Shown piece by piece: positions 1-64,000 of a stretch of DNA of 64,000 bases. The notes under the pieces are model-generated. The model was not told the DNA's origin and did not search any database. It was given only the letters and a program-made list of their open reading frames with translations. Both the position numbers and the translations under genes were made by a program. Within the stretch, counting starts at the first letter, position 1. The number at the start of each line of letters is the position of its first letter. The DNA is taken from assembly GCF_900659635.1 (NCBI RefSeq), contig NZ_CAACVB010000003.1, positions 1-64,000 on the forward strand, written 5' to 3'. Source of the DNA: Actinomadura roseirufa (GTDB lineage Bacteria > Actinomycetota > Actinomycetes > Streptosporangiales > Streptosporangiaceae).

Positions 1-2
1 CC

Positions 3-506
3 GCGGTCGTCGCGCCCGTCGTCGCGCCGTCGCGGGCGGCCCGCGCCGTGGAACAGCGGGCCGGCCGCGAACGGGGCTGGTCCGAGCGGGGCCGCGCGCT
101 CGCCGAACGGCTCGACCTCGGGCCGCTGGCCGCCGACATCGCCGGCCGGGACACCGCGCTCCTGCTCATCGCCGGCGCGAAGGACCGCGTCGTCCCGCCC
201 AACGAGGTCACCGCGCTGTACGACCTCATCCGCCGCACCCGATCCGCGGACGGCGGCTTCGCCGTCGAGTCGGTCACCTTCCGGATGGGGCACGCGCTGG
301 CGCCGGAGCCGGGCACCGAGGCCCGCCCGCCGATCACCGAGGCGGTGCGCGTGGACGGCGTCCTCACCGACTGGTTCCGCGAGCACCTGGCGGGGATCCG
401 CCCCGCCGACGACGGGCCGTCCGACGGCGTCCGGCTCACCGAACCGCCACCGGACGAGGCGCAGCGCACCCCTCCGGCGGCCCACACGGCGGCCCACACG
501 CTCTGA
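3..506 (+). CDS. alpha/beta hydrolase, C-terminal part (5' end outside window)
   Basis: The reading frame is open from base 3 to the TGA at 504-506, so the gene starts upstream of the window. The visible part has the last two elements of an alpha/beta-hydrolase fold: an acid-residue turn (AGAKDRVVPP, with the Asp before a Pro-rich turn) and a histidine motif (MGHALAPEPG), followed by a short helix (DWFREHL). The tail is Pro/Ala-rich and probably disordered. This is consistent with a serine hydrolase or peptidase of the dienelactone hydrolase/BAAT type. The nucleophile elbow is not visible, so substrate and subfamily cannot be stated. The gene is convergent with the RlpA-like gene, separated by 20 bases. 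Confidence 0.7.
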   Translation, partial: AVVAPVVAPSRAARAVEQRAGRERGWSERGRALAERLDLGPLAADIAGRDTALLLIAGAKDRVVPPNEVTALYDLIRRTRSADGGFAVESVTFRMGHALAPEPGTEARPPITEAVRVDGVLTDWFREHLAGIRPADDGPSDGVRLTEPPPDEAQRTPPAAHTAAHTL

Positions 507-526
507 CGGCGCGGCCGCGCGGGACC

Positions 527-1129
527 TCACCTGCGCGACAGCACCTCGTAGTGCACGGGGATCACACCCGAGCCGGTCCCGCCGACCTTGACCATCGCCG
601 CCTTGGACAGGTCCAGGCAGCGGCCGCCCGCGTACGGGCCCCGGTCGTTGATGCGGACGATGACCGACCGGCCGTTGTTGTCGTTGGTGACCCGCACCTT
701 CGAGCCCATCGGCAGCGTCTTGTGCGCGGCGGTCAGCGCGTTCGGGTCGAAGGGCTCGCCGCTGGCCGTCATCTGCCCCTCCCAGTAGTAGGAGGCCTCG
801 CAGGAGCCCGACTTCAGCACCTTGTAGGAAGGCGCCTTCTTCACGGGCTTCGCCTTCGCCTTCGGCTTCTGCTTCGGCTTGGCCGCCTTCGTGTGCGGGG
901 GCTCGGGGGCACGGGTCCGGCCGCGGCTCGCGCGCGTCGGGGTGGCGAGAGGCGGGTCGGGAAGTGGCGCGGCGGCCGGCGGCGGTGTCCGCGGCGCGGT
1001 CTGCGCGGCCTGGGCGGACTCGGCGGAGCCGCCGCTGTTGACGAGGGTGAACACGCCCGCCGCGATGACCGCGGCGGCGATGCCGGAGACGAGCAGGACG
1101 GTGCGAAGGCGTGCGCGACGGCTACCCAC
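527..1129 (-). CDS. septal ring lytic transglycosylase RlpA-like protein
   Basis: 200 residues from a GTG start with an AAGGA ribosome site seven bases upstream. One N-terminal transmembrane or uncleaved signal segment (about residues 10-30, LLVSGIAAAVIAAGVF) is followed by a Pro/Lys-rich linker. The C-terminal domain (about 105-200) is a double-psi beta-barrel of the RlpA/DPBB type. It has CEASYYW, the LPMGSKVRV strand and the conserved NDRGPY...CLDLSKAA block that includes the catalytic-type Asp. Two cysteines could form a disulfide outside the membrane. RlpA proteins cleave or bind denuded peptidoglycan glycan strands; activity here is inferred. Family assignment is firm, in vivo role less so. 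Confidence 0.85.
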   Translation of the reverse strand: MGSRRARLRTVLLVSGIAAAVIAAGVFTLVNSGGSAESAQAAQTAPRTPPPAAAPLPDPPLATPTRASRGRTRAPEPPHTKAAKPKQKPKAKAKPVKKAPSYKVLKSGSCEASYYWEGQMTASGEPFDPNALTAAHKTLPMGSKVRVTNDNNGRSVIVRINDRGPYAGGRCLDLSKAAMVKVGGTGSGVIPVHYEVLSRR

Positions 1130-1524
1130 AGAGGAGTCCTTTGTTCGGGGACAGGGCCCCGGACGCCCGGCGTTCTCGCGGCGTGGTCAGGTGACGGCGT
1201 CGTCCCTGGCACCCTGGCCGCGCGCGGGCCTCATCACCCGCTTTCGCGCCGTTCTCGAAGGCGCGTCCGCGTCATCGCGGAACCGGCGTCCGGCAGGTGC
1301 GGCGGGTCGCTTCTTCACTTTTGATCTCAACTGCGCCGCACAAGTCCCTGACCGTACGACGCCGCGGAGTCAAAACGGGCACCGGACCCCTTATTTGTGG
1401 GGTTTGTCACTACGTTTTTTGCCCTCCGACACTGATCCACTTCACCCGGTCACCACCATTGAAGATCATTTTGCGTGTTCCATAAGATGCCATCTCGGTC
1501 AGATAACAGGCACTTGGAAGTAAG
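1130..1524. other. gene-free region upstream of the RlpA-like gene
   Basis: No ORF here has convincing codon structure. The part from about 1330 to 1530 is clearly less GC-rich than its surroundings, with T-runs such as GTTTTTT near 1414. It probably holds the promoter and a leader of up to a few hundred bases for the leftward RlpA-like gene. I looked for the conserved blocks of the ydaO/c-di-AMP riboswitch, which often precedes cell-wall hydrolases in actinomycetes, and did not find them. No promoter hexamers convinced me. Confidence 0.4.
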
Positions 1525-1560
1525 GAAAACGGGGCGTTCCACTGGATGTGGAACGCCCCG
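1525..1560 (-). terminator. intrinsic terminator behind the secreted-protein gene
   Basis: Perfect 12-bp inverted repeat GGGGCGTTCCAC / GTGGAACGCCCC at 1531-1542 and 1548-1559 with a 5-base loop. On the minus strand a short T-run (GTTTTCC) follows. It lies 30 bases past the stop of the leftward gene ending at 1590, the expected place for its rho-independent terminator. Confidence 0.85.
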
Positions 1561-1589
1561 TTCGGCCCGTCCGGCGGGTGTGCGCGGGC

Positions 1590-2750
1590 TCAGAGGAGCT
1601 GCGGCAGCTTCACGCCCTGAACGCCCTGGATGGGCAGGCCGCGGAGACCGGAGAGGGCGGGCAGGTTGCGCAGCGTCTCGGTGAGCGGGTCGGCGGCGGG
1701 CCGCGCGGCACGCCGCTCCGACGCCGTCCGGGACACGGCCGGAAGGTGCTTCTTGGCGACGGCCTTGCCGGTCTTCACGACGGGACGGCCGAGCGTGAAG
1801 GCGTGCTTGCCGGGCCGCGCCGCGTGCTTGCGGGGCCGGACGGGGCGGTCGTCGGTCTTCAGCACCTCGGCGATGTGGCCGATGCCGGACTGGGCGTCGT
1901 CGATGCCGTCACCCGTCGTGTCGATGGCCCGGCCCGTGGTGTCGATGACCCGTCCGGTGGTGTCGATGACCCGGCCCGCCGAGGTGACGATCCCGCTGGC
2001 CACGCCCGGACGTCCGACGCGGTGATGGGCCGCGGGGGCGCGACCGGCGTGGCGCCGGGCGGGCGGGAACAGCAGCTTGGACGGCAGGGGCACGCCCGCG
2101 GCCTCCAGCGTGCGGACGGCGCTCGGAATACTGGGCAGGCCGAGCGTGGCGGCGCTGCCCAGCGGGAGGCTGCCGCCCGGTTCGGGGGCCGCGTGCCGGC
2201 CGGTCGCGGCATGCCGCTCGGCGAGGGTCCGCCCGACCTTCTTGGTGACCGCGCCGAGCTTGCCGAGGTGGCCGCCCTTGAGGTTCCGGATGCCCTTCAG
2301 GACGCCCCCGGTCACCTTGCTCGGCCGGATCGGGGCGGGCAGTGCCGCGCGTCCGCGCTTCTTGCCGAGGCAGTCGTCGCCGACCGCGCGCCGCTCCGGG
2401 ACGCTGAGCGTCATCTTGGCCTTGCCGGGCAGGGGCGTACCGGTGCCCTTCAGGGCCTTGCCGCTGTCCAGGGTGCACCGGCGCGGCGTCCGGCGGTCCG
2501 CCGCGGCGCCGGTGCGCAGGGCGGACGCGTCCCGGGCCTCGCGCAGGACCCCGTCCACGGCGTCGGCGGCCTTGCCGACCGGCTTGGGCACCGGCCGGGC
2601 GGCGATACGGCCGAGCGGCGCCCCGGCCGCCTGGCGGACGGGTCCGGCGGCCGGCCCCTGAACGGCGTTCGCCGGCAGCGCGGCGGCGAGGGCGGTGGCG
2701 AGCGGGACGAGGACGGAGACGCCCAGCAGGCTTCTAGCGGATCGGTTCAT
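1590..2750 (-). CDS. secreted protein of unknown function with VIDTTG repeats
   Basis: 386 residues from ATG at 2750, chosen because a GGGGGA ribosome site precedes it and a Sec-type signal peptide follows directly (MNRSARSLLG, hydrophobic core to about residue 27, cleavage near ALPANA). The mature part is Lys/Arg/Gly/Pro-rich and low in complexity. Near the middle (about residues 240-275) are three to four tandem copies of a hexapeptide-like unit (VIDTTGR, VIDTTGR, AIDTTGD) ending in GIDDA. Two cysteines flank residue 110. I recognise no domain. The basic composition suggests binding to an anionic wall polymer, but that is speculation. A strong terminator closes the gene. Confidence 0.7.
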   Translation of the reverse strand: MNRSARSLLGVSVLVPLATALAAALPANAVQGPAAGPVRQAAGAPLGRIAARPVPKPVGKAADAVDGVLREARDASALRTGAAADRRTPRRCTLDSGKALKGTGTPLPGKAKMTLSVPERRAVGDDCLGKKRGRAALPAPIRPSKVTGGVLKGIRNLKGGHLGKLGAVTKKVGRTLAERHAATGRHAAPEPGGSLPLGSAATLGLPSIPSAVRTLEAAGVPLPSKLLFPPARRHAGRAPAAHHRVGRPGVASGIVTSAGRVIDTTGRVIDTTGRAIDTTGDGIDDAQSGIGHIAEVLKTDDRPVRPRKHAARPGKHAFTLGRPVVKTGKAVAKKHLPAVSRTASERRAARPAADPLTETLRNLPALSGLRGLPIQGVQGVKLPQLL

Positions 2751-3200
2751 TTCTTGATTCCCCCGGGTTTTTGCGGATTGATCCGGCACGTGCGTGTGCG
2801 CCCGCGCGGGCAAGCGGCATTCCGGCGCACCGTCGAGCGGGGACAGTAGTACAAGCCGGGCCCGCGCACCCCCGATACGGGAACCAATTGGGAGAGAAAA
2901 TAAAGATCGAGTGCCCAGATCAACGACATTCCCAAGGGCACCATATTGCGATAAAACTCAGTAAAACCGAACCCCGAATCCACCCCGCCCTCGCCGACAG
3001 CGCACCCACAACCACCCCAGAGACCAAGCCCCCAAGCACCCCACCCGACCACCGAGGCCAAAGCCGGAGGCGAGCCCCTCCACACAAGACCGCGAAGCAA
3101 CACCACGCCACACGAGCACGGCACCCCCGAGAGCGAGGAACGCTTGTTCCAGCGCACGCGAAGGTCACCCCAAACAAGCGCCAGCGAAGCCCCTGACCTA
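2751..3200. other. leader of the secreted-protein gene and degenerate repeat
   Basis: No credible gene. 2750-2960 is upstream DNA of the leftward secreted-protein gene. The part around 2885-2960 is the most AT-rich stretch nearby (AGAAAATAAAGATC, GATAAAACTCAGTAAAACC) and is the likely promoter region. From about 3050, fragments such as GCCGGAGGCGAGCCCC and GACCGCGAAGCAA match pieces of the repeat that follows, so a decayed copy extends into this stretch. On the minus strand 2980-3070 is G-rich with several GGG/GGGG runs. Confidence 0.5.
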
Positions 3201-3660
3201 CCTCACGCGACGCTCAGCCGTCACGCGAGCGCCCTGCGGAGCGGCGGGGCAAAGCCGGAGGCGAACCCCAGGGAAGAGCGCGAAGCAATGCCACGCCACG
3301 CGAGCACGCCCGCCGCGCCGCACGGTCACGGCACCCCGCAGCTAGACGGGCGCCAGTGGAGGCTCCGGGGGTGCCTCACGCGACGCTCAGCCGTCACGCG
3401 AACGCCCCACCTGAGCGGCGGGGCAAAGCCGGAGGCGAGCGCCTTCCAGGGGAGAGCGCGAACGGTGCCGCGTCGCACGGTCACGGCACCCCGCAGCTAG
3501 ACGGGCGCCAGTGGAGGCTCCGGGGGTGCCTCACGCGACGCTCAGCCGTCACGCGAGTGCGCTACCTGAGCGGCGGGGTGATGCCGGAGGCGAGCCCCGC
3601 CGGGAAGATCGCGAAGCGATTCGCGCTCGCACAAGGACGGTCACGGTCCGAGCCGCCAGG
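3201..3660. repeat. tandem copies of a dispersed structured intergenic repeat
   Basis: Three related units begin with CCTCACGCGACGCTCAGCCG at 3201, 3374 and 3529. Bases 3321-3400 recur exactly at 3476-3555, a 155-base period. Each unit carries GAGCGGCGGGG...GCCGGAGGCGA. The last unit adds GCGAAGCGATTCGCGC, which can fold on itself. The last unit (about 3541-3660) recurs in inverted orientation at 50161-50282 with only scattered changes. Read from the leftward ferritin-like gene, the repeat begins just behind its stop codon, the same relation as at 50160. There is no coding signal or transposase. It resembles a REP-type or 3'-UTR repeat family. Confidence 0.8.
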
Positions 3661-3700
3661 CGAGGACTGTGGGCCGGGCTTGCAATCAACACAGCCTGGG

Positions 3701-4804
3701 TTAGGCATCGCCTAGGGTGATGACTTCGTCGATCTCGTCTTTGCGGGCGGCCAGTTCGGTGGCGTAGCGCTCCTCGTCGACCTTGTCGGCGATCTCCTCG
3801 TCCTGGCGCATGAGTGCTTCGAGGTCGGCTTTGGCGTTGTCGAGGACGCCCATGTCGGCGTAGGCGGCCTGGACCTTGTCGCCCCACAGGCCGACGTCCC
3901 GGACACAGGGGACGATCCGGCTGAACAGCAGCGACTGATAGAGCTGGTACATCTCCGAGTTGTCGACATATTCCATGCACTTGTCGACCGGCATGTCGAG
4001 CTGCTCGAAGATCTCGCTGCCCTTGAAGCGGTCGCGCATGAGGTAGCAGCCCTCGACGACGAACTCCTCGCGCTCGGCGCGCTCCCGGTCGGTCAGTTCC
4101 GCGTAGTAGTCCTTGAGGGCGAGCCGGCCGAACGCGACGTGCCGTGCCTCGTCCTGCATGACGTACGCGAGGAGCTGCTTGACCAGCGGGTTCGTGGACA
4201 TGTCGCGGTAGAGCCCGAACGCGGCGAGGGCCAGGCCCTCGATGAGGACCTGCATGCCGAGGTAGGGCAGGTCCCAGCGGGAGTCCTCCAGCGACTCGGC
4301 GAGCAGCTTCGCCAGGTCCTGGTTGACCGGGTAGTACATGCCGATCTTCTCGTGCACGAACCTCGTGTACAGCTCGACGTGGCGCGCCTCGTCCATGGTC
4401 TGGGTGGCGGCGTAGAACTTCGAGTCCAGGTCGGGGACGGACTGGACGATGCGCGCCGAGACGTTCAGGGCGCCCTGCTCACCGTGCAGGAACTGGCTGA
4501 ACAGCCAGGCACCCTGGTGGCGGCCGAACTCGTCCCGCTCCTTCTGGGGCATCTTGTCCCAGATCTCGGAGCCGAAGAGGGGGTTGAAGCTCTCCGGCAG
4601 GCCCGCCACGTTGTTCGGATCGACCTCCAGGTCCCAGTCGATGCGTTTCTGGGCGTCCCACTGCTTGTCCTTGCCCTTCTGGTACAAGCTGAGCAGGCGG
4701 TCGCGTCCGTTGTCGTACTCCCAGGTGAAGCGGGCGTCGCCCGCCATGGGAACATTCCACGTGTCCGTGGGCACGGGCGTGGTGTAGAGGTCGTAGGAAC
4801 TCAC
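3701..4804 (-). CDS. ferritin-like di-iron protein (AurF/R2-like fold)
   Basis: 367 residues, GTG start with a GGAGGAGG ribosome site. The carboxylate-bridged di-iron signature is complete: Glu109 (HGEQGAL), Glu139 and His142 (DEARH), Glu189 (LIEGLAL), Glu219 and His222 (second DEARH), in the E...ExxH...E...ExxH order of ferritin-like oxidases and oxygenases. There is no signal peptide, so it is cytosolic. Families with this layout include ribonucleotide reductase R2-like oxidases and AurF-type N-oxygenases, and the substrate cannot be read from the sequence. No reductase or ferredoxin gene is adjacent. A palindrome lies about 65 bases upstream of the start, which suggests dedicated regulation. 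Fold and metal site are confident, reaction unknown. Confidence 0.85.
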   Translation of the reverse strand: MSSYDLYTTPVPTDTWNVPMAGDARFTWEYDNGRDRLLSLYQKGKDKQWDAQKRIDWDLEVDPNNVAGLPESFNPLFGSEIWDKMPQKERDEFGRHQGAWLFSQFLHGEQGALNVSARIVQSVPDLDSKFYAATQTMDEARHVELYTRFVHEKIGMYYPVNQDLAKLLAESLEDSRWDLPYLGMQVLIEGLALAAFGLYRDMSTNPLVKQLLAYVMQDEARHVAFGRLALKDYYAELTDRERAEREEFVVEGCYLMRDRFKGSEIFEQLDMPVDKCMEYVDNSEMYQLYQSLLFSRIVPCVRDVGLWGDKVQAAYADMGVLDNAKADLEALMRQDEEIADKVDEERYATELAARKDEIDEVITLGDA

Positions 4805-4868
4805 GAGGGGAAGCCTCCTCCGGGCCCGCGCCGCGGTCGCGGCGCGGGGATGTGGGTCCGCCCACCGG

Positions 4869-4895
4869 CTTTACATACCTTCGTAACATGTAAAG
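4869..4895. promoter_or_regulatory. inverted-repeat operator between ferritin-like gene and kinase
   Basis: CTTTACAT (4869-4876) and ATGTAAAG (4888-4895) are perfect 8-base arms around an 11-base centre. This is an AT-rich island in otherwise GC-rich DNA. The position, 65-90 bases upstream of the leftward ferritin-like gene and about 100 bases upstream of the rightward kinase, suits a repressor operator or overlapping promoter. The cognate regulator is not identifiable here. Confidence 0.55.
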
Positions 4896-4992
4896 TGGGA
4901 GAGTGGCCAGGCCCAGCGACCCCTGATTTCCGCCCGTACGAGGTTTCACTCCTGGTCACGGGGCCCGCACGTCCGCGTACGATGCAGACCTC

Positions 4993-6225
4993 ATGACGAT
5001 GCTCTTCGGTGACCGGACGGACGGAAGCGACGCCGGGCGGTCCCGCTTTCGCCGGACGCTGTGGTCGGGTTTCGGGCTCGCCTACCTCATCCCCCTCGTG
5101 AACGTCGTCGCGGGGTACCGGGGAGTGCGACTGTGGCTCAGCCTGCTCGCGCTCGGGGCGTTCGTCGCCCTCTACCTGGCGACGCCGCTGAGCATCCGGA
5201 GCTGGATCCATCCGATCCGCGCGCGGAGCCATGCCCTGCTCGCGCTGTTCGCGGTCTTGTGCGCCGGGTTGCCGTTCGCGTTCGGGCAGGCGTGGATCGG
5301 CATGCCGATCTACCTGTCGACGGTCGCCGCGATGACCCTGCCGATGCGGTGGGTTCTGTGGGGCGTCGGCGCGGCCACGGCCCTGACGGCGGCGCAGTGC
5401 GCGCTGATCGACGGGGCGCGGTGGGCGCTGCCGAGCCTCCCGCTGACCGCGCTGACGCTGGGCGTGTTCATGTTCGGGTTCCGGCACGCGCGGCTGCTCG
5501 TCCAGCAGCTGCGCGAGGCGCGCGGCGAGGTCGCCCGGCTGGCCGCCGCCGACGAGCGGCTGCGCATCGCCCGTGACCTGCACGACCTGCTCGGCCGCAG
5601 CCTGTCGCTGATCGTGCTGAAGAGCGAGGTGGCGCGCCGCGTCCACGACCGGGACCCGGCGCGGACGCTCCGCGAGGTGGCCGGGATCGAGTCGGTGGCG
5701 CGCGAGTCGCTCGCCGACGTCCGCGCGGCGATCACCGGCTACCGGCGGCGGTGCCTGGGCGAGGAGCTGGACGGCGCCCGCGCGGCACTGTCGGCGGCGG
5801 AGGTCGAGGTGGACGTGCGGTCGTCCGGGCCGCCGCTGCCGGACGCGGTGGACGCGCTGTTCGGCTGGGCGGTCCGGGAGGGCGTGACGAACGTCGTCCG
5901 GCACGCGCGGGCCCGCCGGGTGCGCGTCACGGTCGGCCGCGGGCCGGACGGCGCGGCGCTGGAGATCGTCGATGACGGCGCGGGCCCGGCGGACGCGCCG
6001 GGACGGGACGCCGCGCCTCCGCCGGGGCACGGCCTGACGGGGCTCGGCGAGCGGGTCGCGGCGGCGGGCGGCACCCTGGAGTCGGGGCGGCGCCCGGAGG
6101 GCGGGTTCCGGCTCGCCGTCAGGGTTCCCCTGCCGCCGGACCCGGCGCAGGACGAGGGCGGGGGCAAGGGTGGGGACGAGGTCAGCGGGACTGGAGGGCG
6201 TCCAGCGCGACGGCCTGGGCGATGA
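4993..6225 (+). CDS. orphan DesK/NarL-type sensor histidine kinase
   Basis: 410 residues. An N-terminal membrane domain with about five to six hydrophobic segments (residues 20-165) is followed by a short coiled linker. Next come a HisKA_3 dimerisation motif (RIARDLHDLLGRSLSLIVLK, phospho-acceptor His near 197) and an HATPase_c domain (EGVTNVVRHA, DDGAG, GHGLTGLGER). This architecture is that of DesK-like membrane-state or small-signal sensors that pair with LuxR-type response regulators. No response regulator gene is adjacent; the nearest in the window is at 57343 and has its own kinase. The ATG follows a TACGAT -10-like hexamer by only ten bases, so the transcript may be nearly leaderless. 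The 3' end overlaps the convergent LURP-one gene by 44 bases. Confidence 0.88.
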   Translation: MTMLFGDRTDGSDAGRSRFRRTLWSGFGLAYLIPLVNVVAGYRGVRLWLSLLALGAFVALYLATPLSIRSWIHPIRARSHALLALFAVLCAGLPFAFGQAWIGMPIYLSTVAAMTLPMRWVLWGVGAATALTAAQCALIDGARWALPSLPLTALTLGVFMFGFRHARLLVQQLREARGEVARLAAADERLRIARDLHDLLGRSLSLIVLKSEVARRVHDRDPARTLREVAGIESVARESLADVRAAITGYRRRCLGEELDGARAALSAAEVEVDVRSSGPPLPDAVDALFGWAVREGVTNVVRHARARRVRVTVGRGPDGAALEIVDDGAGPADAPGRDAAPPPGHGLTGLGERVAAAGGTLESGRRPEGGFRLAVRVPLPPDPAQDEGGGKGGDEVSGTGGRPARRPGR

Positions 6226-6778
6226 TCAGGCGCCGGTCCAGGCGCGGGTCCTTGATGTCGACGACGTAGCGGTCGCGGAGCCCGAACTTCTTGTCCACCG
6301 AGAAGACGATCTGGTCGCCGGCCCGGAAGTCGAAGTGGTAGGGCCAGGCGAACGGCAGGGCGTCCACGAGGGGGAGGAAGTCCCAGACCCGGCGCAGGAG
6401 CGCGACGAAGCGGCTGCGCTCGCTGCCGGTCGTCACGCCGAGGCCGGGCTGCTCCAGGTGCCAGGTGGAGGCCAGCAGCGACTTCTTGAAGTCCTTGCGG
6501 AAGACGCCGATCGGCTGCCCGGAAGCGTCGGTGACGTCGTAGGCCGAGGCCAGGTCGATGCGCTTGCGGGCCTTGAAGCCGAGGATGGGGCGGCTCTTGG
6601 TGTCGTCGCTGTAGAGGGTGACCTGCTCCTTGAAGGCCATCCTCTTCTGCTGGGCGAAGGCGATCAGCTCGCCCTCGCCGCCGCCGGGCGTCTCGGCGTG
6701 CACCTCGTACTGGTTCACCATGACCCGAACCCGCTGCCGGATCAGCAGCCGGTCGTGCGCCTGGAGCCGGTCGTCCAC
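6182..6778 (-). CDS. LURP-one-related (Tubby/scramblase-like) protein
   Basis: 198 residues when started at GTG 6778, which has an AAGGGGGAG ribosome site seven bases upstream. Longer forms from ATG 6841 or GTG 6850 are open but lack a good site. The sequence has the LURP-one beta-barrel pattern: RLLIRQRVRVMVNQYEV, GFKARKRIDLASAYDV.D..G.PIGVFRKDFKKSLL, and a closing VVDI.D..LD.R strand before a hydrophobic C-terminal helix (LIIAQAVALDAL). Bacterial members are soluble or membrane-associated and of unknown biochemical role; the fold is related to phospholipid scramblases. It overlaps the convergent kinase gene by 44 bases. Family assignment is good, function unknown. Confidence 0.8.
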   Translation of the reverse strand: MDDRLQAHDRLLIRQRVRVMVNQYEVHAETPGGGEGELIAFAQQKRMAFKEQVTLYSDDTKSRPILGFKARKRIDLASAYDVTDASGQPIGVFRKDFKKSLLASTWHLEQPGLGVTTGSERSRFVALLRRVWDFLPLVDALPFAWPYHFDFRAGDQIVFSVDKKFGLRDRYVVDIKDPRLDRRLIIAQAVALDALQSR

Positions 6779-6875
6779 GAGCAAACTCCCCCTTTTCCCG
6801 CTTATGTCGATCAAGGGCGGAGTCTGCCACAAAGTTGACATTCGCGGCACAGGGTGAGAGGGGCCGGGCGCGCGG

Positions 6876-7499
6876 TCAGGACTCGTTGATGTGCCCGGCG
6901 AGGTAGCCGTGGATGAGGCGCTCGGCCTCGGCGAGGATCGCGGGGTCGCCGTCCGGGTCGTGGCGGAAGGCCATCTTCAGCACGGCGTCCCCGGCCTCGA
7001 CCGCGATGGCGAGGGCGCGCGCGAGGCCGGGGGTGTCGTGCACGGCGAACGTCTCGACGATCATCTGCCGCAGCCGGTCGGCGACCACCGCGTTGTTGTC
7101 GGCGTCGGAGTCGAGCAGGTGGACGTCCGCGACGTCCCCGAACCGCAGGACGCGGAAGCCGGGGACGGTGCGGTGCATGTCCACGAAGATGTCGATGATC
7201 GCGCCGACGGTGTCGGACCAGTCGTCGAAGGTGCCCCCGGCGACCGCCGCGGAGACCCGCTCGCCGAAGACCTCCAGGTTGCGCAGCGCGAGCGCCTGCG
7301 CGACCGCCCGCTTGTCGGGGAAGAACTGGTACACCGAGCCGATGGCCACCTCGGCGCGCTGGGCGATGCGCGTGGTGGTGAGGCCGTCGTAGCCGTCCTC
7401 GTCGAGGATCTCCGCGCAGGCGTCGAGCATCCGCTGGACGCGTTCGGCGCTGCGGCGCTGGGCGGGGCGGCGGCGGAGCGGGGTCCGGATCTCGGTCAC
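6876..7499 (-). CDS. TetR/AcrR-family transcriptional regulator
   Basis: 207 residues, GTG start. The N-terminal TetR_N helix-turn-helix lies at about residues 18-65 (RMLDACAEILDEDGYDGLTTTRIAQRAEV then GSVYQFFPDKRAV), with the typical GSVYQFF recognition helix. The all-helical C-terminal part would bind a ligand and dimerise. The nearest candidate targets are its own gene and the LURP-one gene downstream on the same strand (about 100 bases away). The chorismate mutase gene is divergent, 250 bases upstream. I found no clear palindrome in that gap. Confidence 0.85.
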   Translation of the reverse strand: MTEIRTPLRRRPAQRRSAERVQRMLDACAEILDEDGYDGLTTTRIAQRAEVAIGSVYQFFPDKRAVAQALALRNLEVFGERVSAAVAGGTFDDWSDTVGAIIDIFVDMHRTVPGFRVLRFGDVADVHLLDSDADNNAVVADRLRQMIVETFAVHDTPGLARALAIAVEAGDAVLKMAFRHDPDGDPAILAEAERLIHGYLAGHINES

Positions 7500-7750
7500 C
7501 TTCCCATTGTCCCCCTAGCCGGGCATCCCGGTGGCGGACGCGGAGCCCATCCGCGCCCCGGGGCAAGGGGACTCTTCCGCCGGAAGCAGAGCGGTGAGCA
7601 AGAACCGAAGGCCATTCGCGTTCCGGGGGACGGGGCGGAGGGCCGCCATCCCCGCTCCTGGCTCGTCCACGTGGGCTGCGAGAAGCGCACCGAAGGCGTC
7701 CTACGCCTGGTAGCGCACCCTGATGATCTCCTCGTTGGCCGTCCGGTGGC

Positions 7751-8071
7751 ATGATCAAGGGCATGACCGCGCCCACGTCCCTGCCCGAGGTCCGCGCCCG
7801 GATCGACGCGATCGACGGCGAGATCGTCGGGCTGCTCGCCGACCGGCAGGCGCTGGTGCGCGCGGCCGCCGCCTTCAAGGCCGACGAACGGGCCGTCCGC
7901 GCGCCGGGCCGGGTCGAGGAAGTGATCGCCCGGGTCCGTGACCGCGCCGCCGCGGCGGGGCTGGCGCCCGAGGTCGCCGAGGCCGTCTGGCGGGCGATGA
8001 TCGGCGCCTTCATCGAGCTGGAGCTCGCCGAGCACGCCGCCCACGACCGGCCGGACCGTCCGGAGCGCTGA
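7751..8071 (+). CDS. chorismate mutase, AroQ class II
   Basis: 106 residues from ATG 7751; ATG 7763 is equally possible, since neither has a well-spaced ribosome site. It is a single all-alpha domain with the AroQ signature: RARIDAIDGEIVGLLADRQALV, Lys in AAFKADE, then RVEEVIARVRDRA and a C-terminal helix with VWRAMIGAFIELE. The enzyme converts chorismate to prephenate for Phe/Tyr synthesis. The short monofunctional form has no signal peptide, so it is cytosolic and not the secreted AroQ-gamma form. It stands alone, with no aromatic biosynthesis neighbours. Confidence 0.85.
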   Translation: MIKGMTAPTSLPEVRARIDAIDGEIVGLLADRQALVRAAAAFKADERAVRAPGRVEEVIARVRDRAAAAGLAPEVAEAVWRAMIGAFIELELAEHAAHDRPDRPER

Positions 8072-8123
8072 CCTGCCCCAACGTCCTGGATAGTCTGCTT
8101 CCGTCTTCCGGTGGAGGTCCCGC

Positions 8124-8967
<844 letters not shown>

Positions 8968-9096
8968 GCGACCCTCACCGCGACATCGTTCTCGCCGATC
9001 CCGCCCCGGGACGGACCCGCCGCCTGGCCGCCGCCCGTCCCCGCGCCGCCCCCGGCCGGGCCGCCCGGCTGGCCGCCGCCGGGGGTTCTCCCGGGG

Positions 9097-9903
9097 ATGA
9101 ACCCGCAGGTCCCGGCGCCCCCGCCCTACGCGGGCGCCGCGCCGCGGCGAGGCAGGCGCCCGGTACTGATCGCCGCCGCGGCCGGAGCCGTGCTGGTGGT
9201 GGTCGCGGCGGGGGCGATGACGAGCGATTTCCTGCTCCCGGACGGCGGTGGAGAGGACGGCGGGAGCGGCGGCGCCGCGTCGGGACGCGGAGCGGCCGCC
9301 GGCGCGTCGCCGTCGAGCGGCGGAGGGACGGGCAGATGCTCCTACCCCCTTCGAGCCGCGAACACGGGGCCGGTGAAGAACGTCGGGACGCCGCCGTCCA
9401 CCCCGCGGGCCCGGGGAACGGTCACCGCTGTCCTGACGACGAACCTCGGCAAGATCACGATGCGGCTGGACGCGGCCAAGGCGCCGTGCACCGTCAACTC
9501 GCTGATGTACCTCGCGGGCCGCACGTTCTACGACGGCACGTCCTGCCACCGGCTCGGAACGTCGCCGCAGCTCAGCGTCCTGCAGTGCGGTGACCCGACG
9601 GGCACCGGGTCCGGCGGGCCGTCCTACCGGTTCGCCGACGAGAACAAGCGGGACACCAGCTACAAGCGCGGCACCGTCGCCATGGCCAACGCGGGCGCCG
9701 ACTCCAATGGCAGCCAGTTCTTCATCGTCTACAAGGACATACCGAAGCTGTCCACGCCGTACACCATCTTCGGGACCGTCACGTCAGGCATGGACATTGT
9801 GGACAGAGTCGCCGCGGCCGGGGCGACGAACGACGTCGGGAACGGCGACGGCAGGCCCAAGCAGAAGATCACCTTCCGCGAGGTCCGCACCGCCCAGGAC
9901 TAG
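9097..9903 (+). CDS. membrane-anchored cyclophilin-type peptidyl-prolyl isomerase (second half of kinase-PPIase)
   Basis: 268 residues from ATG 9097, but the same frame is open back to 8911 and upstream encodes a Pro-rich linker (PAAWPPPVPAPPP) typical of receptor kinases. A transmembrane helix (VLIAAAAGAVLVVVAAGA) is followed by a Gly/Ser-rich spacer and a cyclophilin domain: VTAVLTTNLGKI, APCTVNSLMYLAGRTFYDG, FADEN, then KRGTVAMANAG and NGSQFFIVYKD. PPIases isomerise Xaa-Pro bonds; here the domain would be extracytoplasmic. ATG 9097 lacks a spaced ribosome site, which favours synthesis as a fusion with the kinase. Confidence 0.8.
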   Translation: MNPQVPAPPPYAGAAPRRGRRPVLIAAAAGAVLVVVAAGAMTSDFLLPDGGGEDGGSGGAASGRGAAAGASPSSGGGTGRCSYPLRAANTGPVKNVGTPPSTPRARGTVTAVLTTNLGKITMRLDAAKAPCTVNSLMYLAGRTFYDGTSCHRLGTSPQLSVLQCGDPTGTGSGGPSYRFADENKRDTSYKRGTVAMANAGADSNGSQFFIVYKDIPKLSTPYTIFGTVTSGMDIVDRVAAAGATNDVGNGDGRPKQKITFREVRTAQD

Positions 9904-9930
9904 CGACGCCCGAGAGCGCGGGCGCGACGC

Positions 9931-10296
9931 TCAGGCGGGGACGGGCTCCGCCGCCCTGGTGGAGGAGGCGAGCAGGTCGCCGAGCGAGGCGCGGGCGCGG
10001 CTCAGGTCGGCGATGCGCGTGTCCAGCTCGTCCAGCTGCGAGCGGAGGTGGTCGAAGACGCACGCCTGGAGCTCGGTGCCGTCGCCGACGAAGCAGGGCA
10101 TCAGCTCACGAATGATCTTGGTGGGGAGCCCGGCGGCCAGCAGCGTGCGGATCCGCGCGACGGCGACGGGCGCGTCCGCGCCGTACTGCCGGTGGCCGCC
10201 GCCGGTGCGCTCGGAGATCAGGAGCCCCTGCTCCTCGTAGTAGCGCAGCAGCCGGATGCTCACGCCGCTCTCGCGCGCCAGCTCACCGATCCTCAC
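9931..10296 (-). CDS. MerR-family transcriptional regulator
   Basis: 121 residues from GTG 10296, preceded by GAGGTGG. The upstream codons in the same frame run into the divergent promoter and are not used. The N-terminal winged helix is typical (VRIGELARESGVSIRLLRYYEEQGLL, then GGHRQYG), followed by a long coiled-coil dimerisation helix with a single Cys. It is divergent from the monooxygenase gene at 10361. The shared 64-base gap holds a palindrome between promoter elements, the classical MerR arrangement, so it probably controls both genes. Confidence 0.88.
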   Translation of the reverse strand: MRIGELARESGVSIRLLRYYEEQGLLISERTGGGHRQYGADAPVAVARIRTLLAAGLPTKIIRELMPCFVGDGTELQACVFDHLRSQLDELDTRIADLSRARASLGDLLASSTRAAEPVPA

Positions 10297-10321
10297 GTGG
10301 CCCACCTCACACCGGGACGAC

Positions 10322-10351
10322 TTGAAACTCACATCGATGTCACATTCTAAC
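10322..10351 (+). promoter_or_regulatory. MerR-type promoter/operator of the monooxygenase gene
   Basis: TTGAAA at 10322-10327 and TCTAAC at 10346-10351, 18 bases apart, resemble -35/-10 elements with a long spacer. The spacer contains a perfect 10-base palindrome ACATCGATGT (10331-10340). MerR activators work on such over-long spacers. It lies about ten bases before the ATG at 10361, so the transcript would be nearly leaderless. Confidence 0.5.
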
Positions 10352-10360
10352 GTTCTACCC

Positions 10361-10675
10361 ATGACGACAACACAGAGCCCCATCTCTCTCTACGGCTTCC
10401 TCCGTCCCCGCCCCGACCGCGTTGACCAGGTCAGGGAGTTCCTCACTTCGCTGATCGAGCCCACGCGGAAGGAGGAGGGCAACCTGGAGTGGCACCTGCA
10501 CGAGCAGGAGGACGGACGTTTCTTCCTGTACGAGGTGTGGCGCTCCCAGGAGGACATGGACCGGCACAACGAGTACCCGCCGCTCGTCGAGTTCTTCAAC
10601 AACCTGTCCGAGTACCTGGAAGGACCCCCGGAGGCGTACGTCGGCACCATGACGAGCCCTTACCCGGTGTCCTGA
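10361..10675 (+). CDS. antibiotic biosynthesis monooxygenase (ABM)-domain protein
   Basis: 104 residues from ATG 10361. A dimeric alpha/beta-barrel ABM domain is visible: YGFLRPRPDRVDQVREFLTSLIEPTRKEEGNLEWHLHEQEDG, FFLYEVWRSQEDMDRHNEYPPLVEF. This resembles YgiN/ActVA-Orf6-like quinone or polyketide monooxygenases, which need no cofactor. There is no biosynthetic cluster nearby, so a quinol or electrophile-stress role under the divergent MerR regulator is more likely. The reaction is inferred from family only. Confidence 0.82.
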   Translation: MTTTQSPISLYGFLRPRPDRVDQVREFLTSLIEPTRKEEGNLEWHLHEQEDGRFFLYEVWRSQEDMDRHNEYPPLVEFFNNLSEYLEGPPEAYVGTMTSPYPVS

Positions 10676-10693
10676 CCTCGACAGAATGAGCGC

Positions 10694-11317
10694 ATGCCAG
10701 GTATCGACGAAGCGCTCGACCATCTTGTCTACGCCACGCCCCACCTCCAGGAGACGGTGGAGCAGTTCCACCGTCTCACTGGGGTGCGGCCGGCCGAGGG
10801 CGGCCGCCACGAGGGCCTCGGTACCCGCAACCACCTGCTGGGGCTCGGCGGCCGCCGCTACCTGGAGATCATCGGCCCGGACGAGGAACGGCCCGCCCCC
10901 GGCGCGGCCCGTCCGTTCGGCGTCGACGCCCTGACCACTCCGGCCCTGGTCACCTGGGCGATCCGCGCGGACGACATCGAGGAGCGGGTGGCGGCGGCCC
11001 GCCTGCGCGGCCACGATCCCGGCGACGTCCAGGACATGTCCCGGCGCACGCCCGGCGGTGATCTGCTCACCTGGCGGCTGGCCTACGCGGAGACCGGGCT
11101 CGTGCCGTTCCTCATCGACTGGGGGACGACTCCGCACCCCGCCGAGCGGGGCCTGCCGTCCGTCCCGCTCGTCTCCTTCAGCGGTACCGATCCCGATCCG
11201 GCCGGCGTCCGGACACGGCTGGACGCCGTCGGCGCCCACCTGGACGTGATGTCCGCCGACGCCACGACGCTCACCGCGATACTCGACTGTCCCGCAGGTC
11301 AGGTCATCCTGACCTGA
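10694..11317 (+). CDS. VOC-superfamily (Glyoxalase_3-like) protein
   Basis: 207 residues, ATG 18 bases behind the monooxygenase stop, so the two may be co-transcribed. It starts with the VOC strand IDEALDHLVYATPHLQETVE and has GTRNHLLGLGGRRYLEIIGPD. A two-module beta-alpha-beta layout follows. His9 and Glu in YLEIIG could be metal ligands. The family is used for dioxygenases, glyoxalases and resistance proteins; the substrate cannot be assigned. An 8-bp stem (11298-11305 with 11311-11318) overlaps the stop codon and may act as a weak terminator. Confidence 0.75.
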   Translation: MPGIDEALDHLVYATPHLQETVEQFHRLTGVRPAEGGRHEGLGTRNHLLGLGGRRYLEIIGPDEERPAPGAARPFGVDALTTPALVTWAIRADDIEERVAAARLRGHDPGDVQDMSRRTPGGDLLTWRLAYAETGLVPFLIDWGTTPHPAERGLPSVPLVSFSGTDPDPAGVRTRLDAVGAHLDVMSADATTLTAILDCPAGQVILT

Positions 11318-11335
11318 CAAAATCCTCGGGGACGA

Positions 11336-11362
11336 TGTCCGGTCGGGATCCGCGGCTCCGAC
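11336..11362 (+). promoter_or_regulatory. ECF-type promoter of the VOC-YCII-sigma operon (candidate)
   Basis: TGTCCG (11336-11341), 17 bases, CGAC (11359-11362). This resembles the TGTCGA / CGA(T/C) bipartite motif reported for ECF42 sigma factors in Streptomyces, and the operon it precedes ends in an ECF42-type sigma gene. That would make the operon autoregulated. A leader of about 40 bases with a GAGAGGA ribosome site would follow. Confidence 0.45.
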
Positions 11363-11410
11363 CTCTGCGCAAAGGTGCCCGACGGAGGCACCGGCGACGA
11401 GAGGACGGAC

Positions 11411-11785
11411 ATGGGTCGCGCAGTGGTGCATTTTGAGATCATCGGGTCCGATCCGGCCGCGCTCCGCGGCTTTTACGGTGCTCTGTTCGGCTGGGACTTC
11501 CAGGTGGGCGACGCGACCACCGACAAGGTCTCCCGTCCGGGCGAGTACGGCTTCGTCAGCTCCGCGGGGGACGGCATCGCGGGCGGGATCGGCGGCGGCG
11601 AGGGCTTCGAACCCCGCGTCCTGTTCTATGTGGGTGTCCCCGACGTCGACGCCACTCTGCGGAAAGCGGAGAACCTGGGAGGCAAGCGTGCGATGGGTCC
11701 CGCACGCGACCCGGAGCGTGACTTCGCGGTGGGACACATCATCGACCCGGAGGGCAACCTCATCGGCGTCGCGGGACCCTTCTGA
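11411..11785 (+). CDS. VOC-family protein (glyoxalase/bleomycin-resistance fold)
   Basis: 124 residues from ATG 11411 with GAGAGGA in front. Single VOC domain: VVHFEIIGSDPAALRGFYGALFGWDF, a GIGGGEG loop, VLFYVGVPDVDATLRKAENLGGK and HIIDPEGNLIGVAGPF with its Glu near the end. His6 and the late Glu are in the usual metal positions. It is the first gene of an operon with a YCII-like protein and an ECF sigma factor, 17 bases ahead of the next gene. Probably it modifies or binds a small electrophile; this is inference. Confidence 0.82.
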   Translation: MGRAVVHFEIIGSDPAALRGFYGALFGWDFQVGDATTDKVSRPGEYGFVSSAGDGIAGGIGGGEGFEPRVLFYVGVPDVDATLRKAENLGGKRAMGPARDPERDFAVGHIIDPEGNLIGVAGPF

Positions 11786-11802
11786 GGGGGAAGGAAGACC
11801 GG

Positions 11803-12198
11803 ATGAAGTACCTGTACCTGATCTATGGGAACGCGGAGAACTGGGGGCACCCCATCTTCATGCGGCACCCGGAGTACCTGGCGCTGCCGGAGGAGGAGCG
11901 CACCCGCATCGCCGAGGTGGCGGACCGCCAGTTCCGGGAGATCGAGAAGACCGGTGAGCTGATCTCCGGGACGGCACTGGCCGACCCCGTGCTCACCCGC
12001 ACGACGCGGCCCCGCGACGGCGTCCCCGTCAGCACGGACGGCCCGTACATGGAGTCCAAGGAGCAGCTCGCGGGCTTCTTCGTGTTCGACTGCGAGACCC
12101 CGGAACGGGCCGACGAGATCGCCGCGATGTTCCCCGAGGCCCGCTTCGGCGCCATCGAGGTCCACCCGATCATGGACCTGTCCGGCCAGGAGATGTGA
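11803..12198 (+). CDS. YCII-related (DGPF-domain) protein
   Basis: 131 residues. It has the DGPF/YCII pattern KYLYLIYGN at the start, RPRDGVPVSTDGPYMESKEQLAGFFVFDC in the middle with the DGPY signature, and a closing strand GAIEVHPI. DGPF proteins are the standard genomic partners of ECF42 sigma factors; their biochemical role is unknown. The stop codon overlaps the GTG start of the sigma gene by four bases, so translation is probably coupled. Confidence 0.88.
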   Translation: MKYLYLIYGNAENWGHPIFMRHPEYLALPEEERTRIAEVADRQFREIEKTGELISGTALADPVLTRTTRPRDGVPVSTDGPYMESKEQLAGFFVFDCETPERADEIAAMFPEARFGAIEVHPIMDLSGQEM

Positions 12199-13433
12199 GC
12201 ACCGCGCCCGCCGTCGAGGACCTGCTGCGCCGGCTGGCGCCGCGGGTCCTCGGCGCGCTCGCCCGCCGGCACGGCGACTTCGCCGCCGCCGAGGACGCCG
12301 TGCAGGACGCGCTGCTCGCCGCCGCGACGCGCTGGCCCCGCGACGGCGTGCCCGAGCGCCCGGACGGCTGGCTCGTCACCGTCGCGTCCCGGCGGCTGGC
12401 CGACCGGGTGCGCAGCGAGCGGGCGAGCCGCCGCCGCGAGCTGGAGGCCGCGGCCCGGACCCCGCGGGACGACCTGCTCGCCCCGCCCGCCGACGCCGCG
12501 GACCCGTCCGGCGAGGACGACACGCTGACCCTCCTGCTGCTGTGCTGCCATCCCGCCCTCACGCCGCCGTCACAGATCGCGCTGACGCTGCGCGCCGTCG
12601 GCGGGCTGACCACGGCGGAGATCGCCCGCGCGTTCCTCGTCCCCGAGGCGACCATGACCCGGCGCATCACCCGCGCCAAGGAACGCGTCCGGGAGGCGGG
12701 CGCGCGGTTCCGGATGCCGCCCGCGGCCGAGCTTCCGGGGCGGCTCCGCACCGTCCTGCACGTCCTCTACCTGATCTTCAACGAGGGGTACACCGCCACC
12801 TCCGGTCCCGACCTGCACCGCGGCGACCTCACCGGCGAGGCGATCCGGCTGACCCGCACCGTGCGCGCGCTGCTCCCCGCCGACGGCGAGGTCGCCGGGC
12901 TCCTCGCGCTCATGCTGCTCACCGACGCGCGCCGTCCGGCCCGGACCGGGCCGGACGGCGCCCTCGTCCCCCTCGCCGAGCAGGACCGAGATCGGTGGGA
13001 CGGGGCGTCCATCGCCGAGGGCCTCGACCTCACCGCCCGCACCCTCGCCCGCAACCGGCTCGGCCCGTACCAGGTACAGGCCGCCATCGCCGCCGTCCAC
13101 GCGGAGGCCAAGCGCCCCGAGGACACCGACTGGCCGCAGATCGTCGCGCTGTACCAGATCCTCGAAGACCTGGACCCGGGCCCGATCGTCACCCTCAACC
13201 ACGCCGTCGCGGTCGCCATGGCGCGGGGCCCGCGGGCGGGGCTCGCGCTCCTCGACCCCCTGGACGAGCTGTCGCGCCACCACCGGCTGCACGCCGTCCG
13301 CGCGCACCTGCTGGAGATGGCCGGCGACCAGGCGGGCGCCCTGGCCTCCTACCGGACGGCCGCGCGCCTGACCACCAGCGTCCCCGAGCAGCGCTACCTG
13401 CAAGAACGCGCCGCCCGCCTCGCGAAGCCCTAG
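12195..13433 (+). CDS. ECF42-group RNA polymerase sigma factor
   Basis: 412 residues, GTG start overlapping the YCII stop (GTGA). Sigma region 2 is at about 5-75 (RRHGDFAAAEDAVQDALLAAATRWP, DGWLVTVASRRLADRVR). Region 4 is at about 125-170 (LTLRAVGGLTTAEIARAFLVPEATMTRRITRAKERV). A roughly 230-residue C-terminal helical TPR-like extension (DUF6596 part: LYLIFNEGYTA then LLALMLLTDARR) is the mark of ECF42. In this group no anti-sigma factor is encoded; the C-terminal extension is needed for activity. It shares an operon with its usual DGPF partner. It ends in a 4-base overlap with the convergent peptidase gene. Confidence 0.92.
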   Translation: MSTAPAVEDLLRRLAPRVLGALARRHGDFAAAEDAVQDALLAAATRWPRDGVPERPDGWLVTVASRRLADRVRSERASRRRELEAAARTPRDDLLAPPADAADPSGEDDTLTLLLLCCHPALTPPSQIALTLRAVGGLTTAEIARAFLVPEATMTRRITRAKERVREAGARFRMPPAAELPGRLRTVLHVLYLIFNEGYTATSGPDLHRGDLTGEAIRLTRTVRALLPADGEVAGLLALMLLTDARRPARTGPDGALVPLAEQDRDRWDGASIAEGLDLTARTLARNRLGPYQVQAAIAAVHAEAKRPEDTDWPQIVALYQILEDLDPGPIVTLNHAVAVAMARGPRAGLALLDPLDELSRHHRLHAVRAHLLEMAGDQAGALASYRTAARLTTSVPEQRYLQERAARLAKP

Positions 13434-14854
13434 AGCGCGGGCTTGCCCTCCGAGTAGAGCCAGGTCGCGGCCCAGCGCTTGAGGTCCTCGCCGGAGAGCT
13501 TCTCGGCGAATCGGATGAAGTCCCGGGTCGAGGCGTTGCCGTAGCGGTGCGACGCGGGCCATTCCTTCAGCAACCGGTAGAACGTCCGCTCGCCGATGGA
13601 TTTGCGGAGCATGTGGATGGCCATCGCCCCGCGGTCGTACACCAGGTCGTCGAAGATCTGACCCCGGCCCGGATCGGCGACCTTCCCCTCCCACAGGTCG
13701 TCATCGGCGGGCGTGCCGTACGCCTCGTCGAAACTGTCCTGGACGGGCTCGTCCTCGAACCGCTCGGCGTACAGCCACTCCGCGTAGGTGGCGAAGCCCT
13801 CGTTGAGCCAGATGTCCGCCCAGCGTTTCGGTGACACCAGGTCGCCGAACCACTGGTGCCCCTGCTCGTGCGCGATCAGGCCCCGGCTCGGGATCGGGCC
13901 GGCCTCGTCCGTCATGTTGTAGATCGGACGCCCCTGCGTCTCCAGCGGGTCGATCTCGCCCGCCTTGAACACGATGCCTCCGGTCGAGCTGAACGGATAA
14001 CGCCCGAACAGCGAGGCCTCGAACTCCACGATCCCGCCCGTCATCGTGAAGAACTGCTTGGCGTCCTCTGGCTTGAGGCCCAGGGCGCGTTGGGTCGCGG
14101 TCAGGTTCGGTATGCCCTTCCCCGTCCGCCCGGTCAGCACGTCGAAATCGCCGAACGCGACCATCGACACCTCACTGGCCATGGGCTCGCGCATCTCCCA
14201 GCGCGACACCGTCCACCCGGACTTGGTCACCCGCCCCTTGAGGTCACCGTTGGCGAGGGTGGTGATGCCCTTCGGCGCCGACAGCGTGTAGGAATACGTC
14301 GCCTTGTCGGTCGGATGGTCGTTCACCGGGAAGACCGTCGCCGCGCCGATCGGCTGGTTCGCCATCACGCCGCCGTCCCGGGTCGGTACCCAGCCGGACG
14401 TCCCGAGCTCCGGATCGTCGCTCGTCTGCGGAACACCCCCGTAGGCGACGGTCACGGTGAACCGCCCGTTCTTGTGGATCCCCCTGCGCGGTGTGATGAC
14501 GAGCTCCTGCCGTCCCGTCCGCTTGTACTCGGCCTTGTGACCGTCCACCTTGACGGACGAGACCTTCAAGCCGACGAGGTCGAGGTCGAACCGGGACAGG
14601 TTCTGCGTAGCGCGCGCGGTGACGGTGGTAACGGCCGCGAGTCCCTTCGTCTTCGGGTCGTACCTCAGCGCGATGTCGTAGTGGGAGACGTCGTATCCGC
14701 CATTGCCCATGTCGGGGAAATAGGGGTCGCCGACCCCGGGCGCGCCGGGCGTGAACCGCGCCGCGTCCGCCGGCGCCGCCGACGCCGCCGACACCAGGAC
14801 CAGCCCCCCGGCCCCCACCGACAAGACGATCATTGCTCCGGACGTTCTGATCAT
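13430..14854 (-). CDS. secreted M1-family zinc metallopeptidase
   Basis: 474 residues from ATG 14854. An N-terminal signal peptide (about 1-28, MIVLSVGAGGLVLVSAASAA) fits that start. The beta-saddle domain of M1 aminopeptidases covers about 45-240. The catalytic domain has HEQGHQWFGD (H329, E330, H333) and NEGFATYAEW with third ligand Glu352, and a likely catalytic Tyr downstream (LVYDRGA). The usual helical C-terminal domain is short, as in small actinomycete M1 enzymes. It would act outside the cell on peptides. I do not see a standard GAMEN motif, so substrate choice may differ from PepN. Confidence 0.88.
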   Translation of the reverse strand: MIRTSGAMIVLSVGAGGLVLVSAASAAPADAARFTPGAPGVGDPYFPDMGNGGYDVSHYDIALRYDPKTKGLAAVTTVTARATQNLSRFDLDLVGLKVSSVKVDGHKAEYKRTGRQELVITPRRGIHKNGRFTVTVAYGGVPQTSDDPELGTSGWVPTRDGGVMANQPIGAATVFPVNDHPTDKATYSYTLSAPKGITTLANGDLKGRVTKSGWTVSRWEMREPMASEVSMVAFGDFDVLTGRTGKGIPNLTATQRALGLKPEDAKQFFTMTGGIVEFEASLFGRYPFSSTGGIVFKAGEIDPLETQGRPIYNMTDEAGPIPSRGLIAHEQGHQWFGDLVSPKRWADIWLNEGFATYAEWLYAERFEDEPVQDSFDEAYGTPADDDLWEGKVADPGRGQIFDDLVYDRGAMAIHMLRKSIGERTFYRLLKEWPASHRYGNASTRDFIRFAEKLSGEDLKRWAATWLYSEGKPAL

Positions 14855-14935
14855 GGACCCCGTCCTCTCGAGCCGCCCGGTCCCATCTAGCCACAACCGT
14901 GATCGCGTGGCGAGCGGCTCTCCGGGCGAGTCGGC

Positions 14936-15493
14936 TCACCGGGACCCGCCCCGCCCGAAAGCAATGACCTCCGCGAGGCCGGGCCGGTACCCCTCGGCGG
15001 TGTCCACGGGCATGACCGGTGTGTCGAGGGAGATCCAGACGAAGGAGTCGTTCGAATGGCGCCCCTCGGCGATCGCCTCCAGCAGGGCGCGGTCCCCATG
15101 GGCGGCCCGGTGGGCGTCGACGGCGACGCGCCGGGCGACCCGCTCGTGCGCGACCGCCGCCGGGACGATGCACCGGATGACGCGGATATCGGCGATGTCC
15201 TGGAGGGGTTCGAGGTTCGGACGCCAGAGGCGGTCTTGGAAGGCGGCCTCGGCGACCACGGTCACCCCTGCCTTCACCAGCACCGTCAGGGCATCGAAGA
15301 AGGCGGACAAAGCGTGGAGGTTGAGCCGGTCGATCCCGGTCTGGTCAAGGTCGGCGGCGGCCGGCACCATGCCCTGCTTGATCTCGTCCCGGATGACGGC
15401 GGGGCAGCCGAGGCCCTGTGCCAGCCGGTGCGCGAGCGTGGTCTTGCCGCTCCCGGGCGGCCCGCTGACAACGATCAGGGTCGGCTCGGTCAC
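14936..15493 (-). CDS. AAA/P-loop small-molecule kinase (zeta-toxin/gluconate kinase-like)
   Basis: 185 residues from GTG 15493 with AAGGCG upstream. The longer frame is an artefact of the neighbouring LtrA gene. Walker A is GPPGSGKTTLAHRL (about 9-20), then a substrate loop with VIRDEIKQGM and an Asp-containing Walker B-like VVAEAAFQDRLW. A late HERVARRVAVDAHRAAHGDRA stretch resembles the lid of nucleotide and small-molecule kinases. Such proteins phosphorylate antibiotics, sugars or nucleotides; which one is not visible. No antitoxin-like gene is adjacent, so a toxin role is unlikely. Confidence 0.75.
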   Translation of the reverse strand: MTEPTLIVVSGPPGSGKTTLAHRLAQGLGCPAVIRDEIKQGMVPAAADLDQTGIDRLNLHALSAFFDALTVLVKAGVTVVAEAAFQDRLWRPNLEPLQDIADIRVIRCIVPAAVAHERVARRVAVDAHRAAHGDRALLEAIAEGRHSNDSFVWISLDTPVMPVDTAEGYRPGLAEVIAFGRGGSR

Positions 15494-15570
15494 AGCGCCT
15501 TGTGACACCCAAGCCGGGGCGGGTCCCGGCCTCGGGACGGTCGCCGAATCCGGGGTGGGCGGGGCGGGCG

Positions 15571-16836
15571 TCAGGTCGGCGGTCGTCTCGGCCTGTCTCC
15601 CTCGTCCTGGACGCTGTCGGGGTCGCGGGCCGTCCCTCGCGGGGGGCGGCTGGACATGACGACGTACGCGGTCAGCAGGACGCAGGCGGCCGCGATACCG
15701 GCGACGACGGCGGTCATCCCGATCCACGGCACCGCCAGTGGCAGCAGCAGGACGGCTGCGGCGCAGCCCAGCGCCGCCGCCGGACGGACGGCGGGCTCGG
15801 CCACGAGAGGCGCGTGGACCAGCCAGAGGAGGGCGAGGAAGACGGCGACCGGGATCGCGACGGCCCAGCCGACCGCGAGAGGCGAGACCGGGAGGCCGTG
15901 CCCGGTCCGCTCGACCGCGACCTCCAGCCCGGCGCCGACGGCCGCGAGGGCGGCGAAGATGCCGTAGTGGCCGTATCCCCACAGGTAGGAGCGGTGACGG
16001 CGGTCGCTGAGGCCCTCCCCCGCCGGGGCCAGGAAGTAGAGCCACCACAGGGCGAACAGCAGCACGAGACCGGACCCGGCCACGACGACGAACGGGCCGC
16101 TGACCTCGGCGGCCTGGAGCGCCCCCGCGACGCCCCGCGACACGGCGAGGACGCTCTCCCCCAGCAGGATGATCGTGAACAGCCCGTACCGCTCGGCGAT
16201 GTGGTGCGGGTGCCAGTTGGTGGTCACCGTCCGCTCGGCCCACCACGGCACCGCCAGTTCACAGACGACCAGAAAGGCGAAGGCGGGCACCTGTGCCCGG
16301 GACGGCAGCGCACCGTTCTCGGCGGCCACGAGGCGGAGCAGCCAGCCCAGCTGCACGAGGGCGATGCCGCCCGCGTAACGCAGCGCGGTTCCCCGGCTGG
16401 ACGGGTCCTCCACACCTGCGCGGACCCACTGGGCGATGAGCCCGACCCGCATGATGAGGTAGCCGAAGGTGACGGCGCGGAAATCGGAATGTTCCGTCGC
16501 CGCGGGCACGCCCGCCGCCAGGACCAGGACCCCGGCCATCTGCACCATGGTCAGCAGCCGGTACGCGACGTCGTCCGTGTCATAGGACGACGCGAACCAG
16601 GTGAAGTTCATCCACGCCCACCAGATCGCGAAGAAGACCTGGAAGAACGGCACGAGCCCCGCCGCGCCGTGCCCGGCGGCGATCTCGTGGGCGAGCCGCG
16701 CGGTGACGGCCGCGACCCCGACCACGAAGGTCAGGTCGAACAGCAGCTCCAGTTGGCTGGAGACACGATGCGGCTCATCGATCGGACGTGCGCGCATCCG
16801 AATCCGGATGCTGTTTCGTTCGTTTCCTGATGCCAC
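15571..16836 (-). CDS. ltrA: low temperature requirement protein A (LtrA) family membrane protein
   Basis: 421 residues from GTG 16836 (GGGAG seven to eight bases upstream); ATG 16866 is the alternative. About ten to eleven hydrophobic segments fill the protein. The family signature is clear: RVSSQLELLFDLTFVVGVA near the N terminus, WWAWMNFTWFASSYDTDD, HHIAERYGLFTIILLGESVLAV in the middle with ERYGLFTIILLGE, and a Trp-rich LFALWWLYF helix. LtrA was named from a Listeria cold-sensitivity mutant; its molecular function is unknown. It is divergent from the NmrA-like gene at 17059. Confidence 0.9.
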   Translation of the reverse strand: MASGNERNSIRIRMRARPIDEPHRVSSQLELLFDLTFVVGVAAVTARLAHEIAAGHGAAGLVPFFQVFFAIWWAWMNFTWFASSYDTDDVAYRLLTMVQMAGVLVLAAGVPAATEHSDFRAVTFGYLIMRVGLIAQWVRAGVEDPSSRGTALRYAGGIALVQLGWLLRLVAAENGALPSRAQVPAFAFLVVCELAVPWWAERTVTTNWHPHHIAERYGLFTIILLGESVLAVSRGVAGALQAAEVSGPFVVVAGSGLVLLFALWWLYFLAPAGEGLSDRRHRSYLWGYGHYGIFAALAAVGAGLEVAVERTGHGLPVSPLAVGWAVAIPVAVFLALLWLVHAPLVAEPAVRPAAALGCAAAVLLLPLAVPWIGMTAVVAGIAAACVLLTAYVVMSSRPPRGTARDPDSVQDEGDRPRRPPT

Positions 16837-16973
16837 AACGATGCTCCCGTCACTGCGTGGGCTCATCTTCCACGACAGGACGGCGTGCCCGATCACGACA
16901 CCCGCCTTCCGCACCGTCCATCGGCGACTGACCTGGGAGAACACCGGGAAGGACCCGAAAGGCACGACGGCCC

Positions 16974-17003
16974 TGTCACAGATGCGGCGGCCACCTTGTC
17001 GTA
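16974..17003 (+). promoter_or_regulatory. SigJ/ECF41-type promoter of the NmrA-like gene (candidate)
   Basis: TGTCACA at 16974-16980 is an exact match to the -35 element described for ECF41 and M. tuberculosis SigJ promoters. A -10-like GTCGTA lies at 16998-17003 (CGTA at 17000). The known -10 is CGTC with about 16 bases between elements, so the -10 match is imperfect. A leader of about 50 bases to the ATG at 17059 follows. A SigJ-type sigma gene lies directly downstream, convergent with this gene. Confidence 0.55.
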
Positions 17004-17058
17004 GATGCCGTAAGCCCCGTCCCAGGACGGGATCGACCGGAAACACCGCGGAGGCGCA

Positions 17059-17805
17059 ATGAAGATCGTGGTCATCGGGGGCAGCGGGCTGATCGGCGGC
17101 AAGGTCGTCGCCAGGCTCCGCGATCAGGGGCACGAGGCCGTGGTCGCCACCCCCCGGACCGGCGTGAACACCGTCACCGGGGAGGGCCTCGCGGACGCCC
17201 TTAAGGGAGCGGCGGTGGTCGTCGACGTCTCGAACTCGCCGTCCTTCGAGGACGCGGCCGTGCTGGAGTTCTTCACCGTGTCCAACCGCAACATCCTGGA
17301 GGCCGAGGCCGAGGCCGGGGTGGGCCACCATGTCGCCCTGTCGATCGTGGGCACCTCGCGGCTGACCGAGAGCGGCTACTTCCGCGCGAAGATCGCACAG
17401 GAGGAGCTGATCGCCGGGTCCCCGATCCCGTACTCGATCGTCCACGCCACCCAGTTCTTCGAGTTCGCCGGGGCCATCGCCGACGCGGCCACCGAGGGCG
17501 GCGCGGTCCGCGTCCCGGACGCCCTGATCCAGCCCATCGCGTCCGACGACGTCGCCGACGCCGTGACGCGGGCCGCGCTCGGCCCGCCCACCGGCGGCAT
17601 CACCGAGGTCGGCGGCCCCGACCGCTACACCTTCGACGACCTGATCCGCGAATACCTCCGATCCCACGGCGACGACCGCACGGTGACCGCCGATCCGCAG
17701 GCCCGCTACTTCGGCGCGCTCCTCCAGGAGAAGAGCCTGGTCCCCGCCGACGGCGCCGACCTCGGCCACATCCGCTTCACCGACTGGCTGGCGTCATCGA
17801 AGTAG
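17059..17805 (+). CDS. NmrA/SDR-type NAD(P)-binding oxidoreductase, SigJ partner
   Basis: 248 residues, ATG with a GGAGGCG ribosome site. Rossmann start MKIVVIGGSGLIGGKVVARL with GxSGxxG, then VVDVSNSPSFED and a SIVGTSRL strand. The classical YxxxK is replaced by GYFRAKIAQEELI, as in NmrA/atypical SDRs (extended family without dehydrogenase Ser). YTFDDLI near the end is typical of the family. Carboxymuconolactone decarboxylases, oxidoreductases and epimerases (COE genes) are the known neighbours and targets of ECF41 sigma factors. This gene is convergent with such a sigma gene and has a matching -35 upstream. Confidence 0.85.
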   Translation: MKIVVIGGSGLIGGKVVARLRDQGHEAVVATPRTGVNTVTGEGLADALKGAAVVVDVSNSPSFEDAAVLEFFTVSNRNILEAEAEAGVGHHVALSIVGTSRLTESGYFRAKIAQEELIAGSPIPYSIVHATQFFEFAGAIADAATEGGAVRVPDALIQPIASDDVADAVTRAALGPPTGGITEVGGPDRYTFDDLIREYLRSHGDDRTVTADPQARYFGALLQEKSLVPADGADLGHIRFTDWLASSK

Positions 17806-17851
17806 CACCACCGGACGTCCACCGGCCGGGTCCACCGGCCGGTGGACGGAG

Positions 17852-18766
17852 TCAGCCCTTCTTTTCGAAACGCTTTCTCGACAGGGCGAACCCCTTGAGC
17901 TTCTCCGGGCTCATGATCCACATGAGCTGGTAGATGCCCGCGCCGGACGCGGCGGCCGTCACGAGCACGAGGTCCGTCCCGTCCCGGGAGAACACCACCC
18001 CGGGCAGCCCGTTGACCTCGACCGCCGTGACGTCGGCGCCCGGCCAGAACTTCGGCACGGCGGACACCAGCATCGCCACGCGCGCGGCCCCCACCACCAC
18101 GGTGCGGGCGGCGCCCCTCGCCCCGTTGCCGTCGGCGTAACTGGCGGCGTCGGCCGTCAGCATGGTCTCCAGGGCGGCGACGTCCCCCAGCCGCGCCGCC
18201 GCGACGAACGCCTCCAGCAGGCGGCGGTGCTCCGCCGCGTCCACCCGCTCGCGCCGCTCCGCCGCCAGCCGCTTGCGCGCCCGGCTGACGATCTGCCGGA
18301 CGTTGGCCTGCGAAAGCCGGAGGATCTCGGCGATCTGCGGGTACGGATAGTCGAACGCCTCCCGCAGGACGTAGGCCGCCCGCTCGTTCGGGGTCAGCTT
18401 CTCCAGCAGGAGCAGGACGGCGAACTCCACCGCCTCGGCGCGCTCGGCGCCCACCGCCGGGTCGTCGCTGGTGTCGACGGGCTCCGGAAGCCACGGCCCG
18501 ACATAGGTCTCACGACGAGAACGGGCGGACTGTGCGACATTGATGGCCAGCCGCGTCGTGATCCGCGCCAGAAACCCCGCCGGATCCACGACCACGGAGC
18601 GATCCGCGTTCTGCCACCGCAACCACACGTCCTGGACGACGTCCTCGGCCTCGGTCACGCTCCCCAGTACTCGGTAGGCGATCCCGAACAGGTGGGTCCG
18701 CAGCTCGTCGAAGGCGGAGGCCACGTCATCGAGCGCACGGGCCGGTGACGTCCGTTCGGAGTCCAC
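17852..18766 (-). CDS. sigJ: ECF41-group sigma factor (SigJ-like) with SnoaL-like C-terminal domain
   Basis: 304 residues from GTG 18766 with GGAGG eight bases upstream. Region 2 at about 15-85 (LFGIAYRVLGSVTEAEDVVQDVWLRW, FLARITTRLAINVAQSARSRRETYVGPWLPEP). The YVGPWLPEP linker is a hallmark of ECF41. Region 4 at about 125-175 (LTPNERAAYVLREAFDYPYPQIAEIL). A SnoaL-like domain fills 180-300 and in this group acts as a fused regulator instead of an anti-sigma factor. The conserved NPDKL motif near the C terminus appears here as SPEKL, a conservative variant. The target is probably the convergent NmrA-like gene. Confidence 0.92.
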   Translation of the reverse strand: MDSERTSPARALDDVASAFDELRTHLFGIAYRVLGSVTEAEDVVQDVWLRWQNADRSVVVDPAGFLARITTRLAINVAQSARSRRETYVGPWLPEPVDTSDDPAVGAERAEAVEFAVLLLLEKLTPNERAAYVLREAFDYPYPQIAEILRLSQANVRQIVSRARKRLAAERRERVDAAEHRRLLEAFVAAARLGDVAALETMLTADAASYADGNGARGAARTVVVGAARVAMLVSAVPKFWPGADVTAVEVNGLPGVVFSRDGTDLVLVTAAASGAGIYQLMWIMSPEKLKGFALSRKRFEKKG

Positions 18767-18860
18767 TCTGATGACCTCCGTAGCTCGCGGCCACTCATCC
18801 TATGCACGCCCGCCCGCGCCCCAAGGTGATCATGGCCGGGGACGAAGGATCAGGCTGGTC

Positions 18861-19517
18861 ATGTTCGGTTTCGCCCGCCTCGCCCGGAGTGCCGTGTGCC
18901 TGACCGTCGCCGTCACCCAACCCCGCTGCGTCGACCTGGACGTCGCCGCGAACGCCGTCCTCCATTCCGAGGCGGTGCTGAGCGCCGACGCACGCCTGGT
19001 CGTCCTCCCGGAGTTCTCGCTCACCGGGTACGACCTCACCGCACCGGCCGTGGCCGTGGACGATCCGGGCCTGGCCCCGCTCATCGACGCGTGCCGCAGC
19101 ACGGGCGCGAGTACATCGCGCCCCTGGCCGTCACGGGCGAGGGAGCACCGATATACGCCAAGATGCACGTGTACGGCCCCGAACTGGTCCGCTTCACCCC
19201 GGGCGAGAAGCCGGTGGTCCTGGAGTTCGACGGGTGGCGGCTGGGGCTCGCCGTGTGCCGCGACGCGGCGGAAACGGCGGCGCTGGGCATCGACGCGTAC
19301 GTCACCAGCACGATCTACGGCTCAGGCCCGCCGGGACGGGCACGGGCGCGAGCGGGCGGAGACGCACGGCGTATGGGTCGTGATGTCGACCGTGGCGGGG
19401 CCGAGCGGCGAGTTCCGGGAGACCTCCGGCGGCTCCGGCGTGTGGTCACCCGACGGCCCGCTGGTCGTGCAGGCCGGCCCCGAGCCCGATGCCGTGGTGA
19501 AGGCGACCCTCAGCTGA
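18861..19517 (+). pseudogene. carbon-nitrogen hydrolase (nitrilase superfamily), broken by two frameshifts
   Basis: Three pieces in alternating frames add up to one nitrilase-fold enzyme. Piece one ends near 19110 with LVVLPEFSLTGYDL (catalytic Glu) and DACRSTGA. Piece two, in another frame, spans about 19110-19320: GREYIAPLAVTGEGAPIYAKMHVYG (catalytic Lys), RFTPGEKP, LGLAVCRDAAE (catalytic Cys), YVTSTIYG. Piece three returns to the first frame with RAETHGVWVVMSTVAGP and GSGVWSPDG. About a dozen residues also seem missing at the first break, which argues for real decay and not only sequencing error. Start could be ATG 18861 or GTG 18894. The intact enzyme would hydrolyse a nitrile or amide. 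Confidence 0.8.
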
Positions 19518-19587
19518 CGGTCCGGGCCCGCCATTCCGGATCATGCACGCGATCCGGAATGACGGCCCCGGACTATACGGTCCCGTC

Positions 19588-20358
19588 ATGAACTCCGCTT
19601 CTGCGAACGCTTCCGGCTCGTGGCCGGAGCAGCTGACCGGCGCCTTCGAGATTCTCCTCGACCGTCCCCTGGCGAGCTTCGACGCCGACGCGGTCTATGC
19701 GACGTTCTTCGGCGGCGAGCTCATCAACGAGCTCGGCTTCACGCGGGACGCCGCCTGGCTGGCCCCGGCTGCCCTCAGCGGCGCCGAACCGGTCGTCTGG
19801 GCCTGCCCGATCTTCGACCTGGAGGAGCCGCTCCCGGAGTTCGACGCGAGCCGGTCGGTCTTCGAGTTCGACAAGGCCGGGCTGCCCCCGGAGTTCGAGA
19901 CGGATCTCGCGGCGGCGTCCTTCACCGGCCGGCTCGTCCTGGGCGCCGACCTGGCCCCCCTGCTGGCACGGCACGACCTCACCGCGACCGATCTGGGCGC
20001 CACCTGGACCGTCTGCTACCCCCGCCTGCCCTCGGACGGCACGCTCTTCGACGCGATGCGAGTCGCCACCGCGCTCGGCACGGGCCCCGAGACCCTCCTT
20101 CCCTTCGAGGTGGACGCGGCCGAGGAGTGGCGGGAGAAACTAGCCGCCGTCACCTCCCCCGAACTGTTCGCCCACCTCAGCTTCTTCTGCACCGAAGGCG
20201 AAGAGGGCCTGATGTACCTGGGGACTGAGCGGACGGGCGGCGACCTGCTCGCCGCCGAGGGCTGCACCCTGATCGCCAACTGGGAAGAGGGCCAGAGCCA
20301 GGTCGAGTTCGCGGTCGTCCAACTCGGCGAGCTCATGACAGGCCCCCACCGGACCTGA
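19588..20358 (+). CDS. protein of unknown function, 256 residues, acidic
   Basis: Start taken at ATG 19588 (MNSASANASG); an in-frame ATG at 19543 lies inside the preceding pseudogene spacer. The protein is soluble and strongly acidic (many Glu/Asp), with no signal peptide or membrane helix. Notable stretches are VVWACPIFDLEEPLPEFDA, WTVCYPRLPSDGTLFDAMRVA, a paired-aromatic LSFFCTEGEEG and a C-terminal VEFAVVQLGELM strand. I recognise no family. A strong hairpin terminator follows 16 bases after the stop. Codon use is like its neighbours, so it is a real gene. Confidence 0.6.
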   Translation: MNSASANASGSWPEQLTGAFEILLDRPLASFDADAVYATFFGGELINELGFTRDAAWLAPAALSGAEPVVWACPIFDLEEPLPEFDASRSVFEFDKAGLPPEFETDLAAASFTGRLVLGADLAPLLARHDLTATDLGATWTVCYPRLPSDGTLFDAMRVATALGTGPETLLPFEVDAAEEWREKLAAVTSPELFAHLSFFCTEGEEGLMYLGTERTGGDLLAAEGCTLIANWEEGQSQVEFAVVQLGELMTGPHRT

Positions 20359-20374
20359 AGGACACCTGCTGGAA

Positions 20375-20426
20375 GGCGCGGTGGTGCGGGGACCTCGGGG
20401 GCGGCGTCAACCCGCACCACCGCGCC
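20375..20426. terminator. bidirectional hairpin terminator
   Basis: GGCGCGGTGGTGCGGG (20375-20390) pairs perfectly with CCCGCACCACCGCGCC (20411-20426), 16 bp with a 20-base loop. It sits between two convergent genes (ending at 20358 and 20450). There is no T-run, so it is a GC-type terminator as common in actinomycetes. Confidence 0.75.
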
Positions 20427-20449
20427 GGTCTGAAAGGGTTCGCAGGGGA

Positions 20450-20767
20450 CTAGACGGGTCGCAGCCCGAGCGTCCGCCCGATCGTCTCGGCCGCCTGCTC
20501 GGCCGTGACACCGAGCTGCGCGCCGTGGTCGGGCCCGCAGTACCAGAGGAACGCCTCCCGATGCCGAGCCCACACCACGTAATGCGGCCCGAGCCCCGAC
20601 CGGATGAGATGCAGAATCTCCGTCCCGTGCGGAAGTATCGGCGCCACACCCGAGAACCGCCGGCTCACCAGCACCGCCAGCTCGGCCAGCCGCTCACCCG
20701 GTGAAGTGGACGCGGGGGGCTCTGCCGCGTCACCCGTCCCCCCGCGCCCACGCCCGAACTCACTCAC
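20450..20767 (-). CDS. small protein of unknown function, second gene of a pair
   Basis: 105 residues from GTG 20767, which overlaps the stop of the upstream partner by eight bases; GTG 20773 and ATG 20779 are alternatives. After a Gly/Pro-rich N terminus it has a compact domain: SPGERLAELAVLVSRRFSGV, TEILHLIRSGLGPHYVVWARHREAFLWYCGPDHGAQLG and a closing TAEQAAETIGRTLGL helix. No known domain is recognised. Small paired proteins of this kind often sit beside XRE regulators in actinomycetes, and an XRE-TPR gene lies divergently upstream at 21386. Confidence 0.65.
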   Translation of the reverse strand: MSEFGRGRGGTGDAAEPPASTSPGERLAELAVLVSRRFSGVAPILPHGTEILHLIRSGLGPHYVVWARHREAFLWYCGPDHGAQLGVTAEQAAETIGRTLGLRPV

Positions 20768-21122
20768 CGCCACACCCATGTCCCATCGGTGCGCCGAGAG
20801 TGGTGGCCACGACCAACGCCGCGTCCACGATCCGATCGGCCTCGGCGATCGGCTCACCCCACGAGTGGAAGAGCCACAACCGCCCACCGTCCTCCTCACG
20901 CGCCCGGCAGGTGACCGTGTCCGCCGGATGCGGCACCTCCGCACAACACCCCGCCGCCCTCGCATTGACCACGATCAACCCGCGCGGTTGAAGATCGGTC
21001 TCCAGCCCATAGGCGTGAAGCCGGGACATCAACGCCCCAAGCCGCCCAAAAGCCTCCGAATGCTCAATATCATCGGGGTATTCCTCCACGCCCGTCTTGT
21101 CCGCTTCGTTATCCTCGCTCAT
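20760..21122 (-). CDS. small protein of unknown function, first gene of a pair
   Basis: 120 residues from ATG 21122. The acidic N terminus (DNEADKTGVEEYPDDIE) is followed by a helix (FGRLGALMSRLHAYG) and a mixed domain. That domain contains RGLIVVNARA, a PADTVTCRAREEDGGRLWLF stretch and SWGEPIAEADRIVDAALVVA. The latter (W-G-E-P-I-x-x-A-D-x-I) looks like a conserved family motif, but I cannot name the family. It ends in an overlap with the next small gene, so the two are translationally coupled. It is divergent from the XRE-TPR gene, about 260 bases away. Confidence 0.68.
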   Translation of the reverse strand: MSEDNEADKTGVEEYPDDIEHSEAFGRLGALMSRLHAYGLETDLQPRGLIVVNARAAGCCAEVPHPADTVTCRAREEDGGRLWLFHSWGEPIAEADRIVDAALVVATTLGAPMGHGCGGE

Positions 21123-21385
21123 AACCGGACCTCGTTTCCGGCCAGGCCCCGGGTTCCCTGGTGTGAGCGCACCAGCCGGGGTCGTTCTGTCTTCAGGGAC
21201 ACGGCGATCATTAACTCCGGGGGTGCGGAGTCCGGCCGTGCCCTCAGTGAACTGCCGCGAAAGCGGTCACAGCCAGCCCACAACTCGTGCATCATTGGCC
21301 TGTCGACGAGGCAGTCCCCCAGCGCGACCACCGGACATGCCTTTCAAGGAACGGTCTCGAAGTAGACCTGAAAGAAAGGTCATAA

Positions 21386-22678
21386 ATGGGGTTAAAGCGG
21401 CGCCGTCTGGCCGAACGACGACGATCAATGGGCTACAGCCAGGAGGGCTTGGCCGAGCGGATCCACGTGGAACGATCAACGATCGGCCGCTGGGAACGCG
21501 CCGACGTTGATCCAATCCCATGGGTCCGTCCCAAACTCGCCCAAGCGTTGGAGATCACGCTCGACGAGCTGACCGACCTCCTGAACGACATCGAAGAAGT
21601 CCAGAAGCAGCAGGACGCACCCGGCATACCCAGCGGTACCGTGGATCGGAGTCCAACTCCCAACCCCGGGGACGACGACGTGAACCGCAGAGATCTTCTT
21701 CAAGGCGCCGCAGTCTTAACGGCAGGCGCAGCAGTCACACCAGTGCTCGCCGCTCTGGACAAAGGCTGGCGAGACAGTGAACCGCCCCTCCCGGGGGCGA
21801 GCATTTCCCAGGCCATGATCGACGACTGGGAGAACGCCTACCCCGTCCACGTGGCAAGTTATTGCACCGCCCCTCCAGCCGTGGTCCTGGCCGCTCTCGC
21901 GGCGGACTGGACCGAGATCGCGCCCCACCTCCGTCACAACCAGCCCGGCTCCGTTGGCCGCGATCTCGCACATGCGGCCGCCCGGCACGCATTCTTGATC
22001 GCCGGTGAACTGACGGAGATCGGGGACCGTCGTCGCTCGCTCCGATGGTGGTACAAGGCCCGAAATCTCGCGGACAGAGCAGAAGATCATCACATCGCCT
22101 CGTACAGCCGTAGCTGGGAGGTGACCACCAGGCTCTCGGACGACCGCGAAGATCCCAAGAGCCTCATCCCGCTCGTTCAGGAGGCGCGACGGCTTGCGGG
22201 AACACGCCCCACATCCCCCCTGATCTACGCGGTTGCCGTCGAAGCGGAGACCCACGCGGCGGCCGGGGACCTTCCGCTGGCCCTCAACGCCGTCCGTGAC
22301 GTCGAAGAACTGTACTCCCGGCTGCCCTCGACAGGGCGACAATGGGGCGAAGATCGCTTGCGGTACATCCAGAGCCAGGTCTACGCATGGGCCGGTGATG
22401 CAAAGCGTGCCGACGAAGCCCAAGACGCTGCCCGCGCCCACTTCAGGCCAGACGATTACCAGGCGGTCCAACTCAGCCTGCATGTGCCCATGCTCCACGC
22501 CCGAACCGATCCAGAACACGCCCTCGAACAAGCACTCAACATCCTCGACGCGCTTCCACCAGAACGACGCGTCGCACGTGTCCGATCAAATGCTCGCCGA
22601 GTCATCACGGTGCTCCCAGAAAAGGCGCGAGAACTCCCGGCCGCACGGGATTTGCGTGCGCTGACCACCGCCACCTGA
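21386..22678 (+). CDS. XRE-family regulator with twin-arginine-like linker and TPR-like C-terminal domain (copy 1)
   Basis: 430 residues. XRE helix-turn-helix at about 5-62 (LAERRRSMGYSQEGLAERIHVERSTIGRWERAD). A linker (70-98) leads to VNRRDLLQGAAVLTAGAAVTPVLAAL (99-124). That stretch has two adjacent Arg, then an Ala-rich hydrophobic run like a Tat signal in the middle of the protein. The rest (130-430) is helical TPR-like repeat: GSVGRDLAHAAARHAFLIAGELTEIGD, AVAVEAETHAAAGDLPLAL, YIQSQVYAWAGDAKRADEAQDAAR. Such proteins are probably peptide- or ligand-responsive regulators. A GTG at 21680 (codon 99) with GGGG upstream could start an HTH-less short form. A perfect terminator hairpin follows. 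Confidence 0.85.
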   Translation: MGLKRRRLAERRRSMGYSQEGLAERIHVERSTIGRWERADVDPIPWVRPKLAQALEITLDELTDLLNDIEEVQKQQDAPGIPSGTVDRSPTPNPGDDDVNRRDLLQGAAVLTAGAAVTPVLAALDKGWRDSEPPLPGASISQAMIDDWENAYPVHVASYCTAPPAVVLAALAADWTEIAPHLRHNQPGSVGRDLAHAAARHAFLIAGELTEIGDRRRSLRWWYKARNLADRAEDHHIASYSRSWEVTTRLSDDREDPKSLIPLVQEARRLAGTRPTSPLIYAVAVEAETHAAAGDLPLALNAVRDVEELYSRLPSTGRQWGEDRLRYIQSQVYAWAGDAKRADEAQDAARAHFRPDDYQAVQLSLHVPMLHARTDPEHALEQALNILDALPPERRVARVRSNARRVITVLPEKARELPAARDLRALTTAT

Positions 22679-22692
22679 CCCGAGACACGACA

Positions 22693-22727
22693 ACGCCCCC
22701 CGATCGTCCAGCACGATCGGGGGGCGT
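22693..22727 (+). terminator. intrinsic terminator of XRE-TPR copy 1
   Basis: ACGCCCCCCGATCGT (22693-22707) and ACGATCGGGGGGCGT (22713-22727) form a perfect 15-bp stem with a 5-base loop CCAGC. It lies 15 bases after the stop codon and is duplicated 1191 bases further on together with the gene. Confidence 0.85.
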
Positions 22728-22870
22728 CGCCCATCAGCTACGAAGGCGACGCGAGAAGACTTCTTCGCAGTCGAGACGAGCGCATAGCACATCAGGACCC
22801 TCATCAAAACACGCCAGGCATGCCCGACTGTGCCGGTTATCGGGGTTCAGCTCCAAACCAGGGGAATGAC

Positions 22871-23869
22871 ATGAACCGCAGGGATCTCCTCCAAAACACC
22901 ACAGTGTTAACCGCAGGCGCAACCATCGCACCGGTCCTCGCCGCTCTCAGCCGCGCCTGGCAGGACGGCGAGCGCCCCCTCCCCGGCACGACCGTTTCCC
23001 AAGGCATGATCGACGACTGGGAACGCGCCTATGATTTCCACGCGGCGAGTTATCGCTACGACCCTCCCGCCGTAGTACTGGCCGCCCTTGCGGCGGCCTG
23101 GACCGACATCGCGCCCCACCTCCGCCAGAGCCTGCCCGGCTCCGTAGGCCGCGATCTCGCACATGCGGCCGCCCGGCACGCATTCTTGATCGCTGGCGGT
23201 CTAACCGAGATCGGGAACCGCCGTCACTCACAACGCTGGTGGAGCACGGCCCGGCAACTCGCGGACAAATCACAAGATCGTGACCTCGCGTCTCTGACCC
23301 GCAGTTTTGAGGTGCTCTCGCGGAGCAACGATGACCGCGAGGACCCTGCCCGTCTCATCCCCCTGATCCAGGAGGCGCGACGTCTTGCGGGAACCCGTCC
23401 CACGTTCCCGCTGATCTACGCGGTGGCCGTCGAAGCGGAAGCACACGCAGCGGCCGGAAACTTCCCGCTGGCGATCACGGCGATCCGCGAAGTCGAAGCA
23501 CTCTTCGGGCGGCTTCCAGCGACGGGACCGCACTGGGGTGAAGATCGCTTGCGGTGTATCCAGAGTCAGGTCTACGCGTGGGCCGGTGATGCGAAGCGCG
23601 CAGGCGAAGCCCAGGACGCTGCCCGCGCCCACTTCAAGCCACATGACTACCAGGCGATCCAACTCAGCCTGCATGTGCCGATCCTCCACGCGCGAACCGA
23701 TCCGGAACACGCCCTCGAACAAGCGCTCAACATCCTCGACGCGCTTCCACCAGAACGACGCGTCGCACGTGTCCGATCAAATGCTCGCCGAGTCCTCGCG
23801 GTGCTCCCAGCAAAGACACGAACGCTCCCGGCCGCAAGGGAGCTGCACGCGCTGACCGCCGCCACCTGA
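22871..23869 (+). CDS. XRE-TPR paralogue lacking the DNA-binding domain (copy 2)
   Basis: 332 residues from ATG 22871 with AGGGGA six bases upstream. It is colinear with residues 99-430 of copy 1 without any indel: both spans are 999 bases and every landmark is shifted by exactly 1191 bases. It begins at the twin-arginine-like motif MNRRDLLQNTTVLTAGATIAPVLAAL, so the HTH is absent. The last 130 bases are nearly identical at DNA level. Alone it is a TPR-like protein whose N terminus looks like a Tat or Sec signal. It could titrate ligand from, or form dimers with, copy 1, or be exported. Which of these applies cannot be told from the sequence. Confidence 0.8.
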   Translation: MNRRDLLQNTTVLTAGATIAPVLAALSRAWQDGERPLPGTTVSQGMIDDWERAYDFHAASYRYDPPAVVLAALAAAWTDIAPHLRQSLPGSVGRDLAHAAARHAFLIAGGLTEIGNRRHSQRWWSTARQLADKSQDRDLASLTRSFEVLSRSNDDREDPARLIPLIQEARRLAGTRPTFPLIYAVAVEAEAHAAAGNFPLAITAIREVEALFGRLPATGPHWGEDRLRCIQSQVYAWAGDAKRAGEAQDAARAHFKPHDYQAIQLSLHVPILHARTDPEHALEQALNILDALPPERRVARVRSNARRVLAVLPAKTRTLPAARELHALTAAT

Positions 23870-23883
23870 TCCGGGGCACGACA

Positions 23884-23918
23884 ACGCCCCCCGACCGTCC
23901 AGCACGACCGGGGGGCGT
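23884..23918 (+). terminator. duplicated terminator of XRE-TPR copy 2
   Basis: Same hairpin as at 22693-22727, shifted by 1191 bases. One T-to-C change in each arm (GATCGT to GACCGT, ACGATC to ACGACC) creates two internal mismatches that do not compensate each other. The GC clamp of the stem remains, so termination is probably kept but weaker. Confidence 0.7.
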
Positions 23919-23974
23919 CGGCCATACTTGGGGATGGTCCGGGCCTACAAGCCGTCGGCGAGTTCTTTGACGGG

Positions 23975-24598
23975 ATGTTCGCCGGTGACCTTGACGGCGG
24001 GATCGGGGGCGCCGTGGGCTGGGACGCCGTCCCCGTCCCGCCGCTGATGGGCGAGATCGCGGAGAAAGGCGGGATCATTCCGGCATCGGATGAGCGTGCG
24101 GGCCGCAGTTGCTACGTGCTCGAAAACGCACATGATGTGCAGGTGACCTCAAGCGTCTTCTTCGTCTACGGGGACCGAGAGCACATCCGCTTCCTGCTGC
24201 GGAGCATCTTCGTCGACAACGACGATCAGGATTTCGTCAACGCGCACCTCGGCCAGACGGCCGACCTCTGGTTCATCGAGAACGGGCGTCGCGCCGGACA
24301 TGTTGATCTACATTCCCTCATCTCGGTGTATGACGACGCGGGCTCCAGGAGGGTGGAGCTCGACTGGCTCCGTTTCGATGAGCTCGTCCCGGTCGCCCTG
24401 AGCGGTTCGGTTCTGCGCCACGGCGAGGAATTGCGGCTTCTGGCCGCTCACGAGGATTTCGCCGAAACCCGGAGCAACCTGCCTCTGTTGTATCCCGACA
24501 CACCTATCGGCTACGGAATGCAGGTGTGGGTCGAGGGAGACCTGACCGACGAGCCATACGAGGTCTATCCGGATCCCGACCCCGCAGAGAGGGGCTGA
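23975..24598 (+). CDS. protein of unknown function, possibly 5'-truncated by the duplication
   Basis: 207 residues from ATG 23975. The same frame is open further upstream and translates sensibly (GPGLQAVGEFFDGM) until it runs into the duplicated terminator at about 23918. There is no convincing ribosome site before ATG 23975. The gene may therefore have lost its original start when the XRE-TPR copy arose. The protein is soluble and acidic, with SSVFFVYGDREHIRFLLRSIFVDNDD, a HLGQTADLWFIENGRRAGHVDLHSL stretch and a Glu/Asp/Pro-rich tail. No domain is recognised. Codon use is less GC-biased than its neighbours. Confidence 0.55.
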   Translation: MFAGDLDGGIGGAVGWDAVPVPPLMGEIAEKGGIIPASDERAGRSCYVLENAHDVQVTSSVFFVYGDREHIRFLLRSIFVDNDDQDFVNAHLGQTADLWFIENGRRAGHVDLHSLISVYDDAGSRRVELDWLRFDELVPVALSGSVLRHGEELRLLAAHEDFAETRSNLPLLYPDTPIGYGMQVWVEGDLTDEPYEVYPDPDPAERG

Positions 24599-24743
24599 TA
24601 CGTGCCCCCCGGTCATGCGCTCTTGGCTTGCCCGATGGCAGACGCCGCCTCGCCTTCAAGTCCCCGAGTGAGCATCCCTGGAGCCAGGTTCCGGCGACTT
24701 CGTGACCACGGGCGGGTCCGATAACCGCAGGGGACGAACGGGC

Positions 24744-25574
24744 TCAGCTCGCGTACAGGCGGTTCATCGCGGACTGGCTCTCGTCGTCCGCCGCGCGGTA
24801 GATCAGCAACCGCTGGTCCTCGTCCTGAAGTGGCATGAGCATGTCGAAATCCAGCGCGATCACACCGACGTCGGGATGCCTCAGCTCTTTGCGACCTCGG
24901 CCGTTGACCTTGACGTCCCGCTCGGCCCACAGTCGCGCGAACTCCTCGTCATGAGCGGTGAACTCGGCGATGAGGTCGGTCAGCGCGCGGTCGTCCGGAT
25001 GCCTGGCCCACGCGGCGCGCAGGTGGGCGATCCCCTGCCGTATGACGCGTTCGCGGTCGACGTAGAGCGCACGCGTCCCCGGATGCATCAGGCACAGCCA
25101 CATCGCATTGCGCTGCGACGGCGGCAGGGTGTCGAAATCCAGGTGCAGCCGCGTCATTTCGCGGTTCCAGGCCAGGATGTCGTAGCGGTGGTTCATCAGC
25201 ATGGCGGGCAGCGGCGACAGGTCGGCGACGAGCCGGGCTAGCGGCGGCGGGGCGGCGGTCGCGGCCTTCGCGGCGTTGCCGCGGCGCTGCCGGGCGAGAT
25301 CGAAGAGGTAGGCGCGTTCGTCGGGGGCCAGGCGCAGCGCCCGGGAGAGCGCCTCCACCACCTCCGCCGAGGGCCGCAGCCCCCGGCCCTGTTCCAGCCG
25401 CACGATGTAGTCGATGCTGACCCCGGCCAGTTCGGCGACCTCTTCGCGGCGCAGTCCGGGGGTCCGCCGAGGCCGCCGGCGCAACGGCAGGTCGAAATCC
25501 CGCGGGTCCAGGCGTTCGCGCCGGGCCCGCAGGAACGCGGCCAGTTCATGTGTCGTGTCCACGGCGCGGGTCAT
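24744..25574 (-). CDS. helix-turn-helix regulator with MmyB-like ligand-binding domain
   Basis: 276 residues from ATG 25574 (MTRAVDTTHELAAFLRARRE); longer in-frame codons run into the divergent promoter. Xre-type HTH at about 30-90 (RRTPGLRREEVAELAGVSIDYIVRLEQGRGLRPSAEV). The C-terminal MmyB-like domain (110-270) has RYDILAWNREMTRL, a FDTLPPSQRNAMWLCLMHP block and HPDVGVIALDFDMLMPLQDEDQRLLIYRA. In Streptomyces MmyB-like domains bind fatty acids. It is divergent from an aldo-keto reductase gene with a palindrome between them, which is the likely target. Confidence 0.9.
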   Translation of the reverse strand: MTRAVDTTHELAAFLRARRERLDPRDFDLPLRRRPRRTPGLRREEVAELAGVSIDYIVRLEQGRGLRPSAEVVEALSRALRLAPDERAYLFDLARQRRGNAAKAATAAPPPLARLVADLSPLPAMLMNHRYDILAWNREMTRLHLDFDTLPPSQRNAMWLCLMHPGTRALYVDRERVIRQGIAHLRAAWARHPDDRALTDLIAEFTAHDEEFARLWAERDVKVNGRGRKELRHPDVGVIALDFDMLMPLQDEDQRLLIYRAADDESQSAMNRLYAS

Positions 25575-25602
25575 CACGTTCGAGCGTACATCCAGGGTGG
25601 TA

Positions 25603-25615
25603 CTGGGATTCCCAG
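25603..25615. promoter_or_regulatory. palindrome between MmyB-like regulator and aldo-keto reductase
   Basis: CTGGGATTCCCAG is a perfect 6-1-6 inverted repeat in the 120-base divergent gap, 29 bases upstream of the regulator start and 80 upstream of the reductase start. It is the probable operator of the regulator; assignment by position only. Confidence 0.5.
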
Positions 25616-25694
25616 GAGATTCTTGCCCTTTTCCCTTGTTCACGGCGGTCGCAGAGTTGATTTCGACAACGGAGCGCAAGGACGGGAGAACACG

Positions 25695-26759
25695 ATGTCG
25701 CTCACCCTCGACGCCTACAGGCTGCTGGGCCGTTCCGGACTGCGGGTCTCACCGCTGGCACTGGGCGCGGCGACCTTCGGGACCGAATGGGGCTGGGGCG
25801 CCGAGCGGGACGAGTCGCGCAAGCTGTTCGACCTCTACGTCGAGCGCGGCGGCAACTTCATCGACACCGCCGCCACCTACACCAATGGCAGCTCCGAGCG
25901 CATGCTGGGCGAATTCACCCGCGACAACCGCGAAAGCCTGGTGCTGGCGACGAAATACTCGACGCTGCGGCGGCCCGGCGACCCGAATTCCGGGGGCAAT
26001 CATCGCAAGGCGCTGTTCGCGTCGGTGGAAGGCAGTCTGCGCAAGCTGAACACCGACTACATCGATCTGCTGTACCTGCACCTGTGGGATTTCATGACGC
26101 CGGTCGAGGAGATCCTGCGGGGCATGGACGACCTCGTCCGGCAGGGCAAGGTCCTGTACGTGGCGGTCTCCAACGTCCCGGCCTGGCAGGTGTCGCGCAT
26201 GCAGGCGATCGCCGACCTGCGCGGCTGGTCGCCGCTGGTCGCGCTGCAGATCGAGTACAACCTGATCGAGCGCACCGGGGAACGTGACCTGATCCCCATG
26301 GCGCGCGAGATGGGGCTGGGGGTGATCCCGTGGTCACCGCTGGCCGGCGGGGTTCTCACCGGCAAGTACGGCCGCGACGACCTGACCGCCGCGAACGCCG
26401 CGTCCGGCGACGGTACTCGCAAGAGCCTCACCATCGCCAACGGCACGATCACCGAACGGAACCTCGCCATCGTGGACGTCGTGAAGGAAGTCGCCGTCGA
26501 GCTGGGCCGGACCCCCGCCCAGGTCGCGCTGGCCTGGACCCTGCGGAACCCGGACGTGACGGCACCGATCATCGGCGCGCGCACCGTCGCTCAACTGGAG
26601 GACAATCTGGGCGCCCTGGAGGTCGGCTTCACCGCCGCCCAACTCGCCCGCCTGGGCGAGGCCGGCGCGATCGAGCCGGGCCACCCGCACGACATGCTCG
26701 CCCGCGACTCGTCCCTCGCGTTCATCCGCGGCGACCTCACGATCGAACCCCGCCGCTGA
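25695..26759 (+). CDS. aldo/keto reductase
   Basis: 354 residues from ATG 25695 with GGGAG seven bases upstream. TIM-barrel AKR: LGRSGLRVSPLALGAATFG, catalytic Asp and Tyr in FIDTAATYTNG, Lys in VLATKYST, His in LLYLHLWDF. NADPH-binding elements are IPWSPLAGGVLTGKY and the C-terminal PIIGARTVAQLEDNLGA. It reduces aldehydes or ketones with NADPH in the cytosol. It is probably controlled by the divergent MmyB-like regulator. Subfamily resembles YajO/Tas-type bacterial AKRs; the physiological substrate is unknown. Confidence 0.9.
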   Translation: MSLTLDAYRLLGRSGLRVSPLALGAATFGTEWGWGAERDESRKLFDLYVERGGNFIDTAATYTNGSSERMLGEFTRDNRESLVLATKYSTLRRPGDPNSGGNHRKALFASVEGSLRKLNTDYIDLLYLHLWDFMTPVEEILRGMDDLVRQGKVLYVAVSNVPAWQVSRMQAIADLRGWSPLVALQIEYNLIERTGERDLIPMAREMGLGVIPWSPLAGGVLTGKYGRDDLTAANAASGDGTRKSLTIANGTITERNLAIVDVVKEVAVELGRTPAQVALAWTLRNPDVTAPIIGARTVAQLEDNLGALEVGFTAAQLARLGEAGAIEPGHPHDMLARDSSLAFIRGDLTIEPRR

Positions 26760-26842
26760 CACCGGATCCTCGGGGGGCGGACGGCACGGCCAAGCCGGGG
26801 AGACTCATCCCAGACGGGTAGGCTGCGTCGGGAGGAAGATCC

Positions 26843-27559
26843 ATGACCCCACGGACCGAGGCCGACGAGCAGACCGAGCAGCCCCGTATTCCGTTGAGCC
26901 GGAGGCGGGTGCTGCGTGCGGCCGTGGGGCTCGCCGACCGCGAGGGCCTCGACGCGCTCACGATGCGCCGGCTCGCGCAGGAGGTCGGGGCCGAGGCGAT
27001 GTCGCTGTACCACCACGTCGCCAACAAGGAGGCCGTCCTCGACGGCGTCGTCGAGGTGGTCCTCGGGGAGGTCATGGCGGCGGTGGACGAGGTCGAGGCC
27101 CCGCCCCCGGAGGACGACTGGCAGGCGCTGATGCGCGCGCGGATCCTCGCGGCCCGGGAGGTGTTCCTGCGCCACCGGTGGGCCCCGCGGGTCTTCGAGA
27201 CCCGCGCCAGTACGAGCCCGCTCTTCATCGCCTACTACGACGACATCGTCGCCATCCTCCGGGCGGGCGGGTTCTCCTTCGACCTGACCCACCGCGCCCT
27301 GCACGTCCTGGGCAGCCGCGCCCTCGGGTTCACCCAGGAGCTGTTCCAGCCCGACGGCGCCCAGACCGCGAACGACACGGCCGCCGCGATGATGGAGCAG
27401 ATGGCCGACCGGTTCCCGAACATCGTCGGGATGCTCGCGGACGCCGTCCACGACGATCCGGACGGCACCCTCGGCTTCTGCGACGACCAGTTCGAGTTCG
27501 AGTTCGCGCTCGATCTGATCCTCGAAGGGCTCGAACGGCGCCGCGTCGCAGGTTCGTGA
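26843..27559 (+). CDS. TetR-family regulator with TetR_C tetracycline-repressor-like domain
   Basis: 238 residues, ATG with GGAGGAAG upstream. The HTH at about 22-68 (LRAAVGLADREGLDALTMRRLAQEVGAEAMSLYHHVANKEAVLDG) carries the SLYHHV recognition helix of true TetR-like repressors. The C-terminal domain has the TetR_C pattern (RHRWAPRVFETRA, HVLGSRALGFTQELF, FEFEFALDLILEGLERR). It precedes an MDR reductase gene; the gap between them contains three tandem 18-base repeats that are probable binding sites. Confidence 0.88.
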   Translation: MTPRTEADEQTEQPRIPLSRRRVLRAAVGLADREGLDALTMRRLAQEVGAEAMSLYHHVANKEAVLDGVVEVVLGEVMAAVDEVEAPPPEDDWQALMRARILAAREVFLRHRWAPRVFETRASTSPLFIAYYDDIVAILRAGGFSFDLTHRALHVLGSRALGFTQELFQPDGAQTANDTAAAMMEQMADRFPNIVGMLADAVHDDPDGTLGFCDDQFEFEFALDLILEGLERRRVAGS

Positions 27560-27643
27560 CCCGTTCCAACGGCGATTAGCGCGCCGGACGCGCCGCCGCT
27601 TCCGTTCACCGGCCGAGATCCCCTCCCCTGCGGCCCTTGACTC

Positions 27644-27697
27644 CCTTACGCCGTACGATAGCCTTACGACGTACGAAAGCCTTACACAGTACGACGG
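27644..27697. repeat. three tandem 18-base operator-like repeats
   Basis: CCTTACGCCGTACGATAG (27644-27661), CCTTACGACGTACGAAAG (27662-27679), CCTTACACAGTACGACGG (27680-27697). Consensus CCTTACNNNGTACGANNG, each with a partial dyad around GTAC. They lie head to tail between the TetR gene and the MDR reductase gene, about 150 bases upstream of the latter. The spacing of 18 bases would place bound dimers on nearly the same helical face, which suits cooperative repressor binding. Confidence 0.65.
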
Positions 27698-27843
27698 CGC
27701 GCCGACCGGACGGCATGCGGACACCGGTCGCGCCGGGCCGAAGCCGATGAGCATCCGCGGGAACCAGAGCCCGCGTCCGCACGGGTCGTCCCGATCTCCC
27801 CTTTCCCTCACACGGGTGTGACGCCCACCGAAAGGAAGACGCC

Positions 27844-28824
27844 GTGAAAGCCTGGAGCTGGGACCGCTACGGCCCTCCCGACGTGCTGACACTCAAGGAC
27901 ATCGACGAACCCGGCATCGCCCGGGACGAGGTGCTCGTGCGGGTGCGCGCCGCGTCCGTCAACCCCTACGACTGGCGCCACATGCGGGCCGACCCGAAGC
28001 TGATACGGCTGACCATGGGCCTGCGGCGGCCGAGATCGGGCCTTGTCCTCGGCGCCGACCTCGCCGGGGTCGTCGAGCGGGTGGGCGACGAGGTGACCGG
28101 GCTGCGCCCCGGCGACGAAGTCTTCGGAGAGGTCAAGCTGGGCTCGTTCGCCGAGACCGTCGCCGTCCCGCGGGACAGGCTGGCCGTCAAGCCCGCCCGC
28201 CTCACCTTCGAGCAGGCGGCGTCGGTGTCGATGGCCGCGCACACCGCGCTCCAGGGACTACGGGACGTGGGGAAGATCTCCGCTGGGGGACGGGTCCTGG
28301 TCAACGGGGCCTCCGGCGGCATCGGCACGTTCGCCGTCCAGCTCGCCAAGACGTTCGGAGCCGAGGTCACCGGTGTGTGCAGCACCCGCAACGTCGATCT
28401 GGTCCGCTCGCTCGGCGCGGACGACGTCGTGGACTACACCCGCGAGGACTTCACCGAACGGGCGGGACGGTACGACCTGCTCATGGACATCGTGGGCGAC
28501 CGGTCGCTGGCGAAGCTGCGGCGCCCGCTGACCTCCCGCGGGACGCTCGTGATCGTGGGCGGCATCGCCTCGGGCCGCGGCGGGTGGCTCGGCCCGGCCG
28601 CGCAGGTACTCCGCGGGATCCTGGCCTCCCCCTTCGTCAGCCAGCGCATTGTCACCGTCCAGTGGAAGCCCAACTCCACGGACCTGCGGTTCCTGGCAGA
28701 GCTCATGGAGAAGGAACAGATCACGCCCGTCATCGACCGGACCTACCCGTTCGCGGAGATCCCCGACGCGCTGCGCTACATGGAGCGCGGCCACGCCCGG
28801 GGCAAGGTCGCCATCGCGTTCTGA
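27844..28824 (+). CDS. NAD(P)-dependent alcohol dehydrogenase/quinone oxidoreductase (MDR)
   Basis: 326 residues, GTG start with AAAGGAAG six bases upstream. MDR fold: GroES-like N-terminal domain (AWSWDRYGPPDVLTLKDID, VRVRAASVNPYDWRHM, LGADLAGVVERVGDEVTGLRPGDEV), then a Rossmann domain with GRVLVNGASGGIGTFAVQLAK. There are no zinc-ligand cysteines at the catalytic or structural positions. It belongs to the zinc-free QOR/reticulon-4-interacting type that reduces enones and quinones. It is likely regulated by the upstream TetR through the tandem repeats. Confidence 0.9.
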   Translation: MKAWSWDRYGPPDVLTLKDIDEPGIARDEVLVRVRAASVNPYDWRHMRADPKLIRLTMGLRRPRSGLVLGADLAGVVERVGDEVTGLRPGDEVFGEVKLGSFAETVAVPRDRLAVKPARLTFEQAASVSMAAHTALQGLRDVGKISAGGRVLVNGASGGIGTFAVQLAKTFGAEVTGVCSTRNVDLVRSLGADDVVDYTREDFTERAGRYDLLMDIVGDRSLAKLRRPLTSRGTLVIVGGIASGRGGWLGPAAQVLRGILASPFVSQRIVTVQWKPNSTDLRFLAELMEKEQITPVIDRTYPFAEIPDALRYMERGHARGKVAIAF

Positions 28825-28829
28825 TCACC

Positions 28830-29129
28830 TCAGTCCTCGTCCTCGTCCTCGGCCTCGTCCTCCTCCTCGCCGGGCGCGGACAGGATCCGTTCCAGTTCCT
28901 CGCCCGCCTCGTCGGCTCCGGCGTCCGCCAGCCGCTGCAATTCGCGCAGGTCACCCGCCGCGACCGCGCGGCGGGTGAGCAGCCGCCCCGCCCGCTCGCA
29001 GCCCTCGTCCAGCAGGTCGCTCAGCTCGGCCAGATCACCACGGGCGTCGGCCAGATCCGCGAGCCGGTCCAGGGCCGGTTCGTTTCCCTCGTCGGCCAGG
29101 GCGCGCAGGGTATCCCGATCGTCGGTCAT
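28830..29129 (-). CDS. small acidic helical-repeat protein, unknown function
   Basis: 99 residues from ATG 29129 (an upstream TTG at 29144 is possible). The body consists of four short Leu/Ala-rich helices with a repeating R-x-L-A-D-A-G/R-x pattern (DTLRALADEGNEPALDRLADLADARGDLAEL, LQRLADAGADEAGEELERIL), like a solenoid of ankyrin or TPR type. The tail is almost only Glu/Asp. It is divergent from the MerR gene at 29186 and shares its operator, so the two may be co-regulated. Function unknown. Confidence 0.65.
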   Translation of the reverse strand: MTDDRDTLRALADEGNEPALDRLADLADARGDLAELSDLLDEGCERAGRLLTRRAVAAGDLRELQRLADAGADEAGEELERILSAPGEEEDEAEDEDED

Positions 29130-29143
29130 GACCCCATGCTTCA

Positions 29144-29167
29144 ACCCTGCCCCTGGGGCAAGGTCAA
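29144..29167. promoter_or_regulatory. MerR-type operator between small acidic protein and MerR gene
   Basis: ACCCTGCCCC (29144-29153) and GGGGCAAGGT (29155-29164) are 10-base arms with one mismatch around a single T. On the minus strand TTGACC (29167-29162) is a -35 element next to it. A dyad centred in a promoter spacer is the standard MerR-family arrangement, and a MerR gene starts 20 bases away. Confidence 0.7.
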
Positions 29168-29185
29168 CCGCGAGAGCATGGGCAG

Positions 29186-29911
29186 GTGATCACGATCGGC
29201 CGGCTCGCCCGGTACGCGGGTGTGACGATCAAGACGATCCGGGTGTACCACGCCAAGGGGCTGCTGCCCGAGCCCGAGCGCGACTCGTCCGGCTACCGCC
29301 GGTACACCGCCCGGCACGCCATCGACCTCATAAAGATCCGCTCCCTGGCCGACGCGGGAGTCCCCCTCGCCCGCATCCGGGACCTCCGCGCGGCCCCCGC
29401 CGCCGACCTCCGCCGAGCCCTCCACGAGATCGACGGCGACCTCACCGCCCGCATCGGTGAGCTCCGCCGCGTCCGGCGACGCCTGCGCCGCCTCGCCGCC
29501 GGCGACGACCTGCTCCCCACCGGAGTCGGCGCCCACCTCGACCGGCTCCGCGAGTACGGGTTCAGCGACCACTGGGTCGCGTTCCAAGCCGACCTGTGGA
29601 TCCTCGTGTTCGCCACCCATCCGGAAACAGCCACCGAGCTGCTTCAGGACCAGGCGCAGGCCCTCACCGAACCCGCACTACGGCGGATCTTCCTCGACTA
29701 CGACGGCGCCCACGACCTCGCGCCCGGCGACCCCCGCGTCGACGAGCTGGCGGACCGCATGGTCAGGGCCATCCGAGACCGGTACGACCCTGACCACCTG
29801 CCCGGACAAGACCCGAGCTCGGACATTCCCACCCTCATCCAGGCGACCGTCAACGCGTCGTCACCCGCGTGGCGGCGACTCGACGCCCTCGTCCGCCGGC
29901 GACTCGGCTGA
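29186..29911 (+). CDS. MerR-family regulator with long C-terminal domain
   Basis: 241 residues, GTG start. MerR winged helix at 2-70 (ITIGRLARYAGVTIKTIRVYHAKGLLPEPERDSSGYRRYTARHAIDLIKI). A coiled coil follows (100-130), then a 110-residue all-helical C-terminal domain (FSDHWVAFQADLWILVFATHPE, LRRIFLDYDGAHDLAPGDPRVDELADRM). It resembles the TipAS-like or globin-fold ligand-binding domains of actinomycete MerR proteins. It probably autoregulates through the dyad at 29144-29164. Confidence 0.87.
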   Translation: MITIGRLARYAGVTIKTIRVYHAKGLLPEPERDSSGYRRYTARHAIDLIKIRSLADAGVPLARIRDLRAAPAADLRRALHEIDGDLTARIGELRRVRRRLRRLAAGDDLLPTGVGAHLDRLREYGFSDHWVAFQADLWILVFATHPETATELLQDQAQALTEPALRRIFLDYDGAHDLAPGDPRVDELADRMVRAIRDRYDPDHLPGQDPSSDIPTLIQATVNASSPAWRRLDALVRRRLG

Positions 29912-29959
29912 CCACCCAGAGCACGGAACTCGGCCCGGTCTATCCGCGAGCGGCGTGAC

Positions 29960-30373
29960 TCACTGCGCGGGCACCAGCTTCGGGCTGTTGTGGTAGGCGG
30001 CGATCAGCCACTGGCCGTCCCGCTTCTCGAAGACCCAGGTCGCGTTCACCCTCTGCTCATCGTCCGGAATCTCGGCGCCGCCGGGGAAACGGATGGCGGA
30101 CTCGCTGATGACGATCGCGCCGTCCTTGCCGAGGAAGCGGATGCTGACCTGATCGTTGTAGGTCGAGGTGCCCTTCAGCGGCCCCTCGAAGGCCAGGGCC
30201 ATGTTCTGACGGATCACGTCACGGCTGCCGCGGAACGAGCCGGGCATGATGGCGGTCGCGTCCGAGGTGTAGTTGGCGACCATGCCGTCGGCGTCGCCGG
30301 CCTCCCACGCCTTGTAGGAGTCGGCCAGCACGGCCTGGATCGCGGCCTCGTCTTCGACACGACTGTTCGACAT
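29960..30373 (-). CDS. SgcJ/EcaC-type SnoaL-like (NTF2 fold) protein
   Basis: 137 residues from ATG 30373. Cone-shaped NTF2-like fold: EAAIQAVLADSYKAWEAGDADGMVANYTSDATAIMPG, VIRQNMALAFEG, VISESAIRF, VNATWVFEKRDGQWLIAAYHNS. The family includes ketosteroid isomerase-like and DUF4440 proteins of unknown activity. It lies 127 bases downstream of an ECF sigma gene on the same strand; that sigma factor has its own SnoaL-like domain, so the two may form one response unit. Confidence 0.85.
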   Translation of the reverse strand: MSNSRVEDEAAIQAVLADSYKAWEAGDADGMVANYTSDATAIMPGSFRGSRDVIRQNMALAFEGPLKGTSTYNDQVSIRFLGKDGAIVISESAIRFPGGAEIPDDEQRVNATWVFEKRDGQWLIAAYHNSPKLVPAQ

Positions 30374-30500
30374 CGGGATGCTCCCTTGTGATCGGCTCGC
30401 CCGGGGTGTTCCGGCGAGCTCGTCAGTACATACCGGCGGCGTGGTCCGAACTCATCGCGCGCCGGCCGGGAGATTTCTCGGCGGGCCGCATCCCTGCGGC

Positions 30501-31487
30501 TCACGCCTCCGCGATGGCGACTCCCTGGCTGTCGAGCCTGGACGCCAGGCCGAACGTCGCGAAGACGTCGGGGTCCTGGAACACCGAGTTCCGGCTGATG
30601 CCCTGGCCGGTGACGGTGAAGATCTGGAGCGTGTGCAGGCCGTACCCGTCGCCGGCGCGCTGGTAGGCCGCGAATCCGGGCTGGCCGCCGTTGGCCGTGA
30701 CCTCCCTGAGAAGCCAGTCCCTCCCCGCCGCCTCGAAGACCCACCCCATGAACAGGCCGTAGTTCCGGCGGCCGGTGAACCAGTTGAGCATCGGCGGCAT
30801 CTCCATGATCACGTCCTCGGTGAGCAGCCGCTTGAGGCCCTCGACGTCGGCGAGCTCGAACGCCTTCATGTAGCGCTCCACCCAGGCGCGCTGGTCGGCC
30901 GCCGACAACTCGCCGACCCGCTCCTGGCGGACCCCGGCCTCCTTCACGCGGGCACGCGCCCGCTGCAGCGAACTGTTCACCGACGCGACGGTGGCGTCGA
31001 GGATCTCCGCCGTCTCGGCCGCGGAGAAGCCGAGCACCTCGCGCAGGACCAGCGCACCGCGCTGACGCGCCGACAGGTGCTGCAGCGCGGCGGCGAACGC
31101 CAGGCGCAGGGTACTGCGGTCGATCACGGTCCCGGCCGGATCGCCCGCGCCCAGCAACGCGTCCGGCAAAGGCTGAAGCCAGGCGGCGTGCTCCCCCTGG
31201 ACGAAGGGCGCGAGCGGCTCCGACTCGGCCACCAGCCCCGACGGCAGCGGCCGCCGGCCGCGAGCCTCCAAGGCGGTCAGGCAGACGTTCGTCGCGATCC
31301 GGTAGAGCCAGGTGCGCAGTGAGCTGCGGGTCTCGTCATACTGCTCCCGCGCCCGCCACGCCCTCAGGTACGTGTCCTGCACCAAGTCCTCAGCGTCATG
31401 GGCCGAGCCGAGCATCCGGTAGCAGTACGCCAGCAGCTCCGTCCGGAACGGTTCGATCCGACGCTCGAAGCCCTCGTCCTTCGCCAT
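30501..31487 (-). CDS. ECF sigma factor, SigG/SigX5-like, with SnoaL-like C-terminal domain
   Basis: 328 residues from ATG 31487 (ATG 31502 also in frame). Region 2 at about 5-75 (RTELLAYCYRMLGSAHDAEDLVQDTYLRAWRA, SSLRTWLYRIATNVCLTALEARGRRPLPSGL). Region 4 at 130-185 (LSARQRGALVLREVLGFSAAETAEILDATVASVNSSLQRARARV). SnoaL-like domain at 200-325 (RYMKAFELADVEGLKRLLTEDVIMEMPPMLNWFTGR). In this group the fused domain replaces an anti-sigma factor. It is close to M. tuberculosis SigG by architecture. Downstream SgcJ-like gene is a plausible target. Confidence 0.9.
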   Translation of the reverse strand: MAKDEGFERRIEPFRTELLAYCYRMLGSAHDAEDLVQDTYLRAWRAREQYDETRSSLRTWLYRIATNVCLTALEARGRRPLPSGLVAESEPLAPFVQGEHAAWLQPLPDALLGAGDPAGTVIDRSTLRLAFAAALQHLSARQRGALVLREVLGFSAAETAEILDATVASVNSSLQRARARVKEAGVRQERVGELSAADQRAWVERYMKAFELADVEGLKRLLTEDVIMEMPPMLNWFTGRRNYGLFMGWVFEAAGRDWLLREVTANGGQPGFAAYQRAGDGYGLHTLQIFTVTGQGISRNSVFQDPDVFATFGLASRLDSQGVAIAEA

Positions 31488-31700
31488 CACGCCACGTCCC
31501 ATCTACGCTGCGACAACACCATAATGACGGTCACGGTCAGCCACCACCGAGCCGCCGGGCTCCGGCCACGCCTCACACCCCGTCACCGCCGGGCCGCCCA
31601 ACATATCCCCGCCCCCACCGGCACCAGTCCAAGGCTCTGATCGGTGGAGTGAGCCTGCGGTAGTCCTGGGCACGCTCGTGTGTTCGTGGGCGGGGCCGGA

Positions 31701-32387
31701 TCAGCGTTGCAGCCACTCGTCCAGGAGTGCGGCCTCGGCTTCGGTGAGGTTGGGCAGGTCTGGAAGGAGGCTGCGGAAGGACGCTATGACGGCCGCCGGG
31801 TCCTGGGCGGGGGCGGCGGGCTCGTCCGTGAGGACGGCGCGCGCGATCGCTTCGAAGGCGGCGTCGGCCAGGTGCGGGTCGCTTCGCTCCGGCGGCAGGG
31901 CCAGCAAAGTGTGGACGGTCCCGATGCCCGCCGAGTGGATGAGGTTGATGGCGCGTTCCTCGCTCACCCTGAGGCGTCCGGCGGCGGCGATCCGGTGCAC
32001 GCGCTCGGCGAGGATCAGCAGGCCCTTGGCCTGTCCAGGGGTGTCGCGCGCGCGGGCGGGGTCGAGCAGCAGGCCGAAGACGTACGGGTTGGCCAGGCCG
32101 AAGCCGATCTGCAGGTTCCATCCGGCGCGGAGGTCTTCCACAGGGTCGTCCGAGGGCGCGGTGGTCAGCTTGTTCGCCAGGTGTCCGGCGAAGACATGCT
32201 CCGCGGTGGCGTCCAGCAGGTCGTCCTTGTCCTGGAAGAGACGGTAGAGAGCCGGCGGCTGAAGCCCGGCCTCGTGCGCGACGCGGCGCGTGGTCACGGC
32301 GGACGGCCCCTCTTCGCTCAGCAGACGGGCCGCCGCCTTCAAGATGCGCTCCCGGGTGACGTCCCGTCGCTGCGCGTTCGATGCCAC
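31701..32387 (-). CDS. TetR-family regulator
   Basis: 228 residues from GTG 32387 (VASNAQRRDVTRERILKAA); no strong ribosome site, and further in-frame codons reach 32435. TetR HTH at about 10-55 (ILKAAARLLSEEGPSAVTTRRVAHEAGLQPPALYRLFQDKDDLLD). The C-terminal domain is helical with GLLILAERVHRIAAAGRL. It is divergent from an NmrA-like oxidoreductase gene; the gap contains TATC-N3-GATA-type palindromes near both starts, which are likely its operators. Confidence 0.87.
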   Translation of the reverse strand: MASNAQRRDVTRERILKAAARLLSEEGPSAVTTRRVAHEAGLQPPALYRLFQDKDDLLDATAEHVFAGHLANKLTTAPSDDPVEDLRAGWNLQIGFGLANPYVFGLLLDPARARDTPGQAKGLLILAERVHRIAAAGRLRVSEERAINLIHSAGIGTVHTLLALPPERSDPHLADAAFEAIARAVLTDEPAAPAQDPAAVIASFRSLLPDLPNLTEAEAALLDEWLQR

Positions 32388-32398
32388 GAGAACGATGA

Positions 32399-32499
32399 TA
32401 TCGCTGATACTGCCAACCGACCTGCCCGAAGCCACAGGCAGAAGCAGTTAGGGCCGTGGGTCGGCTCGCGCTCTGGATCCAATGGAAGTATCAGTGTTA
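32399..32499. promoter_or_regulatory. two TetR-operator-like sites between TetR and NmrA-like genes
   Basis: TATCGCTGATA at 32399-32409 is a perfect TATC-N3-GATA palindrome, 12 bases upstream of the TetR gene. TATCAGTGTTA at 32489-32499 has the same layout with one mismatch and continues into an AT-rich GTTAACGTTTTC, 47 bases upstream of the oxidoreductase. The shared AGTATCAG half on opposite strands suggests that one regulator binds both. Confidence 0.6.
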
Positions 32500-32545
32500 A
32501 CGTTTTCTTGTTCCGTTGGAGACACCACCAGACTGGAGCCGTCGG

Positions 32546-33409
32546 ATGCTGATCGTCACGGGCGCCACCGGACATCTCGGGTCCCTGATCGTCAACAGCC
32601 TGCTGGAACGGGTGCCGCCCGGCAGGATCGCCGTGAGCGTGCGCGACGTGAGCAAGGCCGCCGGCCTCGCCGCGCGCGGCGTCCGGGTCCGCGCGGGAGA
32701 CTTCACCCGGCCCGGCGATCTGAAGTACGCCTTCGAGGACGCCGAGCGCGTCCTGGTCGTCTCCGCGGCCATCCGAGGCGATGGCGCGCTGGCCGCCAAC
32801 ACCGCCGCCATCGACGCCGCGCGGGACGCGGGCGCCCGGCGCATCCTGTACACCAGCCACCAGGCCGCCTCCCCGATGTCGCTCTTCCCTCCGCAGAAGG
32901 TTCACGCGGCCACCGAGGAGCACCTCAGGCGGCAAGGAGTCCCGTACACCGCTCTTCGCAACGGCTTCTATGCATCCACCCTGGGCTACTACATCGGCGC
33001 GGCGGTGGAGACCGGCACGCTCGCCGTGCCGCGGGACGGCCTGGTGTCCTGGACGGCCCACGAGGACCTGGCGGAGGCCGCGGCCGCGGCCCTGACCGAG
33101 AACGACGTGCTCAGGGGGATCACGCCGCCGCTGACGGCCCCCCGCACGCTGGACTTCGCCGACGTCGCCGCGATCCTCGGCCGCGTCACCGGCCGGACCG
33201 TCACCCGGGTCGTCATGGACGACGACGAATGGGTGTCCGCGGCGGTCGCGGGCGGGATGCCCCGGGCCGCCGCGGAGTTCTCCTTGACGATGTTCGCCGC
33301 CTCGCGCAAGGGCGAGTTCACCGCCACCCACCCCGCCTTGGAGGCCAGCATCGGGCACCCCGCGAAGACCGTCCACGAAGTCTTGGAGGCCATCTTGCGC
33401 TCCCGGTGA
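32546..33409 (+). CDS. NmrA-family NAD(P)H-dependent oxidoreductase (QorB-like)
   Basis: 287 residues from ATG 32546 with GGAG seven bases upstream. MLIVTGATGHLGSLIVNSLLERVPPGRIAVSVRD gives the GATGxLG dinucleotide motif. SHQAAS, then VPYTALRNGFYASTLGYYIGAAVETG and an EDLAEAAAAALTEN segment are as in QOR2/NmrA-like quinone reductases that use NADPH. It is divergent from and probably repressed by the TetR gene at 31701. Confidence 0.88.
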   Translation: MLIVTGATGHLGSLIVNSLLERVPPGRIAVSVRDVSKAAGLAARGVRVRAGDFTRPGDLKYAFEDAERVLVVSAAIRGDGALAANTAAIDAARDAGARRILYTSHQAASPMSLFPPQKVHAATEEHLRRQGVPYTALRNGFYASTLGYYIGAAVETGTLAVPRDGLVSWTAHEDLAEAAAAALTENDVLRGITPPLTAPRTLDFADVAAILGRVTGRTVTRVVMDDDEWVSAAVAGGMPRAAAEFSLTMFAASRKGEFTATHPALEASIGHPAKTVHEVLEAILRSR

Positions 33410-33422
33410 ACCCGGCCGTCCC

Positions 33423-34394
33423 CTATGCGCTGTGGTGGGTTCGGCGGTATTCGCTGGGGCTGACGCCCACTTCGCGGGCGAAGTGGGCGCGGAGGTTGGG
33501 GGCGCTGCCGAGGCCGCTCCGCTCCGCGACGAGGTCGATGGGCAGGTCGGTGGACTCCAGGAGCTCGCGGGCGCGGATCACGCGCTGGGCGAGGAGCCAG
33601 CGCAGCGGCGTGGTCCCGGTCTCGGAGTGGAAGCGGCGGATGAGGGTGCGCTCGGTCAGCCCGGCCTGAGCGGCGATCTCGGAGGTGGTCAGGGGACGGT
33701 CGAGCCGGGTCAGGGCCCACTGGAGAAGGGGACCGAGGCCGTCGTCGCGGCCGGGCGGCGGGAGGGGCGACTCGACGTACTGGGCCTGGCCGCCCGTGCG
33801 ATGGGGCGGGACGATCATTTCGCGGGCGACGGCGTTCGCGGCGTCCGAGCCGAGGTCCTGGCGGATCAGGTGGAGGCAGAGGTCGATCCCGGCGGTGTTG
33901 CCCGCGCCGGTGAGCAGGTCGCCGTGGTCGATGTACAGGACGGCCGGGTCGATCTGGACGGCCGGGAAGCGTTCGGCGAAGAACGGGGCGTGCCGCCAGT
34001 GCAGGGCCGTGCGGCGGCCGTCCAGCAGGCCCGCGGCGGCGAGGACGAAGGCGCCCGAGCACAGCGAGACGACGCGGGCGCCGCGGGCGTGCGCGGCGCG
34101 GACGGCCTCGACGATCGCGGGGGACGGGTCGGACCGGATGTCGCCGCTGGCCGGGACGATGACGGTGTCGGCCGTCTCCAGCGCGTCGAGGCCGTGGGTC
34201 GTGGCCATCTGGAACGCGGCGGGCAGGTCGGTGTGGCTGGAGGAGCCGCGGAGGGCGGGCGGCCGTTCGGCGCAGAGCCGCACGTCGTACCAGGGGCCGG
34301 TGTAGGACGGCGGTGGCGTGCCGAAGATGTGGCAGGGGATCGCCAGCTCGAAGATCGGCGCGCCCTGGAGGGCCAGCACGGCGAGGGACCTCAT
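33423..34394 (-). CDS. GlxA-family regulator (DJ-1/PfpI domain plus AraC HTH)
   Basis: 323 residues, ATG. DJ-1/PfpI-like domain at 1-175 with the nucleophile-elbow Cys in VVSLCSGAFVLAAAGLLDGRRTALHWRH. AraC-type double HTH at 215-320 (LTTSEIAAQAGLTERTLIRRFHSETGTTPLRWLLAQRVIRARELLE, ERSGLGSAPNLRAHFAREVGVSPSEYRR). GlxA-type regulators are activators that sense small molecules. The divergent MFS exporter gene starts 72 bases away and is the obvious target. Confidence 0.93.
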   Translation of the reverse strand: MRSLAVLALQGAPIFELAIPCHIFGTPPPSYTGPWYDVRLCAERPPALRGSSSHTDLPAAFQMATTHGLDALETADTVIVPASGDIRSDPSPAIVEAVRAAHARGARVVSLCSGAFVLAAAGLLDGRRTALHWRHAPFFAERFPAVQIDPAVLYIDHGDLLTGAGNTAGIDLCLHLIRQDLGSDAANAVAREMIVPPHRTGGQAQYVESPLPPPGRDDGLGPLLQWALTRLDRPLTTSEIAAQAGLTERTLIRRFHSETGTTPLRWLLAQRVIRARELLESTDLPIDLVAERSGLGSAPNLRAHFAREVGVSPSEYRRTHHSA

Positions 34395-34466
34395 GTCAGT
34401 AATCTAGCGGACAATGTCAATCCTGCCACTCGTGGGAGAGGGGACGGGCTCCGCAGGATGGAGCCC

Positions 34467-35858
34467 ATGAGTGTCGATCACAAGCGGTGGCGCGTCCTCG
34501 CGGTGGCCTCGGCGGCCCAGTTCCTCGCCATCCTCGACCTGTTCGCGGTGAGCGTCGCGTTCCCCGCGATCGCGGGGTCGTTCCAGGACGCGGCGCTGCC
34601 ACGGGTGTCATGGGTGCTCAACGCCTACACGATCGTGCTGGCCGCGCTGCTCGTCCCGGCGGGCCGGTTCGCCGACGACACCAGCCGCAAGAAGAGCTTC
34701 CTGGCCGGGATGGCGCTGTTCGGGCTGGCGTCGGTCGGCTGCGCGGCGGCGCCGACGCTGGGCACGCTGATCGCGGCGCGGGTCGTGCAGGCGGCGGCCG
34801 GGGCGGTGCTGATCCCGACGTCGCTCGGCCTGGCGCTGCCCGCGTTCCCGGCGCGCGAGCACCCGACCGTGATGGGCATCTGGACGGCCGTCGCGGCGTT
34901 CGGCGCCAGTTGCGGGCCGGTGCTCGGCGGGGTGTTGCTGCTCGCGGGCTGGCGGTGGATCTTCTTCATCAACGTGCCGGTCACGGCCCTCGCGATCGTC
35001 GCGGGACGGCGGCTGCTGCCGGACACGCCCCCGCGCCCCCGGCAGCGGCTCGACCTGGTCGGGTCGGGGCTGGTGCTCGCCGCGACGACCGCCCTCACCG
35101 CGGCGCTCGTCCAGGGGACGGAATGGGCCTACACGCCCTACGCCGCCGCGGCGTTCGTGGTGCTCGCGGTCCTGGCGGTGGTGCACATGAGGCGGCACCC
35201 GAACCCGGTCATCGGGTTCGACCTGTTCCGGCACAGGCTGTTCTCCGTCGCGGTGTCCGGGGTGTTCCTGTACTACCTGGTGTTCGCGGCGATGCTGCTG
35301 GCGTCCACCCTGTACCTCACCCAGGTGTGGGGATACAGCGTGGTCCGGGCCGGTCTCGGGATCGCGCCGATCCCCGCGATCTGCGTGCTGCTGTCCCCGT
35401 TCTCCGGACGGGTCGTGGCGCGCATCGGCGGGCGGGTCTCGGCCGTGCTCGGGGGCCTGACGCTCGCCGCCGGGTGCGGGTGGTGGATCGTCCTGGCGTC
35501 GTCCGAGCCGTCCTACCTGGTGATGTTCGTGCCGGGGGCGCTCCTCGCGGGGGCGAGCACGGCGCTGCTCCAGCCGCCGCTGTTCGGGTCCGCGACGTCG
35601 CTCCCGGCGGACCGGCTGTCGCTGGGCTCGGCGGTGCTGATGATGTCCCGGCAGATCAGCTCGGCGCTGGGCGTCGCCGTCCTCACCGCCGTGCTCGGCG
35701 ACACCGCGGACCTGTCGGTCACCGACTTCCGGCACGGCTGGACGCTCATGGTCGCCGCGGCGCTGGCGTCCGCGCTGGCCGGCCTGCTGTTCCGGCCGGG
35801 CCGCGCGGCGCCGCCGGCGCCGGTCGCGGCGTTGGAGACGACCGGACGGGCGGCATAG
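34467..35858 (+). CDS. MFS drug exporter, DHA2 (14-TM) family
   Basis: 463 residues from ATG 34467 with AGGA eight bases upstream; the much longer open frame (from 33432) is antisense to the GlxA gene and not real. Thirteen to fourteen hydrophobic segments. Motif A-like GRFADDTSRKKSF, motif C GASCGPVLGGVLLLAGWRWIFFINVPV, and an antiporter-type RVVQAAAGAVLIPTSL. Proton-driven drug/H+ antiporter of the EmrB/QacA type in the cytoplasmic membrane. Expression is likely controlled by the divergent GlxA-like regulator. Confidence 0.9.
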   Translation: MSVDHKRWRVLAVASAAQFLAILDLFAVSVAFPAIAGSFQDAALPRVSWVLNAYTIVLAALLVPAGRFADDTSRKKSFLAGMALFGLASVGCAAAPTLGTLIAARVVQAAAGAVLIPTSLGLALPAFPAREHPTVMGIWTAVAAFGASCGPVLGGVLLLAGWRWIFFINVPVTALAIVAGRRLLPDTPPRPRQRLDLVGSGLVLAATTALTAALVQGTEWAYTPYAAAAFVVLAVLAVVHMRRHPNPVIGFDLFRHRLFSVAVSGVFLYYLVFAAMLLASTLYLTQVWGYSVVRAGLGIAPIPAICVLLSPFSGRVVARIGGRVSAVLGGLTLAAGCGWWIVLASSEPSYLVMFVPGALLAGASTALLQPPLFGSATSLPADRLSLGSAVLMMSRQISSALGVAVLTAVLGDTADLSVTDFRHGWTLMVAAALASALAGLLFRPGRAAPPAPVAALETTGRAA

Positions 35859-35905
35859 ACCTTGGTCGCTACCGGGGCCCTCCCGGGCGCGCGAACATCG
35901 ACGTC

Positions 35906-36139
35906 ATGAACGACCCGAAGTCCTACGACGGGCTGTCCAGCCTGGTGTTCTTCCTCGGCGCCTACGAGGGCGCGGTCCCGTTCCTCGCCAAATGGCTGGG
36001 CATGACGCCGCTGCTGTCGCTGCCGTCGCGGCTGCCGGGCCCCGCGTGGTGGATCGTCTCGGTGGCCGCGCTGGTGATCGCCTTCCTGCTGCTGTGGTGG
36101 ATCGACGTGGCGAAGAAGCGCCGCTTCCCCACCTCCTAG
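35906..36139 (+). CDS. small membrane protein, unknown function
   Basis: 77 residues from ATG 35906, 47 bases behind the MFS gene. The N-terminal half is amphipathic (SYDGLSSLVFFLGAYEGAVPFLAKWLGM), followed by one clear membrane helix (WWIVSVAALVIAFLLLWWI) and a basic tail (AKKRRFPTS) that would lie in the cytosol. No family is recognised. It overlaps the convergent hydrolase-SDR gene by four bases. It may be an accessory of the exporter, judged only by position. Confidence 0.6.
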   Translation: MNDPKSYDGLSSLVFFLGAYEGAVPFLAKWLGMTPLLSLPSRLPGPAWWIVSVAALVIAFLLLWWIDVAKKRRFPTS

Positions 36140-37881
36140 CGCCGTTCGTCGAGGCGTTTCGCGAGACCGGTCAGGGAGCGGGCCGCCCGTCCGGCGCCCC
36201 GGGCGGAGAGGGCGGCGATCGTCGCCTCACGGCCGACCGCCGCCACCGGGACGTCCCGCCGGACGGCGCGCAGCACGGCCCGCGCGACCTTCTCCGGCGA
36301 GTCCCCGTACCGCTCCAGGCCGCGGGCGGCGACCTTGCGCATGCGGGCGGTCGAGTCCGCCGAGTGGCCGGCGAACCGCATCCGCTGGGAGATCGGCGTG
36401 TTGATCACGCCGGGGCAGATCGCGGTGACGCCGATGCCGTGCCGCTCCAGGTCGAGCCGCAGGCACTCGCTGAGGTGCAGGACGGCGGCCTTGGTGGCGC
36501 CGTAGGCGGGCGTGTCGACGCTCGGGACGAGAGCGGACATGGACGAGATGACGACGAGGTGGCCGCCCTCGCCGCGGTCGGCCATCTGCCGGCCGAACAG
36601 GCGGCAGCCGCGGTACACGCCGTCCACGTTCACCGACCGGAGGAGGGCCCAGTCCTCCTCGGACGTGTCCAGCAGCGAGCCCGCCATGGCCAGCCCGGCG
36701 TTGTTGACCACGATGTCCGGGACGCCGAACGAGTCGCGGACGTCGCGCGCGAACCGTTCCATGGCCTCGGCGTCGGACACGTCCACCTCGTAGGGGTGAG
36801 CCTCGCCGGGGAGTTCGGCGGCGGTGGCCGCGGCCGCGTCCCCGTCCAGGTCGGCGACGACGACGCGGGCGCCCTCGGCGGCGAACGCCCGCGCGGTGGC
36901 GCGGCCGATGCCGCTGCCCGCGCCGGTGACGACGACGAGCCGGCCGCCGAAGCCCCCGCCCGCCGCGCGGGCACGGGCCAGCTCGGTGCTCTCCGGCGCG
37001 CCCTCGATGTGGCCGGCGAACTCGGCGACCCAGCGGGCGACGAGGTCGGGGTGACTGCGCGCCACCCAGTGCCCGCCGGGCGCGCGCCGCACGTACAGGC
37101 GGGACGCGTGACCGCGCGCCGACAGCAGCAGCGGCTCCGAGCCGTACCGGTCCCGCACCGGGACGATCAGCTGGACGGGCACGTCCGTGCTCCCGTCGCC
37201 GCCCGGCAGGCCGCCGCGCCCGAGGTTGGCGCGGTACAGGCCGAGGCCGTTGCGGGCGTCCCGCGGCAGGGTGGGGGCCGGGTGACCGGGACGGGGCTCG
37301 GTGCCCTCGCGCCGCTTCAGACCGCGCGCGAACGTCACCGGCAACAGCCGCGCCACCAGCTCGCCCGCGCGCGGCGCCCGGAGCACCGGCATGTAGGCGC
37401 TGCGCAGCGCCTGGTCGAGGACGTCCACGACGCCGCTCGGCCCGGACCGCACGGACTCGCCGACCCACTGGGCCATGTGCCGCCGGTCCGGGCCGGAGAT
37501 CGAGGTGAACGAGGCGATCCTGCCCCTGAGCCGGTCGCCGATGACGGCCTCCCAGCCCTGGACCGACCCCCAGTCGTGGCCCACCAGGTGGACGGGCCGG
37601 TCCGCGCCCGCGCCGTCGAGGACGGCCGCGAGGTCGCCGACGAGCGCGTCCAGCCGGTAGGCGAGCGGGTCGGCGGGGGCGGTGGAGGCGCCCGCGCCGC
37701 GCACGTCGTAGCTGAGGACGCGGAACCGCCCGGCGAGCCGCTCGGCCACCTCGTCCCACATGGCGCCCGTGTCGGGATAGCCGTGCACGAGGACGACCGT
37801 GGGATCGTTCCCCTCGCCGCGCTCCCGCACGGCCAGCTCGACACCGTCCGACGCCACCCGGAATTCCCGCAACCCGTTCAC
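36136..37881 (-). CDS. alpha/beta-hydrolase fused to short-chain dehydrogenase (EphD-like)
   Basis: 581 residues, GTG start. N-terminal alpha/beta hydrolase (1-295) of epoxide-hydrolase type: HGYPDTG oxyanion motif (33-39), nucleophile Asp103 in GHDWGS, GGHWVARSHP with the catalytic His near 271. C-terminal classical SDR (310-570): TGAGSGIG 319-326, NNAG 393-396, SSMSA with Ser, Tyr460 and Lys464. The same fusion exists in M. tuberculosis EphD (Rv2214c), linked there to mycolic acid metabolism. Natural substrate here is unknown; a lipid epoxide or hydroxy-acyl compound is plausible. Cytosolic. Confidence 0.9.
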   Translation of the reverse strand: MNGLREFRVASDGVELAVRERGEGNDPTVVLVHGYPDTGAMWDEVAERLAGRFRVLSYDVRGAGASTAPADPLAYRLDALVGDLAAVLDGAGADRPVHLVGHDWGSVQGWEAVIGDRLRGRIASFTSISGPDRRHMAQWVGESVRSGPSGVVDVLDQALRSAYMPVLRAPRAGELVARLLPVTFARGLKRREGTEPRPGHPAPTLPRDARNGLGLYRANLGRGGLPGGDGSTDVPVQLIVPVRDRYGSEPLLLSARGHASRLYVRRAPGGHWVARSHPDLVARWVAEFAGHIEGAPESTELARARAAGGGFGGRLVVVTGAGSGIGRATARAFAAEGARVVVADLDGDAAAATAAELPGEAHPYEVDVSDAEAMERFARDVRDSFGVPDIVVNNAGLAMAGSLLDTSEEDWALLRSVNVDGVYRGCRLFGRQMADRGEGGHLVVISSMSALVPSVDTPAYGATKAAVLHLSECLRLDLERHGIGVTAICPGVINTPISQRMRFAGHSADSTARMRKVAARGLERYGDSPEKVARAVLRAVRRDVPVAAVGREATIAALSARGAGRAARSLTGLAKRLDERR

Positions 37882-37926
37882 CCCGTCCGCTCGTAGGTCC
37901 TCTGGTCGAACCTACGCCCCGGGGCG

Positions 37927-38466
37927 CTACCGGACGGGCTGGCGGAGGATCGTCCGCATCTTCTCCGGGTCCTGCTCTCGGGGGTCGGACAGGTAGATCT
38001 CGTGGTGCAGTCCGCTCCGGACCAGGCCCTCCGCCTCGATCAGCGCGTCCATCCGGGCGAGGCTCGCGGGCTCGTCGGAGTAGGGGCCGCGATGCAGCAT
38101 CTGCACACAGCTCCCATCGGCGAACGTCACCAGCTGGACGCGGGACGCGGCGGGGGCGGTGGTGCGCACGTCCTCGCGGGCGCGCCGCACGGCCGCCGCG
38201 TCCGTTCCGTCCGGGAGGCGGAGGAACAGGTGCCACCACCACTCCTCGCGCGGGACGTCGAAGGGCGGCCGCTCGTCCTCCACCCACCACTGTCCCTCCA
38301 GCGGCGCCATCGGCGCGCCGACGGCGCCCAGCACCGCGTACAGGGCTCCCACTGCCGTGCCGTAGGCGGCGCCGCCGGGCTCGCCGCGCCCGGTGATCGC
38401 CAGGCCCGTCACCGGCCCGAACTCGGCCAGCTCCGGCTCGTGCGCCGCGTCGTACCAGTTCTTCAC
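37927..38466 (-). CDS. GyrI-like small-molecule-binding domain protein
   Basis: 179 residues from GTG 38466, overlapping the stop of the upstream MerR gene by four bases (GTGA). It has the GyrI/SOUL-like pattern: GPVTGLAITGRGEPGGAAYGTAVGALYAVLGAV, LEGQWWVEDERPPFDVPREEWWWHLFLRLPD, VQMLHRGPYSDEPASLARMDALIEAEGL, HHEIYLSDPREQDPEKMRTILRQPV. The 'HHEIYLSDP' end matches the 'EVYLDDP' end of the MerR partner's effector domain. Such stand-alone GyrI proteins bind or hydrolyse small drugs. Translationally coupled to its regulator. Confidence 0.85.
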   Translation of the reverse strand: MKNWYDAAHEPELAEFGPVTGLAITGRGEPGGAAYGTAVGALYAVLGAVGAPMAPLEGQWWVEDERPPFDVPREEWWWHLFLRLPDGTDAAAVRRAREDVRTTAPAASRVQLVTFADGSCVQMLHRGPYSDEPASLARMDALIEAEGLVRSGLHHEIYLSDPREQDPEKMRTILRQPVR

Positions 38467-39221
38467 TCGTCCTCCAGTCGGATCATCACCTGGGTCTTCA
38501 GGCGTTCGGGGGCGGTGGTGGCGGGGTCGTCGAGATAGACCTCGCGCACCGGGCCGCCGGGGACGTGGCCGTGGTCGCCGAACCACGCGAGCACGCCGTG
38601 CACCGTGAGCGGGATCTCCTCGTACGGGCCGGTATGGGTGGCCGCCGCGAACGCGCCGCCGGGCAGCAGGTCACCGCCGTCCGGGGCCTCCATCACCACG
38701 CGGACGTCGAACTCCTCGGCCATGTCCAGCGGGAACAGCCCGACCAGCGCGCCGGACGGAGCCCGGCCGGACAGCAGCCGCCGCACGCACGCCGACGTCG
38801 CCGCGGCGATCGTCGTGGGCGTCGCCGCCTCGCGCGCCGTCGCGACCCGGCGGGCCGGCTCGCGGACCACCGACACCGCCGCCTCCGGCAGCCCGCCCGC
38901 CAGCACGCGCTCCAGCAGCGCGAGGGCACGGCGGCGCCGGGCGATGTCGTCCTCGATCCGGTCCCGCGCGGCCCGCAGCGCCTCGGCGCCGCCGTCACCG
39001 GACAGCACCCGCGCCACCGCGGGCAGGGGCACCTCCAGCGTCCGCAGCAGGCCGATCGTCAGCGCGTCCCGGGCCTGCGCGGGCCGGTAGTACCGGTAGC
39101 CGGAGGCGGGGTCGGTCCACGCCGGGGCGAGCAGCCCCAGATCGTCATAGTGCCGCAGCTGCTTGACGCTCAGCCGGCACAGCCGCGCGAAGCGCCCGAT
39201 GGGCAGGAGATCGTCGCTCAC
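38463..39221 (-). CDS. MerR regulator with GyrI-like effector-binding domain
   Basis: 252 residues, GTG start. MerR winged helix 5-75 (LPIGRFARLCRLSVKQLRHYDDLGLLAPAWTDPASGYRYYRPAQ), coiled coil 80-110, and a GyrI-like domain (about 115-250: FDVRVVMEAPDGGDLLPGG, AAATHTGPYEEIPLTVHGVLAWFGD, VREVYLDDPATTAPERLKTQVMIRLE). This is the BmrR-type architecture that senses multiple drugs. A near-perfect 14-bp-arm dyad lies ten bases upstream. The next gene is a stand-alone copy of the same effector fold. Confidence 0.92.
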   Translation of the reverse strand: MSDDLLPIGRFARLCRLSVKQLRHYDDLGLLAPAWTDPASGYRYYRPAQARDALTIGLLRTLEVPLPAVARVLSGDGGAEALRAARDRIEDDIARRRRALALLERVLAGGLPEAAVSVVREPARRVATAREAATPTTIAAATSACVRRLLSGRAPSGALVGLFPLDMAEEFDVRVVMEAPDGGDLLPGGAFAAATHTGPYEEIPLTVHGVLAWFGDHGHVPGGPVREVYLDDPATTAPERLKTQVMIRLEDE

Positions 39222-39230
39222 ACCCCAAGC

Positions 39231-39259
39231 CTGGACTCTCCCACTGTGGAAGAGTCCAG
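39231..39259. promoter_or_regulatory. operator/promoter of the MerR-GyrI operon
   Basis: CTGGACTCTCCCAC (39231-39244) and GTGGAAGAGTCCAG (39246-39259) form a dyad with 13 of 14 positions paired around one T. The centre and length match BmrR-type MerR operators in which the dyad fills the 19-base promoter spacer. It starts ten bases before the GTG of the regulator. Confidence 0.8.
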
Positions 39260-39263
39260 CTCA

Positions 39264-40358
39264 TCAGGGGCGCGCCTTCAAACCGGTGCAGGCGCGCAGG
39301 CCGTTCCAGCGCGTGACCTCCGCCGCCGCGGCGGCGCCCGTCAGGGGGATCGGGATGCCGCCGGAGATACGGGCGGGCTTCCATTTCGCGGCGGTGACCT
39401 TGGCGCCCTGCACGCGCAGGAGCAGCACCCCGGAGTTGGCCGTCTGGCCCGACGCGGACGAGAACACGAAGTTGCCCATGCCGTAGTGCACGTACTTGCC
39501 GTCCATGAAGCCGCCGCCCAGCGGGACGTGCGCGTGGCCGCCGACCACGATGTCCGCCCCCGCCGCGGTGAGCTGCCTGGCCAGCTCCTGCTGGCGCGGC
39601 AGCGGGCACGCGTTGAGCTCCTGCCCCCAGTGCAGGTGGACGATCACGACGTCCGCGCCCTTGCGCGCGTCCTTCACCGCCTGGACCATCCGGGGGATGT
39701 TCTTGGCGGAGGCGAGGCCGCCCTTGGTGTCGGTCGCCGTCCACGCCTCGATCAGGTTGTCGTCCAGCACCTGCGTGGCGCCGACGACCGCGACGCGGTT
39801 GCCCTTCACGGTGAAGCGCCGCGCGCGGTACGCCTCGTCGGCGTTGCGGCCGATCCCGACGACGGGGAACCCCGTCCGCTTGATCGCGGCGAGGGAGTCG
39901 CGGAGCCCGCCCTCCATGTAGTCCATGCCGTGGTTGTTGGCCATGGACGTGACGTCGACCCCGGCGGCCTTCAGCGCCGTGAACGCCGTCGCGGGGGCGC
40001 GGAACGTGAACTCCTTGCCCGGCGCCCTCGTCCCGCCGGTGGTGATCGCGGTCTCCAGGTTGACCATCGCGAGGTCGGCGGCGCGGAGCGTCGTGGCGAC
40101 CGGGCCGAGCGCCGTCTTCGGGGAGGCGAGGCGCGAGCGCAGCGATCCCTCGAAGTGGGTGTCGCCGCCGAACGCGATCGTGAACGCCCGCTGGGCGACC
40201 GGCGCGGCCTCCCGGCCGCCGCCCTTGGCGGGGGCGGACGGCGGCGCCGGCGGCGGCGTCCCCTTGGCCCCGGATCCGCCCGAGCCACCGCCGCACGCGG
40301 CCGCCACCAGCGCCGCGACCCCCGTCACGGCCGCCAGGGCCCTCGTGTTCCCCCGCAT
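39264..40358 (-). CDS. CapA-family (PGA_cap) metallophosphatase-like lipoprotein, copy 1
   Basis: 364 residues from ATG 40358 with GGGAGGC upstream. Signal peptide with a lipobox-like end (AALVAAACGG) and a Pro/Ala/Gly-rich spacer to about residue 55. CapA domain: FTIAFGGDTHFEGSL, VNLETAITTGG, VTSMANNHGMDYMEGGL, VVHLHWGQEL, VGGHAHVPLGGG and KYVHYGMGNFVF. These are the metal-site motifs of the calcineurin-like superfamily used by poly-gamma-glutamate synthesis enzymes. No other capsule gene is nearby. It is paralogous to the next gene upstream. Outer face of the membrane. Confidence 0.88.
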   Translation of the reverse strand: MRGNTRALAAVTGVAALVAAACGGGSGGSGAKGTPPPAPPSAPAKGGGREAAPVAQRAFTIAFGGDTHFEGSLRSRLASPKTALGPVATTLRAADLAMVNLETAITTGGTRAPGKEFTFRAPATAFTALKAAGVDVTSMANNHGMDYMEGGLRDSLAAIKRTGFPVVGIGRNADEAYRARRFTVKGNRVAVVGATQVLDDNLIEAWTATDTKGGLASAKNIPRMVQAVKDARKGADVVIVHLHWGQELNACPLPRQQELARQLTAAGADIVVGGHAHVPLGGGFMDGKYVHYGMGNFVFSSASGQTANSGVLLLRVQGAKVTAAKWKPARISGGIPIPLTGAAAAAEVTRWNGLRACTGLKARP

Positions 40359-40480
40359 CGGGCCTCCCCTGATCGGTTCGGCCCCAGCATCCCACGCCCC
40401 CGTCGCGGCCCGGCCGGACGGCTCCACCCGGGAGGTTTCACCGCACGGTGCGGGCGATGATTCACGTGAAACCGGCCGGA

Positions 40481-41539
40481 TCAGGCCACATCCGCGCAGC
40501 GGCGCAGGGCCTGCCACTGCGTGCGGGCCTGCTCGGCGGCCGTCCCGGTGAGCGGCCGCGGGACGCCACCGGAGATCTCCGCGGGCGCCCAGTCCGCCCG
40601 CGTGACCCGCCTGCTCTTGGCGTTCGGGTCGAACGCCAGGGTGAGGACGCCGCTCTGGGCCGTCCGCCCGCTGGCGTTGTAGAAGACGAAGTTGCCGAGG
40701 CCGTAGTGCACGTACGCGCCGCTCTTGGCGTAGCCGCCCGCCAGCAGGACGTGCGCGTGGCTGCCGACGATCGCGTCCGCCCCGGCACCCGCGAGCTGGG
40801 CGGCGAGCTCCCGCTGAACGGGGGTGGCGCACGAGTTGAGCTCCTGCCCCCAGTGCAGGTCGACGATCACCACGTCGGAGTCCTCGCGGGCGTCCTTCAC
40901 CGCCTGGACCAGGCGCGGGACGTTCTTGGCGGAGGCCAGCCCGGCCTTGGCGTCGGTCGCCGTCCACGCCTCGACCAGGTTGTCGTCCAGCACCTGCGTG
41001 GCACCGATGATCGCGACCTTGGCGCCCTTGACGGTGACGCGGTGCGGCCGGAACGCCTCACCGGAGTTGCGGCCGATGCCGACGACGGGGAACCCGGCCT
41101 GCCGGGCGGCGGCGAGCGAGTCCTGAAGGCCGGTCTCGCCGTAGTCCATGCCGTGGTTGTTGGCCATCGTCGCCACGTCCACCCCGGCGGACTTCAGCGC
41201 GCGGAAGGCCGTCGGCGGCGCCCGGAACGTGAACTGCTTGGCGGCCGGGGTACCGCCCGCGGTGACGGCGGTCTCCAGGTTGACCATCGCGAGGTCCGCG
41301 CGCCGCAGCTGATCCGCGACCGGGCCGAGCGCGGTGCCGGGGGACGTGTCGAGCCGCGTGCGCAGCTCCCCCTCGAAATGGACGTCGCCGCCGAACGCGA
41401 TCGTGAACGGCTTGCCCGCCGCCTTCTCCTGGCCGGTGGCCGACGACAGCGCCCCGCAGCCCCCCGCCGTGAGGGCCACGGCGAGGGCGAGCCCTCCCAT
41501 CAGGGCGGACGCCCGTCCCGTCCCGCGTGCGACTGCCAT
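40481..41539 (-). CDS. CapA-family (PGA_cap) metallophosphatase-like lipoprotein, copy 2
   Basis: 352 residues from ATG 41539 with GGGGAGG six bases upstream. Lipoprotein signal (ALALAVALTAGGCG). The same CapA motifs as its neighbour are present: FTIAFGGDVHFEGEL, VNLETAVTAGG, VATMANNHGMDYGETG, VDLHWGQEL, VGSHAHVLLAGGY and YVHYGLGNFVF. The two proteins match along their whole length, so the pair is a tandem duplication; the linker after the Cys is shorter here. It is transcribed first, 122 bases ahead of copy 1. Confidence 0.88.
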   Translation of the reverse strand: MAVARGTGRASALMGGLALAVALTAGGCGALSSATGQEKAAGKPFTIAFGGDVHFEGELRTRLDTSPGTALGPVADQLRRADLAMVNLETAVTAGGTPAAKQFTFRAPPTAFRALKSAGVDVATMANNHGMDYGETGLQDSLAAARQAGFPVVGIGRNSGEAFRPHRVTVKGAKVAIIGATQVLDDNLVEAWTATDAKAGLASAKNVPRLVQAVKDAREDSDVVIVDLHWGQELNSCATPVQRELAAQLAGAGADAIVGSHAHVLLAGGYAKSGAYVHYGLGNFVFYNASGRTAQSGVLTLAFDPNAKSRRVTRADWAPAEISGGVPRPLTGTAAEQARTQWQALRRCADVA

Positions 41540-41649
41540 GGCGGCCTCCCCTTTCGACATCCTTCGCAAGGCTTGGACACCGGTGATCATGGGGAGGTTC
41601 AGGACATGGCCGCACGGGCACGGGGGACGCGGCACCACTCCTAAGACGT

Positions 41650-41676
41650 ATGATTCGTTCTCTTGAATCATTCATG
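41650..41676. promoter_or_regulatory. Fur/PerR-type box upstream of fur-catalase
   Basis: CTTGAATCATTCATG (41662-41676) fits a 7-1-7 Fur-family palindrome with six of seven pairs (TGAAT-C-ATTCA at its centre is perfect). It overlaps a second dyad, ATGATTC-N8-GAATCAT (41650-41671). The site is 15-40 bases upstream of the Fur-family gene and near the start of the divergent CapA gene. Confidence 0.75.
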
Positions 41677-41699
41677 TTTGAGGGGATAGGTTGAGCCGC

Positions 41700-42161
41700 A
41701 TGACCGCGTCCGGTAACCGGGGGACGACGACCGCCGCCGAGGAGCTCCGCGCCGCGGGCCTCCGGGTGACGGCGGCCCGCGTGGCGATCCTCGACACCGT
41801 CCGCGCCGGGGACCACCTCGGCGTCGACGCCATCGCCGAAGGCGCGCGCGAACGCGTGGGCCACGTCTCCCTCCAGGCCGTGTACGAGGCCCTGCACGCC
41901 ATGACCGGGAAGGGCATCGTCCGCCGGATCGAGCCCGCCGGAAGCCCGGCCCGGTTCGAGGGACGGGTCGGAGACAACCACCACCACCTCGTCTGCCGCA
42001 GTTGCGGAGCGGTCGCGGACGTCGACTGCGCCGTGGGGAACAGCCCCTGCCTGGAACCGATCAGCGATGCCGGTTTCCTGGTCGACGAGGCGGACGTCAC
42101 CTTCTGGGGCCTGTGCCCCGCCTGCCGCGAAGCCGCGCCGCCCCGGCAGACGGCCGGATGA
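41700..42161 (+). CDS. Fur-family peroxide/iron-responsive repressor
   Basis: 153 residues from ATG 41700; TTG 41691 is equally possible. Winged helix at about 10-80 (AEELRAAGLRVTAARVAILDTVRAGDHLGVDAIAEGARERVGHVSLQAVYEALHAM). C-terminal metal domain with NHHHLVCRSCGAVADVDC and LCPAC, so two CxxC pairs for structural zinc and His ligands for Fe/Mn. It is directly upstream of a catalase gene (47 bases), as in CatR- and FurA-type systems that de-repress catalase on H2O2. It probably represses itself and the catalase through the box at 41650-41676. Confidence 0.92.
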   Translation: MTASGNRGTTTAAEELRAAGLRVTAARVAILDTVRAGDHLGVDAIAEGARERVGHVSLQAVYEALHAMTGKGIVRRIEPAGSPARFEGRVGDNHHHLVCRSCGAVADVDCAVGNSPCLEPISDAGFLVDEADVTFWGLCPACREAAPPRQTAG

Positions 42162-42208
42162 GCCTTCGCGAATCAGCATCACCCACGGAGCAAGGAGGAA
42201 CCGCGCAC

Positions 42209-43663
42209 ATGTCCGAGAGGCCCACCACCACGACGGACGCCGGCATCGCCGCGCCGAGCGACGAGCACTCGCAGTCGATCGGCCCGAACGGCCCGCTCCT
42301 GCTGCAGGACCACTACCTCATCCAGAAGATGGCGCACTTCAACCGCGAGCGCGTGCCCGAGCGGGTGGTGCACGCCAAGGGCGGCGGCGCCTTCGGCGTC
42401 CTGGAGATCACCGAGGACGTCAGCCAGTACACCAAGGCGGGCCTCTTCCAGCCCGGCGCCCGCACCGAGTCCCTCGTCCGCTTCAGCACGGTCGCGGGCG
42501 AGCTCGGCAGCGCCGACTCCGGCCGCGACCCGCGCGGATTCGCGATCAAGTTCTACACCGAGGACGGCAACTACGACCTCGTCGGCAACAACACGCCGGT
42601 CTTCTTCATCCGCGACCCGCAGAAGTTCTCGGACTTCATCCACTCGCAGAAGCGCCGCGCCGACAACCACCTGCGCGACAACAACATGCAGTGGGACTTC
42701 TGGACGCTGTCCCCCGAGTCGGCCCACCAGGTCTCGTTCCTGATGACCGACCGCGGTACCCCCTTCTCGTGGCGCCACATGAACGGGTACGGCTCGCACA
42801 CGTTCCTCTGGTACAACGCCGCCGGCGAGAAGTTCTGGGTCAAGTACCACTTCAAGACCGACCAGGGCATCAAGAACCTCACCGGCGAGGAGGCCGACGC
42901 CCTCCTGGCCGTCGACGCGGACGTGCACCTGCGCGACCTCTACGAGACCATCAAGCGCGGCGAGCACCCGTCCTGGACCGTCCAGGTGCAGGTCATGCCG
43001 TTCGAGGACGCGGCGGACTACCGCTTCAACCCGTTCGACCTGACCAAGGTCTGGCCGCACGCCGACTACCCGCCGATCACCATCGGCACGTGGACGCTCA
43101 ACCGCAACCCGGAGAACTACTTCGCCGAGATCGAGCAGGCGAGCTTCGAGCCCGCCAACCTCGTCCCCGGCATCGGCGCCTCGCCCGACAAGATGCTCCA
43201 GGGCCGCCTGTTCTCCTACCCCGACGCCCACCGCTACCGGATCGGCCCGAACTACCTGCAGCTTCCGGTCAACCGGCCGAAGAACGCCGTGCACTCCTAC
43301 AACAAGGACGGCGCGATGGCCTTCGTCAACCCGCCGGACCCGGTGTACGCGCCGAACACTGTCGGCGGCCCCGCCGCCGACCCCGAGCTGTGGAAGGGCG
43401 ACAGCTACGAGGTCGCGGGCGAGATCATCCGCAGCGCCTACACGCTGCACCGCGAGGACGACGACTTCGGCCAGCCGCGCGCCCTGTGGGAGAAGGTCCT
43501 GTCCGACACCGACCGCGACCACATGGTCTCCAACATCGTCGGCCACGCCTCCGCGGCCGAGGTGACCGCCGACACCAAGAAGCGCGTCGTGGAGTACTGG
43601 CGCAACGTCCAGAAGGACCTGGGCGACCGCGTGGCCAAGGGCCTGGGCGTCAACGGCGCCTGA
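42209..43663 (+). CDS. katA: monofunctional heme catalase, clade 3-like
   Basis: 484 residues from ATG 42209 with AAGGAGGA nine bases upstream. Family landmarks: catalytic His55 (RVVHAKGGGAFG), Asn128 (LVGNNTPVFFIRDP), heme-ligand Tyr337 with Arg333 (RLFSYPDAHRYRIG), and FNPFDLTKVWPHADYP. Small-subunit length as in clade 3. It disproportionates H2O2 in the cytosol. Transcribed with the Fur-family regulator upstream; a terminator follows at 43696. Apart from its tight link to the regulator it is unremarkable. Confidence 0.96.
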   Translation: MSERPTTTTDAGIAAPSDEHSQSIGPNGPLLLQDHYLIQKMAHFNRERVPERVVHAKGGGAFGVLEITEDVSQYTKAGLFQPGARTESLVRFSTVAGELGSADSGRDPRGFAIKFYTEDGNYDLVGNNTPVFFIRDPQKFSDFIHSQKRRADNHLRDNNMQWDFWTLSPESAHQVSFLMTDRGTPFSWRHMNGYGSHTFLWYNAAGEKFWVKYHFKTDQGIKNLTGEEADALLAVDADVHLRDLYETIKRGEHPSWTVQVQVMPFEDAADYRFNPFDLTKVWPHADYPPITIGTWTLNRNPENYFAEIEQASFEPANLVPGIGASPDKMLQGRLFSYPDAHRYRIGPNYLQLPVNRPKNAVHSYNKDGAMAFVNPPDPVYAPNTVGGPAADPELWKGDSYEVAGEIIRSAYTLHREDDDFGQPRALWEKVLSDTDRDHMVSNIVGHASAAEVTADTKKRVVEYWRNVQKDLGDRVAKGLGVNGA

Positions 43664-43695
43664 CAAACCCAGTCCCCACGCAAGCCCCCAGATTC

Positions 43696-43738
43696 GGCCC
43701 GGCCACTCTCCAGAGTGTTCCGGGCCGTTTCGCCTTTT
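43696..43738 (+). terminator. terminator of the fur-catalase operon
   Basis: GGCCCGG (43696-43702) pairs with CCGGGCC (43720-43726), with ACTCT/AGAGT extending the stem around a small internal loop. It is followed by GTTTCGCCTTTT, a T-rich tail. It lies 33 bases past the catalase stop. Confidence 0.8.
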
Positions 43739-43900
43739 ACAGCCCCTTATGGCGACTTGCCGGTGACCGGGAAGACCGGATTGCGGGCCCGTCGAACGGC
43801 CTCTCTCCTTCGTGCTTCGGACCGCCTCTTGACGCGCTCTCTCGGACGGCGGAAGCTACCTGGAGACAACATCAGGCAACCAAACTCGCTGGGAGCCCGC

Positions 43901-44218
43901 ATGGCATTAGATTTCGTGGGCGTTGATCCAGGAAACCCCGACGACGACTGTCCCGCCGTTTGGGTGGACGCCGAGACGGGTGACTTCTACTTCCAGGGCG
44001 AAACGGTTACCGACCCCGACACCCTGGCATGGGTCAACTCCGACAGTCGGCTCAAGGACACGGAGTCGGTCGTACGGCTTCCCGCCGCAATGGCGCAGAT
44101 CATCATGGAGGCGGCCCGTGGGCGCTACGAGCGCGGCAAGCGGCGCTTCACAGCAGAGAACCATCCCCGCCCGGCTGAGGACGTACGGACGCGGCGAGAG
44201 CAAGCCGAGCTTCGCTGA
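43901..44218 (+). CDS. small protein of unknown function in a DUF6879/XRE module
   Basis: 105 residues from ATG 43901 with GGGAG in front. Begins MALDFVGVDPGNPDDDCPAVWVD and has ETGDFYFQGETVTDPDTLAWV and SVVRLPAAMAQIIMEAARGRYERG. The pattern suggests a small beta-rich domain followed by a helix. I know it only as a companion of DUF6879 and XRE-DUF5753 genes, with no assigned function. Its end overlaps the DUF6879 gene. Confidence 0.7.
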   Translation: MALDFVGVDPGNPDDDCPAVWVDAETGDFYFQGETVTDPDTLAWVNSDSRLKDTESVVRLPAAMAQIIMEAARGRYERGKRRFTAENHPRPAEDVRTRREQAELR

Positions 44219-44705
44219 ACTGATCGGGGAATGCGCGTCCTCGGCGTTCCATCTGGAAATCCATGACTGGCACATCACTGACGACCCTCGATTCCTGGCA
44301 TGGAAGGAAGGCCGCCGTCAACCCGAGGTGCCGGCGGGCAGGGCCTTCCAGGAAGCCGTACAGGACGCGGTGGCGCGAGGCGTGCAGGTTCACCGCGTCC
44401 GGCTGGTCTCCGAGCCCGTGAACGAGTACGTGCGATGGGAGCACAGCATCACGACCGAACACAATCTCGCCATCGGCGAAGCCGTTCGCTGGCTTCCTCG
44501 CGCATTCGCCTCTACGCTTACACTCCCTGGAAACCCGTTCTGGGTCTTTGACGGCCGACTTGTTCGCTTCTCCATCTTCGACGGAAATGGAAGCGTCGTC
44601 GGTCACCAGTTCAGCGAATCCCCAGAGGTGGCCTCGCTCTGCTCCGCTGCCTTCGAGGCGGCATGGGACCTCGCCACCGATCACGAGGACTACACGCTCG
44701 ACTGA
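44175..44705 (+). CDS. DUF6879-family protein
   Basis: About 176 residues. There is no ATG or GTG in a sensible place: sequence of the family type starts at LRTYGRGESKPSFAELIGEC, for which the first codon would be CTG at 44175. An unusual start codon or a start inside the preceding gene is therefore needed. Family features: SSAFHLEIHDWHITDDPRFLAWKEGR, VHRVRLVSEPVNEYVRWEHSITTEHNLAIGEAVRWLPR and a C-terminal FSESPEVASLCSAAFEAAWD helix. Function unknown; usually encoded next to XRE-DUF5753 regulators, as here (12 bases ahead). Confidence 0.75.
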   Translation: MRTYGRGESKPSFAELIGECASSAFHLEIHDWHITDDPRFLAWKEGRRQPEVPAGRAFQEAVQDAVARGVQVHRVRLVSEPVNEYVRWEHSITTEHNLAIGEAVRWLPRAFASTLTLPGNPFWVFDGRLVRFSIFDGNGSVVGHQFSESPEVASLCSAAFEAAWDLATDHEDYTLD

Positions 44706-44717
44706 TTCCGCAGACCA

Positions 44718-45578
44718 GTGCCGTCCTCTTCGTCCTCCAGCGCTCAGCAAGCCCGGCAGTCGCTGGCCGACCAACTTCGCGAGATCCGGCAAAGCGCGGG
44801 TCTGACCGCCAAGGATCTCGCGCAACGCGCGGGCTGGCATGGGAACTCCAAGGTGAGCAAGATCGAGCATGGCGCTCGGCCCGCCTCGGCCGAGGACGTC
44901 AGGATCTGGTGCAAAATCTGCGGCGTCTCCGAGCAGCGCACTAGTGAACTGCTTTTCGAACAGCGCTCAGTCGCCGGAATGTGGGTCACCTATCGGCGAC
45001 TCAACCGCGCCGGCCTCAAACGGGCCCAACAATCGGTCAGGCCGATTTACGAGCGAACATCCTTCATTCGCGCTTATCAGTCGCGAACCTTCCCAGGGTT
45101 GATCCAGACCGCAGCCTTCACGACCACGACGCTGCGACAGGTACGTCTACGGCAAGGAGTCCACATCGATGATGTGGACGCTGCCGTCGCCGAGAGGATG
45201 GATCGTCAACGAGTCCTGAGAGAGGGCAACCGACGTTTCGCGTTCATCCTCGAAGAGGCCGTACTTCATTACCGCCTCACGGGACCGGCCGCCCACGCCG
45301 AGCAACTTGGGCATCTTCTCGAAGTGATGAAACTCGCAGCGGTGTCACTTGGAATCATCCCGCTGGATGCCGAACGCCTACGGGCGAGACCCGCTGAGGG
45401 CTTCGTCATCTTTGGCGATGAGCAGGTGTCGGTAGAGCTCATCTCCGGCTACCTGAAGCTCACCCAACCGAGCGAGGTCGAGGCCTACGCGCGGGAGTTC
45501 ATCGGCCTGGCGGACGCAGCTGTGTCCGGCCAGGCCGCCCGAGCTCTCATCGCCAACGCCCTGGCTGCCCTCGCCTAG
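44718..45578 (+). CDS. XRE-family regulator with DUF5753 domain
   Basis: 286 residues, GTG start. XRE HTH at 15-75 (LADQLREIRQSAGLTAKDLAQRAGWHGNSKVSKIEHGARPASAEDVRIWC). DUF5753 at 105-280 (YERTSFIRAYQSRTFPGLIQTAAFTTTTLRQV, RRFAFILEEAVLHYRLTGPAAHAEQLGHLLEV, VSVELISGYLKLTQPSEVEAYAREFIGLADAAV). This is the large actinomycete family exemplified by regulators coupled to DUF397 or DUF6879 proteins. Last gene of a three-gene module with 43901 and 44175. Confidence 0.9.
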   Translation: MPSSSSSSAQQARQSLADQLREIRQSAGLTAKDLAQRAGWHGNSKVSKIEHGARPASAEDVRIWCKICGVSEQRTSELLFEQRSVAGMWVTYRRLNRAGLKRAQQSVRPIYERTSFIRAYQSRTFPGLIQTAAFTTTTLRQVRLRQGVHIDDVDAAVAERMDRQRVLREGNRRFAFILEEAVLHYRLTGPAAHAEQLGHLLEVMKLAAVSLGIIPLDAERLRARPAEGFVIFGDEQVSVELISGYLKLTQPSEVEAYAREFIGLADAAVSGQAARALIANALAALA

Positions 45579-45819
45579 CCGGGGGCAATACTGGGCAACC
45601 TCATTGAGCCGGCCTACGCCAGGTCCGTAGCGTCGTGGTCATGAGTTTCGGTAGTCCGCGGCATGCCCGGGTTTTCGCTGGTCAGCCCGCCCGAACGGGG
45701 TGCCCGGCCGGCTCGCCGGCCTTGGCCATCGTCTCCGCCTGACGGACCCCACATCGCCCACGAAGCAGGTCCTCCCTGGGCGCGAGGCGGGACCTGCCCT
45801 CCTTCAGAGGAGGCCATCG

Positions 45820-46179
45820 ATGGCCTTTCATTGCTACCTCTGGCTCGGTGACACCGCCACGGCCCAAGGCCCCAAGCGCGACCAGTTGTGCGGCGACCTC
45901 AGCATGGCGACGCCCCCGGTCCTGACGCGGGACTGGTTGAGGAAGCCGCAGAGCATGGTGCAGCAGAAGGCCGCCACCCCGGAAGCGGCGGTGAGCTGGC
46001 TGGAAAAGGTCTTCGACCAGCACGCGGCGAAGATGGCTCACTCGCAGGCCACGGGGATCAGCCGAGACGACCGGTTCGGGCAGGCTCTGGCGGACCTCAA
46101 GAGCGGTACCGATCTGTCGTGGGGCTTCCCGCTGGTGGGATCCAAGTATCTGGCCCTGGCCGTCATCGTCGTCGGCTGA
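45820..46179 (+). CDS. hypothetical protein, 119 residues
   Basis: Start at ATG 45820, with AGAGGAGG seven bases upstream. MAFHCYLWLGDTATAQ, MATPPVLTRDWLRKPQSMVQQKAATPEAAVSWLEKVFDQHAAKMAHSQATGI, and a hydrophobic end SKYLALAVIVVG. The last strand looks like a membrane or beta element. No family is recognised. The upstream 240 bases hold no gene. The good ribosome site and normal codon use make it a real gene. Confidence 0.6.
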   Translation: MAFHCYLWLGDTATAQGPKRDQLCGDLSMATPPVLTRDWLRKPQSMVQQKAATPEAAVSWLEKVFDQHAAKMAHSQATGISRDDRFGQALADLKSGTDLSWGFPLVGSKYLALAVIVVG

Positions 46180-46294
46180 GCCACTTCGCACCACCGCCGA
46201 CCCGGCGAACCCTGGAAGACCGGACGAGCCGACCAGCGTCACGCCGGACCGCCTTTGTAGAGCCCCCGAGGGGCCGCCCTCCTTGGTGTCTTGG

Positions 46295-47335
46295 TCATCT
46301 GCTCCTTGGGGTGGGCCTGTCGGCATGGTCGCCGGGGGCTAGTTCGAAGGGTGGGGTCACTTCCGGTAGCTCCGGGGACTCGGCCTGGGCGGGGACCCCG
46401 GTCGGGAACGTGGAGGGGTTCGCCGCGCGGGTGAGTGCCGACGTGGCCTCGTCCAGGGAACCGCCGAACGCCTTCGAGACGGCCTGCAGCGCGGTCGTGA
46501 CCTCGCTGGGGATGACCCAGAACGTGCTGCCCTCCCCCTCCGCGAGCTTCGGCAGCGTCTGCAGGTACTGGTAGGCGAGCAGCTTCGGGTCGGGATCGGC
46601 GGCGTGGACGGAGGCGAAGACCTGCTCGATCGCCGCCGACTGGCCCTCGGCCTCCAGGATCGCCGACCGCTTGGCGCCCTCCGCCCGCAGGATCGCCGAC
46701 TGCTTCTCGCCCTCCGCCGTGAGGATCTTCGACTGCCGGGCGCCCTCGGCGGTCAGGATCGCGGCGCGCTTCTCCCGCTCGGCGCGCATCTGCTTCTCCA
46801 TCGCGTCCTTGATCGACCCCGGCGGCTCGATCGCCTTGATCTCCACCCGGGTCACCCGGATGCCCCACCGGCCCGACGCGTCGTCCAGGACCCCGCGCAG
46901 CGCCGTGTTGATCCGGTCGCGGGACGTCAGCGTCGCCTCCAGGTCGAGGGTGCCGAGGACGTTGCGCAACGTCGTCGCGGTGAGCTGCTCGATCGCCTTG
47001 ATGTAGTTGACGATCTCGTAGTCCGCCGCGCGCGGGTCGGTGACCTGGAAGAACAGCACGGTGTCGATGTGCACGACCACGTTGTCCTCGGTGATCACGG
47101 GCTGCGCCTTGAACGAGACGACCTGCTCGCGCAGGTCGATGAGGGACTTCACGCGGTCCACGAACGGGACCACGAAGCTGATCCCCGGCTCCAGCGTGCG
47201 GTGGTAGCGGCCGAGGCGCTCCACGTTGCGGGCCCGCGCCTGCGGCACGATCCACACCGCGCGCAGCACCGCGGTGGCCAGGACGACCGCCCCCGCGATC
47301 ACGACCACGAGCGCGGCGATGGTGATATCGGTCAT
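46295..47335 (-). CDS. SPFH/Band 7 membrane-scaffold protein (QmcA/stomatin-like)
   Basis: 346 residues, ATG overlapping the NfeD stop. N-terminal membrane helix (5-28), SPFH domain 30-210 (VPQARARNVERLGRYHRTLEPGISFVVPFVDRV, DTVLFFQVTDPRAADYEIVNYIKAIEQLTATTLRN). Then a coiled coil with four near-repeats of the type ILTAEGxxxSAIL (AAILTAEGARQSKILTAEGE, KQSAILRAEGAKRSAILEAEG) and the family end IPSEVTTALQAVSKAFGG. SPFH proteins form large ring-like membrane microdomain assemblies. It forms an operon with NfeD. Confidence 0.93.
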   Translation of the reverse strand: MTDITIAALVVVIAGAVVLATAVLRAVWIVPQARARNVERLGRYHRTLEPGISFVVPFVDRVKSLIDLREQVVSFKAQPVITEDNVVVHIDTVLFFQVTDPRAADYEIVNYIKAIEQLTATTLRNVLGTLDLEATLTSRDRINTALRGVLDDASGRWGIRVTRVEIKAIEPPGSIKDAMEKQMRAEREKRAAILTAEGARQSKILTAEGEKQSAILRAEGAKRSAILEAEGQSAAIEQVFASVHAADPDPKLLAYQYLQTLPKLAEGEGSTFWVIPSEVTTALQAVSKAFGGSLDEATSALTRAANPSTFPTGVPAQAESPELPEVTPPFELAPGDHADRPTPRSR

Positions 47336-47787
47336 GGTGGCTCCTCATCCCGCCCGTCCGGGAACGGGTACAGCAGGGCCGTGGCGCCCTCGATGGCGAG
47401 GACGTCGGCGAGGACCCCCGGCGGAATGACCAGGTCGGGGTCGTAGGGACGCGCCGTCCACTCCTCGCCGCCGATCCTGGCGCGGCCGCCCGCGCGGCTG
47501 ACCTCGGTGAGCGTCACGGCCTCGCGGCCGACCAGCGCGGCGGCGCCGGTCCGCAGCGCGGGCGGCCGCGCGAACTGGCGGCGCGCCAGCGGGCGCACCA
47601 CGACCAGCCCGGCGACCGCCCAGGCCGCGAACACCGCGCCCTGGACGCCGAGCGGCATCCCCAGCGCGCCGGTCAGACCGGCGGCCAGCGCCGCGACGGC
47701 CAGCAGCCCGAGCGCCAGGGTCAGCGTGAGAAGTTCGGCGATCCCGAGCAGCGCCGCCAGCAGCAGCCAGGCGACCCACGCCTCCAT
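47332..47787 (-). CDS. NfeD-family membrane protein
   Basis: 151 residues. Two to three membrane helices (8-70: WVAWLLLAALLGIAELLTLTLALGLLAVAALAAGL, VFAAWAVAGLVVVRPLARR) and a C-terminal OB-fold (GREAVTLTEVSRAGGRARIGGEEWTARPYDPDLVIPPGVLADVLAIEGATALLYPF). This is the short NfeD type that is always paired with an SPFH protein. The stop overlaps the SPFH start by four bases (ATGA), so the two are translated together. They act in membrane organisation. Confidence 0.92.
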   Translation of the reverse strand: MEAWVAWLLLAALLGIAELLTLTLALGLLAVAALAAGLTGALGMPLGVQGAVFAAWAVAGLVVVRPLARRQFARPPALRTGAAALVGREAVTLTEVSRAGGRARIGGEEWTARPYDPDLVIPPGVLADVLAIEGATALLYPFPDGRDEEPP

Positions 47788-47937
47788 GACAGCTCCCTGA
47801 GGCGGCCGAAAGTCCTCTTTCCCAAGGTAACTCCGGAAAGGGAATCCGGGCCATGCCCGTCCTTTAAAGAAGGAATGGCGCGGGGGGGTAGGAACGGGCC
47901 ATCATGGGAAACGGTCCCGTTCACAAGGAGCGTCTCC

Positions 47938-50160
47938 ATGGGCGAGCGCACGGCCTACCGCACCTGTCCCCTCTGCGAGGCCCTGTGCGGCCTGGAGCTG
48001 ACCTTGAACCGGGCGGGGGCGGTCACGGCGGTCCGCGGTGATCGCGAAGACCCGCTCAGCCAGGGGTTCCTCTGTCCCAAGGGCGCGGCGCTCGGCAGCC
48101 TCGACGGCGACCCCGACCGGCTCCGCGAGCCCCTCGTCCGGGACGGCGCCGAGCGCGCCCCGGCGGGCTGGGAAAGCGCATTCGAGATCGTCCGGCGGAA
48201 CATCGGCGATGTGATCGCGCGATACGGCAAGGACGCGGTCGCGGTTTATGTCGGCAATCTCACCGCCCATTCGATCGCGGGACCGCTCTACACGGGCGCC
48301 ATCGTGAAGGCGATCGGCACCCGCAACCTCTACACCGCCAGCACCGCCGACCAGATGCCCAAGCGCGTCAGCGGCGGCCACATGTTCGGCGACCCGCTCG
48401 CCGTCCCCGTCCCCGACCTCGACCGCACCGGACACCTCCTCATGCTCGGCGCCGACCCGCTGGCGTCCAACGGGAGCCTCTGCTCCGCCCCCGACTTCCG
48501 CAGGCGCCTCAAGGCCATCCAGGCGCGCGGCGGCAAGGTCACGGTCGTGGACCCCCGCCGGACCCGCACGGCCGCCCTCGCCGACGAGCACGTGTTCGTC
48601 CGCCCCGGCACGGACGCGTTCCTGCTCATCGCGCTCGTCCACACGCTGTTCGCCGAGGACCTCCTCACCACCGCCGACCACCTCGCCGGCCGCGTCAACG
48701 GCCTGGACGACCTGCGCGCCCTCGCCGTCGACTTCGCGCCCGAACGCGTCACGGACGTCACCGGCGTCCCCGCCGCGACGATCCGGCGCACCGCCCGCGA
48801 ACTGGCCGCCGCCCCCCGCGCCGCCGTCTACGGCCGCGTCGGCACCTGCACCCAGGCGTACGGCACGCTCAACAGCTGGCTCGTGGACGTCCTCAACACG
48901 CTCACCGGCAACCTCGACCGCGCGGGCGGCGCCATGTTCCCGCGCCCCGCGCACGCCCCGGTGTACCGCCGCAAACGGCCCTTCACCACCGGACGGTGGC
49001 GCAGCCGCGTCCGCGGCCTCCCCGAGATCAACGGCGAGCTGCCGGTGGCCACCCTCGCCGACGAGATCGAGACGCCCGGGGAGGGGCAGATCCGCGGGCT
49101 CGTCACCCTCGGCGGCAACCCCGTCCTGTCGGCCCCCAACGGCGCCCGCCTCGACCGCGCCCTCGCCGGGCTCGACTTCATGGTGAGCGTCGACCCGTAC
49201 CTGAACGAGACCACCCGGCACGCCCACGTCGTCCTGCCACCGCCGCGGCCCGTGCAGACACCCCACTACGACATCGCCCTGCTCGGCTTCGCCGTCCGCG
49301 ACTACGCCCGCTACTCACCGGCCGCCGTGCCGCTACCCGGCGGCCGGCCCAGCGAGACCGCGCTACTCGCCCGGCTCGCCGCGCTCGCCGCCGGGACGGA
49401 CGCCGACCCCGCCGCGCTCGACGAGGCGATCATCACCGCGACGCTGGCCCGCGCCGTCGCGCACGACGGGTCGCCCGTGCACGGCCGCGAACCCGACGAG
49501 CTGCGCAAGATGCTCGACCCGGGTCCCCTGGCCGAACAGCGGCTCGACATGATGCTGAGGCTCGGCCCCTACGGCGACGGCTTCGGCGCCGACCCGTCCG
49601 GCCTCACCCTCACCCGGCTGCGCACCGAGCACCCCCACGGCCTCGACCTCGGCCCCCTCAAACCGCGCCTGGACGAGGTGCTGTGCACCACGTCCGGCCG
49701 CATCGAGCTATGCCCGCCCACCTTCGCCGCCGACGTCGACCGGCTCCATTCGGCGCTGCGCGACGCCCCGCCCACCGGCCTCGTCCTGATCGGCCGCCGC
49801 CACCCGCGCTCGGACAACGGCCGGACGCACACCACCCCCGAACCGGCGCGCGGCTCCGGTACCTGCACGCTCCAGCTCAACCCCGCCGACGCCGACCGCC
49901 TCGGCATCACCGCGGGCGCCACCGTCCGCGTCGTGTCCCGCACCGGAGCCGTCGAGGCCGTCGCCGAGCCCACCGACACGCTCATGGCGGGCGTCGTCAG
50001 CCTCCCCCACGGCTGGGGCCACGACCGCCCCGGCGCCGCCTCACACCACCCCGTCCTCAGCGCCGTCACCGACGACCACGCGATCGATCCCCTCTCCGGC
50101 AACGCCGTCCTCAACGGAGTTCCTGTACTCATTCAATCTCGGCCCACTGCGCTCGCCTAA
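47938..50160 (+). CDS. molybdopterin-dependent oxidoreductase (formate dehydrogenase/DMSO reductase superfamily)
   Basis: 740 residues from ATG 47938 with AAGGAG nine bases upstream. [4Fe-4S] motif Cys10, Cys13, Cys17 and Cys46 (CPLCEALCGLE, FLCPKG). Mo-bisPGD domains follow: LMLGADPLASNGSL, KVTVVDPRRTRTA, ALVHTLFAEDLL, CTQAYGTLNSWLVDVLNTLTGNLDRAGG, LVTLGGNPVLSAPNG. The C-terminal dinucleotide-binding part ends with LQLNPADADRLGITAGATVRVVSRTG and HGWGHDRPGAASHHPVLS. There is no Tat signal, so it is cytosolic. Small electron-transfer subunits are not adjacent. Substrate unknown. Repeat DNA begins right behind the stop. Confidence 0.9.
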   Translation: MGERTAYRTCPLCEALCGLELTLNRAGAVTAVRGDREDPLSQGFLCPKGAALGSLDGDPDRLREPLVRDGAERAPAGWESAFEIVRRNIGDVIARYGKDAVAVYVGNLTAHSIAGPLYTGAIVKAIGTRNLYTASTADQMPKRVSGGHMFGDPLAVPVPDLDRTGHLLMLGADPLASNGSLCSAPDFRRRLKAIQARGGKVTVVDPRRTRTAALADEHVFVRPGTDAFLLIALVHTLFAEDLLTTADHLAGRVNGLDDLRALAVDFAPERVTDVTGVPAATIRRTARELAAAPRAAVYGRVGTCTQAYGTLNSWLVDVLNTLTGNLDRAGGAMFPRPAHAPVYRRKRPFTTGRWRSRVRGLPEINGELPVATLADEIETPGEGQIRGLVTLGGNPVLSAPNGARLDRALAGLDFMVSVDPYLNETTRHAHVVLPPPRPVQTPHYDIALLGFAVRDYARYSPAAVPLPGGRPSETALLARLAALAAGTDADPAALDEAIITATLARAVAHDGSPVHGREPDELRKMLDPGPLAEQRLDMMLRLGPYGDGFGADPSGLTLTRLRTEHPHGLDLGPLKPRLDEVLCTTSGRIELCPPTFAADVDRLHSALRDAPPTGLVLIGRRHPRSDNGRTHTTPEPARGSGTCTLQLNPADADRLGITAGATVRVVSRTGAVEAVAEPTDTLMAGVVSLPHGWGHDRPGAASHHPVLSAVTDDHAIDPLSGNAVLNGVPVLIQSRPTALA

Positions 50161-50282
50161 CGGCTCGCTTCGTGACCGATCTTGGTGCGAGCGCGAATCG
50201 CTTCGCGATCTTCCCGGCGGGGCTCGCCTCCGGCATCGCCCCGCCGCTCAGGTAGCGCGCTCGCGTGATGGCTCAGGTCGCC
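50161..50282. repeat. second copy of the 3'-end structured repeat (inverted relative to 3541-3660)
   Basis: This copy starts right after the molybdopterin oxidoreductase stop. It contains GCGAGCGCGAATCGCTTCGC, in which CGCGAA-TCGC-TTCGCG is a hairpin. CGGCGGGGC and GCCCCGCCG, separated by 13 bases, can form a second stem. It is the reverse complement of about 3541-3660 with a few changes and one small indel. In both places the repeat follows a gene end in the same orientation relative to that gene. Confidence 0.8.
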
Positions 50283-50738
50283 ACTTCACATGCCACTCCA
50301 CACGATCTTGGCCCCGGCTATGCCTCACTTCTGCTGGGCACGCGCTCGTGTGCACGCCGTGGTCGCTCTTTACGTCTACCCCGCGCGGCTTCGCATCCAG
50401 GTTCGCCCCTGCTGGGGACGTCACGTTCTCGGTGTGGGGCGGGACGTGGCGGGGCGGTCGTGTGGTGGGTGGGTGGGCGGGGGTGTCTCGGCTTGGTGGC
50501 TCGGGGTCTGGGCGGGGGTTGGTTTAGGGGGTCAGACCTGCAGGTAGGTATTCCTCGCCGTGGGCACGGGCCGCCGCCGCGCGCGACGCCCCGGGGATCG
50601 CGGGGCCGCAGGAGGGCCCTCCCCCGGGTGGCCGCCGGAGGACGCGGCGGCTAGGGTCGCAGGTACGCCCAATTACGGCCGTCTCTAACTGAACCGGACG
50701 CAACGATCTGAACCGGAGGCACGCACCCGAGGAGGGAC
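50283..50738. other. gene-free stretch with a G-quadruplex motif
   Basis: No ORF here shows actinomycete codon bias. GGGTGGGTGGGCGGGGG at 50467-50483 fits the tight G3-N1 quadruplex rule on the plus strand, in the G/T-rich part 50420-50530 behind the repeat. The equivalent place behind the other repeat copy (3060-2980, minus strand) is also G-rich. The last 50 bases (about 50690-50738) are the leader of the Rieske gene with GAGGAGGG as ribosome site. Confidence 0.6.
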
Positions 50739-51656
50739 ATGAACCGACGGGCGAGCAACATCTTCCGGCGGACCGGGCCGCAGGCCTCACAGCGGCTGGT
50801 GGACGCGACCGAGGGCCTTGAGCACGCCAGCGGGCTCGACCGCGTGATCGGCGTGCTCTCGGGCGCCGTGCGAAGGACGCTGCGGCCCGGGCCCGTCAAG
50901 GACGCGCTGCACGGCGTCCCGGCCGGGCACCCCGCGCACCCGCCGCTCACCGACGTCCCGATGGGCTGCTGGATCTCCGCCGCCGTCCTCGACCTGATGC
51001 CCGGCACCCGGCGCGCCTCGCAGGCCCTCGTGGCCGTGGGCCTGGCGGGGGCCGTGCCGGCGGCGCTCACCGGCCTAGCCGACTGGTCGGCGCTCCACCG
51101 CGAACAGCAGCGGGTCGGCCTCGTCCACGCGGCGGGCACCGCCACCGCGAGCGTGCTGTACTCGGCGTCGCTCGTGGCCCGCTCCCAGGGCCGCGACGGC
51201 GCGGGACGGGCGTTCGGATTCGCCGGGCTCACCGCGCTCATGGCCGGCGGCTACCTGGGCGGGCACCTGGCGTTCCGGCAGGCCGCCGGCGCCAGCCACG
51301 CCGACCAGGTCGCGCACCTCGTCGGCCTCGGCTGGCACGACCTGTGCCCCGCCGACGACCTGCCGGACGGCTGGCCGGTGCACCGCCGCCTCGGCTACAT
51401 CAGCCTGTTCGTGCTGCGCTCGGGCGACGAGATCCACGTCCTCGCCGACCGGTGCAGCCACCTCGCCGGCCCGCTGCACCAGGGCCGCATCGTCACCGAC
51501 GACGCCGCCGAGGCGTGCGTCGTCTGCCCCTGGCACGGCAGCACGTTCCGGGTCAGGGACGGCTCGGTCGTGCACGGGCCCGCCACCGGCCGCCAGCCCG
51601 TGTTCGAGTCCCGCGTGACCGACGAGGGGCTCGTCCAGGTCCGGCCGCTGGGCTGA
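50739..51656 (+). CDS. Rieske [2Fe-2S] protein with DUF2231 membrane domain
   Basis: 305 residues, ATG with GAGGAGGG upstream. The N-terminal DUF2231 domain has about four membrane helices (residues 60-190, HPPLTDVPMGCWISAAVLDLM, AVGLAGAVPAALTGLADW, HAAGTATASVLYSASLVA). C-terminal Rieske domain at 200-305 with CSHLAGPLHQG and CPWHGSTF, the complete Cys-His...Cys-His ligand set. DUF2231-Rieske fusions are common in actinomycetes and may pass electrons at the membrane. No oxygenase partner is adjacent. A 7-bp stem overlaps the stop codon (51654-51671). Confidence 0.9.
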   Translation: MNRRASNIFRRTGPQASQRLVDATEGLEHASGLDRVIGVLSGAVRRTLRPGPVKDALHGVPAGHPAHPPLTDVPMGCWISAAVLDLMPGTRRASQALVAVGLAGAVPAALTGLADWSALHREQQRVGLVHAAGTATASVLYSASLVARSQGRDGAGRAFGFAGLTALMAGGYLGGHLAFRQAAGASHADQVAHLVGLGWHDLCPADDLPDGWPVHRRLGYISLFVLRSGDEIHVLADRCSHLAGPLHQGRIVTDDAAEACVVCPWHGSTFRVRDGSVVHGPATGRQPVFESRVTDEGLVQVRPLG

Positions 51657-51687
51657 CCGAGGTTTCGGTCACCGACCCCGGTTTCGG

Positions 51688-51936
51688 TCAGGTCGGCCCG
51701 GTGTCGTCGGCGTGCGGCTCGTCGGCGATGGGGTACTCGACGAGCGCCAGCACCCGGCTCGCCATGAACCGGGCCGTCCGGACGGGACTGCCCGTCCGGG
51801 TGACCTCGCTGACCTCCACCACCCCGCGCCGGTTCGCCACCTCCACGCGGCGCCCGGCCCGGCTCGCGACGACCTCGTACGTCCGCGATCCCTCGCCCCC
51901 GGCGTCGATCACGATCTCGACCCTGTCGCCCTTCAT
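51688..51936 (-). CDS. small uncharacterised protein behind a LexA-like box
   Basis: 82 residues from ATG 51936 with GGAGG nine bases upstream. MKGDRVEIVIDAGGEGSRTYEVVASRAGRRVEVANRRGVVEVSEVTRTGSPVRTARFMASRVLALVEYP reads as two or three beta strands followed by a helix; the tail is acidic. No known domain is recognised. The region 18-37 bases upstream carries an SOS-box-like dyad, which suggests DNA-damage control. Codon use and ribosome site support a real gene. Confidence 0.65.
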   Translation of the reverse strand: MKGDRVEIVIDAGGEGSRTYEVVASRAGRRVEVANRRGVVEVSEVTRTGSPVRTARFMASRVLALVEYPIADEPHADDTGPT

Positions 51937-51953
51937 CGGCGCGAACCTCCGAT

Positions 51954-51973
51954 AGTCGAACGTATATTCGACT
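51954..51973. promoter_or_regulatory. LexA-type SOS box (candidate)
   Basis: AGTCGAACGTATATTCGACT has perfect 7-base arms around CGTATA. The core 51956-51971, TCGAACGTATATTCGA, matches the actinobacterial LexA consensus TCGAAC-N4-GTTCGA at 11 of 12 defined positions. It overlaps the promoter region of the leftward small gene (start 51936) and lies in an AT-rich island. Confidence 0.7.
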
Positions 51974-52036
51974 TATACCCCGCGGCGAGGTCGGCGAACC
52001 CTGTGCGGGGCCGCCGCGGAACCCGGAAAGTGCTGG

Positions 52037-52807
52037 TCAGCGCAGCAGGTTGACGATCGCGACGAGCCCCACGGCGACGATCACGCAGCGCAGCACCAGC
52101 GGCGGGATGCGCCGCCCCGCCCGCGCGCCGAGCAGCCCGCCGACCGTCGACCCGGCGGCGATCAGCAGCACCGCCCCCCAGTCGATGCGCGTGTCCGCGA
52201 CGATCGACATCGTGATGAACAGGACGGCCGCCGACCCGTTCACGATCGCCGACAGGACGTTCTTGGCCGCGTTCAACCGCTGCAGGTCGTCGTCCAGCGC
52301 GATGCCGAGCAGCGCGATCAGCACGATGCCCTGCGCCGCGCCGAAGTAGCCGCCGTACATGCCCGCGAGCAGGACCCCGGCCCACAGCCAGGGGCCGCCG
52401 TGCGGGCGGTGCTCGCCCTCCCGGCGGCGCAGCATCCAGCTCTGCAACCGGGGCTGGAGCACCACCAGGACCAGCGCGACCACGATCAGCGCCGGGACGA
52501 TGACCTTGAACGCCCCGGCCGGCAGGCCGAGCAGCAGCAGCCCGCCGATCACCGCGCCGGCCAGCGACGCGCTGCCGAGCCGCAGCAGCCGCTCGCGCTG
52601 CCCCTTCAGCTCGTTGCGGTACCCGTACGCGCCGGTCACCCCGCCGGGGACGAGCCCGATGTTGTTCGACACGTTCGCCACGACCGGCACGTATCCGAGG
52701 GCCAGCAGCGTCGGGAACGTGATCAAGGAGCCCGAGCCGACGATCGTGTTGATGCCCCCGGCGGCGACTCCGGCCGCGAACACCGCGACCGCGTCCCACA
52801 CGTCCAA
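52037..52807 (-). CDS. TauE/SafE-family sulfite/sulfonate exporter-like permease
   Basis: 256 residues, TTG start with GTG 52801 as alternative. Seven to eight hydrophobic helices. Family motif at the N terminus: AVAVFAAGVAAGGINTIVGSGSLITFPTLLALG, NVSNNIGLVPGGVTGAYGYR. Inverted repeat in the second half: LLAGMYGGYFGAAQGIVLIALLGIAL, AAKNVLSAIVNGSAAVLF. The family transports organic anions such as sulfite, sulfoacetate or taurine; the substrate here is unknown. Monocistronic on the minus strand. Confidence 0.9.
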   Translation of the reverse strand: MDVWDAVAVFAAGVAAGGINTIVGSGSLITFPTLLALGYVPVVANVSNNIGLVPGGVTGAYGYRNELKGQRERLLRLGSASLAGAVIGGLLLLGLPAGAFKVIVPALIVVALVLVVLQPRLQSWMLRRREGEHRPHGGPWLWAGVLLAGMYGGYFGAAQGIVLIALLGIALDDDLQRLNAAKNVLSAIVNGSAAVLFITMSIVADTRIDWGAVLLIAAGSTVGGLLGARAGRRIPPLVLRCVIVAVGLVAIVNLLR

Positions 52808-52910
52808 GTCCGCCCCATCCGCGCGCTACGAGTTCTGAACAGCGCTCACGATGGTAGAGACCGGGCGGTACGAAACCCCGCGCGGGGGTGCCCGGAACGT
52901 CCGAAAGGGG

Positions 52911-53699
52911 TCAGCGGGCGGCGCGGGCGTACCACCGGCCGTTCTGCCGGTCGACCTCCAGCGGCAACCCGAAACACGACGTCAGATGCTCACCGGTGAA
53001 CACCTCGTCCACCTTGCCCTGCGCGACGACCTCGCCCTTGCGCAGCAGCAGCGCGTGGGTGAAGCCGTCCGGGACCTCCTCCACGTGGTGCGTCACCATC
53101 ACCATCGTGGGCGCGCCGGGGTCGTCGGCGAGCGCGCCGAGCCGGGCCACCAGGTCCTCACGGCCGCCGAGGTCGAGGCCCGCGGCCGGCTCGTCCAGCA
53201 GCAGCAGCTCCGGGTCGGGCATCAGCGCGCGGGCGATCTGCACCCGCTTGCGCTCCCCCTCCGACAGCGTGCCGAAGGTGCGGCGCAGCAGGTCGGCGCA
53301 GCCCAGCGCGTCCAGCAGCTCGACCGCCCGGGTCACGTCGGTGGAGTCGTACTCCTCCTGCCAGCGCCCGAGGATCGCGTACGAGCCCGTCAGGACCAGG
53401 TCGATGACCTTCTCGCCCTCCGGGACCTTCTGCGCCAGCGCCGAGCTCGCCAGGCCGATGCGCGGCCTCAGCTCGAACACGTCGGTGCGGCCGATCTCCT
53501 CCTCCAGCACCTCGACCGAACCCTCGGTCGGATGCAGCAGCGTCGCGGCGATCTGGAGCAGCGTCGTCTTGCCCGCCCCGTTCGGGCCGACGATCACCCA
53601 TCGCTCGTCCTCGTCCACGGTCCACGTGACGTCGCGCAGGAGGGTGGCCCCCTCGCGCCTGACCCCGACTCCGCGGAGCTGAAGTACCTCGCCGGCCAT
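52911..53699 (-). CDS. ABC transporter ATP-binding protein (iron-type, ModF/FhuC-like)
   Basis: 262 residues from ATG 53699. Walker A GPNGAGKTTLLQ (about 39-50), Q-loop SSALAQ, signature LSEGERKRVQIARAL, Walker B LLLLDEPAAGLDL and the H-loop VTHHVEEVP. The long Q-loop-to-signature insert (VLTGSYAILGRWQEEYDSTDVTRAVELLDALG) and the ending resemble stand-alone ABC proteins of the ModF/YlmA type. There is no permease or binding protein in the vicinity, so its partner lies elsewhere or it is not a transporter subunit. Cytosolic. Confidence 0.9.
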   Translation of the reverse strand: MAGEVLQLRGVGVRREGATLLRDVTWTVDEDERWVIVGPNGAGKTTLLQIAATLLHPTEGSVEVLEEEIGRTDVFELRPRIGLASSALAQKVPEGEKVIDLVLTGSYAILGRWQEEYDSTDVTRAVELLDALGCADLLRRTFGTLSEGERKRVQIARALMPDPELLLLDEPAAGLDLGGREDLVARLGALADDPGAPTMVMVTHHVEEVPDGFTHALLLRKGEVVAQGKVDEVFTGEHLTSCFGLPLEVDRQNGRWYARAAR

Positions 53700-53833
53700 A
53701 GCGCGCCTTCGTCCCCAATCCCGCAATCCAGGTGGTGCGTTCTCCAGAAGAGAACCTATGTGATTCCCGCGCCGCGTGGCCCCCCGGCCTCCCATCGGAT
53801 CGCCGCCCGATGGCGCCGGCGACGGGAGCGCTT

Positions 53834-54631
53834 ATGGTGGATCGCATGCCCACTAGGGGATTTGCTGGGGACGAGATGAGCAAGGACGTGGCGACCGCGC
53901 TGGTCGCCTGGGGGAACGCGTGGCTGACCGGGCACGTCGGCCTGGACGAGGCCGTCGACGCCGTCGAGAAGTCCGCGGGGCCGCAGATCCTCGGCGGCGC
54001 GCCCGTCGAGGTGCCGCTCCGCCGCGGCCTCGGTGACCTGCGGGTCGGCGGCATGACCGGGTTCCGGCTGGCCCTGCCCGAGGCGGGCGACCCCCTCGGG
54101 CTGACCGGCCCGCCGGACTTCAACCGCGCCGCCATCGAGGCGGGCGCCGGCGTCGTCGCCGTCCTCGGGAACCGCGCCACCGGCCTGGTCCCCGCCGAGG
54201 ACCGGCGCGGCTCGTCCTACGTCGGCGTGCGCTGGGCGGTCTGGAACGCCTCCGCCGGGCTGCCGGACGTGCCGTCGCTCGCCGACGCCGACCGGCAGCT
54301 CACCCTGGCGATGCGCGAGGCCACCGAGGCGCTGCTGACCGTGGACGACGTGTCGGGCCCGCCGCCGGAGATCGCCGGCGCGCTGGTCGACCTGCGCGAT
54401 CCCGACCGCGGCGACCACCCGCTCGCCCCGGGCTACCCGCAACGGGCGCACCGCGTCGCGGCCCTCGCCGGACGGCTGTCCCTCGTCGTGGACCTTGCCC
54501 GGAGGATGGATGATCGTGGCCTGACCGCGGATCAGATGTTTCGCCGTGGTGAGGCGCTGCGTCTGCTGGACCGTGCCGTCCGGCGGGCCCTGGTCGCGGC
54601 CTGCAACAGCGCGTTCGATCCCGTCCCATGA
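53834..54631 (+). CDS. conserved actinobacterial protein of unknown function
   Basis: 265 residues from ATG 53834 (GGGAG nine bases upstream); ATG 53846 is possible. Soluble. MSKDVATALVAWGNAWLTGHVGLDEAVDAV, VPLRRGLGDLRVGGMTGFRLALPEAGDPLGLTGPPDFNRAAIEAG, SYVGVRWAVWNASAGLPDVPSLADADRQLTLAMREATEALLTVDD, HRVAALAGRLSLVVDLARRMDDRGLTADQMFRRGEALRLLDRA. The regular layout and strong conservation-like pattern suggest a folded protein, but I cannot name the family. Divergent from the ABC ATPase gene. Confidence 0.7.
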   Translation: MVDRMPTRGFAGDEMSKDVATALVAWGNAWLTGHVGLDEAVDAVEKSAGPQILGGAPVEVPLRRGLGDLRVGGMTGFRLALPEAGDPLGLTGPPDFNRAAIEAGAGVVAVLGNRATGLVPAEDRRGSSYVGVRWAVWNASAGLPDVPSLADADRQLTLAMREATEALLTVDDVSGPPPEIAGALVDLRDPDRGDHPLAPGYPQRAHRVAALAGRLSLVVDLARRMDDRGLTADQMFRRGEALRLLDRAVRRALVAACNSAFDPVP

Positions 54632-54635
54632 CAAA

Positions 54636-54663
54636 GCGGGGCGCCCCCGAGGGGACACCCCGC
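54636..54663. terminator. bidirectional hairpin terminator
   Basis: GCGGGG...CCCC / GGGG...CCCCGC, bases 54636-54663, between two convergent genes (ends 54631 and 54681). Imperfect central pairs but a strong GC stem. Confidence 0.65.
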
Positions 54664-54680
54664 CTCAAGCCGCCGCCCGG

Positions 54681-55436
54681 TCAGGCCCGGACGACGAGGG
54701 TGTTGCAGATCTTGTCGGCGAACGTCTGCTTGCGCTCGTCGAACAGGGGCCAGAAGAAGCCGACGTAGCAGGCGAAGCTGTCGGCGAAGTGGGCCAGCCG
54801 CCGCACGAACGCGCCACCGAACCCGAGCACCTGTCCCGTCTGTGCGCTCACCACCCGGATCCCCATCTGGCGCTTGCCGATGGTCTGGCCCGTGGTGCCC
54901 TCCTGGTAGATAAGCCAGAGGAAACCACCGACGTAGAGCACGAGGGCGACCAGCAGGAACAGCAGCCCGAGGACGGCCGCGCCGCCGCCGCCGCTCATGA
55001 GCAGGGTGGCGATGAAGTAGAGCACGCCCGCCGGCACGCCGACGATCAGGCCGTCGATGATGGTGGCACCCGCACGCGACCCCCACTCGGCCAGCTGGCC
55101 GGTCGAGCCGTAGTGGTGGTGGTGCACTTCCTGGTAGCCGGGCTGCCCGGCGGGGGCGGGCTGCTGCCCGTAGCCCGGCTGCGCGGGGGGCTGCTGCCCG
55201 TACCCGGGCTGCGCCGGGGGCTGACCGTAACCCGGCTGCGCGGGAGGCTGCTGCCCGTACCCGGGCTGCGCCGGGGGCTGACCGTAACCCGGGTGCGCCG
55301 GGGGCTGCTGCCCGTAGCCTGGCTGCTGCGCAGGAGGCTGACCATAGCCGGGCTGAGCGGGGGGCTGCTGCCCGTACCCGGGTTGCTGCTGCCCGTAGCC
55401 CGGCTGCTGGTTGTACGGGTCGTAGGGGTTACCCAC
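54681..55436 (-). CDS. RDD-family membrane protein with PGYGQ repeats
   Basis: 251 residues, GTG start with AAGGAG six bases upstream. The N-terminal 100 residues are eleven near-copies of [19 protein letters not shown], followed by HHHHYG. The RDD domain (115-250) has three membrane helices ([48 protein letters not shown], then [23 protein letters not shown]), [21 protein letters not shown] and the ending [12 protein letters not shown] proteins are poorly characterised, with links to sodium transport or envelope stress. The low-complexity head is typical of actinomycete members. Confidence 0.9.
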
Positions 55437-55526
55437 ACTTGCTCCTTATTGGTTGACCCTTTGGTTATGTGACGCCCGCCGGACCCGGAGGGCTCCGCAG
55501 ATCTGACCGACGCAGGGACTTGCGGC

Positions 55527-55967
55527 TCAGACCCGCAGAACACCGAACCGGAAGAGCTGCCACAGCTCCGACCCCACCAGGGCGGTACCGAGCACCCAGG
55601 CACGGGACTTCGGCTGGAGTGCCCACCACCGTCCTCCCGGCCCCAGTGGCGCGACGGCGAAGCCGATCACACCGGCGACGACCACCGGGTTCGCCAGCAC
55701 CGCGCGGACCGGATGGCCCGAGCCGCACTCGATGAACACGGTGGTCCCCCCGCACAGGGGACACGGGACGCCGGTGAGCGTCCGGAAGGGGCAGAGCACG
55801 CCGGGGTCGCCGGCACGGTGGACGCATGCCACGCCGACGGCCGCCACGGCCATCGCCGCGGCCCGCAGCATCAGGCCCGCGGGGCCGTGCCGCGCCGCGG
55901 TGAGGGTCCGGCTGACGACCCGGCCCAGCGCACCTTCCGATGCGCCGGGGGCCGCCGCCCCGGGCAT
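55527..55967 (-). CDS. DUF2752-family membrane protein
   Basis: 146 residues from ATG 55967 (GGGGGGA close by; a TTG at 56045 would overlap the promoter). The DUF2752 signature is present: AGDPGVLCPFRTLTGVPCPLCGGTTVFIECGSGHPVRAVLANPVVVAGVIGFA, with the CPxCGxT metal-like cysteine motif between two membrane helices. Another hydrophobic segment (WVLGTALVGSELWQLFRF) ends the protein. Function unknown; often near RDD and SPFH-like genes in actinomycetes. Palindromic promoter upstream. Confidence 0.85.
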   Translation of the reverse strand: MPGAAAPGASEGALGRVVSRTLTAARHGPAGLMLRAAAMAVAAVGVACVHRAGDPGVLCPFRTLTGVPCPLCGGTTVFIECGSGHPVRAVLANPVVVAGVIGFAVAPLGPGGRWWALQPKSRAWVLGTALVGSELWQLFRFGVLRV

Positions 55968-56012
55968 TCCCCCCAACGAATCCTCCGCCTCGATCCCATT
56001 TGATGCAGAGTG

Positions 56013-56045
56013 ACCCGTATACGGGTGCACCCGGAGGTAGGTCAA
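56013..56045 (-). promoter_or_regulatory. promoter and operator of the DUF2752 gene (candidate)
   Basis: On the minus strand TTGACC (56045-56040) is followed after 18 bases by TATACG (56021-56016). The -10 lies inside a perfect 14-base palindrome ACCCGTATACGGGT (56013-56026). The arrangement fits a repressor operator on the -10 element and supports the start at 55967 with a leader of about 40 bases. Confidence 0.55.
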
Positions 56046-56520
56046 GTCCGATCAACCGTTCGCGGCCGGACCGTTACCCAGAGCGTGAGCGAGACCACCT
56101 CGTGGGTAAGAGTAGGACAAACCACCACTACACGAGCACAGTTTCCTCTTCAATCACCACAGACCCCACACTCACTCGTGGTCCATCACGTACCTGGCGA
56201 TCGGCCTGGAAGCGGGCGCGGTGAGCGGGAGAGGCGCTGGAGATGTGGGCTGGTCGCGCGGCACGGGCGCGGGAATTCACGCGCTGCGGCTGGGGCCTGG
56301 CGGGGGGCGCACAGCGGGGGGCGCGGCACAGCGGGGAGACGCGCAGCGGGGCACGGCGCGGGCACGACGGTGGGCGCTGCGCCCGGTGACCCGGTGCGGG
56401 AGGAACCGCGCGAACCGGGACTATGCGGGCCGGTTGCGTGCGCGCGGCAGTGCGGGCGGTCGTGCGACCTGACCCGGCGCCGGGGCGGGGTGGAAGCCGC
56501 CGGTGGGGTGGGCCGGGACG
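56046..56520. other. gene-free stretch between DUF2752 and PP2C genes
   Basis: No ORF has a supported start and coding bias; long open frames here are antisense or shadows. The left part (56090-56200) is less GC-rich with many CACCAC/CACAG triplets; the right part is a Gly/Ala-codon-like GC tract. It may hold regulatory DNA for the leftward DUF2752 gene. Nothing else seen. Confidence 0.4.
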
Positions 56521-57306
56521 TCAGGACTGGCCGGCGGCGCCCACGGTGCGGGGCGGGTCGGACTCGGTGAGGTGCTCGGCCTCGACGACGTCGGCGACGA
56601 CCGCGGTGATGTTGTCCGGGCCGCCGTTGTCGCGGGCCAGCTCGATCAGCCGGTCGACGGCGCGCTGCGGTTCGGCCTCCGCGGACAGCACCTCGTAGAT
56701 CTTCTGGGCGTCGACCGGCCCACTGAGACCGTCCGAGCACAGGAGGTAACGGTCGCCGAGCCGGGCCTCGCGCAGGCGCAGGTCGGGTTCTCGGTCGTCC
56801 CGGCCGTCCAGGACCCGGTACAGGACGTGCGAGAGGCGCGACGTCTCGGCCGGGTCGGCGGTCTGGCCCGCCTGCTCGGCCTCCGCCTTGAGCAGCTCGT
56901 CCATGGTGTGGTCCTGGGTCATCTGGAAGAGCTCGCCGTCGCGCAGCAGATAACCGCGCGAGTCGCCGATGTGGGCGAGCGCGACGGACTGCCCGGACCA
57001 CAGCATCGCGGTGAGCGTCGTGCCCATGCGGCTCAGGTCGGGGCGCTCCTCGCGGACGATGCGCAACTTCTCGTTGGCCTCGGCCACCGCGCGGCCCAGG
57101 ATCTCGACAAGGTCGTCACTGGGGGCACCGGTGTCCAGCGAGCGCAGCGAGCCGATGACGGTCGAGCTCGCGACCTCGCCGCCGGCATAGCCGCCCATGC
57201 CGTCCGCGACCGCGATCAACCGCGCACCGGCGTAGCCCGAGTCCTCGTTGTTCTCTCGGTTGCACCCGATGTCACTGCCTGCTGCGTACCTGATTGCTAC
57301 GTTCAT
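56521..57306 (-). CDS. PP2C-family Ser/Thr protein phosphatase
   Basis: 261 residues, ATG. PPM-type catalytic domain with its metal-site motifs: GSDIGCNRENNEDSGY, VADGMGGYAGGEVASSTV (Asp35, Gly36), GTTLTAMLW, AHIGDSRGYLLRDGELFQMTQDHT, LLCSDGLSG and NGGPDNITAVVADV. It dephosphorylates targets of Hanks-type kinases in the cytosol; unlike PstP there is no membrane anchor. The nearest kinase in the window (8124) is far away. Next downstream gene is the DUF2752 gene. Confidence 0.93.
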   Translation of the reverse strand: MNVAIRYAAGSDIGCNRENNEDSGYAGARLIAVADGMGGYAGGEVASSTVIGSLRSLDTGAPSDDLVEILGRAVAEANEKLRIVREERPDLSRMGTTLTAMLWSGQSVALAHIGDSRGYLLRDGELFQMTQDHTMDELLKAEAEQAGQTADPAETSRLSHVLYRVLDGRDDREPDLRLREARLGDRYLLCSDGLSGPVDAQKIYEVLSAEAEPQRAVDRLIELARDNGGPDNITAVVADVVEAEHLTESDPPRTVGAAGQS

Positions 57307-57342
57307 ACCAATTTCGATGACGATCCTGTCAGAGGAGCGGAT

Positions 57343-58011
57343 TCAATCACGGACGGCCTCCCCGTTGGTCCCGACACCATGCCGGACCGCGTAGAGGGCC
57401 GCCTGTGTCCGATCCTGGACTCCCAGTTTCATGAGCAGATTACTGACGTGCGTCTTGACCGTCTTCTCGGAGACGACGAGCGCGCGGGCGATCTCCCGGT
57501 TCGACCGTCCCCGCGCGATGTGCACGAGCACCTCCCGTTCCCGTTCGGTCAGCGCGGCCAGGCCGCGGTCGTCGGCGGACGCCGGCTCCGCCCGCACCAT
57601 CGCCTCGGCCGCGTCGGGCGCGAACAGGACGTGCCCGTCGTGGACGGCTCGGATCGCCTGGACGAGGGCCTGCGGGTCGACGTCCTTGTAGAGGTACCCG
57701 GCGGCACCCGCCTGTACTGCCGGGAGCACGTGCGCGCGTTCCGTGACGCTGGTGAGTATCAGGACGCGCGCCGCGACCCCGCGTGCCCGCAGCTCCGTCA
57801 GCGCGGCCAAGCCGTCGGCGCCCGGCATCTTGAGGTCCATCAGCACGATATCGGGCTTCAGGGATTCGGCCAGCGTCACGGCCGACGTGCCGTCGGCGGC
57901 CTCGCCGACGACGTCGATGTCGTCCTGGATGCCGAGGAACGTGCGCAGGCCCTGCCGCACGACGGGGTGGTCGTCGGCGATCAGGACCCGGATGGGGTCG
58001 CGGGTGGTCAT
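57343..58011 (-). CDS. NarL/LuxR-family response regulator
   Basis: 222 residues, ATG. Receiver domain 6-120 with phospho-acceptor Asp59 (IVLMDLKMPG), acidic pair (IADDHP) and Lys in YLYKD. LuxR-type HTH at about 150-210 (LTEREREVLVHIARGRSNREIARALVVSEKTVKTHVSNLLMKLGVQDRTQAALYA). It follows its kinase gene by ten bases and is the second gene of that operon. Typical LiaR/NreC-type two-component regulator. Confidence 0.95.
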   Translation of the reverse strand: MTTRDPIRVLIADDHPVVRQGLRTFLGIQDDIDVVGEAADGTSAVTLAESLKPDIVLMDLKMPGADGLAALTELRARGVAARVLILTSVTERAHVLPAVQAGAAGYLYKDVDPQALVQAIRAVHDGHVLFAPDAAEAMVRAEPASADDRGLAALTEREREVLVHIARGRSNREIARALVVSEKTVKTHVSNLLMKLGVQDRTQAALYAVRHGVGTNGEAVRD

Positions 58012-58021
58012 CGGCGCCCCC

Positions 58022-59158
58022 TCACAGCGGTATCTCCAGCCGGACGGTCGTGCCGCGGCCGGGCGCGGCGTCGATGGCGAGGTTCCCGCCGATCGAGCGG
58101 GCCCGCTCGCGCATGGAGGCCAGGCCGAGGCCGCCCTGCGCGTCGGCGCCGGCGTCGAAGCCGGTGCCGTCGTCGGCCACCTCCAGGACGACCCGGCCGT
58201 CGTCGGCGGCCAGCCGGACGTCCACGGCGCGGGCCCCGGCGTGTCGCAGCGCGTTGTAGAGCGCCTCCTGGGCGATGCGGTAGGCGACGGCCTCGTGCTC
58301 CTCCGGCAGGACGTCCGCGCCCGCGGCGGTGAAGCGGACGGCGGTGTCGTGGGCCCGGTCGAGGACCTCGACGTGCTTGCGCAGCGAGGCGACCAGGCCG
58401 TCGGCGAGGTCGGCGGGCCGCAGCTCGAAGATCACGGCGCGGAGCTCGGCGAGGGCGTCGGCGGCCAGCCGCTCCACCTGCTCCAGCTCGGTGACGGTAC
58501 GGACCGGGTCGCGCTCGGCCAGGGCGGAGGCGGTGCGGGCGGTCAGCCGCAGCGAGAACAGCTTCTGCGCGACCGCGTCGTGCAGCTCCCGGGCGAGCCG
58601 GTTGCGCTCGGCGATGACGGTCAGCTCGCGGTTGTGCTCGTACAGGCGCGCGTTGGTGAGGGCGAGCGCGGCGTGCGCGGCGAAGAGGGTCAGCAGCTCC
58701 TCGTCGTCGGCCGTGAACCCCCCGGGGGCGCCCTTGTTGGCGAGGAAGATGATGCCGAGGACCTCGTCGCCGTCGAGGATGCGGACGCCGAGGAAGTCCT
58801 TGAGGACGGGGTGGGCGACGGGCCAGCCCTCGAACTCCGGCGCGCGGCGGATGTCGCGCAGCCGCTTGGGCGTGTCGCCGTGGAGCATCGCGGCGAGCAT
58901 GCCGTGCTGGCGGGGCAGCGGGCCGATCCGGTCCCACTCGTCGTCGGAGACGCCCTCGACGACGAACTCGGCGAAGGAGCCCTCGTCGTCGGGCAGGCCG
59001 AGCGCGGCGTACCGGGCGTCCAGGAGCTGCGCGGCGGCGCGCACGATCACCTGGAGCACCTCGTGGACCGACAGGTGGCGGGTCACGGCGAGCACGGCGG
59101 AGCTGACGGCGTGCAGGGTCGCGCCCTGGCCGCCGACGTGCCCGTCCTCGATGCCCAT
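58022..59158 (-). CDS. GAF-domain sensor histidine kinase (NarL/DevS type)
   Basis: 378 residues from ATG 59158 with GAGGGATCGG upstream. Single GAF domain (25-170; LLDARYAALGLPDDEGSFAEFVVEGVSDDEWDRIG, HPVLKDFLGVRILDGDEVLGIIFLANKGAPGGFTADDEELLTLFAAHAALALTNA). HisKA_3 with phospho-His193 (RNRLARELHDAVAQKLFSLRLT), then HATPase_c (AYRIAQEALYNALRHAGA, VADDGTGFDAG, GGLGLASMRERA). No membrane segment, so it is a soluble sensor like DevS/NreB; the GAF may bind heme, nucleotide or gas. Cotranscribed with the response regulator 57343. Confidence 0.94.
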   Translation of the reverse strand: MGIEDGHVGGQGATLHAVSSAVLAVTRHLSVHEVLQVIVRAAAQLLDARYAALGLPDDEGSFAEFVVEGVSDDEWDRIGPLPRQHGMLAAMLHGDTPKRLRDIRRAPEFEGWPVAHPVLKDFLGVRILDGDEVLGIIFLANKGAPGGFTADDEELLTLFAAHAALALTNARLYEHNRELTVIAERNRLARELHDAVAQKLFSLRLTARTASALAERDPVRTVTELEQVERLAADALAELRAVIFELRPADLADGLVASLRKHVEVLDRAHDTAVRFTAAGADVLPEEHEAVAYRIAQEALYNALRHAGARAVDVRLAADDGRVVLEVADDGTGFDAGADAQGGLGLASMRERARSIGGNLAIDAAPGRGTTVRLEIPL

Positions 59159-59406
59159 TTCCGATCCCTCGCGTCCGCCCCGGGCCCCTCCCGGTGCCCG
59201 CATGTGAAGACCGTACTCTCTGGCCAGGTCATCCCGAATCAGCCCGCGGGCTTATGTACGGGACGCGCCACGGCCGTCACCTACTCCCCGGGTGCCATGT
59301 CCGCCCGCGGGCGGTTCGCCGGACCCTGGTCCTACGACCATCGGACGACCGGTCCGGGGGCCGCCGCCCGATGCCGCGCGGCGTGCGCCTTCCTAGCCTC
59401 GGGAGC

Positions 59407-60087
59407 ATGAAGACCGCACTGATCACCGGGGCGTCCCGGGGACTCGGCCGGGCCCTGGCCCGCGCGCTCGCCGGGGACGGCTGGACCCTCATCGTCGACG
59501 CGCGCGACGCCGCCGTCCTGCGGGCGGCCGCCGCGGAGATCGGCGGCGCCGTCACCGCGATCGCCGGGGACGTCGCCGACGCCGCGCACCGGGCGGCGCT
59601 GGCGCGCGCCGCGGCGGACGCCGGCGGGCTCGACCTGCTCGTCAACAACGCGAGCACGCTCGGCACGACCCCGCTGCCGCGGCTGGCCGACCAGCCCGTC
59701 GAGGACCTCGCGCGGACGTTCGCGACGAACGCGCTGGCACCGCTGGCGCTGGTCCAGGCCGTCCTGCCGGGGCTGCGCGAGCGCGGCGGCGCCGTGCTCA
59801 ACATCAGCTCGGACGCGGCGGTCGAGGGCTACCCGGCGTGGGGCGGCTACGGGGCGAGCAAGGCGGCCCTGGAGCAGCTCTCCCGCGTCCTCGCCGAGGA
59901 GGAGCCGGACGTGGTGGTGTGGTGGGCCGACCCGGGGGAGATGCGCACCGACATGCTCCGCGCGGCGGGCGAGGACGCCGACGCCGCGCCGCCGCCGGAG
60001 GAGGCCGCCGCCGCGCTGCGCCGGCTGATCATCGAGCGGCCGCCGAGCGGCCGGTACCGGGCCGCCGACCTGGCGGCCCGGCGATGA
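59407..60087 (+). CDS. short-chain dehydrogenase/reductase, first gene of an SDR-MFS-QueA operon
   Basis: 226 residues, ATG. Classical SDR: TALITGASRGLGRALARALAGDG (GASRGLG), NNAST, SSDAAVEGYPAWGGYGASKAALEQL with Ser, Tyr and Lys of the catalytic set. No usable ribosome site precedes the ATG at a normal distance (GGGAGC ends directly at it), so it may be leaderless. Its stop overlaps the MFS start by four bases. NAD(P)-dependent oxidation or reduction of an unknown alcohol or ketone. Confidence 0.9.
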   Translation: MKTALITGASRGLGRALARALAGDGWTLIVDARDAAVLRAAAAEIGGAVTAIAGDVADAAHRAALARAAADAGGLDLLVNNASTLGTTPLPRLADQPVEDLARTFATNALAPLALVQAVLPGLRERGGAVLNISSDAAVEGYPAWGGYGASKAALEQLSRVLAEEEPDVVVWWADPGEMRTDMLRAAGEDADAAPPPEEAAAALRRLIIERPPSGRYRAADLAARR

Positions 60088-61475
60088 CCACCGCCCTCGA
60101 ACCCGACGACCTCGTTCCGGCCGCGCCCCGGGTGGGCGTGCTCGGCGCCGGGTACCGGACCGCGACGCTCGGCATCGTCATGGTCGTGACGCTGCTGGCG
60201 TTCGAGGCCATGGCGGTCGGGACCGTCATGCCGGTCGTGGCCGACGACCTGGACGGCCTGTCCCTGTACGCGTGGGGTTTCAGCGCCACGCTGATCACGA
60301 GCGTGCTGTCGACCGTGCTGGCCGGCGGATGGGTGGACCGGTCGGGACCGTCCCGGCCGCTCATGGTCGGCCTGGTGACGTTCGTCGGCGGGCTCGCGGC
60401 CGCCGGGCTGGCGCCGACGATGTGGCTGTTCGTGCTCGGCCGGGCGGTGCAGGGCCTCGGGATGGGCGTGGCGATGGTCGCGACCTACGTGCTGATCGCG
60501 CGCGTCTACCCGGACGAGCTGCGGTCGCGAGTGTTCGCGGCGCTGTCGGCGGCGTGGGTGGTGCCGTCGCTGATCGGCCCCGCCGTCGGCGGCGCCGTCG
60601 CCGAGCACGCGGGCTGGCGATGGGTGTTCCTCGGGTTGATCCCCCTGGTCGTCCCGTCGGCGCTGCTGCTGGTCCCGGTGCTGCGCGGCCTCACGTCGGT
60701 CGACGCCGCTCCCGCGTCGGGCAAGGCCCGCCACGTCGCGGCGGTGACCGTCTCGGCGGGCGCCGGGGTGCTGCTGTACGGGCTCGGGGAACTGGGCTGG
60801 GTGCTCGTCCCGGCCGCGGCCATCGGGCTGGCGGGGCTGGCGTTCGGGCTGCCCCGGCTGCTGCCCGCCGGAGCGCTGCGGCTCCGCCGCGGCCTGCCGA
60901 GCGTCGTCGTCGCCCGGGGGCTGCTGGCCGGCGCCTTCTTCGGCACGGACGTCTTCATCCCGCTCGCGCTGACCTCCCTGCGCGGGTTCAGCGCCACCGA
61001 GGCGGGCGTCGTGCTGACCGTCGGGGGACTCGGCTGGTCCGCGGCGTCCCAGATCCAGGGCCGGTCTGAGCGCTCGCGTGAGTTCTTCGTGCTCCTCGGT
61101 GCCGTTCTGGTCACCACCGGGATCGTCGGCGCCATGGTCGCGCTCCAGGTGTCGGGCTGGGCGGCCGCGCCCGCCTGGATCATCGGCGGCGCGGGGATGG
61201 GCTTCGCGAACAGCAGCCTCAGCGTCCTGACGCTCGGCCTGTCCCCCGAGGGCGAGCAGGGCGTCAACTCCTCCGCGCTCCAGATCGCCGACACCCTCGG
61301 CTCGTCCGTGGTGGTGGGGCTGGCGGGCGCGTTCGTCACCGGGTCCGGCTCCGGCCGGCTCGGCACCGGGCTGGCCGTCGCGGGGGCGCTGCTCGCCGCG
61401 GTCGCCGCCCTCGGAGTCATCGCCGCCCTCCGGCTCCGGCCCGCGGGCGTCCCACGGCCGGAGGCCGCGCCATGA
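60084..61475 (+). CDS. MFS transporter, second gene of an SDR-MFS-QueA operon
   Basis: 463 residues, ATGA overlap with the SDR stop. Twelve to fourteen hydrophobic segments; motif A-like LAGGWVDRSGPSRPLMV, RAVQGLGMGVAMVATYVLIARVYP, motif C-like WVVPSLIGPAVGGAVAEHAGWRWVF. Resembles DHA2-type drug exporters. The stop overlaps the QueA-like start by four bases, so the three genes are tightly coupled. It may export a product made by the two enzymes; this is inference from the operon. Confidence 0.9.
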   Translation: MTTALEPDDLVPAAPRVGVLGAGYRTATLGIVMVVTLLAFEAMAVGTVMPVVADDLDGLSLYAWGFSATLITSVLSTVLAGGWVDRSGPSRPLMVGLVTFVGGLAAAGLAPTMWLFVLGRAVQGLGMGVAMVATYVLIARVYPDELRSRVFAALSAAWVVPSLIGPAVGGAVAEHAGWRWVFLGLIPLVVPSALLLVPVLRGLTSVDAAPASGKARHVAAVTVSAGAGVLLYGLGELGWVLVPAAAIGLAGLAFGLPRLLPAGALRLRRGLPSVVVARGLLAGAFFGTDVFIPLALTSLRGFSATEAGVVLTVGGLGWSAASQIQGRSERSREFFVLLGAVLVTTGIVGAMVALQVSGWAAAPAWIIGGAGMGFANSSLSVLTLGLSPEGEQGVNSSALQIADTLGSSVVVGLAGAFVTGSGSGRLGTGLAVAGALLAAVAALGVIAALRLRPAGVPRPEAAP

Positions 61476-62497
61476 CCGGAACGCTCGACTTCGTCCTGCC
61501 CTCCGCGCTGGAGGCCCACGAGCCGCCGGAGGCGCGCGGCCGTCCCCGCGACGGCGTCCGGCTGCTGGTCGGGCGGCGCGGGTCCGGCGAGGTCTCGCAC
61601 CACGTGTTCGGCGAGCTGCCCGGCCTGCTGGCGGCCGGGGACCTGCTGGTCGTCAACACCTCCGCCACGCTGCCCGCCGCCGTCCGGCTGGACCGGATCG
61701 GCGTGCACTTCTCGACCCCCGTCCCCGGCGAGGACGGCCGGAGCTGGCTGGTCGAGCTGCGCAGCCTCGACGGGAAGACCAGCCGCCCGTACCGGGGAGG
61801 GTCGCCCGGCGAGTGGATCCCGATGCCCGGGGGAGCCACGCTCACGCTCGTCCAGCGGCGCACCGAGCGGCTCTGGCGCGCGCGCCTGAGCACCGACGTC
61901 GTCCCGTACCTGCGGCGGTACGGGACGCCCATCCGCTACGGGTACGTCCGCCGGGACTGGCCCACCTCCACCTACCAGACCGCGTTCGCCCACGACCGGA
62001 CGACGGGCAGCGCGGAGATGCCGAGCGCCGCCCGTCCCTTCACCCCCGAGCTCGTGACCCGGCTCGTCTCGCGGGGCGTCCTCATCGCTCCGATCACCTT
62101 GCACACGGGTGTGGCGTCCCCAGAGGCGCACGAGCCCCCATACGCCGAGCGTTACGAGGTCCCCGCGGAGACCGCCGCACTCGTGGAACACGTCCGCGCG
62201 CGCTCTGGACGGGTGATCGCCGTGGGAACGACGGCCGTCCGCGCCCTGGAAACGGCCGTAGACGCCAGTGGACGCGTCCAGGCGGCCGAGGGGTGGACCG
62301 AGCACATTGTCACGCCCCAGGGCGGCGTAAGGGCCGTGGACGGCCTTCTGACGGGCCTCCATGAGCCCAAGTCGTCCCATTTGATGATGTTGACCGCTAT
62401 CGCGGGACATGACCTTCTGGCGTCCACATATCGGGCCGCCCTGAAGGAGGGCTACTTGTGGCATGAGTTCGGGGACGCGAACCTCCTCCTTCCGTGA
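61472..62497 (+). CDS. QueA-like S-adenosylmethionine:tRNA ribosyltransferase-isomerase family protein
   Basis: 341 residues, ATGA overlap with the MFS gene. QueA fold: LDFVLPSALEAHEPPEARGRPRDGVRLLV, HHVFGELPGLLAAGDLLVVNTSATLPAAV, PFTPELVTRLVSRGVLIAPITLHTGVASP, IAVGTTAVRALETAVDASG and EPKSSHLMMLTAIAG. These match the real QueA blocks (LVVNxTxVxPA, PFTPELV, GTTSVRALE, SSHLMLVSALAG). True QueA acts in queuosine synthesis in tRNA, a pathway most actinomycetes lack. No tgt or queF/queG gene is present in the window. The operon with an SDR and an exporter suggests a diverged small-molecule role. Family certain, reaction not. Confidence 0.88.
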   Translation: MTGTLDFVLPSALEAHEPPEARGRPRDGVRLLVGRRGSGEVSHHVFGELPGLLAAGDLLVVNTSATLPAAVRLDRIGVHFSTPVPGEDGRSWLVELRSLDGKTSRPYRGGSPGEWIPMPGGATLTLVQRRTERLWRARLSTDVVPYLRRYGTPIRYGYVRRDWPTSTYQTAFAHDRTTGSAEMPSAARPFTPELVTRLVSRGVLIAPITLHTGVASPEAHEPPYAERYEVPAETAALVEHVRARSGRVIAVGTTAVRALETAVDASGRVQAAEGWTEHIVTPQGGVRAVDGLLTGLHEPKSSHLMMLTAIAGHDLLASTYRAALKEGYLWHEFGDANLLLP

Positions 62498-62600
62498 CCT
62501 GCCCCGGGACAATGTTCACCCGCAGGTCAGATGACCGACGTCTTGCATGGTGGACGTCACAGGCGATCCTCGCGCCCCGGCCGGTACCGTGGTGAAAAGC

Positions 62601-63803
62601 ATGGACGGCTCAGCAGAGCGAACGCTGCTCATCACCCTCACCGGCCGCGACCGCCCTGGCGTGACGTCGCGCCTGTTCGGCACGCTCGCCGAGTTCCCGC
62701 TCACCGTCGCCGACGTGGAGCAGGTCGTGATCCGCGGCCGGCTCGTGCTCGGGGTCCTGGTCGCCTACACCGAGGGCGCCGACATCGGGCGGGTCTGGAA
62801 CGCGACCGAGAAGGTCGCGACGGACCTCGACATGGACATCGAGCTGTCGACCGGGCGCAACAAGCGGGTACCGAAGCGCAGCGGGCGGCTCCACGTCACC
62901 GTCACCGGCGCCCCGCTGATGCCCGCCGCGATGGCCGGCATCGCCGCCCGGATCGCGGCCAACGGCGCGAACATCGACCGCATCGAGCGGCTCGCGGGCA
63001 ACCCCGTCACCTGCATCGAGATGGACGTCTCCGGCGCCGAGCCCGAGCGGCTGCGCGCCGGGCTGGCCGCCGAGGCCGCCGAGCAGCAGGTGGACGTCGC
63101 CGTCCAGCACGGCGGGCTGCACCGGCGCGCCAAGCGGCTGATCGTCATGGACGTCGACTCCACCCTGATCCAGGGCGAGGTCATCGAGCTGCTCGCCCGG
63201 CACGCGGGCTGCCTCGACGAGGTCGCCAAGGTCACCGAGGCGGCGATGCGCGGCGAGCTGGACTTCGAGGGCTCGCTGCGCGAACGCGTCGCGCTGCTCG
63301 CCGGGCTCGACGCCGCCGCCATCGACGAGGTCCGCGGCGAGCTGCGGCTGGCCGCCGGCGCCCGCACGCTGGTGCGCACCCTCAAGCGGCTCGACTACAA
63401 GTTCGCGATCGTCAGCGGCGGCTTCACGCAGGTCACCGAGGCCCTCGTGGACGACCTCGGCATCGACTACTCCGCCGCCAACACCCTGGAGATCCAGGAC
63501 GGCAAGCTCACCGGCCGCGTCACCGGCCCGGTCATCGACCGCGCGGGCAAGGCCGCGGCGCTGGAGCGGTTCGCCCGCGAGGCGGGGATCCCGGTCAGCC
63601 AGACGGTCGCCATCGGCGACGGCGCCAACGACCTCGACATGCTCCAGGCCGCGGGCCTCGGCATCGCCTACAACGCCAAGCCCGTCGTCCGGCAGGCCGC
63701 CGACACCGCCGTCAACGTCCCCTACCTGGACACGATCCTCTTCCTGCTCGGCATCTCCCGTGAAGAGGTCGAGGCCGCCGACGCCGCCGACGCCTCCCTC
63801 TAG
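62601..63803 (+). CDS. serB: phosphoserine phosphatase SerB with tandem ACT domains
   Basis: 400 residues from ATG 62601 (ATG 62547 also open). Two ACT domains at about 7-80 and 96-170 (RTLLITLTGRDRPGVTSRLFGTLAEF, RLHVTVTGAPLMPAAMAGIAARIAANGANI), then a HAD phosphatase with VMDVDSTLIQGE (Asp184, Asp186), EGSLRERVALLAG, KFAIVSGGFTQVTEAL, and GDGANDLDML. This is the mycobacterial SerB2-type architecture: the last step of serine synthesis in the cytosol, with allosteric control through ACT. Monocistronic, followed by a palindromic hairpin. Confidence 0.95.
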   Translation: MDGSAERTLLITLTGRDRPGVTSRLFGTLAEFPLTVADVEQVVIRGRLVLGVLVAYTEGADIGRVWNATEKVATDLDMDIELSTGRNKRVPKRSGRLHVTVTGAPLMPAAMAGIAARIAANGANIDRIERLAGNPVTCIEMDVSGAEPERLRAGLAAEAAEQQVDVAVQHGGLHRRAKRLIVMDVDSTLIQGEVIELLARHAGCLDEVAKVTEAAMRGELDFEGSLRERVALLAGLDAAAIDEVRGELRLAAGARTLVRTLKRLDYKFAIVSGGFTQVTEALVDDLGIDYSAANTLEIQDGKLTGRVTGPVIDRAGKAAALERFAREAGIPVSQTVAIGDGANDLDMLQAAGLGIAYNAKPVVRQAADTAVNVPYLDTILFLLGISREEVEAADAADASL

Positions 63804-63812
63804 ACCACCCGC

Positions 63813-63830
63813 GCGGGCCGCGCGGCCCGC
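63813..63830. terminator. palindromic hairpin behind serB
   Basis: GCGGGCCGCGCGGCCCGC is a perfect 18-base palindrome ten bases after the SerB stop. A strict palindrome has little loop in RNA, so if it is a terminator the central bases must open. There is no T-run. Confidence 0.5.
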
Positions 63831-63915
63831 CATGACGGGCGGGCTCGCGGGGTAGAGGTGATCATGACGGCCGTGCGGGACCCTCCCGGGCCGGCCGGGG
63901 AAGGGCGGAGGAGCG

Positions 63916-64000
63916 GTGCTCAAGCGTGCGCGCGAGGCGTACGCCCATACCAACGGGCAGACGGCGCCGTTCTACGGGCTCGCCGCCGCGCTCGCCATGA
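63916..64000 (+). CDS. start of a further gene (3' end outside window)
   Basis: GTG at 63916 with GGAGGAG in front. The 28 visible codons read LKRAREAYAHTNGQTAPFYG then LAAALAM, which looks like a start of an alpha-helical protein. Too short to name. The reading frame is open to the window end. The 86 bases upstream contain the SerB hairpin and a short spacer. Confidence 0.5.
   Translation, partial: MLKRAREAYAHTNGQTAPFYGLAAALAM

Follow-up and report, generated by a model that had tools for sequence, protein, structure and literature searches.

Two tandem copies of one sensor

The window analyzed here is a stretch of 64,000 nucleotides from Actinomadura roseirufa (contig NZ_CAACVB010000003.1, positions 1 to 64,000), which carries a regulator with an XRE-type helix-turn-helix (HTH) and a TPR sensor (copy 1), followed by a shorter tandem copy (copy 2). 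The locus raises the question of why the similarity between the two copies starts at a start codon, two codons 5' of a twin arginine (RR), and whether the HTH-less unit marked off in this way is an exported sensor or an intracellular partner of the regulator. The features of the locus were as follows.

21386 to 22678, + strand: copy 1 long form, with XRE HTH, linker, RR segment and TPR sensor, 430 aa (ORF; HTH_3, HTH_31; NF053720)
21407 to 21571, + strand: copy 1 HTH domain, residues 8-62 (PF01381, 4.8e-08)
21614 to 21679, + strand: copy 1 linker, the DNA of which is kept in own-genome paralogs with apparently different HTH types
21668 to 21671, + strand: internal Shine-Dalgarno-like GGGG, 8 bases 5' of the internal start (sequence; family-wide energies)
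21680 to 21682, + strand: internal start codon GTG, which is copy 1 codon 99 (family codon counts, tree)
21680 to 22678, + strand: putative short form, an HTH-less TPR sensor of 332 aa (start-codon and Shine-Dalgarno evidence)
21686 to 21691, + strand: twin arginine, copy 1 residues 101-102, (near-)invariant in alignment A5, the rows of which were selected for RR
21692 to 21760, + strand: hydrophobic Tat-like segment of low model confidence, with the preceding linker lower still (TIGR01409, hydrophobicity, AlphaFold)
22689 to 22729, + strand: GC-rich hairpin 3' of copy 1 (-32.1 kcal/mol, z -6.5)
22860 to 22864, + strand: Shine-Dalgarno-like AGGGG of copy 2 (sequence)
22871 to 23869, + strand: copy 2, an HTH-less TPR sensor of 332 aa with ATG at the equivalent place
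23880 to 23920, + strand: GC-rich hairpin 3' of copy 2 (-25.8 kcal/mol, z -3.2)

At an offset of 1191, the two copies were 81.2% identical across 21680-22728 with zero indels, compared with 24-31% at neighboring offsets. In 30-base steps, 23 of 30 bases were identical from 21680, and 10 of 30, the chance level, in the preceding step; the GAC codon directly 5' of the start was also common to both copies. The homology of the copies and the breakpoint at the start codon are direct observations, and they bear out the sequence-only reading, which had described an indel-free tandem duplication, colinear from codon 99 at an offset of exactly 1191. That reading was also correct that copy 1 has a GTG with an upstream GGGG at the equivalent codon and that copy 2 lacks a DNA-binding domain, as copy 2 gave zero Pfam matches and hence no HTH. 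Its statement that the colinearity runs through the terminators held in part: similar GC-rich hairpins end both copies, but no T-rich terminator was called after either one.

Between the copies, 333 codon positions including the stop comprised 181 identical, 72 synonymous and 80 non-synonymous pairs, which gave a dS of 0.49, a dN of 0.15 and a dN/dS of 0.30 (Nei-Gojobori). Such a ratio is what purifying selection would be expected to leave, and it does not fit a decaying remnant. The closest relatives of copy 2 among the 144 family members described below were copy 1 and one own-genome paralog, and because each was only 75.9% identical to it in protein, a recent slip does not account for copy 2. 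An alternative in-frame ATG of copy 2 lies 17 codons upstream, at 22820, and was preferred by the ORF finder. A tblastn search with the copy 1 sensor against plasmids gave no match.

Family membership and predicted structure of copy 1

The HTH of copy 1 scored above the cut-offs of two Pfam profiles (PF01381, 33.4 against 23; PF13560, 29.3 against 27), and the protein matched the NsdA family TPR-like profile NF053720 with 101.7 bits over nearly the whole profile (cut-off 75). Copy 2 fell on either side of this cut-off, with 74.6 bits as a cut-out protein and 76.6 bits in the genome scan. The own genome contained 68 places matching NF053720, many of them weakly, and 29 matches to our sensor profile A1 at E<=1e-25. 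In the first set of own-genome paralogs, ATG or GTG stood two codons before RR in nearly every case; two paralogs on contig C63 deviated, namely L020 with GAG and one degenerate copy in which both the start and RR were lost.

The AlphaFold model of copy 1 had a pLDDT of 88, with the HTH and TPR parts mostly above 90 and the RR segment modeled as a helix at 56-60. The model of a member of the second subfamily described below was similar, with a pLDDT of 87, the HTH and TPR parts mostly above 90 and the RR segment at 48. Upon structural alignment, the TPR part of copy 1 matched chains of Rap, AimR, PlcR and NprR with Z-scores of 14-20, although the unrelated APPBP2 (the top row) and LGN aligned equally well. 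Foldseek revealed no match to the copy 1 model at E <= 0.001. By these profile matches, copy 1 belongs to a large actinomycete family of NsdA-like one-component regulators with an XRE-type HTH and a TPR sensor, the fold of which may be RRNPP-like.

A start codon between the DNA-binding domain and the sensor

Loci were gathered from the genus, family, order, class and phylum of the window and from named collections, using sensor search profiles that begin after RR and are therefore blind to the start codon. The rows came mostly from the window's own family, and all eight named-genome matches were from Actinomadura; in the phylum search, the best 7 candidates per genome were scored, and absences there carry little weight. 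ORFs identical over 100 sensor residues were counted once, and ORFs of fewer than 150 codons, rows below 60 bits and rows with a profile match starting after position 60 were dropped. This left 166 distinct ORFs, with RR at the expected place in 144, a presence that is circular because these rows were required to have RR. The 22 further ORFs without RR included several fragments, and few of them had a Shine-Dalgarno-backed start near the domain border. Within the bounds of this selection, the internal RR motif that the sequence-only reading had proposed to look for in other XRE-TPR proteins was found across the family.

As evident from the alignment, the codon at the site was a start codon in 130 of the 144 RR-bearing ORFs (GTG in 84, ATG in 44 and TTG in 2); the count was 128 before manual re-registration of two rows that each had two RR candidates. 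The remaining 14 ORFs had ACG (five) or, once each, GTA, GTT, GTC, GCC, CAG, GAG, GAT, GAC and ACC, so the start codon is not kept in every branch. Where the site encoded valine, GTG was used in 84 of 87 cases, compared with 8-64% GTG in the 23 other columns of the same alignment with at least 30 valines. On a FastTree tree made without the first 20 residues, at least 16 exchanges took place between GTG and ATG, despite the altered residue, and only 2 between GTG and another valine codon, whereas the same silent change occurred 16-23 times in eight control columns with at least 60 valines. Judged from the sequences, this codon pattern is characteristic of selection on start-codon function, and not of selection for valine or methionine. 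Among 17 close orthologues, the GTG also stood out in synonymous conservation, and one other of 19 valine columns was equally invariant. A dip in synonymous rate over the Shine-Dalgarno sequence of these 17 orthologues was set aside, as the Glu/Asp codons there were no more conserved than other Glu/Asp codons.

Shine-Dalgarno pairing and RNA structure around the start

Anti-Shine-Dalgarno pairing was computed for bases -18 to -4 before the site, using an anti-Shine-Dalgarno sequence that, like the Tat hallmarks used further below, we take from general knowledge. The mean over the 144 rows was -7.45 kcal/mol, compared with -5.61 for synonymous recodings (standard deviation of the mean 0.20) and -2.57 at 1847 other in-frame ATG or GTG codons of the same ORFs. 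In 109 less redundant rows, the values were -6.62 and -4.99 for the rows and their synonymous recodings, respectively. Part of the Shine-Dalgarno strength accompanies the amino acids, because the synonymous null is already at -5.6. Selection on the start codon and on its Shine-Dalgarno sequence is nevertheless seen across the family.

The rows without a start codon differed among themselves. Strong pairing was retained in the five ACG rows (-8.7 to -12.5) and pairing of -6.7, -6.7 and -10.3 in the GTA, GTT and GTC rows, respectively. Among the six rows with neither a start codon, ACG nor a valine codon, five had weak pairing (0.4, 0.4, -1.5, -2.0 and -2.5), and the GAC row retained -8.2.

In 89% of the rows, the 50 bases around the site folded more weakly than other windows of their own ORF (mean -11.8 vs -15.7, with a GC content of 62% vs 69%). 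We did not retain this as extra support, since composition-matched shuffles left only z +0.29. RNA structure hiding the start was also considered and none was seen; the region was less structured than shuffles in copy 1 (z +1.75) and close to average in copy 2 (z +0.55).

New loci and a second subfamily

A start-codon prediction set beforehand held when 12 new loci were added, of which 11 belong to genus g81, which is probably Streptomyces, and 1 to family f6: nine carried RR, and all nine had ATG or GTG at the site (eight GTG and one ATG). In the remaining three, RR and the start had been lost together in two, and one was a fragment. These loci belong to a second subfamily with a patchy distribution: of the 61 genomes in genus g81, 10 gave a match, as did 2 of the 81 in family f6. 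It comprised 24 loci, 21 with RR, part of which were already counted among the 144, and it included plasmids of Streptomyces virginiae, S. avidinii, S. yangpuensis and two Streptomyces sp., one Nocardia farcinica record and further genomes.

All 21 RR-bearing loci of this subfamily had a start codon at the site, two of them TTG. Valine at the site was encoded by GTG in 18 of 18 cases, compared with 6-67% in 12 other valine columns, a range that departs from our forecast of about 35-50%. Here, only a short distance separates the HTH from the site, and the linker is a different one; since the HTH spacing and linker differ in this way, the feature common to both subfamilies is the start plus RR. 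In six Streptomyces plasmid records (five distinct proteins), the long protein from the upstream start was the only annotated product. The Nocardia farcinica stretch was without annotation. The suggestion that both loci in the window might make an HTH-less form is strongly supported as a family property by the start codons, the Shine-Dalgarno pairing and the tree.

Sensor-only copies

We examined 11 copies without an intact HTH, taken from the window's genome, a second genome of the genus, one more from the family and one named Actinomadura, and found an open sensor frame of 328-336 residues in each. Copy 2, one copy from L183 and one from L032 were scanned against Pfam without a match, and the others were judged by the 31-55 open codons before the motif (four in one case). 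Two sensor-only copies of genome G007 had zero in-frame starts between the upstream stop and the site codon; the remaining copies had one or more alternative in-frame starts upstream. Among the nine copies examined for their neighbors (all but L204 and L082), eight have an HTH-bearing copy upstream on the same strand, no more than about 4.2 kb away; they occupy six loci of three genomes (the window, contig C89 of G000, three loci in G007 and Actinomadura sp. J1-007).

A sensor-only copy on contig C338 of G000 lies near the contig end. Upstream of L082, there is an apparent remaining part of an HTH.

A probable internal start and its alternatives

We consider it probable, on the sequence evidence above, that the conserved codon is a translation start giving an HTH-less form of the sensor, and that this form is a cytosolic modulator, as in TipAL/TipAS. 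In most genes of the family, an internal GTG or ATG with its own Shine-Dalgarno sequence lies between the DNA-binding domain and the sensor, and one mRNA would yield two products, the long form that binds DNA and a short one that lacks the HTH and starts with M-x-R-R. The short form would most likely stay in the cytosol, where it may form pairs with the long form or bind the ligand that the two forms share and thereby set the threshold of the response, in analogy to TipAS alongside TipAL and McrBS alongside McrBL. Copy 2 would correspond to the internal unit in the form of a stand-alone gene, expressed independently and dedicated to providing a sensor-only partner. Of the two roles that the sequence-only reading had offered for copy 2, the dominant-negative or partner role appears to fit best.

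Its other proposal, an exported sensor, was demoted on the grounds of the cleavage sites and start losses given below. Here the internal start would give a Tat-targeted product, with RR as a real signal or anchor, so that the sensor is exported or membrane-attached and samples the outside, and the long form regulates inside; we regard this as unlikely. RR is present in both copies, and the hydrophobic stretch that follows is comparable to the Tat signals of the own genome, with a mean peak hydrophobicity over 13 residues of 1.62, within the range of those signals (TPR tiles, 0.66). A six-frame scan of the own genome with TIGR01409 (cut-off 16.7) placed copy 1 (21.5) and copy 2 (19.1) among the apparent Tat substrates, but the cut-out proteins scored 16.2 and 16.5, just under the cut-off, and PF10518 gave 21.7 for copy 1 against a cut-off of 22.7 and no match for copy 2. 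The sequence-only reading had copy 2 begin with MNRRDLLQ as an exported protein would; the ATG and RR are there, but export is an interpretation, with Tat scores near the cut-offs. A strict AxA cleavage site was found in 29 of the 144 internal segments and was missing from 115, which is below the TPR background of 44%, whereas such a site was present in 10 of 11 Tat signals chosen by hand from the own genome, for which the scanned span differed slightly. Additionally, RR was kept in several relatives that have lost the start codon, the number of cysteines was odd in 50 of the 144 sensors, and a DNA-binding domain ahead of an export signal would risk mislocalization of the regulator. The distance from the motif to the conserved tryptophan of the sensor was 40-49 residues (middle 90% of 142 rows), and the number of open codons before the motif, which gives a rough idea of the size of the N-terminal part, was 77-328 (5th-95th percentile). 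Because the former is nearly fixed and the latter variable, RR seems to be part of the sensor module, and a motif spaced from the sensor and not from the HTH would suit a Tat signal, as would a segment modeled without confidence as part of either domain. A DNA contact of RR alongside the HTH is unlikely, with a gap between HTH and RR of about 38 residues in copy 1 and fewer than 10 in L159, and a structural linker helix as the reason for RR found no support, as both models show the segment as a helix of low confidence. Despite its poor modeling, RR is invariant, and some reader may recognize it. One possibility, which we think quite improbable, is a working, uncleaved Tat anchor. The long form would then span the membrane, with the HTH inside and the TPR part outside, and the short form would act as a decoy, either exported or tethered to the membrane; a single gene would set how an external signal is read as well as how it is buffered.

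The internal start may also be a fossil: sensors would once have begun at the site codon and been fused to varied HTHs by recombination in the linker. As expected of a recombination joint, ten own-genome loci share linker DNA with copy 1 at 81-92% identity, and five more at 71-80%, despite different-looking HTH parts, and HTH-less genes do exist. A fossil, however, would drift to other valine codons, and the tree revealed 2 such changes against the GTG/ATG exchanges counted above; the second subfamily, with another linker and HTH spacing, has the same pattern. We consider this origin very unlikely. Copy 2 itself could be a nonfunctional duplicate, truncated and in decay. In favor of this, the HTH is absent and a scan of 21100-24000 revealed no sigma-70-like promoter, a type of scan that is weak in high-GC actinomycetes; in contrast, copy 2 is open over 332 codons with its own Shine-Dalgarno sequence, the dN/dS is low, and sensor-only copies recur downstream of HTH-bearing copies at six loci. 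A remnant confined to this strain is at odds with this ratio and with the 11 sensor-only copies, some of them from other genomes, and decay is hardly credible for copy 2.

Should translation indeed begin at the internal codon, these actinomycete regulators, a large class, would be two-protein modules, each with a built-in sensor-only partner, which would alter the design and reading of knock-outs, overexpression and DNA-binding tests of such regulators. Annotation assigns these genes one product, and the matches to the sensor profile in the own genome alone indicate the size of the class.

Comparison with known systems

The RRNPP receptors (Rap, NprR, PlcR and AimR) have the architecture of HTH and TPR in common with copy 1, and the Rap proteins are the HTH-less kin among them. 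In contrast to these receptors, the HTH-bearing and HTH-less kinds would both come from one gene here. Copy 1 also lies over the cut-off of the NsdA family NF053720, whereas the best NF053720 match of the genome, on C233, was without RR in our scan. Internal translation is reportedly also the source of Cas11b.

No report of an internal start in XRE-TPR regulators was found among open-access titles and abstracts, and the portions of PMC10075063, PMC3878966, PMC10924467 and PMC4117421 that we consulted hold nothing on the XRE-TPR family. Two known systems serve as precedents. In E. coli, according to passages of PMC12707154, internal initiation within McrB gives McrBS, which lacks the DNA-binding domain and damps activity; McrB, however, is a restriction ATPase, whereas copy 1 is a transcription regulator. 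In Streptomyces lividans, according to passages of PMC7762955, two alternative start codons of TipA give TipAL and the HTH-less TipAS. TipA differs in being of the MerR type with a TipAS domain, whereas the proteins described here have an XRE-type HTH and a TPR sensor; furthermore, the start here is next to an RR motif, and sensor-only copies also occur as separate genes. TipA is the nearest documented system that we found, and by this analogy the XRE-TPR case would be a family-wide variant of it and not TipA itself.

Expansion of the sensor family

The sensor profile, which begins after the RR motif, gave 29 matches in the genome that carries the window and 19 in another genome of the same genus (G007), while each of the other 14 genomes searched in the genus contained only 1–6 matches. 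The expansion of the sensor family is uneven and occurs at the species level.

Linker and internal start

The linker DNA of copy 1 (window 21614–21687) was common to paralogs L028, L029, L033, L034, L036, L037, L038 and L046. DNA comparison revealed a linker identity of 83–92% over 57–75 bases among these own-genome paralogs, in which the HTH types were apparently different. As judged from these sequences, the shared linker is possibly a joint where recombination swaps DNA-binding domains.

In L013 and its orthologues (the VLRRTLLQ group; 17 aligned rows), AGGAGG was located five bases upstream of the internal GTG, which sits about 190–320 codons into the open frame. We also found ACG at the internal start place in five relatives (L125, L129, L130, L132 and L137), all of which kept a strong Shine-Dalgarno sequence upstream; this ACG may allow weak initiation, or the site may serve a different purpose. 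Additionally, a paralog at L020 (around 12182 of G000:C63) had lost both the internal start and RR, and the motif place read YCGDLLQ with the linker and sensor retained.

Neighbors of the two copies

The following features flank the two copies:

20450–20965 and 20760–21122 (minus strand), a pair of ORFs that overlap each other and lie upstream of copy 1 in divergent orientation
24744–25679 (minus strand), a regulator that combines an HTH with a ligand-binding domain resembling that of MmyB (PF17765, 1.1e-47), close to copy 2

A Pfam scan of the two ORFs revealed no match; as judged by eye, a similar ORF adjoins another paralog, L021.
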